Shown one piece after another: positions 1 through 21,991 of a stretch of DNA of 21,991 nt; within the stretch, counting starts at the first letter, position 1, and the number at the start of each line of letters is the position of its first letter. Both the position numbers and the translations under genes were made by a program. This stretch comes from a virus: IMG/VR virus record IMGVR_UViG_3300042987_003110, positions 1-21,991 of that record. One strand, 5' to 3'. The notes beneath the pieces are model-generated. The model saw only the letters and a program-made list of their open reading frames with translations, made no database searches and was not told the DNA's origin.

Positions 1-1
1 G

Positions 2-415
2 TGGGCACTGGCCGGAGCAGCTAGCAATCCTTGGGCCAATACAAACTCAACCAACCTCACCGTCACCGGCACAGGCACCATCAGCCTCACCTCCGCATCG
101 GCCAAGACCTTCGCAGGCGGCGGCGTCTCCTACAGCGGCATCACCCTCAACCAAGGCGGTGCGGGCACCCTAACAATCAGCGGCAACAACACCTTCGCCA
201 ACATCACCAACACATACAAAGCCACTGGTGCCACCACCATCAACTTTGGCACCACAACGCAGACGGTGGGCAACTTCACCGCTGCTGGCGAAGCAGGGCG
301 TCTTTTGACGCTGACAGGCTCTTCTGCGTCTTCTCCATGCACGCTCGTCCACACGAGCACAGGCACGGCGGCTAACGTGGACTACCTCGTCATTACAGGC
401 GTGCGAGCGTACTGA
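2..415 (+). CDS. Beta-rich tail/adhesin-like protein, C-terminal part only
   Basis: The frame is open from the left edge, so the start lies outside the window; about 137 residues are visible. The protein is rich in Thr, Gly, Ser and Asn and alternates short strands with turns (LTVTGTGTISL, GTLTISGNNTF, TTINFGTTTQTVGNF). This is the look of a right-handed beta-helix or autotransporter-like stalk used in phage tail and surface-binding proteins. The pattern of an oxidised-looking strand, then GRLLTL, then VDYLVITG near the end is familiar from large phage beta-helix proteins that normally continue into an NSTNxGxxxGWIF segment. Here that segment opens the next gene in another frame. The stop (TGA 413-415) overlaps the next ATG by one base. 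I infer a virion surface role; no enzymatic motif is seen. Confidence 0.75.
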   Translation, partial: WALAGAASNPWANTNSTNLTVTGTGTISLTSASAKTFAGGGVSYSGITLNQGGAGTLTISGNNTFANITNTYKATGATTINFGTTTQTVGNFTAAGEAGRLLTLTGSSASSPCTLVHTSTGTAANVDYLVITGVRAY

Positions 416-1197
416 TGAGCAACTGGTACGCAGGTAATAACTCAACGAACAACGGTTCGTTCGGGTGGATATTTGCGTCCGGTGGGGGGACGGCGTACAC
501 CATCAATGCAGAGTCTGGCGCGTATGTCATTACGGGTCAAGACGCCACGCTGTCGGTCCCCAAGTCTATCGACGCCGCTGCAGGCTCCTACGCCATCACG
601 GGCCAAGCGGCCACGCTGAGTCGCGGCCAACAGGTCAACGCGGAAGCAGGCGCCTACGCCATCACGGGCCAAGCGGCGACGCTCCTTGCAGCCAGATCAG
701 TCAACGCCGAGTCCGCTGCCTACGCCATCGACGGGCAAGCAGCCCTCCTGGCCATCGCCAGGGCCGTAAACGCCGAGGTCGGGGCCTACGCCATCACGGG
801 CCAAGATGCGACGCTGCTGGCCGTTCGCACGGTAAGCGCTGATGCAGGTCTGTACGCCATCGCGGGGCAGGCCGCTGCCCTTTTCGCAGAGAAGGTGATC
901 AACGCCGAGGCAGGCTCATACGCCATCTTGGGGCAGGATGCAAGTCTTTTTGCAGCCAGACAGATCTCTTCCGACGCCGGAACGTATATCATCACGGGGC
1001 AGGCCGCGACGCTGGATCACGTGCGCGCGCTTTCCGCAGGAGCCGGGTCGTATCTCATCAACGGACAGGACGCAACGCTGATCAGAGCCACGCTGTTCCC
1101 TGCGCCTTCTGATGTCCGCGCAGGCGTGATCTACGGCCCTGGCGGTATCTACGTCGGCACGATGGCCCCCGGCGCTCTCTTTGTGTTTGATGACTGA
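415..1197 (+). CDS. Tandem-repeat surface protein with nine 22-residue GQ(A/D)ATL repeats
   Basis: This 260-residue protein has three parts. Residues 1-29 carry NNSTNNGSFGWIF, a segment usually found inside larger phage beta-helix proteins. Residues 30-227 are nine gapless 22-residue repeats built on (V/I)NAEAGxYAITGQ(A/D)ATL. The rest is a tail containing SDVRAGVIYGPGGIYVGT. Each repeat probably forms a pair of beta strands, so the whole is likely an elongated adhesive or spacer rod on the virion. There is no clear Shine-Dalgarno site before the ATG, which overlaps the upstream stop as TGATG. Translation therefore probably depends on coupling or on a frameshift joining it to the upstream gene. 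Repeats of this kind are common in phage proteins of unknown exact role; the function is inferred. Confidence 0.85.
   Translation: MSNWYAGNNSTNNGSFGWIFASGGGTAYTINAESGAYVITGQDATLSVPKSIDAAAGSYAITGQAATLSRGQQVNAEAGAYAITGQAATLLAARSVNAESAAYAIDGQAALLAIARAVNAEVGAYAITGQDATLLAVRTVSADAGLYAIAGQAAALFAEKVINAEAGSYAILGQDASLFAARQISSDAGTYIITGQAATLDHVRALSAGAGSYLINGQDATLIRATLFPAPSDVRAGVIYGPGGIYVGTMAPGALFVFDD
502..1095 (+). repeat. Nine in-frame 66-bp tandem repeats
   Basis: Nine consecutive units of exactly 66 bases (22 codons) fill this stretch with no spacer. The protein consensus is INAEAGAYAITGQAATL plus five variable residues. Positions 8 (Tyr), 12 (Gly) and 13 (Gln) are invariant, and position 14 switches between Ala and Asp. 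The DNA of the units has diverged at third positions, so the array is old or under protein-level selection rather than a fresh expansion. It is wholly coding. Confidence 0.95.
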
Positions 1198-1204
1198 GGT
1201 CAAC

Positions 1205-1468
1205 ATGGCAAAAACCCCTGCATGGCAACGCAAAGAGGGCAAGTCTGAGTCCGGTGGACTCAACGCCAAAGGCCGCGCCAGCTACAACAAAGCCAACCCC
1301 GGAAAGCCTGGATTGAAGCCTCCGGCTCCAAATCCGAAGACAGAAAAGGACGCGGCGCGGCGGAAGTCATTTTGCGCAAGATCTGCGGGACAGGCTAAGA
1401 TGTTCCCAGAAGCTGCCAAAGATCCGAACAGCCGTCTACGCAAGGCGAGGAAAGCATGGAACTGCTGA
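1205..1468 (+). CDS. Small basic DUF6321-like protein
   Basis: This 87-residue basic protein contains WQRKEGKSESGGLNAKGRASYNKANPG, then LKPPAPNP, then RRKSFCARSAG, and ends KARKAWNC. Read in that order, these blocks match the DUF6321-type small proteins found in many tailed phages (from memory of the family, not a search); their function is unknown. I chose ATG 1205 because GAGG at 1196-1199 lies five bases upstream and it follows the previous stop. An in-frame ATG at 1181 would lie inside the upstream gene. The next gene begins 13 bases before this stop. Lys/Arg richness suggests nucleic-acid or capsid contact, which is inference. Confidence 0.85.
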   Translation: MAKTPAWQRKEGKSESGGLNAKGRASYNKANPGKPGLKPPAPNPKTEKDAARRKSFCARSAGQAKMFPEAAKDPNSRLRKARKAWNC

Positions 1469-1965
1469 CCGAGCGGTGGGCCCCAGTAAGGGGCTATGAA
1501 GGCATGTACGAAGTCAGTGACTGCGGTCGCATAAAATCTGTGCAGCGCTTTCGTCGCGGCAAATCTGGGTGCCTTGTGCCGATGCCAGAAAAAATCATGG
1601 CGCTTACGCCAAAAAAGCGCTCCGCTGACGGTAGGCAACTTCCTTATGTAGAAGTCCGGTTGCGAGATGGCTCTCCTCGGGATGTTCGCTGCAAAGTGTT
1701 TCTTGTCCATCGTTTGGTTGCTCAGGCTTTTGTTGGTGAACTGTTTGAAGGCTGTCATGTAGACCACATAGACGGCGATCATCAAAACAATCACTGGACA
1801 AACCTACGTATTTTGTCTGCGCGTGAGCATTGTTTGCTTCATCCGTGTATTGCGGACAAAGCAAAAAACATGGCTATGCAAGCGGCGGCGCAGGCAAAAG
1901 TAAAAGCCATGCGGGCGTCTGGTGAGATCGTCGGCAAGCACAAAGTGGTATGCAAGGTGCGGTGA
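1456..1965 (+). CDS. HNH homing-type endonuclease with NUMOD4 domain
   Basis: This 169-residue protein starts with a NUMOD4 domain (WAPVRGYEGMYEVSDCGRIKS, residues 8-28). This domain commonly precedes HNH nuclease domains in phage homing endonucleases. The HNH core follows: VHRLVAQAFVG, then the CHVDHIDGD block with the metal-binding Asp-His pair, then QNNHWTNLRIL with the conserved Asn residues. Such enzymes nick or cut DNA to spread themselves. The start is supported by GAGG at 1447-1450, six bases upstream, and it overlaps the end of the previous gene by 13 bases. By eye, base composition and codon choice are more AT-rich than in the neighbouring basic-protein genes, consistent with a mobile free-standing gene inserted in the late operon. 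Confidence 0.93.
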   Translation: MELLTERWAPVRGYEGMYEVSDCGRIKSVQRFRRGKSGCLVPMPEKIMALTPKKRSADGRQLPYVEVRLRDGSPRDVRCKVFLVHRLVAQAFVGELFEGCHVDHIDGDHQNNHWTNLRILSAREHCLLHPCIADKAKNMAMQAAAQAKVKAMRASGEIVGKHKVVCKVR

Positions 1966-1968
1966 CGT

Positions 1969-2214
1969 ATGGAGCTTGTTGCTGTCTGGAATGCCGTCCT
2001 TACGGTTCTCTTGGCGATTGTGGGGTTCTTCATGGCCTCAAAGTTTAGGGAACTGGATCGTCTGAGCATCCTTCTGAACCGTACCCGCGAAGAAGTTGCG
2101 CGTGATCACATCACCCGTGCGGAGTTCCGTCAGGACATGAAAGAACTGTTAGAGAGGTTTGACAGGATTGAGTCGAAGATCGACAATCTACGAAGCAAGC
2201 CCCATGCCGTATAG
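1969..2214 (+). CDS. Small single-pass membrane protein with coiled coil
   Basis: This 81-residue protein has an N-terminal hydrophobic helix (about residues 4-23, AVWNAVLTVLLAIVGFFMA). A charged amphipathic helix follows (about residues 27-76), rich in Glu, Arg and Leu with heptad-like spacing. Residues LNRTREEVARDHITRAEFRQ resemble a short block seen in many phage small membrane proteins. It starts three bases after the HNH stop, with AAGGTG upstream as a weak ribosome site. The topology (one helix plus cytoplasmic or periplasmic coiled coil) would suit a lysis accessory or membrane-associated assembly factor. The lysis genes are 6 kb away, so I do not assign a lysis role. Confidence 0.8.
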   Translation: MELVAVWNAVLTVLLAIVGFFMASKFRELDRLSILLNRTREEVARDHITRAEFRQDMKELLERFDRIESKIDNLRSKPHAV

Positions 2215-2509
2215 TTCTCCCAAGCAAAAGCGGCTCATGCGGGCCGTCGCGCACAGCCCAGGCTTCGCCAAGAAGGTGGGCATCCCCCAGGCCGTTGGCC
2301 TGAAATTCGAAGCCCACAAGGCCGAAGGAGGCCCCGTGAAAGAATCCCCCAAGATGGTCAAGAAGGAACTCGCCTTCATGAAGGCTAAGGGTGCGCCCAA
2401 GGCCATGATCAAGCACGAGAAGGCGGAAGCCAAGGGCAAACCCAAGGGCAAGCCGTTTGCCAAGGGTGGCGCGGCGAAGAAGATGGCATACGGCGGCAAA
2501 GCCTGCTGA
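2204..2509 (+). CDS. Small basic phage protein, SPKQKRLMRAVAHSP type
   Basis: This 101-residue Lys-rich protein opens with MPYSSPKQKRLMRAVAHSP and continues FAKKVGIPQAVGLKF, a conserved opening of small phage proteins of unknown function. The second half, with KMVKKELAFMKAKGAPKAMIKHE followed by a Lys/Gly-rich tail (KPFAKGGAAKKMAYGGKAC), resembles another short module found in the same phages. The ATG at 2204 overlaps the upstream gene by 11 bases. It is preferred over ATG 2159 because the conserved sequence begins exactly there. It belongs to the run of tiny basic genes from 1205 to 3921. A role in DNA binding or capsid decoration is plausible but unproven. Confidence 0.85.
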   Translation: MPYSSPKQKRLMRAVAHSPGFAKKVGIPQAVGLKFEAHKAEGGPVKESPKMVKKELAFMKAKGAPKAMIKHEKAEAKGKPKGKPFAKGGAAKKMAYGGKAC

Positions 2510-2513
2510 GGAG
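2509..2513 (+). promoter_or_regulatory. Shine-Dalgarno site AGGAG
   Basis: AGGAG lies six bases before the ATG at 2520 and overlaps the stop of the previous gene. It fixes the start of the next gene at 2520 rather than at an upstream in-frame codon (2457). Confidence 0.8.
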
Positions 2514-2519
2514 AGAAAG

Positions 2520-2780
2520 ATGGCGACGCAAAATCCCACGAAGGCTCCGGCCCCGGCGCCGGCAATTCCGGCTGCAGTGCGCATGGCGATGGAGTCGGCG
2601 GCGAAGCAGAAGGCCAGCGATGCGGCGGAGAAGCACTTCCCCAAGAACATCGATCCAGAAGGCATGCTACCGCCCAAGAAGAAGGCGATGGGCGGTATGA
2701 CCAAGAAGTACGCCGAGGGCGGCTCTGTGCGCGGCGCAGGCGTCGCCCAACGCGGCGTCAAGCAGTGCAGGATGGTGTGA
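2520..2780 (+). CDS. Small basic protein with RGxGxAxRG C-terminal tail
   Basis: This 86-residue protein has an Ala/Pro-rich N-terminus (KAPAPAPAIPAAV) and a helical middle (MAMESAAKQKASDAAEKHF). It ends in KKYAEGGSVRGAGVAQRG followed by VKQCRMV. The C-terminal block, with its GGSVRGxGxAxRG core, recurs in the next gene and in degenerate form in the gene at 5271. I recognise this tail as frequent in small phage proteins of unknown function. The start is fixed by a strong AGGAG site. The next gene begins one base after the stop. The function is unknown; the basic Gly-Arg tail suggests contact with nucleic acid or with a common virion partner. Confidence 0.82.
   Translation: MATQNPTKAPAPAPAIPAAVRMAMESAAKQKASDAAEKHFPKNIDPEGMLPPKKKAMGGMTKKYAEGGSVRGAGVAQRGVKQCRMV
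2709..2736 (+). repeat. 28-bp direct repeat, copy 1
   Basis: This segment encodes YAEGGSVRG in the gene at 2520. It matches positions 3382-3409, in the gene at 2782, at 27 of 28 bases by direct reading. The shared core is GGCGGCTCTGTGCGCGGCG. The codons are the same, not only the residues, so recent duplication or gene conversion is likely. Confidence 0.85.
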
Positions 2781-2781
2781 C

Positions 2782-3450
2782 ATGGCTGCCCGCGACGATG
2801 ACGAGAATGACGCTCGTGTAGAGCGTCTGGCTTCGCAGTACCGCGCCGAGCAGGCGTTCTTGGACGCGCGCGATGCGGCTGCACGGCTTGCCGAGACGGG
2901 CAGGCAGTACAAAGACCAAGAGCGTGAGGCCAAAGCAAGGATGGCGCTCGACAGGATGCGGCGCCCCACGCCGTCTTACCGCTCCTCCTACAGCGGCCCC
3001 GTGCGCAACCGTCAAATTATTGACGGTAAGTCGGTTGTCAGCCGGGAAGAGCTTGCGGACTTTCAGCGGCAATTTGGCGCGGACAAGACGTTGCGCGATC
3101 TGCTGAATGCAGACAAGACGGGGAAGCTGCCTACGCCAGCGGCGCGGGGTAGCGCTACGGACATGCGTGCTCGTGGCATCCGCGCCACGCCAAGCAGCGC
3201 TACTGACACGCGTGCTCGCGGTGTTCAGGGAGCGAACCTCCTGCCCAGGACGGAAGAGAACCACCCCGCTTGGCTGGATATGCAGCTTGGCAACCTGCAG
3301 TACTCACCCCGGGAAGTGGAGCGCAACACCCAGATCATGCGGGACGAAGAGAAGTACCGCAAGGGCGGCAAGGTCAAGGCTTACGCCAAGGGCGGCTCTG
3401 TGCGCGGCGGTGGGTGCGAGTCTCGCACCAAGAAGACGAAGTACGTATGA
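2782..3450 (+). CDS. Charged helical protein with Arg-rich linker and YAKGGSVRG tail
   Basis: This 222-residue protein has three visible parts. Residues 1-60 are a charged helix (ERLASQYRAEQAFLDARDAA and so on), probably coiled coil. A linker follows with the imperfect duplicate SATDMRARGIRATPS / SATDTRARGVQ (about residues 126-150). The end is a basic region, KYRKGGKVKAYAKGGSVRGGG. The tail shares sequence and DNA with the gene upstream. I recognise no enzyme motif. The start follows the upstream stop by one base, and the stop overlaps the next ATG as ATGA, so the genes are translationally coupled. Function unknown. Confidence 0.82.
   Translation: MAARDDDENDARVERLASQYRAEQAFLDARDAAARLAETGRQYKDQEREAKARMALDRMRRPTPSYRSSYSGPVRNRQIIDGKSVVSREELADFQRQFGADKTLRDLLNADKTGKLPTPAARGSATDMRARGIRATPSSATDTRARGVQGANLLPRTEENHPAWLDMQLGNLQYSPREVERNTQIMRDEEKYRKGGKVKAYAKGGSVRGGGCESRTKKTKYV
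3382..3409 (+). repeat. 28-bp direct repeat, copy 2
   Basis: This is the second copy of the 2709-2736 segment, encoding YAKGGSVRG in frame. One base differs (A for G at the seventh position), changing Glu to Lys. Confidence 0.85.
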
Positions 3451-3692
3451 GAGCCTCACGCGGTATGGGCTGCATCCGCCCGGAACTCAAGAAGCCCAAG
3501 GTCTATGCCAAGGGTGGGGAGAGCCGCGTCAACGAGGCGGGCAACTACACCAAGCCTGGGATGCGCAAGAGCCTCTTCGAGAAGATCAAGGGGCAGGCTA
3601 CGCAAGGTACGGCGGCAGGCCAGTGGAGTGCCCGCAAGGCGCAGCTTCTGGCGAAGCAGTACAAGTCCAAGGGCGGCGGGTATCGTGACTAA
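3447..3692 (+). CDS. Small basic protein, GQWSARKAQLLAKQYK type
   Basis: This 81-residue basic protein contains KKPKVYAKGGESRVNEAGNY, then TKPGMRKSLFEKIK, and ends with GQWSARKAQLLAKQYKSKGG. The WSARKAQLLAxxYKxxGGGY ending is a conserved block I know from small phage proteins of unknown function. The ATG overlaps the previous stop as ATGA. A later ATG at 3462 is possible but would drop only five residues. It shares the YAKGG element with the preceding genes, and its last bases overlap the next gene's GTG start. Confidence 0.82.
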   Translation: MRASRGMGCIRPELKKPKVYAKGGESRVNEAGNYTKPGMRKSLFEKIKGQATQGTAAGQWSARKAQLLAKQYKSKGGGYRD

Positions 3693-3921
3693 GGCCCCAC
3701 AGCAGTCTCTGAAGGACTGGACCGCACAGAAATGGCGGACCAAGTCAGGGAAACGCTCTTCCGACACTGGGGAGCGCTATCTCCCCGAGGCTGCGATCAA
3801 GTCTCTGAGCCCCTCTGAGTACGCGGCCACGACCCGGGCAAAGCGGGCGGGCAAGGCTAAGGGCCAACAATTTGTCGCGCAGCCCAAGGGCGTAGCCCGG
3901 AAGACAGCGAGATTTAGATGA
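3685..3921 (+). CDS. Small basic protein, SLKxWTxQKWRTKSGK / GERYLPExAIKSLS type, GTG start
   Basis: This 78-residue protein begins at GTG 3685 and overlaps the previous gene by eight bases. It reads SLKDWTAQKWRTKSGK, then GERYLPEAAIKSLSPSEYAATTRAKRAG, then a tail KGQQFVAQPKGVARKTARFR. These blocks match a small conserved protein family seen in phages and some large DNA viruses; its function is unknown to me. No ATG lies near the conserved start and the first residues of the family begin just here, so GTG is the best start. The stop overlaps the next ATG (ATGA). It is strongly basic, like its neighbours. Confidence 0.82.
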   Translation: MTKAPQQSLKDWTAQKWRTKSGKRSSDTGERYLPEAAIKSLSPSEYAATTRAKRAGKAKGQQFVAQPKGVARKTARFR

Positions 3922-4658
3922 CCACATCAGGGACCACCACCTTCAACCTCGACCTCAACGATGCGGTCGAGGAGGCGTTTGAACGCTGCGGGGCAGAGCT
4001 TCGCACGGGCTACGACCTGCGCACTGCGCGGCGGTCCCTGAACCTGCTGTTCGCAGACTGGGCGAACCGTGGCATCAACATGTGGACCTTCAACCAGGGC
4101 ATGATTCCCTTGGTTCAGGGCACGAACACATACACGTTGCCGTCTGACACGGTAGATCTTCTTGAGCATGTCATCCGCACGGGTGCGGGCAACGTCTCGA
4201 CCCAGGTGGATCTGACCATCACGCGGATCAGCATCAGCACCTACTCATCCATCCCGAACAAGCTGCAGCAGGCGCGTCCGATCCAGGTGCTGGTCAACCG
4301 GAACTCCGGTGCGACGTATCCGGCATCGAGCAGCTACTCCCCAAGTGCTACGGCGCTCCCGAGCATCACCGTGTGGCCCACGCCTGACCAGACTGGTGTG
4401 TATCAGTTCGTGTACTGGTACTTGCGGCGTATTCAGGATGCCGGGTCTGGTGGAGAAGCTACTCAGGACATCCCCTTCCGCTTCATTCCTTGCTTGGTCT
4501 CTGGTCTGGCGTACTACCTCGCCATGAAGCTCCCGGGTGGCATGGAGCGTCTCCAGATCCTGAAGGCTCAGTACGACGAAGACTGGGATCGCGCATCGAG
4601 CGAAGACCGTGAGAAGGCTGCGGTACGGTTCGTACCCCGGCAGATGTTCATCAGCTAA
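3918..4658 (+). CDS. Head-tail adaptor/connector-like structural protein
   Basis: This 246-residue protein has an N-terminal helical block, DAVEEAFERCGAELRTGYDLRTARRSLNLLFADWANRG. A beta region follows (IPLVQGTNTYTLPSDTVDLLEHVIRTG, then PSITVWPTPDQTG, then FVYWYLRRIQDAG), then a C-terminal helix bundle (IPCLVSGLAYYLAMKLPG to the end). A helix bundle followed by a YTLPSDTVDLL strand is the architecture of phage connector or adaptor proteins that sit under the portal in short-tailed phages. The second adaptor-type gene at 5451 follows the same plan. It is coupled to the upstream gene by ATGA. The exact ring position in the neck is inference. Confidence 0.85.
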   Translation: MTTSGTTTFNLDLNDAVEEAFERCGAELRTGYDLRTARRSLNLLFADWANRGINMWTFNQGMIPLVQGTNTYTLPSDTVDLLEHVIRTGAGNVSTQVDLTITRISISTYSSIPNKLQQARPIQVLVNRNSGATYPASSSYSPSATALPSITVWPTPDQTGVYQFVYWYLRRIQDAGSGGEATQDIPFRFIPCLVSGLAYYLAMKLPGGMERLQILKAQYDEDWDRASSEDREKAAVRFVPRQMFIS

Positions 4659-4660
4659 TC

Positions 4661-5086
4661 ATGGCCAACAGGTTTGCAAACGGCGCAAAGGCGTTCGGGT
4701 TCTGCGACGTCTGTGGGTTCCGTTTCGACCTGAAGAAGCTCAAGAACCTCGTCGTCAAGACCAAGCAGACGCAGATCAAGGCGTGCCCTCAGTGCTGGAC
4801 TCCGGACCAGCCGCAGTTGCAACTTGGCCTTTACCCCATTTCAGACCCCCAGGCCATCCGTGACCCCCGCCCGGACACAAATACGTGGTATCAGTCCGGA
4901 ACGAACGGCCTCCAAACTGACACGGTGTCAGGCACCGGCCCCTTGCAAGAGGGCTTCCCTGGCGAGGGCATGCTGGTCATCCAGTGGGGCTGGAACCCTA
5001 TCGGTGGCGCCAGGGACTTTGACGCCGTGCTCACGCCAAACACCTTGGTCGGCGTGGGTGAAGTTGGTACAGTAACGATTACCTGA
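4661..5086 (+). CDS. Zinc-ribbon phage structural protein
   Basis: This 141-residue protein has a four-cysteine zinc ribbon: C15-x2-C18 (FCDVCGFRFDLKKL) and C42-x2-C45 (ACPQCW). The conserved stretch QPQLQLGLYPISDPQAIRDPRPDT follows, then a beta-rich C-terminus (GWNPIGGARDF). I know this combination from small phage proteins in neck or tail gene clusters. The zinc site is probably structural, and a small virion or assembly protein is likely. It begins three bases after the adaptor stop without an obvious Shine-Dalgarno site, which suggests coupling to that gene. Confidence 0.85.
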   Translation: MANRFANGAKAFGFCDVCGFRFDLKKLKNLVVKTKQTQIKACPQCWTPDQPQLQLGLYPISDPQAIRDPRPDTNTWYQSGTNGLQTDTVSGTGPLQEGFPGEGMLVIQWGWNPIGGARDFDAVLTPNTLVGVGEVGTVTIT

Positions 5087-5087
5087 C

Positions 5088-5093
5088 AAGGAG
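5088..5093 (+). promoter_or_regulatory. Strong Shine-Dalgarno AAGGAG
   Basis: AAGGAG sits five bases before the ATG at 5099. It is the best ribosome site in the window and supports translation of the short gene that follows. Confidence 0.85.
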
Positions 5094-5098
5094 TGAAC

Positions 5099-5269
5099 AT
5101 GGACGCAATGAAAGCCCTCCGGGCACATGCCAAGAAGCCCGCCAGTGTGGCGCATGGTCCCGGCGCCAAGCTCGCCAAGGGTGGTGTGACCACCGAGATG
5201 TCCCAGAAGATGGGGCGCAACATGGCTCGCGTGGCGAACCAAGGCCCGGTCGGGCGCAAGGGGAAGTGA
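5099..5269 (+). CDS. Tiny basic protein with KGG motif
   Basis: This 56-residue protein reads MDAMKALRAHAKKPASVAHG, then PGAKLAKGGVTTEMSQKMGRN, and ends GPVGRKGK. It is strongly basic and carries the AKGG element shared with the 2204-3692 genes. It is supported by a perfect AAGGAG site at proper spacing. It fits exactly between flanking genes, with 12 bases before it and one base after. No known domain; probable small virion-associated or nucleic-acid-contacting protein (inference). Confidence 0.78.
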   Translation: MDAMKALRAHAKKPASVAHGPGAKLAKGGVTTEMSQKMGRNMARVANQGPVGRKGK

Positions 5270-5270
5270 C

Positions 5271-5447
5271 ATGATGAAGGCCAAGCCTGTTCCGACTCCG
5301 GTCGTGAACGCTGACGCGCCCATGCCGCGCATGGTGGTGGGCAACATTGCCTCCGCTTCGACGCCCCCGGCCAAGACCTCGGGGATCAAGATCCGTGGGA
5401 CTGGTGCAGCCACCAAGGGCACTATGGCCCGGGGACCGATGGCGTAA
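5271..5447 (+). CDS. Tiny protein with KIRGTGAATKGTMARGPM tail
   Basis: This 58-residue protein has a Pro/Ala-rich N-terminal half and ends in GIKIRGTGAATKGTMARGPMA. The tail is one I recognise in other small phage proteins. It also echoes the RGxGxAxRG tail of the gene at 2520, with R-G-T-G-A-A-T-K-G matching R-G-A-G-V-A-Q-R-G. The gene starts at ATGATG one base after the previous stop and ends three bases before the adaptor gene. No enzymatic feature is seen. Its place among connector genes suggests a small virion component. Confidence 0.76.
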   Translation: MMKAKPVPTPVVNADAPMPRMVVGNIASASTPPAKTSGIKIRGTGAATKGTMARGPMA

Positions 5448-5450
5448 GCT

Positions 5451-6095
5451 ATGGACTACGCTGCACTGCAGGTCGCCGTCGAGGACAGCACCGAGAACAC
5501 GTTCTCGTCTGTTGACTTTGCCACGCTCACCAAGCTGGCAGAGCAGAAGATCTATCAGACGGTGCAGCTTCCGATCCTTCGGAAGACCTCTACGCTGACG
5601 CTGATTATCGGCAACAGGAACCTGAGTCTTCCTTCGGACTTCCTGGCAGCGTACTCCTTGGCGGTCATTCTTGCCACGGGTGCCTACGAGTTCCTCCTGA
5701 ACAAGGATGTGAACTTCATGCGGGAGAGCTATCCGAACCCAGCGAGTACGGGTACGCCAAAGTACTACGCGCTTGACGGTACAGCTTCCACGCTGATCCA
5801 GCAGATCATTCTCGGTCCGACGCCGAATGCTGCGTTGAATGCGGAGCTGAACTACTTCTACCAGCCGCAGAGCATCGTCACAGCGGGCAACACATGGCTT
5901 GGTGACAACTTCGACACCGTGCTGTTCAATGCTGTCATGGTGGAAGCTGCTCGGTTTATGAAGGCTGAGCAGGACATTGTCCAGTTGTACGTCAGCCAGT
6001 TCAACGATTCGATCCTGCTGCTGAAGAACCTGGGCGACGGCAAGAACCGCCAAGACGCCTACCGCAGCGGTCAGGTCAGAAACCCGGTGAAGTGA
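5451..6095 (+). CDS. SU10-type phage adaptor protein
   Basis: This 214-residue protein follows the SU10 adaptor layout. An N-terminal helix region carries VEDSTENTFSSVDFATLTKLAEQKIYQ. A strand region follows with LSLPSDFLAAYSLAV and the YEFLLNKDVNFMRESYPNP / GTPKYYALDG block. Next comes IILGPTPNAALNAELNYFYQPQSI, then a helical end with NTWLGDNFDTVLFNAVMVEAARFMK and DAYRSGQVRNPVK. Adaptors of this family form the ring between portal and tail and help retain packaged DNA. The length is typical of the family as I know it. It begins three bases after the tiny gene upstream. Confidence 0.88.
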   Translation: MDYAALQVAVEDSTENTFSSVDFATLTKLAEQKIYQTVQLPILRKTSTLTLIIGNRNLSLPSDFLAAYSLAVILATGAYEFLLNKDVNFMRESYPNPASTGTPKYYALDGTASTLIQQIILGPTPNAALNAELNYFYQPQSIVTAGNTWLGDNFDTVLFNAVMVEAARFMKAEQDIVQLYVSQFNDSILLLKNLGDGKNRQDAYRSGQVRNPVK

Positions 6096-6096
6096 C

Positions 6097-6519
6097 ATGG
6101 CAATCCTCCAGGGAATGTGCTCCTCGTTCAAGCAGGAGTCTTGGCAGGGCATCCACAACCTTCCTGTGGACACCATCAAGCTGGCGCTCTACACCGCATC
6201 AGCAAACCTCAGTCAAGCCACGACGGATTACAGCCTTTCCACTGGGCAGGTTCCCGCTGGATCAGGGTATACCACTGGTGGCGTGACGCTTACCAACGTC
6301 CAAGTACTTCTCTCGGGGACCACCGCCTACGTCACGTTCGACAACCCTGTTTGGTCAGGCGCGTCTTTCACTTGCCGGGGTGGGTTGATCTACAACGAAT
6401 CCAAGGCCAACCGCGCCATCGCTGTGCTGGACTTCGGTTCTGACAAGACGGCGTCTGGCACGTTCACAATCCAGATGCCCGCAGCAACTGCAACAACGGC
6501 GCTGCTGCGCTTCGCTTGA
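6097..6519 (+). CDS. Conserved phage structural protein (SFKQExxxGIHN type)
   Basis: This 140-residue protein begins MAILQGMCSSFKQESWQGIHN, with DTIKLALYTASANL, SGYTTGGVTL, AYVTFDNPVWSGASFTCRGGLIYN and VLDFGSDKTASGTFTIQMP. These blocks form a beta-sandwich-like pattern and match a common small phage protein found next to tail fibre genes. I recall no assigned function. It starts one base after the adaptor stop. A virion role is likely from position and composition; it could decorate the tail or act in fibre assembly. Confidence 0.82.
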   Translation: MAILQGMCSSFKQESWQGIHNLPVDTIKLALYTASANLSQATTDYSLSTGQVPAGSGYTTGGVTLTNVQVLLSGTTAYVTFDNPVWSGASFTCRGGLIYNESKANRAIAVLDFGSDKTASGTFTIQMPAATATTALLRFA

Positions 6520-6527
6520 GGTAACCC

Positions 6528-7781
6528 ATGCCTTCTTCATACACCACCCTGCTGAAGTTCGAACTTCCTGTTCAGGGAGAGCTGTCGGGCACCTGGGGCA
6601 ACGTGGTCAACACGGCCATCACCACGCCCGTCTCTGAGGCCATCGCAGGGACGACCAGCATCACCGTTGGAGCCACAGACTACACCCTGACGAACGGGGA
6701 TGGATCTACGTCCAACGAAGCGCGGCGTATGTTCATCACGGCCACTGGCTCGCCCGGTGCGGCGCGGAACGTGATCTGCCCGGCCAGCAGCAAGCTCTAC
6801 GTCTTCACCAACAGCACGTCAGGCGGCTTCGCTATGACGCTGAAGACCTCGGCAGGGTCTGGCATCGCGGTCCCTGCTGGGCAGAGCAGGCTGCTGTACT
6901 GCAACGGCACCGACGTTGTAGAGGCGGTGAACGGTTTCGGCAGCATCTCCCTCACCACCGCCCTGGCAGCGACCTCTGGCGGCACTGGGCAGTCCAGCTT
7001 CGCGGTTGGAGACCTGCTGTACGCCTCCAGTACCACTGCGATCAGCAAGCTGACGGTGGGGGCAACCAACGCTGTCCTGACGGTCGCTGCGGGCATTCCT
7101 TCGTGGGTGTCCACGCTTCCTGCTGTATCTGGTGGCACGGGGCTATCGTCTCCCGGCACTGCGGGGAACGTTCTGAGTTCAGCCGGGGCGACATGGCAGA
7201 GCGTTGCAGTCAGCACGCTGGTGCCTGCCGCGACAGACACTGTCAGCGGGGTTGTTGAACTTGCCACTAGTGCCGAGGTGCAGGCCGGTACGGATACAAC
7301 GAGGGCTGTTACCCCTGCAACGCTGCATGCGGGGTCTTTGGTTCAAGGTACTGTGCAGAACAGCACCAGCGGTACATCCATCGATTTCACCGGCATCCCG
7401 TCGTGGGTTAAACGCATTACCGTGATGTTCAACGGAGTGAGCACTAACGGGACTTCATCGCTACAAGTACAGCTAGGAGATTCTGGTGGAGTAGAAACGA
7501 CGGGGTATGTTTCTAGTTCGCAAAGTACAGTTTTTTCTACCACAGGGTTGATTTTTACCCCGGGTGCCGTGGCGGTAAACAACTACAGCGGAGCCATGAC
7601 GTTGACGCTCATGACGGGCAATACGTGGACCGCCACAAGTTTGCTCACAAGAGATGATGCTGCTACTTTCTACGGCGCGGGAGTTAAAGCACTTTCGGCG
7701 ACGCTTGATAGGTTGAGAATTACTACTTTTCTTGGTGTAGACACCTTCGACGCAGGTCAGATCAACATCCTGTACGAATAA
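6528..7781 (+). CDS. Tail fibre protein
   Basis: This 417-residue fibre-like protein has an N-terminal attachment region with SGTWGNVVN (residues 20-28) and a beta-rich shaft. Collagen-like short repeats follow, SGGTGQSSFAVGDLLYASS (from residue 150) and SGGTGLSSPGTAGNVLSS (from 201). The tail-fibre repeat block ATDTVSGVVELATSAEVQAG is next (about residues 234-253), then a receptor-binding tip (about residues 270-417, with IPSWVKRITVMFNGVST). SGGTG and GVVELAT are hallmarks of phage tail fibres. GAGG at 6518-6521 supports the ATG. By eye, the DNA of the tip is more AT-rich than that of the shaft, as expected if the receptor-binding part was swapped in. Confidence 0.9.
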   Translation: MPSSYTTLLKFELPVQGELSGTWGNVVNTAITTPVSEAIAGTTSITVGATDYTLTNGDGSTSNEARRMFITATGSPGAARNVICPASSKLYVFTNSTSGGFAMTLKTSAGSGIAVPAGQSRLLYCNGTDVVEAVNGFGSISLTTALAATSGGTGQSSFAVGDLLYASSTTAISKLTVGATNAVLTVAAGIPSWVSTLPAVSGGTGLSSPGTAGNVLSSAGATWQSVAVSTLVPAATDTVSGVVELATSAEVQAGTDTTRAVTPATLHAGSLVQGTVQNSTSGTSIDFTGIPSWVKRITVMFNGVSTNGTSSLQVQLGDSGGVETTGYVSSSQSTVFSTTGLIFTPGAVAVNNYSGAMTLTLMTGNTWTATSLLTRDDAATFYGAGVKALSATLDRLRITTFLGVDTFDAGQINILYE

Positions 7782-7784
7782 CAC

Positions 7785-8261
7785 ATGAACTTCGATGCAG
7801 CCTTCAACATCCTCCTCAAGCACGAAGGAGGCTACGTCAACCATCCGTCCGACCCTGGCGGTTCCACCAATTACGGCATCACAGAAGCTGTGGCGCGAAG
7901 AGTGGGCTACAAGGGTACGATGCAAGACCTGCCTCTTGAACTTGCCAAGCGCATCTATCTTGAGGAATACTGGAAGCCCGTCCGTGCCGAGGAACTGCCC
8001 CCAGCGGTGCGCTACGCCATCTTCGACTCGGCGGTCAACTCCGGCGTTGCTCAAGCCGTTCGCTGGCTCCAGCGAGCCCTAGGCGTGGCGGATGACGGGG
8101 CCATCGGACCCAAGACGCTTGCTGCTGCCAATCAAGCCAACCCCGACGCCCTGCGGGCGCGTATCATCGCGCAGCGCATGCGTTTCCTGACGAATCTCAA
8201 TACCTTCGGCGCTTTCGGGCGCGGCTGGACCCGTCGCTGCTGCGACATCATGGAGATGTAA
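7785..8261 (+). CDS. Endolysin, GH108 muramidase
   Basis: This 158-residue lysozyme-like enzyme cleaves peptidoglycan. The GH108 core opens with ILLKHEGGYVNHPSDPGGSTNYGIT, where Glu14 in HEGGY is the expected catalytic acid. The family signature residues Asp23, Pro24, Gly25, Gly26 and Asn29-Tyr-Gly-Ile-Thr are all present. A peptidoglycan-binding region follows (about residues 78-155: FDSAVNSGVAQAVRWLQRAL, then DDGAIGPKTL, ending FGRGWTRR). There is no signal peptide, so export needs the holin encoded immediately downstream. The length is typical of the family. It sits three bases after the fibre gene with no obvious Shine-Dalgarno site. Confidence 0.95.
   Translation: MNFDAAFNILLKHEGGYVNHPSDPGGSTNYGITEAVARRVGYKGTMQDLPLELAKRIYLEEYWKPVRAEELPPAVRYAIFDSAVNSGVAQAVRWLQRALGVADDGAIGPKTLAAANQANPDALRARIIAQRMRFLTNLNTFGAFGRGWTRRCCDIMEM
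8252..8255 (+). promoter_or_regulatory. Shine-Dalgarno GGAG for the holin gene
   Basis: GGAG lies inside the last codons of the endolysin gene, six bases before the holin ATG at 8262. It supports translation of this short gene. Confidence 0.75.
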
Positions 8262-8429
8262 ATGAACGCCACGATCATCCAAGCGCTTGTTCGCCACATC
8301 CTGACCGCCGTTGCTGGCGGTTTTGCCGTCAAATACGGCATCGATGGTGGCACGGTGGACGTCATCATTGGCGGCGCCGCCGCTCTTGCCGGTGTGGGCT
8401 GGTCTGTTTACGACAAGCGCAAGCAATGA
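8262..8429 (+). CDS. Small holin-like membrane protein (Pam3 gp28-like)
   Basis: This 55-residue protein has two hydrophobic segments, HILTAVAGGFAVKYG (about residues 12-26) and VDVIIGGAAALAGVGWSVY (about 32-50). They are separated by a short turn (IDGGT) and followed by a basic tail (DKRKQ). The size, the two-helix plan and the ALVRHxLTA...GWSxY pattern resemble the small Pam3 gp28-type lysis proteins. The ATG comes immediately after the endolysin stop (TAAATG). A holin opens the inner membrane so the neighbouring endolysin can reach the wall. No spanin pair is seen in the window. Confidence 0.83.
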   Translation: MNATIIQALVRHILTAVAGGFAVKYGIDGGTVDVIIGGAAALAGVGWSVYDKRKQ

Positions 8430-8443
8430 GCTAGGGTTGCGTC

Positions 8444-10327
8444 ATGCCGCTGAAAAAGCTAGTACTGAAGCCCGGTGTAAACCGAGAGAACACTCGCTAC
8501 ACCAACGAGGGCGGCTGGTATGACTGCGACAAGGTCAGGTTCCGCTACGGCACCCCGGAAAAGATTGGCGGCTGGGCGCGTGTTTCGGCGAATACCTTCC
8601 TGGGTATCTGCCGCTCCTTGTGGCCCTGGGCCACGTTCTCCGGCGCAACGTACCTCGGGACCGGCACCAACCTCAAGTACTATATCGCGTTCGGCGGGGC
8701 GTACTACGACATCACGCCTCTTCGGACTACCACGACGCTTGGCACTGATCCGTTCACCGGCAACGGCACCACAACCGTTACCGTCAGTGCGCCTGCACAC
8801 GGCTGCACCAGCAACGATTTCGTGACGTTCAGCGGCGTCACGGGCACGTATGCGGCGCTGCTCAACGGAGAGTTCCAACTCACGTACATCGACGCCAACA
8901 GCTACACCATCACCACGAGCAGCGCCATTCCTGCGGGCGCGACGGGTGGTTCAGCGGTGTCCGCTGCGTATCAGATCGGTATCGGCGGGGAGATAGAAAG
9001 CCCAACTTCAGGTTGGGGTTCTGGTACGTGGTTGCCGACGGTCTGGGGCTCGGGCTCGATTAGCTCGCAGCCGCTGCGGATCTGGAACCACCAGAACTTC
9101 GGGCAGAACCTGATCTACGGCCCCAAAGGGGGTCCGCTGTACTACTGGGATGCAACCGTAGCCAACCCTTTGACCACGCGGGGCGTGGCGCTGTCGAGCA
9201 TTTCAGGGGCGACTGACGTACCGTCTTCGGTCAACCTGTTCATGGTGTCGGATGTGTCGCGCATCGTCATGGCGTTTGGGTGCCCTGACTACGGCAGCAC
9301 GACGCTTGACCCCATGCTGATCCGGTGGACCGACCAAGAGAGCGCGATCAATTGGTCTCCTTCGATCACTACCCAGGCGGGCAGCATTCGGCTGTCCCAC
9401 GGCAGTGCGATCCAGGCCGCGCTTCAAGTCCGCCAGGAGATCTTGGTCTGGACGGATACGTCGCTGTACTCGCTGCAGTATCTGACGGGCGAGCCGTGGT
9501 GGCAGGCGCAGCTTCTGGCCGACAACATCAGCATCCTCAGCGACCGGGCGTGCGCCGTTGCAGCGGGCGTTACCTATTGGATGGGGAACGAGAAGTTCTA
9601 CCTGTACGACGGGCGCGTGCAAGCGCTCCCCTGCGACGTCCGGGAATACGTGTTCCGCGACTTTAACTACAGCCAGAAAGAGTTGATCTTTGCCAGCACC
9701 GTTGATCAGTTCAACGAGATCTGGTGGTTCTACTGCTCTGCTGACTCGACGGTCGTGAACAAGTACGTGGTGTACAACTACGCTGAAAGGATCTGGTACT
9801 ACGGCACGCTCACCCGCAGCGCGTGGGTTGACGCAGGTCTGATTGGTGATTACCCGATATCTGCAGGCACGAACACCTTGATTTATCAAGAGTTCGGTGT
9901 TGACAACAACGAGACGGGCACTGCGGTGCCCATCACTGCATACATCACGTCAGCAGAGTTCGACATCGACGACGGGCACAACTTCGGTTTTGTCTGGCGG
10001 GTCATTCCTGACATCACCTTCCGGGGCTCGACCGCTGCGGCGCCTCAAGCTACGCTGAGCATGTTCCCGCTGCAAAACTCGGGCTCAGGCTACACGCGCG
10101 GTACGGTCCCTGTGAACAGCACAAGCGCGGACATGTCTGTGGCGGGAGAGAACGCCTACCCGATCATCCGCAGCGCTACGGTGCCTGTGGAGCAGTTCAC
10201 GGGCCAAGTCAACATCCGGGTCCGTGGGCGACAGATGTCCATGAAGATTGCCTCTGAAAACCTGGGTGTCCAGTGGCAGCTAGGTGCGCCGCGTATTGAC
10301 CTCAGGCCGGATGGGCGCAAGTCGTGA
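8444..10327 (+). CDS. Tail nozzle / gp10-like DNA stabilisation protein
   Basis: This 627-residue protein starts MPLKKLVLKPGVNRENTRY with NEGGWYDCDKVRFRYGTPEKIGGW. That opening is typical of phage stabilisation or nozzle proteins related to P22 gp10, which form a beta-propeller-like ring and plug or extend the tail tube. Recurring blade-like segments are seen: GQNLIYGPKGGPLYYWDA, RIVMAFGCPDYG, ILVWTDTSLYSLQYLTG, VTYWMGNEKFYLYDGRVQ and NEIWWFYCSADST. Residues 102-182 are an inserted beta domain also present in the next gene. The stop overlaps the next GTG start. The broad call is firm; the P22 equivalence is by family knowledge, not a search. Confidence 0.87.
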   Translation: MPLKKLVLKPGVNRENTRYTNEGGWYDCDKVRFRYGTPEKIGGWARVSANTFLGICRSLWPWATFSGATYLGTGTNLKYYIAFGGAYYDITPLRTTTTLGTDPFTGNGTTTVTVSAPAHGCTSNDFVTFSGVTGTYAALLNGEFQLTYIDANSYTITTSSAIPAGATGGSAVSAAYQIGIGGEIESPTSGWGSGTWLPTVWGSGSISSQPLRIWNHQNFGQNLIYGPKGGPLYYWDATVANPLTTRGVALSSISGATDVPSSVNLFMVSDVSRIVMAFGCPDYGSTTLDPMLIRWTDQESAINWSPSITTQAGSIRLSHGSAIQAALQVRQEILVWTDTSLYSLQYLTGEPWWQAQLLADNISILSDRACAVAAGVTYWMGNEKFYLYDGRVQALPCDVREYVFRDFNYSQKELIFASTVDQFNEIWWFYCSADSTVVNKYVVYNYAERIWYYGTLTRSAWVDAGLIGDYPISAGTNTLIYQEFGVDNNETGTAVPITAYITSAEFDIDDGHNFGFVWRVIPDITFRGSTAAAPQATLSMFPLQNSGSGYTRGTVPVNSTSADMSVAGENAYPIIRSATVPVEQFTGQVNIRVRGRQMSMKIASENLGVQWQLGAPRIDLRPDGRKS

Positions 10328-11961
10328 GTATTTTCTACAGCATTGTCAAGCGGTTCACAGCACCGTCGCTGCCGAAACCGACACAGACGTATGACCAAAG
10401 GTACTTTGACGCGCTAGTCAACGTCCTGCGGCTGTACTTCAACCAACTTGACGACCTTCTGGGGCGCATCGTGGCAGTAACTTCGGCAACCGTCCCGGTA
10501 TCAATCGGCGGCACCAACGTCGATGCGTTTGGCCGTCTGCGGATTAGCGCACCCTACACGCTCTTCGACAGTCAAAACCGCTACGCCGCAGACAACCAGT
10601 TTGACACAAACGCCGGGGGTTCTACAACCTACCTGCCGAACGAAGCGTTGGTGAGTCTGGATGTGACAGGAACGCTAGGCGCGGAAACGGTGCGACAGTC
10701 TTTCCGATCCTTCCCTTATCAACCGGGCAAGGGTCTTTTGGTGTTGGCCACGTTCGTGATGAACGCCGCCAAGTCTGGGCTTCGCCAGCGCATAGGGTAT
10801 TTCAACACACAAAACGGCGTGTTCTTCCAGCAGAACGACAGTGCATTAGCGTTTGTGCTTCGGTCCAACTCTATCCCCACCCCCGGTACGCCCAGTGATG
10901 CTCGCACAGTGACTCAGGCGAACTGGAACGGAGACAAGCTCGACGGCACCGGAGTGAGCGGATACACGCTCGACCCGACCAAGGCGCAGATCCTGTGGAT
11001 GGACTTCGAGTGGTTGGGTGTAGGTTCGGTGCGGTGTGGGTTCGTTATCAATGGTGAGTACATCGTCTGCCACACGTTCAACAATGCGAACGATATTGCC
11101 AGCGTTTACATGACAACGGCGATCCTGCCGGTGCGCTACGAGATCACAAACGTCACAGGCACGGGCAGTAGCTCATCGTTGAAACAGATCTGCTCCACGG
11201 TGATTTCCGAAGGTGGCTACGAGCAGTACTCTCCCGGGCATGTGGCGAGGCGCACCACAGCACTGGCTACGATTGGCACTACTTTCCTGCCGTTGGTGTC
11301 TATCCGGCTGTCTTCCTCGGCGCTTGGCGCAGTTGTCCTGCCGCAGCGGGTTCAGGTGCTGCCTACCACCAGCCAGAACTACGAGGTGGCGCTGGTCAAG
11401 AACCCGACACTGATCCGTAGAACAGCAACACTCAACAACCCGTTTGCTACTGTTAACGGATCTGCAACCGTTACGGTGACCGATGCAGGACACGGCGGTA
11501 CAACGGGGGACTACGTAAACTATTCCGGCGCTGCTGCGGCAGGTGGTCTAACCCTGAACGGTCGGTATCAGATCACCGTTCTGGGCGTTAACACTTACAC
11601 CATCACAGCATCTACCAATGCGACCGCTACTGTTGCGGCGGGCGGTGGGGCAGCGGTTGTTACTACGTATGAGATCAGCAACTCTGCTTGGTTGTCAGTC
11701 CCCACTGACTCCAACGTCCAGTACGACGTATCGGCCATAGCCATCTCCGGTGGCACCATTGTTCAAACGGACTACGTCACATCTAGCGGTAGCGGCGGCA
11801 CAAACCCCCTAGCGGATCCTTCGGGGTACAACTGGGACTTGCAGCTTGGGGCGTCGCTTGCGAACGTCAGCGACATCTACACCGTGCAGATCCGCACGGT
11901 CTCCGGGGCGACCACAGGCGATGCCGTGGGCTCGCTGTCGTTCTGGGACTTGACTCAGTGA
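10324..11961 (+). CDS. Large tail/virion structural protein, GTG start
   Basis: This 545-residue protein starts at a GTG overlapping the upstream stop (GTGA). The N-terminus is a helix (YDQRYFDALVNVLRLYFNQLDDLLGRI). Next comes the conserved block VDAFGRLRISAPYTLFDSQNRY (about residues 66-87), then a long beta-rich body. Residues 372-452 are a small beta domain (NPFxTVNGSATVTVTDAGHG ... NTYTITAST) also found in the nozzle gene. The DAFGRLRxSxPxTLFDS block is common in phage structural proteins adjacent to tail genes. No ATG lies near the conserved N-terminal helix, so GTG is accepted. It is probably an exterior tail or tail-tip component; the exact place is unknown. Confidence 0.85.
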   Translation: MSIFYSIVKRFTAPSLPKPTQTYDQRYFDALVNVLRLYFNQLDDLLGRIVAVTSATVPVSIGGTNVDAFGRLRISAPYTLFDSQNRYAADNQFDTNAGGSTTYLPNEALVSLDVTGTLGAETVRQSFRSFPYQPGKGLLVLATFVMNAAKSGLRQRIGYFNTQNGVFFQQNDSALAFVLRSNSIPTPGTPSDARTVTQANWNGDKLDGTGVSGYTLDPTKAQILWMDFEWLGVGSVRCGFVINGEYIVCHTFNNANDIASVYMTTAILPVRYEITNVTGTGSSSSLKQICSTVISEGGYEQYSPGHVARRTTALATIGTTFLPLVSIRLSSSALGAVVLPQRVQVLPTTSQNYEVALVKNPTLIRRTATLNNPFATVNGSATVTVTDAGHGGTTGDYVNYSGAAAAGGLTLNGRYQITVLGVNTYTITASTNATATVAAGGGAAVVTTYEISNSAWLSVPTDSNVQYDVSAIAISGGTIVQTDYVTSSGSGGTNPLADPSGYNWDLQLGASLANVSDIYTVQIRTVSGATTGDAVGSLSFWDLTQ

Positions 11962-11971
11962 GGTAGGACAC

Positions 11972-12835
11972 ATGGATCCAGGCGAAATCAGCGGGGCGAT
12001 GGACGCTGCGGCGAATGCTGCTGATTCCGGTCCTGGTGGCTCTGACACGAGAAACGAAAACTGGTCAGACTATGCATCCGGGTACGGCCTAAATGACGCC
12101 ATACCGGGTCTTGGTCCTTCGCAAACGGGGCCAATGCACTCCCCGGGGCTTAGCTATGCTACGCTCAATGTGCTCAATGATATCGGCCTCGGGAAGATGG
12201 GCATCCCAGGCTTCACCCAAAACGTAGAGCAAGCTCTCGCTGCACAGAACGTCCACAACGTCCTCAACTATGCCGCTCCCGCGCTTGCCAGTCTGGTTCC
12301 TGGCTACGGCACGGTGTCCGCGCTTGGCAAGGGCATTGCAAACATCCACGGCCTGATGACTGGCAGGCTGAGCGCTGAGGAAGTTGTGCCGGGGCTGGCT
12401 GCGGGATTGATCGGTGCGAAGACGGGGATCCCTTCCGGTATCCTTGAAGGCATCTTCACTGGAGACCTCGGCAAAACCGTAGGCTCCGGTGCGCAAGCAG
12501 GGCTTGGCGCTCTCGTAAGCGGCATCACGGGTAACCCATTTGCCGGTGCTTTGGCAAGCTCAACGCTTGGCCCCGCAGTCAACAGGGCAGCGTCAGAAGC
12601 TGTAGGCGGGTCGAAGTCTGGCGACTTGGGCGCAGCCCTCGGTCTGTCTTCGGCACCGTCTCAGGGGTCATCCCCCACAGGCAACACCTACGGCGACGCA
12701 GGTATCAACGCAGACACCTATTCTGTCCTGGCAGCGATAGAACAGGCAGCGCAAGAACCCAAGCAGCCCGAGTGGTCCTCACAGATGACTGCAGGACGCT
12801 ACGGCCCCCTGATGGACTACCAGTTTGGAGCGTGA
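11972..12835 (+). CDS. Gly/Ala-rich putative internal virion protein
   Basis: This 287-residue protein has a polar start (residues 1-60), then a long hydrophobic Gly/Ala-rich body (about residues 95-215: YAAPALASLVPGYGTVSALG, VVPGLAAGLIGAKTG, AGLGALVSGITGNPFAGALA). It ends TAGRYGPLMDYQFGA. Glycine-zipper-like hydrophobic stretches in a protein between tail and ejection genes suggest a membrane-active internal virion protein that helps the genome cross the host envelope. This is inference from composition and position. GAGG before the ATG supports the start. The GRYGPxM motif recurs in the next gene. Confidence 0.8.
   Translation: MDPGEISGAMDAAANAADSGPGGSDTRNENWSDYASGYGLNDAIPGLGPSQTGPMHSPGLSYATLNVLNDIGLGKMGIPGFTQNVEQALAAQNVHNVLNYAAPALASLVPGYGTVSALGKGIANIHGLMTGRLSAEEVVPGLAAGLIGAKTGIPSGILEGIFTGDLGKTVGSGAQAGLGALVSGITGNPFAGALASSTLGPAVNRAASEAVGGSKSGDLGAALGLSSAPSQGSSPTGNTYGDAGINADTYSVLAAIEQAAQEPKQPEWSSQMTAGRYGPLMDYQFGA
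12827..12830 (+). promoter_or_regulatory. Shine-Dalgarno GGAG that decides the 12837 start
   Basis: GGAG lies six bases before ATG 12837. An in-frame TTG at 12825 would overlap this site and has no ribosome site of its own, so the ATG is the better start. Confidence 0.75.
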
Positions 12836-12836
12836 T

Positions 12837-13523
12837 ATGTTGTACTTCCCGAAAGAAATCCTGCCGACCGACCTGTTCAGTGATGTATCTGACGCGGACC
12901 TCGCGTCCGCTGCGACGGGCTACGACATCGGCGCCCCATCGTCGTATTTTCTTCCGTCGTCCGGAAGCGGCAGCAACAGCTTCTTGGACACGCTCAGCAA
13001 GAGCATCGCATCGATGGGCAGCGGGCTGATGTCGCCGCGCGGCCTGTTTGGTCTTGCTGGTTTGCTTGCGGGCTACCTCGACCGCGACAAGCAGGGGCGG
13101 GGAGGGGTGCGCTTGAACCTGTCCCCGTCCAAGGTCAAAAAGCAGGTCGTTCAAGGTAGGTACGGCCCCGTCTCCATGACGGAGTACGCGGCTGACGGCG
13201 GGCTCATGCACGCGTACGCTACCGGTGGCGTGCTTACAGGCACCAAGCAGAACCCGCTTCCTATGGAGGACGGGGGCTTCGTGCTGACCGCCAAGGCGGT
13301 AGAAAACGGAACCCCGCACGGTATCCGCCAGCTTCTTCCGGAAGCCCAAATGATCCGTGGCCCGGGGACTGGTACAAGCGACCACATCCCTGCGACAATC
13401 GCCGGTAACACTCCTGCCCGCGTGTCCAACGGAGAGATGTATGTCCCCAAGGCTCAGGTTGATGCCGCAGGCGGCGCACAGGCTCTTTACGCACTGATGC
13501 GTCAACTCGAACGGAGCGCATGA
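12837..13523 (+). CDS. Putative virion protein with GPGTGTSDHIPATI motif
   Basis: This 228-residue protein has a polar N-terminus, a hydrophobic segment (about residues 60-80, MGSGLMSPRGLFGLAGLLAGY), and QGRYGPVSMTEYAADGG / AYATGG (residues 106-131). A conserved C-terminal block follows: GPGTGTSDHIPATI ... ARVSNGEMYVPKAQVDAAGG. The GxGTGTSDxIPAxI ... SxGExxVPxAxV pattern is well known in phage structural and internal virion proteins of unknown exact role. It begins one base after the previous stop, and its own stop overlaps the next start. It probably acts with the neighbouring internal proteins in DNA ejection. Confidence 0.84.
   Translation: MLYFPKEILPTDLFSDVSDADLASAATGYDIGAPSSYFLPSSGSGSNSFLDTLSKSIASMGSGLMSPRGLFGLAGLLAGYLDRDKQGRGGVRLNLSPSKVKKQVVQGRYGPVSMTEYAADGGLMHAYATGGVLTGTKQNPLPMEDGGFVLTAKAVENGTPHGIRQLLPEAQMIRGPGTGTSDHIPATIAGNTPARVSNGEMYVPKAQVDAAGGAQALYALMRQLERSA
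13513..13516 (+). promoter_or_regulatory. Shine-Dalgarno GGAG before the ATGATG start
   Basis: GGAG is three bases before ATG 13520 and six bases before ATG 13523. The same GGAG-plus-six spacing is used one gene upstream, which favours 13523. Confidence 0.7.
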
Positions 13524-14353
13524 TGAGTAATATCGATCCGAGCGGCACCGTCGCTCCTGGCTTTGAGGGCTACCTCACCGACATGCTCAACCGGTCGTGG
13601 GGGCTGTCAAAGGAAGGCTACACGCCCTACACCGGACAGCGCACCGCCTTTGAGACCACGGATCCCACGACGGGACAGGTCAAGGCAGGGTACTCCCCGC
13701 TGGAGCAGAAGGCCTTCACCGGCCTGGGCAGCCTCGGCGCCTACACGCCCGGGCAGTTCAACACGGGCCTTGGTCCGGTCGGGTCCGTCCAAGACTACAT
13801 GAACCCGTACCTGCAGAATGTCGTTGACATCCAGGCCCGGGAAGCCCGCAGGCAGGCCGACATCAGCCGCAACACCGAGCAGGCTCGCCTTGCCCAGGCC
13901 GGGGCCTACGGCGGCAGCAGGCAGGCCATCATGGAGGCTGAGCGCCAGCGCAACCTGGGAACCCAGATCGGTGACATCCAGGCCAAGGGCCTCATGGCTG
14001 CGTTCGAGCAGGCGCAGAAGCAGCGCCTCGGAGAGGCGACCCTCGGGCTTGAAGGTCAACGTCTGGGCGAAGCCTCGCGGCAGTTCGGCGCCAAGCAAGA
14101 CCTTGAGACCATCGGCGAGCAGATGAAGGCTGGCACCATCCAGCGTGGGATCGAGCAGGCGCCTCTGGACATCGGGTACAAGGATTGGACGGAGTCCATG
14201 AACTGGCCGTACAAGCAGCTCGGCTTCATGAGCAACATGATTGGCGGCATGCCGATCCAAGCGCCCGCTTACTCCCCACCTGACTCTGGTTTTGGCAGCA
14301 GTGTCGTTGGCGGGCTGTCCACGCTGTCGCTGTACAACAAGCTGTTTGGCTAA
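13523..14353 (+). CDS. Conserved helical virion protein (NPYLQNVVDIQxREAxRQ type)
   Basis: This protein has 276 residues from ATG 13523 (277 from the adjacent ATG 13520). Its core, about residues 90-170, reads DYMNPYLQNVVDIQAREARR, then AQAGAYGGSRQAIMEAERQRN, then a long Gln/Ala-rich helix. Opening and closing parts are Gly/Pro/Tyr-rich. This helical block is common in marine and freshwater phages next to internal virion genes. The start codon pair ATGATG overlaps the previous stop. Its helix-rich, Gln/Ala-rich composition fits a packaged internal or tail-channel protein. No enzymatic motif is seen. Confidence 0.84.
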   Translation: MSNIDPSGTVAPGFEGYLTDMLNRSWGLSKEGYTPYTGQRTAFETTDPTTGQVKAGYSPLEQKAFTGLGSLGAYTPGQFNTGLGPVGSVQDYMNPYLQNVVDIQAREARRQADISRNTEQARLAQAGAYGGSRQAIMEAERQRNLGTQIGDIQAKGLMAAFEQAQKQRLGEATLGLEGQRLGEASRQFGAKQDLETIGEQMKAGTIQRGIEQAPLDIGYKDWTESMNWPYKQLGFMSNMIGGMPIQAPAYSPPDSGFGSSVVGGLSTLSLYNKLFG

Positions 14354-14365
14354 AGGCAGGCTGTA

Positions 14366-15964
14366 ATGCAGACATCTATGCCGGGACAGGCGCAGGGCTT
14401 CCAGTTTGCGCCGCAGCAAGCCGCAGGTACGCCCGCAGCAAAAGTGCAGAACTTTAGGCAGATCCAAGATCTGCCTACGCTTATCGCCATGCAGCAGCGG
14501 GATCCGTCGATTCCGTTGCTGGCGCACATTGATGAAGTGCGCAAAAAGCTGGAAGCACAGCAAGCGGTGCAACGCCAGCTTGCTGTGCAGCAGTCCCAGC
14601 AGCAGGGACCTCAAACGCTCAACGATCAAATACTGGCCAGTGCAGCACAAACAGCCGGTATGGCCCCCGCTCGTGGCATGGCCACAGGTGGCATTGTGGC
14701 CCTTAGCGGGGGCGGGGCGACCGCGCGTTTTTCTGACGAACAACTGCGCGAAGCCTACCGTCGAAGTGGTGTTTTTGGCGGTGTAGAAGCGCTGTTGGGT
14801 GCGCGCCCTACTTTCAGTGCCCGAACGGCCCCGCAAGAAGTCCGTGCGGCTGCAGAAAAATGGGACAGAGAAGCCGCCGACATCAAGCGGCGGTATGAGC
14901 AGCTCGTGCGTGCTCAACAAGCCGCGCCTGCTCCGGCTCCTGCCGCTGCTGTGCGCCCGCCTGCCCCAGAACCTGCACGCGCCCCGGCGCAAGGACGTGT
15001 ACGGCCTGACGAGACTGCGGTTTTGCCGGCTCCTGCACCGGCTCCTGCACCGGCTCCTGCACCGGCTCCTGCACCGGCTCCCTCGCCTGCTGCCCGAGAA
15101 CAGCGGCCTGCGGCAAACGACCCTATTGCGCAGGCTTTCACGGCGATGACCCAAGCGTACGCACCGCCTACGGTTCCTCCTGAACTGCTTGCGCAGCGAA
15201 AAAGAGTCGCGGATCTGCAAGACCTGTACACACAGCAAGTGCTGCAGGACGCATCATTGATGCGGGGAGAGGCTGACAAAGAAATTGCACGCAGAGAGGC
15301 GCGTGCGAATCAGCCTTTCTTTGAGAGCGCCGAGCGCCCGGCACTGCTTGCAAGCTACATCAACCCCAAGAAGGGGCAGTTTTTTGGCTCGCTTGCCAAA
15401 GGCATTGCTGCCATCGACATCGAAGAAGAGAAGGCGCGTAAGGAGCTTGCGCAGTACCGTGCTACCGAAGCGGACAAGGTGCGGCAACTGAACAACACCT
15501 ACCGCCAGATGCAGATCGAAAGTGCCAAGTACGTCGCGGCCTTGAAAGAAAACGATCTCAAGACGGCACGGGAGTCTGCAGAGAAGCTCACGTCGCTGCG
15601 TTACACGTACGAAAAAGACAAGGCAGAACTGGTGATCAAGGGACGCGAAGCTACGGCCAAAGAAACGGCGGCAAATGCCGCCATGGCTGGGGTTCCTTCG
15701 CGTTCGGATGCCGCAACACAAGCTGCTACGGCACGGTTGGTTTCCGCGCTCAACAACGATCCGATCATGCAGGGCTATCGCAAACGGCTTGAAGGAATCA
15801 TCTCGGCTGAAGATCAAGTGGCACTTTTGGCGCTGATGAAGGCTCGCGAAAAAGAACTCCGTTTGCAGTACGCGCCTGAATTGGAAGCGCTTGGCACCGC
15901 TGGAAGATCTGCGGGGGCCTCCAACGCCCGTGCAGCCGCCGACGCAATTATTAGTGGGAACTGA
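14366..15964 (+). CDS. Internal virion-like protein with MATGGIVAL motif and Pro-Ala linker
   Basis: This 532-residue protein has a Gln-rich N-terminus (residues 1-90), the MATGGIVALSGGG motif (105-117), a helical segment, and a Pro-Ala linker (about residues 190-245). Then come long charged helices with NQPFFESAERPALL and FGSLAKGIAAIDIEEEKARKEL (about residues 310-440), probably coiled coil. MAxGGIVAL and the ARRExxANQPFF block are typical of phage proteins that sit before giant ejection proteins. An AGG-rich ribosome site precedes the ATG. It is probably packaged and ejected with the DNA; no lysozyme or other catalytic motif is seen. Confidence 0.85.
   Translation: MQTSMPGQAQGFQFAPQQAAGTPAAKVQNFRQIQDLPTLIAMQQRDPSIPLLAHIDEVRKKLEAQQAVQRQLAVQQSQQQGPQTLNDQILASAAQTAGMAPARGMATGGIVALSGGGATARFSDEQLREAYRRSGVFGGVEALLGARPTFSARTAPQEVRAAAEKWDREAADIKRRYEQLVRAQQAAPAPAPAAAVRPPAPEPARAPAQGRVRPDETAVLPAPAPAPAPAPAPAPAPAPSPAAREQRPAANDPIAQAFTAMTQAYAPPTVPPELLAQRKRVADLQDLYTQQVLQDASLMRGEADKEIARREARANQPFFESAERPALLASYINPKKGQFFGSLAKGIAAIDIEEEKARKELAQYRATEADKVRQLNNTYRQMQIESAKYVAALKENDLKTARESAEKLTSLRYTYEKDKAELVIKGREATAKETAANAAMAGVPSRSDAATQAATARLVSALNNDPIMQGYRKRLEGIISAEDQVALLALMKAREKELRLQYAPELEALGTAGRSAGASNARAAADAIISGN
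15026..15082 (+). repeat. 12-bp minisatellite encoding Pro-Ala
   Basis: The unit CCGGCTCCTGCA is repeated four times perfectly, plus a partial fifth unit. It encodes Pro-Ala-Pro-Ala without breaking the frame. Its length is likely to vary by slippage. It also explains the long low-complexity antisense frame here. Confidence 0.93.
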
Positions 15965-15966
15965 CA

Positions 15967-18900
15967 ATGGCAACTTCTGCTGATTACGCCAATTGGCTGC
16001 GCAACAACCAGAACAAGCGCGGCACGCCGAACTACGCAACGGTGCTGCGGGCGTATCAGGAAGCTGCGCTTGAGGAGAATCAAGCGGCGCAGGCGGCGCC
16101 CACAGCAGCGCCAATACCTGCTTTGCGTACAGGCATCGGTGCGGCGCTAGGTAAGGGTTTCGAGGACTACATCGGCTCTACGACCACGGGCCTGCAGTCT
16201 GCAACAGGTGATGCCAATTCGGCGGCGGAACTTGCGCTCAAGCGGGCTGCGGCGTCGCCGTACGCTGACCAAGTCAGTTGGGACAAGGTCAAGGAGGTCT
16301 ATGCCAAAGAAGGCGCGGTGGCAGCAGCGCTTGAAGTGGCGCGGCAGGCGCCGCTGGTAATTGCCGAGCAGTTGCCTCAACTGGGAGCTTCGGCGGCAGC
16401 AACCTACGCAGGCGCCAAGCTCGGCGCTTTGACGTCGCCGGTTACAGGCCCGGTAGGCCCCATTGTTGGCGGGGGCCTGGGATTCTTGGCAAGTGCGCTT
16501 CCTTCTGCGTTGGGGAGCAATGTTGAGCGGCAGGCTGCGGTGCAGCGGGAAGCAGGCCAGCCAATCGATATCAACATGGGTGCCGCCGTGCCCGCTGCGC
16601 TTGCGCAGACCGGCCTGGAAGCCGCAGGTACGTTCATTCCCCTGGGCCGCAGACTGGTCGGCAAGCTCTTTGGCGCTGAAGTAGACGCATTGTTGCGCCA
16701 AGGCAAGAAGGAAGCAGCAGAAGCGCTGGCCCGCGAGTCGCTGGTCAAAGTACTGACCAAAGGCACCGCTGTTGGTGTCGCGGCTGAAGTACCTACGGAA
16801 GTCCTGCAACAGGCTATCGAGCGAGGGCAGGCAGGACTGTCGGTGCTGGACGATGACGCCCTCAAAGAGTACGGCCAAACGGTCTACCAAACCGTGTTGT
16901 TTGCAGGGCCGATGGGTGCTACCGCAAGGACTGTGTCGCGTGGCGGCGCCCGTGACGAAATCCGCGCAGCAGAAGAAACCGCAGCCGCCGAGAAGCGCAA
17001 GGCTGAGCGTGAGGCCGAGGAGGCCAAGAAGAAGTCGCCGGAGTACCTGCTTGACCTTGAAGCGCGGTACAAGGCGGCAGTGGCCAAGAAAGCGGAGCTT
17101 GATGCAGCGGCGGCAAAGAAGCCGCCAGCAGGCGCTGATCCGGCGGCCATGATCGCATACCGTGACGCGGTGCGCGAAAGGGATGCGTTTGCCAAGAAGG
17201 AGATGGCAGAAGTATCGCGTGAGTACGTCACGCGCGAGAAAGAGATCGCTGCGCTGAAGGAGCAGCAGCGCGTTGCAGGAATGACGCCGCAAGACGCGTT
17301 TCTTGAGCAACTCGGCATTCCCGAAGTGAAGGTTACGCCAACTGCGGCACCGAGCAGCATGGAGGAAGCGGCGCTTGAAGCCGCTAAACAGCCTGCATTT
17401 TCTAGGCTAGAAACGTATGCAAAAGAGCGCATGGCTCTGGCGGATGAACAATCTTTTGGCATGGCTGAGCCAAAGGATTACGCGGAATACTTGATGGGAT
17501 CTATACCCACGGCACGTCTTTTGGTAAAAGAAAACCAGCAGCTTCCGGGGTTTGGTAAGAGAAAAAGTAACGAGATTATTAAGCTGGTAAAAGAACGGCT
17601 TGAAAACTACGACAAGGCGCAGGCCGCGAAGCGGCAGGGTTCGCCTATTGCGCAGCTTGAAGCCGAAGAAGCTGCGGCCCTGGAAGACACGGCACGCGCG
17701 GAAGAAGCACGCCTTGCCGAGACCGAAGAACGCAAGCGTCTGGCCCCGGAGATCACTGCCCTGCAGCGCATGGCTGCGCGTAGGCTGCCGGAAAGCGTCC
17801 AAGAAGATCCGTACCTTCAAACCGTCATTGAGCGTGCTGCCCGTGCGGCGCCTGCGCCTGCGCCGCAGCCTTCTGCTGCGATTGGCCAGATGCAGCAGCT
17901 CCTTACCGGGCAAGACGTAACGTACACGGCAGAAGAGCAGAAAGAACGGCAACTGCGTCGAGTTCCTGGCGAAGGCTTCAAGCTGTTTGGTGAAAGTGCA
18001 GGAGGCCGTAAAGAACTGCTAAACATTCTTCGTCGTTACACCGATGTACGGCAAGAAGAACAAGAACTTCGTGCGGCTTTGCCGGAAAAACCCGTGCTCG
18101 GGCGTTCCACCGAAGAAGAAATAGCCGCATATGAACAAGCGGTTGCCGATTTTGACGACTTTGTAAAGAACGAACTGCGTCCTGTAGAAGCAGCGTATCA
18201 ACGACGTAAATCAGAAATTGATGCTTTGCGGGCAGCCGAAGCTGCTCCTGCCAAGACGCCGGATACCAAGCTGCTGCGGGAGCGCATCAACCGTGCGCTG
18301 CTGAACCCCGATCTGTCGGACGCTGCATACGATCTTCTGCGCAGGGCAGAGAATCTGCTGCCAGATGTCGAGATGCGCCTGGAGACGCTGCGCACCGTGC
18401 AAGACCCCACACGCGGTACGCAACAAGACATTGCGCAGACCGCAGGTTTGCTTGAGCTGCTGGACAAGCAGCTCAAGCAGATAGAAATCGGAACCGCGCA
18501 ACCGCGCAAACGTCCCAAAGGAATGTCAGACGAAGCATACGCAGCCTATGCGTATGCCGGAGCTGAGCGTCGCCGTGAAGGCCTGCCTATGGCAGGTCGC
18601 ACCCTTGAGCAGCAACGCCGTCCTATCGCTCCCGGCGCCGCGAACATTGTTGAGCCTACGCTTGGCACACAAGACGACATCAAGCTTGCGCGGCAACGGA
18701 GCTATGCCGAGCTTGTGTCGCAGGGTTTTTCTCCTGGCGAAGCCGCCAAACGCGCATTTCAGATCGGCAAGCCCACCCGAGAAGCGCAGGAAGTCCCGAC
18801 AGATCGTTTCGCTACGCCCGTGCTGCCGCCTGAAAGAGGCAGCCAAACGGACGTCACCCGGCGCTTCGCAGCGCCTGTTACGCCGATGCAACCGCGCGAA

Positions 18901-21900
18901 GCGCGACAGATGGCTCCGGGGCCTGAGGCGGAAAGACAGCCCGGGCGCTTCCTGGCGCAACCCCCGCGCAAGGGCACCATCCGGGCGCAGGGCGCACCGT
19001 TGTCTTTGGCCTCAGAGATCGAGCCGTTGCTGGACGCGCTGGAGCGGGCGCGAGCAGAAGACGCGGGGCAGCAGGTGCTGTTCCCTGAACTTGAGAAAGA
19101 GCGGGGCACGATTGCGTCCACGCCCGAAGCATTCCGCAGGCGCCTGGAGCGCTTGAAGGCCGTCAAAGACGGCTACGCCAGAGAACTGCTGCGCAAAGAA
19201 GCAGCGATAGAACCGCTTGAGCAAGAGATTGCGCAGCTTGAAGAAACGCTGATTGTCTACCAGCAGCAACAGAAAGCGTTTGAGAACGCGCAGTTCATAC
19301 TGAACAACAACGCGGCGCTGCTCAAAGAGTTGCGCATAACGGGGGCGGGCACCGACGCTTTGCGCGGTGGTATGGGTGCCCTCACGCTTTCTGAAAAGAA
19401 TCTGAAGCAGGTTGCGGATGCGTTTGCGCGGCAGCGCACGCTGATCAACGCCTATCTCGAGCGCGTTGAACGAGAAAAAGCTGAAGCACCCAAACTCAAG
19501 GCGTCCGACTTCAACGAGATAGGCCAACTGCTTGCCACGCAAGCCAATGATGAGGCGCGGGCAAAACAGGCGCTGGAGTTCGTACAAGAAGAACTCACAC
19601 GCATTACACGTGCCGAAGAGGACATCTACAACCGGCAGTTTCCACAGCTTGATCAAGCAAAGGAAACGGCTCGTGCAGGCATGCGCGACTTGCACAAACG
19701 CTACGGCGAAGCGTCGGAGTGGCTCAACGGCCTGAAAGAACTGCGGGTAAAGATTCAGAGGCAGCAGGCTGTTGCTAGCGAAAGCCAGAAACAGAGAACC
19801 TCGAATCCGGAGTTGAGTCAACTTGTTGCAGATCTCGGCAGGCAGCTCGAAGCTATTGACGGGCGAATTGCCCGAAACAAAGCGTTGATGGGGCGGCTTG
19901 AGACACAGATTGCGGTGGCTGTTGCGGAGTCCAAGATTGCAACCCTCAAGGCCAACGCGTCTCCTGAAGCCATCAAAAGAGCATCTGATGATCTAGTCGC
20001 TGCCAAGCAGCGGCTTCGTACGCTGCGTGCCGAAGTCTTCAAAGGGCAAGCAAAAGAAGTCGAAGCTGCGGCTGAACCGCAAGCTGACGAGGCAACGGAT
20101 TACGCCGAAAACTTGAAGACGCACCAGCGCATGCTGGAGGCAATGCAGCTTCGTACAGAGTCGGGCACCATTGTGCCTGCGCTCTCTTACGCGCAGCGGC
20201 TGGCGCGTGAAGCGGGTACTGCGGCAAACATCAAGACCAAGTTCTCCGTCGATGACCTCGCGCTCTTGGACAAAGACCCCAAGCGCGTGCTCAACGGGCT
20301 TGTCAGCCGCGCCACAGATCTTGAGAACAAGATCAGGCAAGCGGTTGCACGTTCCAGAGGCGCGGAGTTCCGTAGCGAAAAGGATCTCATCAACCGCTAC
20401 AGCAACTTGCTGTACGAATACGAAAACGCCGAGACCGCGTTGGAGCGTTCGCAACTTGAGCCCGAACTGTCTATTGCACTGCGCGAATACAACGACGCGC
20501 TCAACAAGACGTTGAATCAGCGCGTGGTTTGGAAAGGGCAGGCACGGGACACGGCAGAGCTGCTCAACACTTACCAGAAGATTGCGTATCTTGAAGAGCG
20601 TTTCTTCTTGCCGCAAGCGGCGGAGAAGCGTACGTACGGTCCCGAAACACCGGAAGAAAGTGCTGCGCGTGAACGCGAAGCTGCGGCAATTTTTGAATCG
20701 CAGCGCGAAGCACAAGCCGGTGCAGGGGAGACTACCGGCGAAGCCCTCACGCGTTCACAAGCAGCGAAGCGCCGTAAACCTCAAAAGACGGTATACAGCG
20801 GCAAGGGTGTTAGCCCTGAAGAGCTGTCCAAGAAGGACGCCGAAGATCTGCTTGTTGCCGAAGGAAAGCAAGCCAACGGGCAACCCCTGACGGCACGAGA
20901 GCGGAAGCTCCTTTCGCAGCAGCGAAAGGCTGACGAACGGATCGCAGAAAACACGCGTATCAAAGAAGAGGCGGCAAAGAACGCGCTTGTTCGCGCTGCA
21001 TTCGAGAAGAAGGAACGCAAGGAGCAACTCACTGCGCTGGAGCAATTCCTGTACGACGAGGCCGTCAGCGCAGGCGCTAAAACGGCGGAAGATGTTGACG
21101 CCATTTCTCTCGAAGAAGCGGCGGCGACAGAAACCAAACCCTCTCGTGGTGCGCGTACTACCGAAGAAGCAGTTGATGAGAAGACGCGGACGGAGCTTGA
21201 GGAGACTTTTGCCGCGCGTGCTGGTTTTGAAGACGTCGAACTCTCTCCTGGCGCTACCGCCAACCCGTCCACTACCGACAGCGTCCGCACGGAACTCAAG
21301 CCGCACTTCCCCGACCTGGGTCGGGTGCAGGTCTACGACTCGGTCGAGGCGCTCGTCAAGGCCAACCCGCAGTACGAGGGGCGCATCCCTGACGACGCGC
21401 GTGGCTTCGTTGACCGTGCGGGCAACAAGGCGTTCTTGATCGCCGGGAACATCAACCAGGGGCAGGCGCTGAGCGTCCTGCTGCACGAGGTCGGCGCCCA
21501 CATCGGGATGAAGAACCTCCTGGGCGATGCCCAGTACAACGCCTTCGTGAACGCCGTGGAGCGCTGGCAGAAGGCCCCGGCCACCTCGGCTGAAGGCCGC
21601 GTTGCGCGGGCCGCCCAGGCGCGTGTGGAGGCCGCTGAGACCCCCGAGAGCCAGCAGCGCGACGAGCTGCTGGCCTACGCCGTCGAGGAAGCCGTCAACG
21701 CTGGGATCACGCCGCAGACCAAGAGCCCGCTGGGCCAGTGGCTGGGCCGCATCGTGCAGCGCATGGAGGCCGCTGTGCGCCGCTTCTTCGGCATGGAGCC
21801 CAAGGGCATCAGCCTGCGCGACCTCGTGAACACCGCCTACGGTGCAGCCAAGGTGGAGATGCAGCCTGCCACGCCGCAGATGTCTCGGCGCACGTTCCTG

Positions 21901-21991
21901 CGCGGTGCAAGCGCAGCCGTGGGTGCAATGAAGCTGCCTCCGTTGTCGAAGGAGATGAACCTGCAAGCGTTGCGCAGTGTTTTTGATGGAT
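15967..21991 (+). CDS. Giant polyvalent phage protein with zincin-type metallopeptidase motif, partial
   Basis: One frame runs unbroken for 2008 codons and is cut by the window end. Residues 1-40 hold a short opening domain. A Gly/Ala-rich hydrophobic segment (about 131-184) and a second one (about 205-230) precede the block VPTEVLQQAIERGQAGLSVLDDDALKEYG (about 275-303). That block is frequent in giant phage ejection or polyvalent proteins. Charged coiled coils fill most of residues 330-1750. Residues about 1780-1965 form a metallopeptidase-like module with H1840-E1841-x3-H1845 and a following ELLAYAVEEAV block. A SRRTFLRG Tat-type motif (1973-1980) lies near the edge. It starts two bases after the previous stop. 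It is probably packaged and injected to act on the host. Confidence 0.9.
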   Translation, partial: MATSADYANWLRNNQNKRGTPNYATVLRAYQEAALEENQAAQAAPTAAPIPALRTGIGAALGKGFEDYIGSTTTGLQSATGDANSAAELALKRAAASPYADQVSWDKVKEVYAKEGAVAAALEVARQAPLVIAEQLPQLGASAAATYAGAKLGALTSPVTGPVGPIVGGGLGFLASALPSALGSNVERQAAVQREAGQPIDINMGAAVPAALAQTGLEAAGTFIPLGRRLVGKLFGAEVDALLRQGKKEAAEALARESLVKVLTKGTAVGVAAEVPTEVLQQAIERGQAGLSVLDDDALKEYGQTVYQTVLFAGPMGATARTVSRGGARDEIRAAEETAAAEKRKAEREAEEAKKKSPEYLLDLEARYKAAVAKKAELDAAAAKKPPAGADPAAMIAYRDAVRERDAFAKKEMAEVSREYVTREKEIAALKEQQRVAGMTPQDAFLEQLGIPEVKVTPTAAPSSMEEAALEAAKQPAFSRLETYAKERMALADEQSFGMAEPKDYAEYLMGSIPTARLLVKENQQLPGFGKRKSNEIIKLVKERLENYDKAQAAKRQGSPIAQLEAEEAAALEDTARAEEARLAETEERKRLAPEITALQRMAARRLPESVQEDPYLQTVIERAARAAPAPAPQPSAAIGQMQQLLTGQDVTYTAEEQKERQLRRVPGEGFKLFGESAGGRKELLNILRRYTDVRQEEQELRAALPEKPVLGRSTEEEIAAYEQAVADFDDFVKNELRPVEAAYQRRKSEIDALRAAEAAPAKTPDTKLLRERINRALLNPDLSDAAYDLLRRAENLLPDVEMRLETLRTVQDPTRGTQQDIAQTAGLLELLDKQLKQIEIGTAQPRKRPKGMSDEAYAAYAYAGAERRREGLPMAGRTLEQQRRPIAPGAANIVEPTLGTQDDIKLARQRSYAELVSQGFSPGEAAKRAFQIGKPTREAQEVPTDRFATPVLPPERGSQTDVTRRFAAPVTPMQPREARQMAPGPEAERQPGRFLAQPPRKGTIRAQGAPLSLASEIEPLLDALERARAEDAGQQVLFPELEKERGTIASTPEAFRRRLERLKAVKDGYARELLRKEAAIEPLEQEIAQLEETLIVYQQQQKAFENAQFILNNNAALLKELRITGAGTDALRGGMGALTLSEKNLKQVADAFARQRTLINAYLERVEREKAEAPKLKASDFNEIGQLLATQANDEARAKQALEFVQEELTRITRAEEDIYNRQFPQLDQAKETARAGMRDLHKRYGEASEWLNGLKELRVKIQRQQAVASESQKQRTSNPELSQLVADLGRQLEAIDGRIARNKALMGRLETQIAVAVAESKIATLKANASPEAIKRASDDLVAAKQRLRTLRAEVFKGQAKEVEAAAEPQADEATDYAENLKTHQRMLEAMQLRTESGTIVPALSYAQRLAREAGTAANIKTKFSVDDLALLDKDPKRVLNGLVSRATDLENKIRQAVARSRGAEFRSEKDLINRYSNLLYEYENAETALERSQLEPELSIALREYNDALNKTLNQRVVWKGQARDTAELLNTYQKIAYLEERFFLPQAAEKRTYGPETPEESAAREREAAAIFESQREAQAGAGETTGEALTRSQAAKRRKPQKTVYSGKGVSPEELSKKDAEDLLVAEGKQANGQPLTARERKLLSQQRKADERIAENTRIKEEAAKNALVRAAFEKKERKEQLTALEQFLYDEAVSAGAKTAEDVDAISLEEAAATETKPSRGARTTEEAVDEKTRTELEETFAARAGFEDVELSPGATANPSTTDSVRTELKPHFPDLGRVQVYDSVEALVKANPQYEGRIPDDARGFVDRAGNKAFLIAGNINQGQALSVLLHEVGAHIGMKNLLGDAQYNAFVNAVERWQKAPATSAEGRVARAAQARVEAAETPESQQRDELLAYAVEEAVNAGITPQTKSPLGQWLGRIVQRMEAAVRRFFGMEPKGISLRDLVNTAYGAAKVEMQPATPQMSRRTFLRGASAAVGAMKLPPLSKEMNLQALRSVFDG
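21285..21860 (+). other. Zincin-like metallopeptidase module inside the giant protein
   Basis: This coding segment covers residues about 1774-1965. It contains DSVEALVKANP, then GFVDRAGNKAFLIAGNI, then SVLLHEVGAHIGM. The two His and the Glu of HExxxH are the expected zinc ligands and catalytic base in this phage-associated zincin group, where three rather than two residues separate them. A downstream Glu in DELLAYAVEEAV may supply the third ligand; that is inference. The base composition is visibly more GC-rich at third positions than in the preceding coiled-coil region. Confidence 0.7.

Follow-up and report, generated by a model that had tools for sequence, protein, structure and literature searches.

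A segment resembling a twin-arginine (Tat) signal lies embedded deep inside a giant phage protein, where it opens a predicted helical domain that near-identical phages lack or replace with other modules, and the same kind of head recurs on unrelated bodies in other giant phage proteins. We tentatively read this head as a genuine embedded Tat-type targeting signal on an exchangeable module of an injected polyvalent protein, a serious possibility that still falls short of a probable one.

A giant polyvalent protein in an ejection gene cluster

The window—the whole stretch of DNA analysed, a viral record of 21,991 bases—contains a frame that begins with an ATG and stays open to the 3' end, giving 2008 codons within the window (Table 1); in relatives with both ends, the giant protein is about 2430-3115 aa long. 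Large and multidomain, with a zincin metallopeptidase (MPTase) carrying HExxH and a second-helix Glu and with LPD-type accessory domains, it belongs to the polyvalent proteins as described by Iyer et al. 2017 (PMC5512222), which are likewise giant and multidomain around a zincin MPTase hub. LPD domains are known here from relatives: LPD38 (Pfam) lies near the C-terminus (E 1e-24 to 1e-31), a region before which the window itself ends, and LPD23 occupies the slot behind the peptidase in L026. On the window protein, Pfam returned TAT_signal (below threshold) and a weak Nre_N match, and nothing else.

The giant gene sits in an ejection/internal-virion cluster. Its neighbours match PHROGs for virion structural, endolysin, tail-fibre and DNA-ejection proteins, a late/virion neighbourhood whose gene order resembles that of Phage DSL-LC04; for one neighbouring structural protein, too, Phage DSL-LC04 has the closest named relative, with cyanophages and HMO-2011 next. 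We infer that virions probably package the giant protein and inject it along with the DNA. Among INPHARED phages, tblastn gave zero matches for the peptidase region, for the whole protein or for the cassette, and GTDB genome contigs held neither a peptidase relative nor a cassette relative.

Table 1. Features of the giant gene and its neighbourhood (window coordinates)
Feature	Position	Strand	Basis and remarks
DNA ejection protein, neighbour gene	13520..14353	+	PHROG 4287 match
Giant ORF, polyvalent-type protein	15967..21990	+	Domain and relatives comparison; open at 3' end
Upstream module joint	21241..21249	+	81 aa before HExxH; LSPG here, FSRG in most relatives
Zinc-metallopeptidase (MPTase) domain	21349..21858	+	Alignments A2, A4; HEVGAH 21484-21501; second-helix Glu region DELLAYAVEEAV
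Linker MQPATPQ, module-swap site	21859..21879	+	Relatives comparison
Tat-like head MSRRTFLRGASAAVGAMKLP	21880..21939	+	Arg pair 21886-21891
Head h-region GASAAVGAM	21904-21930	+	Followed by Lys 21931-21933
Conserved Leu-Pro of head	21934-21939	+	Pro 16 residues after second Arg
Cassette body, start	21940..21990	+	Cut by window end; helical body read from relatives

A conserved Tat-like head behind the peptidase

A Tat motif after the peptidase module, at residues 1972-1988 (MSRRTFLRGASAAVGAM), had been predicted from the DNA, and it stands: codon 1972 starts at 21880, from which the protein reads MSRRTFLRGASAAVGAMKLPPLSKEMNLQALRSVFDG, and the segment scores 21.0 bits as a stand-alone fragment with TIGR01409 TAT_signal_seq (cut-off 16.7). 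In the full protein, PF10518 TAT_signal gives 16.6 bits, under its gathering score of 22.7. The twin-Arg core S/T-R-R-x-phi-phi is present as MSRRTFLRG and is invariant in relatives, and when the protein was shuffled 20,000 times, [ST]RRxFL[KR] appeared in 6 cases.

Scanning DNA for the pattern MSRRTFLRGA located relatives bearing the segment at exactly the same place. Because a motif-based search has selection bias, we repeated the search with the peptidase profile alone, independently of the motif (80 loci, viral contigs). All cassette-bearing relatives found via the peptidase read M-S-R-R-[TAM]-F-L-R-G-A at the same place after it, the Tat 'x' (T/A/M) being the position that varies. The original prediction had staked itself on homologues keeping SRRxFL at this place and on a folded domain following; when both were checked, the Arg pair proved invariant in every relative that bears the segment, and a predicted helical domain does follow.

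Compared with L039, the window keeps 90% identity over the 20-residue head even though synonymous sites approach saturation (pS 0.76); over the 17 residues past it, identity is 24% (pN 0.55). Within the family, residues 1-10 give pN 0.034 vs pS 0.52, and the Ser codon family itself differs (TCT in the window, AGT/AGC in others). That the head is conserved while the adjacent body diverges indicates a constraint of its own, and these substitution patterns point to strong purifying selection on it. On this sequence evidence, the Tat-like match is not a chance one.

The window ends 111 bases past the motif start, 17 codons past the head, so that the remainder of the cassette is readable in relatives only. 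Another contig, that of L002 (peptidase 96% identical to that of the window), stops within the head itself. An assembly artefact at contig ends, or a chance match, might be suspected on these grounds; however, many independent contigs, several with complete ORFs, share the motif at this place, and it was also found by the peptidase search alone. Moreover, the L002 contig carries the cassette tail and LFSR joint at its opposite end, the layout that a circular genome opened at this point would give, which means that the cassette is present in that phage. We rejected the artefact explanation, whose probability is negligible; the end of the window probably reflects a break of the same kind.

An exchangeable helical cassette

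H46, E47, H51 and E113/E114 of the peptidase are invariant among 28 aligned sequences. What comes after its GAAxxE varies among relatives—nothing, the Tat cassette, an LPD23-bearing region, GTWHGTG-type domains or other inserts. A search of viral contigs with the peptidase turned up L003 and L004, whose peptidases are 97-98% identical to the window's, yet both proteins lack the cassette and continue ...PQPAEAGEILFSRNLPTA. Because near-identical phages have no cassette or other modules there, these comparisons identify the stretch from the zinc-peptidase domain to the LFSR joint as a module-swap slot of the polyvalent protein. By eye, the GTWHGTG-type slot domain looked like an ADP-ribosyltransferase; Pfam gave no confirmation, and we therefore make no such claim. 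A motif [FY]S[RK] is found 70-115 aa upstream of HExxH in 44 of 64 distinct relatives, and the LFSR joint often comes after the slot; with an FSR motif before and an LFSR joint after, the peptidase and its cargo look like one bracketed module.

In relatives, the cassette spans about 164 residues up to the second joint ([DE]LLFS / LFSR). AlphaFold2 models it as an all-helical domain (pLDDT 82, pTM 0.78) with the first ~8 residues uncertain and the head as a helix, and in this model the head opens the folded helical domain. The modelled fold had no match in the PDB or among viral structures, and the cassette sequence had no PDB relative (best E 0.15).

Recurrence on unrelated bodies

Scanning viral contig DNA for the exact patterns M-S-R-R-T-F-L-R-G-A, M-S-R-R-[A/S/T/P]-F-L-R-G-A, M-S-R-R-x-F-L-K-G-A and, without the Met requirement, S-R-R-x-F-L-K-G-A yielded 40 distinct loci. 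Seven were chance matches without a hydrophobic stretch and two lacked the Arg pair; among the 31 loci with a Tat-like head, the head lies inside an ORF in 28, is N-terminal in two (L137, L139) and belongs in one (L140) to an ORF whose start is outside the contig. Because many loci within a group are near-copies, we use the number of groups, not 28, as the measure of independence. The internal heads form groups W (the window family), B (L129/L130, later L132), C (L119 and near-copies), D (L144, L146, L148/L149), E (L123/L125/L128) and F (L122/L126).

Homology links the W and B cassettes (37% over 106 columns), which occupy different sites, W after the peptidase domain and B inside it, between HEAGH and the next helix; L133-L135, homologous to the L130 protein and without a cassette, show the empty site. 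In C, the W peptidase profile aligns across both cassette flanks (hhalign probability 90%), so that this cassette too appears to interrupt a peptidase domain. Variable inserts between MPTase helices at this place have been noted before (PMC5512222). Between W/B, C, D, E and F, only the head is common, the cassette bodies being unrelated. PF10518 detects the head at internal positions in L146 (30.9 bits) and L125 (26.2 bits), above its gathering score, and fragments of L119 and L125 also pass the TIGR01409 cut-off. At VAE|G in the L122/L126 proteins, cleavage of the T4 prohead-protease type would be conceivable.

As for the window protein, tblastn against INPHARED with regions of L130, L119, L122, the N-terminal part of L146 and L125 gave zero matches. 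D-group hosts (L146/L148) are homologous to the giant protein of BPP-1-like podophages: the C-terminal ~1100 aa of the bbp10-type giant virion protein of Bordetella phage BPP-1 and relatives, which has HExxH motif(s) and comes after a structural lysozyme gene, is homologous to the L146 protein. Unlike L146 and L148, the homologous D-type proteins of the 10 named phages examined have no embedded Tat-like head.

Departures from a textbook Tat signal

Tat signals normally possess free N-termini, whereas the head stands at residue 1972 of a continuous frame. The window copy has no AxA signal-peptidase site; AKA occurs in many W relatives and ARA in L122/L126, and such a site is not essential, because uncleaved Tat anchors exist. 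The hydrophobic stretch is, as had been foreseen, short, followed by Lys and not that of a textbook signal: nine uncharged residues lie between the motif and the Lys in the window copy, L039, L130 and L132, below the stated Tat h-region minimum of >=12 residues (PMC7317946). The corresponding stretch is 20-22 residues in L036/L041 and 12-16 in L119/L125/L144/L146/L148/L140/L122/L126. Tat signals also have a helix breaker 12-17 residues past the Arg pair (PMC7317946), and in the window Pro falls at +16 and +17. Groups W, B, C and E, with two of three D members compared, share a Pro at +16 from the second Arg, a residue that the search patterns had not specified; this fits the rule. Compared with the signals described by PF10518 and TIGR01409, then, the head has the same S/T-R-R-x-F-L-[KR] core, the same weakly hydrophobic Gly/Ala-rich stretch and Pro at +16, and differs in its internal position, which lies hundreds to thousands of residues away from the N-terminus, and in the window copy's short h-region and missing AxA.

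The original prediction had raised an internal start at ATG 21880 giving a second, N-terminally Tat-tagged exported product. Every W, B, C, E or F member seen has a Met directly before its [ST]RR, which fits this idea, but the idea did not survive scrutiny: the window ATG has no Shine-Dalgarno sequence, and none is conserved there in homologues, unlike most real gene starts in the window, which have at least a partial one; in the D-group heads (L144, L146, L148), the codon directly before SRR is not a start codon; and the window has further potential starts (ATG/GTG/TTG) in frame at -27 and -21 that are equally plausible. We rejected it as highly improbable. The preserved Met is better read, from its distribution over the groups, as a trace of the cassette's origin as a separate gene.

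Such an origin is also the starting point of a different explanation, in which the cassette was captured from a stand-alone Tat-exported protein, whence the preserved Met, and the head now serves as a structural helix or membrane-contact element that Tat does not recognise. The gene-like start in W, B, C, E and F, the short h-regions of W and B (Lys-broken in some members) and the modelling of the head as a helix all accord with this. An unused signal should decay, however, whereas strong purifying selection preserves the exact S/T-R-R-x-F-L core, in W with variation at x alone, beside a diverging body; that unrelated bodies carry this core, in some cases in textbook form (L122/L126, L146), is hard to account for without a shared function; and no stand-alone cassette relative was found in INPHARED, GTDB genome contigs or viral contigs. 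We regard a relic of capture as unlikely, though as deserving some weight.

Less probable again is that the basic and hydrophobic head is an amphipathic element of the ejection apparatus, which binds the envelope or inserts into the inner membrane as DNA is delivered, without any part played by Tat. A neighbouring gene matches a DNA-ejection protein, proteins of short-tailed phages must cross the envelope, and a basic n-region with a hydrophobic stretch suits membrane insertion, but this leaves unexplained both the conserved Tat consensus (both Arg, Phe, Leu and Pro +16) and why near-identical phages do without the head.

A possible route through the host Tat machinery

Among the options first put forward, we prefer two: either a polyprotein is processed and part of it exported, or the head is an embedded membrane anchor of the Tat type. 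Under this reading, the head (~20 aa) and its helical domain would plug into the slot between the zinc-peptidase and the LFSR joint, and the giant protein would be packaged and then injected into the host cytoplasm with the DNA. There, the head might act from inside the protein, as an internal Tat signal like those of actinobacterial Rieske proteins, or proteolysis, whether by the neighbouring peptidase or a different protease, might free it first. SRRxFL[KR] would then be recognised by the TatBC receptor of the host, and the cassette with what lies downstream would end up in the inner membrane, across it or in the periplasm. We infer the cleavage, Tat recognition and Tat dependence in this scheme, like packaging and injection. 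In the window lineage, the head may dock or anchor instead of directing full export, because its h-region is short and broken by Lys. The FSR joints in W bracket the peptidase together with the cassette, so that cleavage there would leave the head internal; this, the short h-region, the missing AxA and the distance from a free N-terminus are what keep the embedded-signal reading tentative. More doubtful, if conceivable, is the proposition that the giant injected proteins of tailed phages have gained mobile 'address' cassettes with a functional embedded Tat signal more than once, and that after entry and (auto)proteolysis the host Tat translocase exports a phage domain to the inner membrane or periplasm. 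The same head in unrelated giant phage proteins suggests that phages use a host export machine for placing injected parts.

Internal Tat signals have a bacterial precedent (PMC5449189): the actinobacterial Rieske protein Sco2149 likewise has its twin-Arg inside the protein, but in this bacterial cofactor protein the earlier helices are inserted by Sec and the final one by Tat, an arrangement not identified in the giant phage protein. In the description of polyvalent proteins (PMC5512222), 'signal peptide' is absent and 'Tat' is not used in this sense, so the Tat-headed cassette would be an additional, targeting-type module. Polyvalent proteins, Tat signals and internal bacterial Tat signals are thus each known; in the open-access literature searched, we found neither a described phage virion protein with an internal Tat signal nor a case in which injected giant phage proteins combine these parts in an exchangeable module that recurs.

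Polyvalent proteins pose the puzzle that domains with different cellular destinations share one polypeptide, which an embedded, swappable Tat-type address would answer directly and in a way testable with standard Tat reporters. SignalP reads N-termini, and embedded heads would therefore be missed by a SignalP screen. In a study in which SignalP-6.0 found no Tat signal in phage proteins, tatC mutants gained fitness under three Klebsiella phages (PMC13412088), an observation on which embedded heads may bear.

Cassette carriage and peptidase joints

The same metagenome yielded two related phages, one with the Tat cassette, the exchangeable segment headed by a Tat-like SRRxFL motif (L002), and one without it (L102). 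In many of the relatives found with the peptidase profile (L023-L102), the start of the peptidase module is marked by [FY]S[RK], mostly FSRG, and LFSR lies downstream of the cargo slot; together, these motifs are possibly a processing site or linker signature of polyvalent proteins.

At locus L009, a giant ORF encodes two peptidases in tandem that are related to each other, with HEAGVH in one and HEVGSH in the other. L132, where the cassette lies within the peptidase, also has another insert downstream of that domain; it measures ~150 aa (LFHGSPNADLTSL...FFTPNQKVAEQYA) and, by eye, is a candidate ADP-ribosyltransferase-like domain.

Tat signals in other phage proteins

At L139, on a phage contig of 369 kb, a protein of ~100 aa has a textbook Tat signal near its N-terminus (MRLEEILEDISRRGFLKGAAGAAGLAVAGGAQAKG). 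The same Tat signal/small-domain unit (MSRRGFLKGAGAMAAGISAA.GARADNQTDPNKL) is embedded in two different proteins of the group F loci L122 and L126, over whose contigs GVAE[GN] motifs are scattered; these may mark cleavage sites of a prohead protease, or they may belong to a repeat that is spreading.

Record label and reverse-strand frames

Limnohabitans phage DC33 (PQ492659.1; L157) has a 39 kb genome with a giant virion-type gene of 9.4 kb; its recorded Inoviridae label looks wrong. The window's minus strand carries long open frames as a mirror image of the coding strand; these are most likely not genes but a result of the composition of this coding sequence.

Table. Positions of the features discussed
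Feature	Locus	Position	Strand
Giant ORF, two peptidase copies	L009	4122-13805	
Tat cassette in peptidase, second insert	L132	9001-11031	
With Tat cassette	L002	contig 3300035703_000082	
Without Tat cassette	L102	contig 3300035703_000080	
[FY]S[RK]-type joint, example	window	21241-21249	
[FY]S[RK] joint	L030	81 aa upstream of HExxH	
Tat signal	L139	around 11605-11632	-
Tat signal + small domain	L122	1181-2536	+
Tat signal + small domain	L126	3431-4657	-
Long open frames, examples	window	13607-15238 and 20755-21990	-
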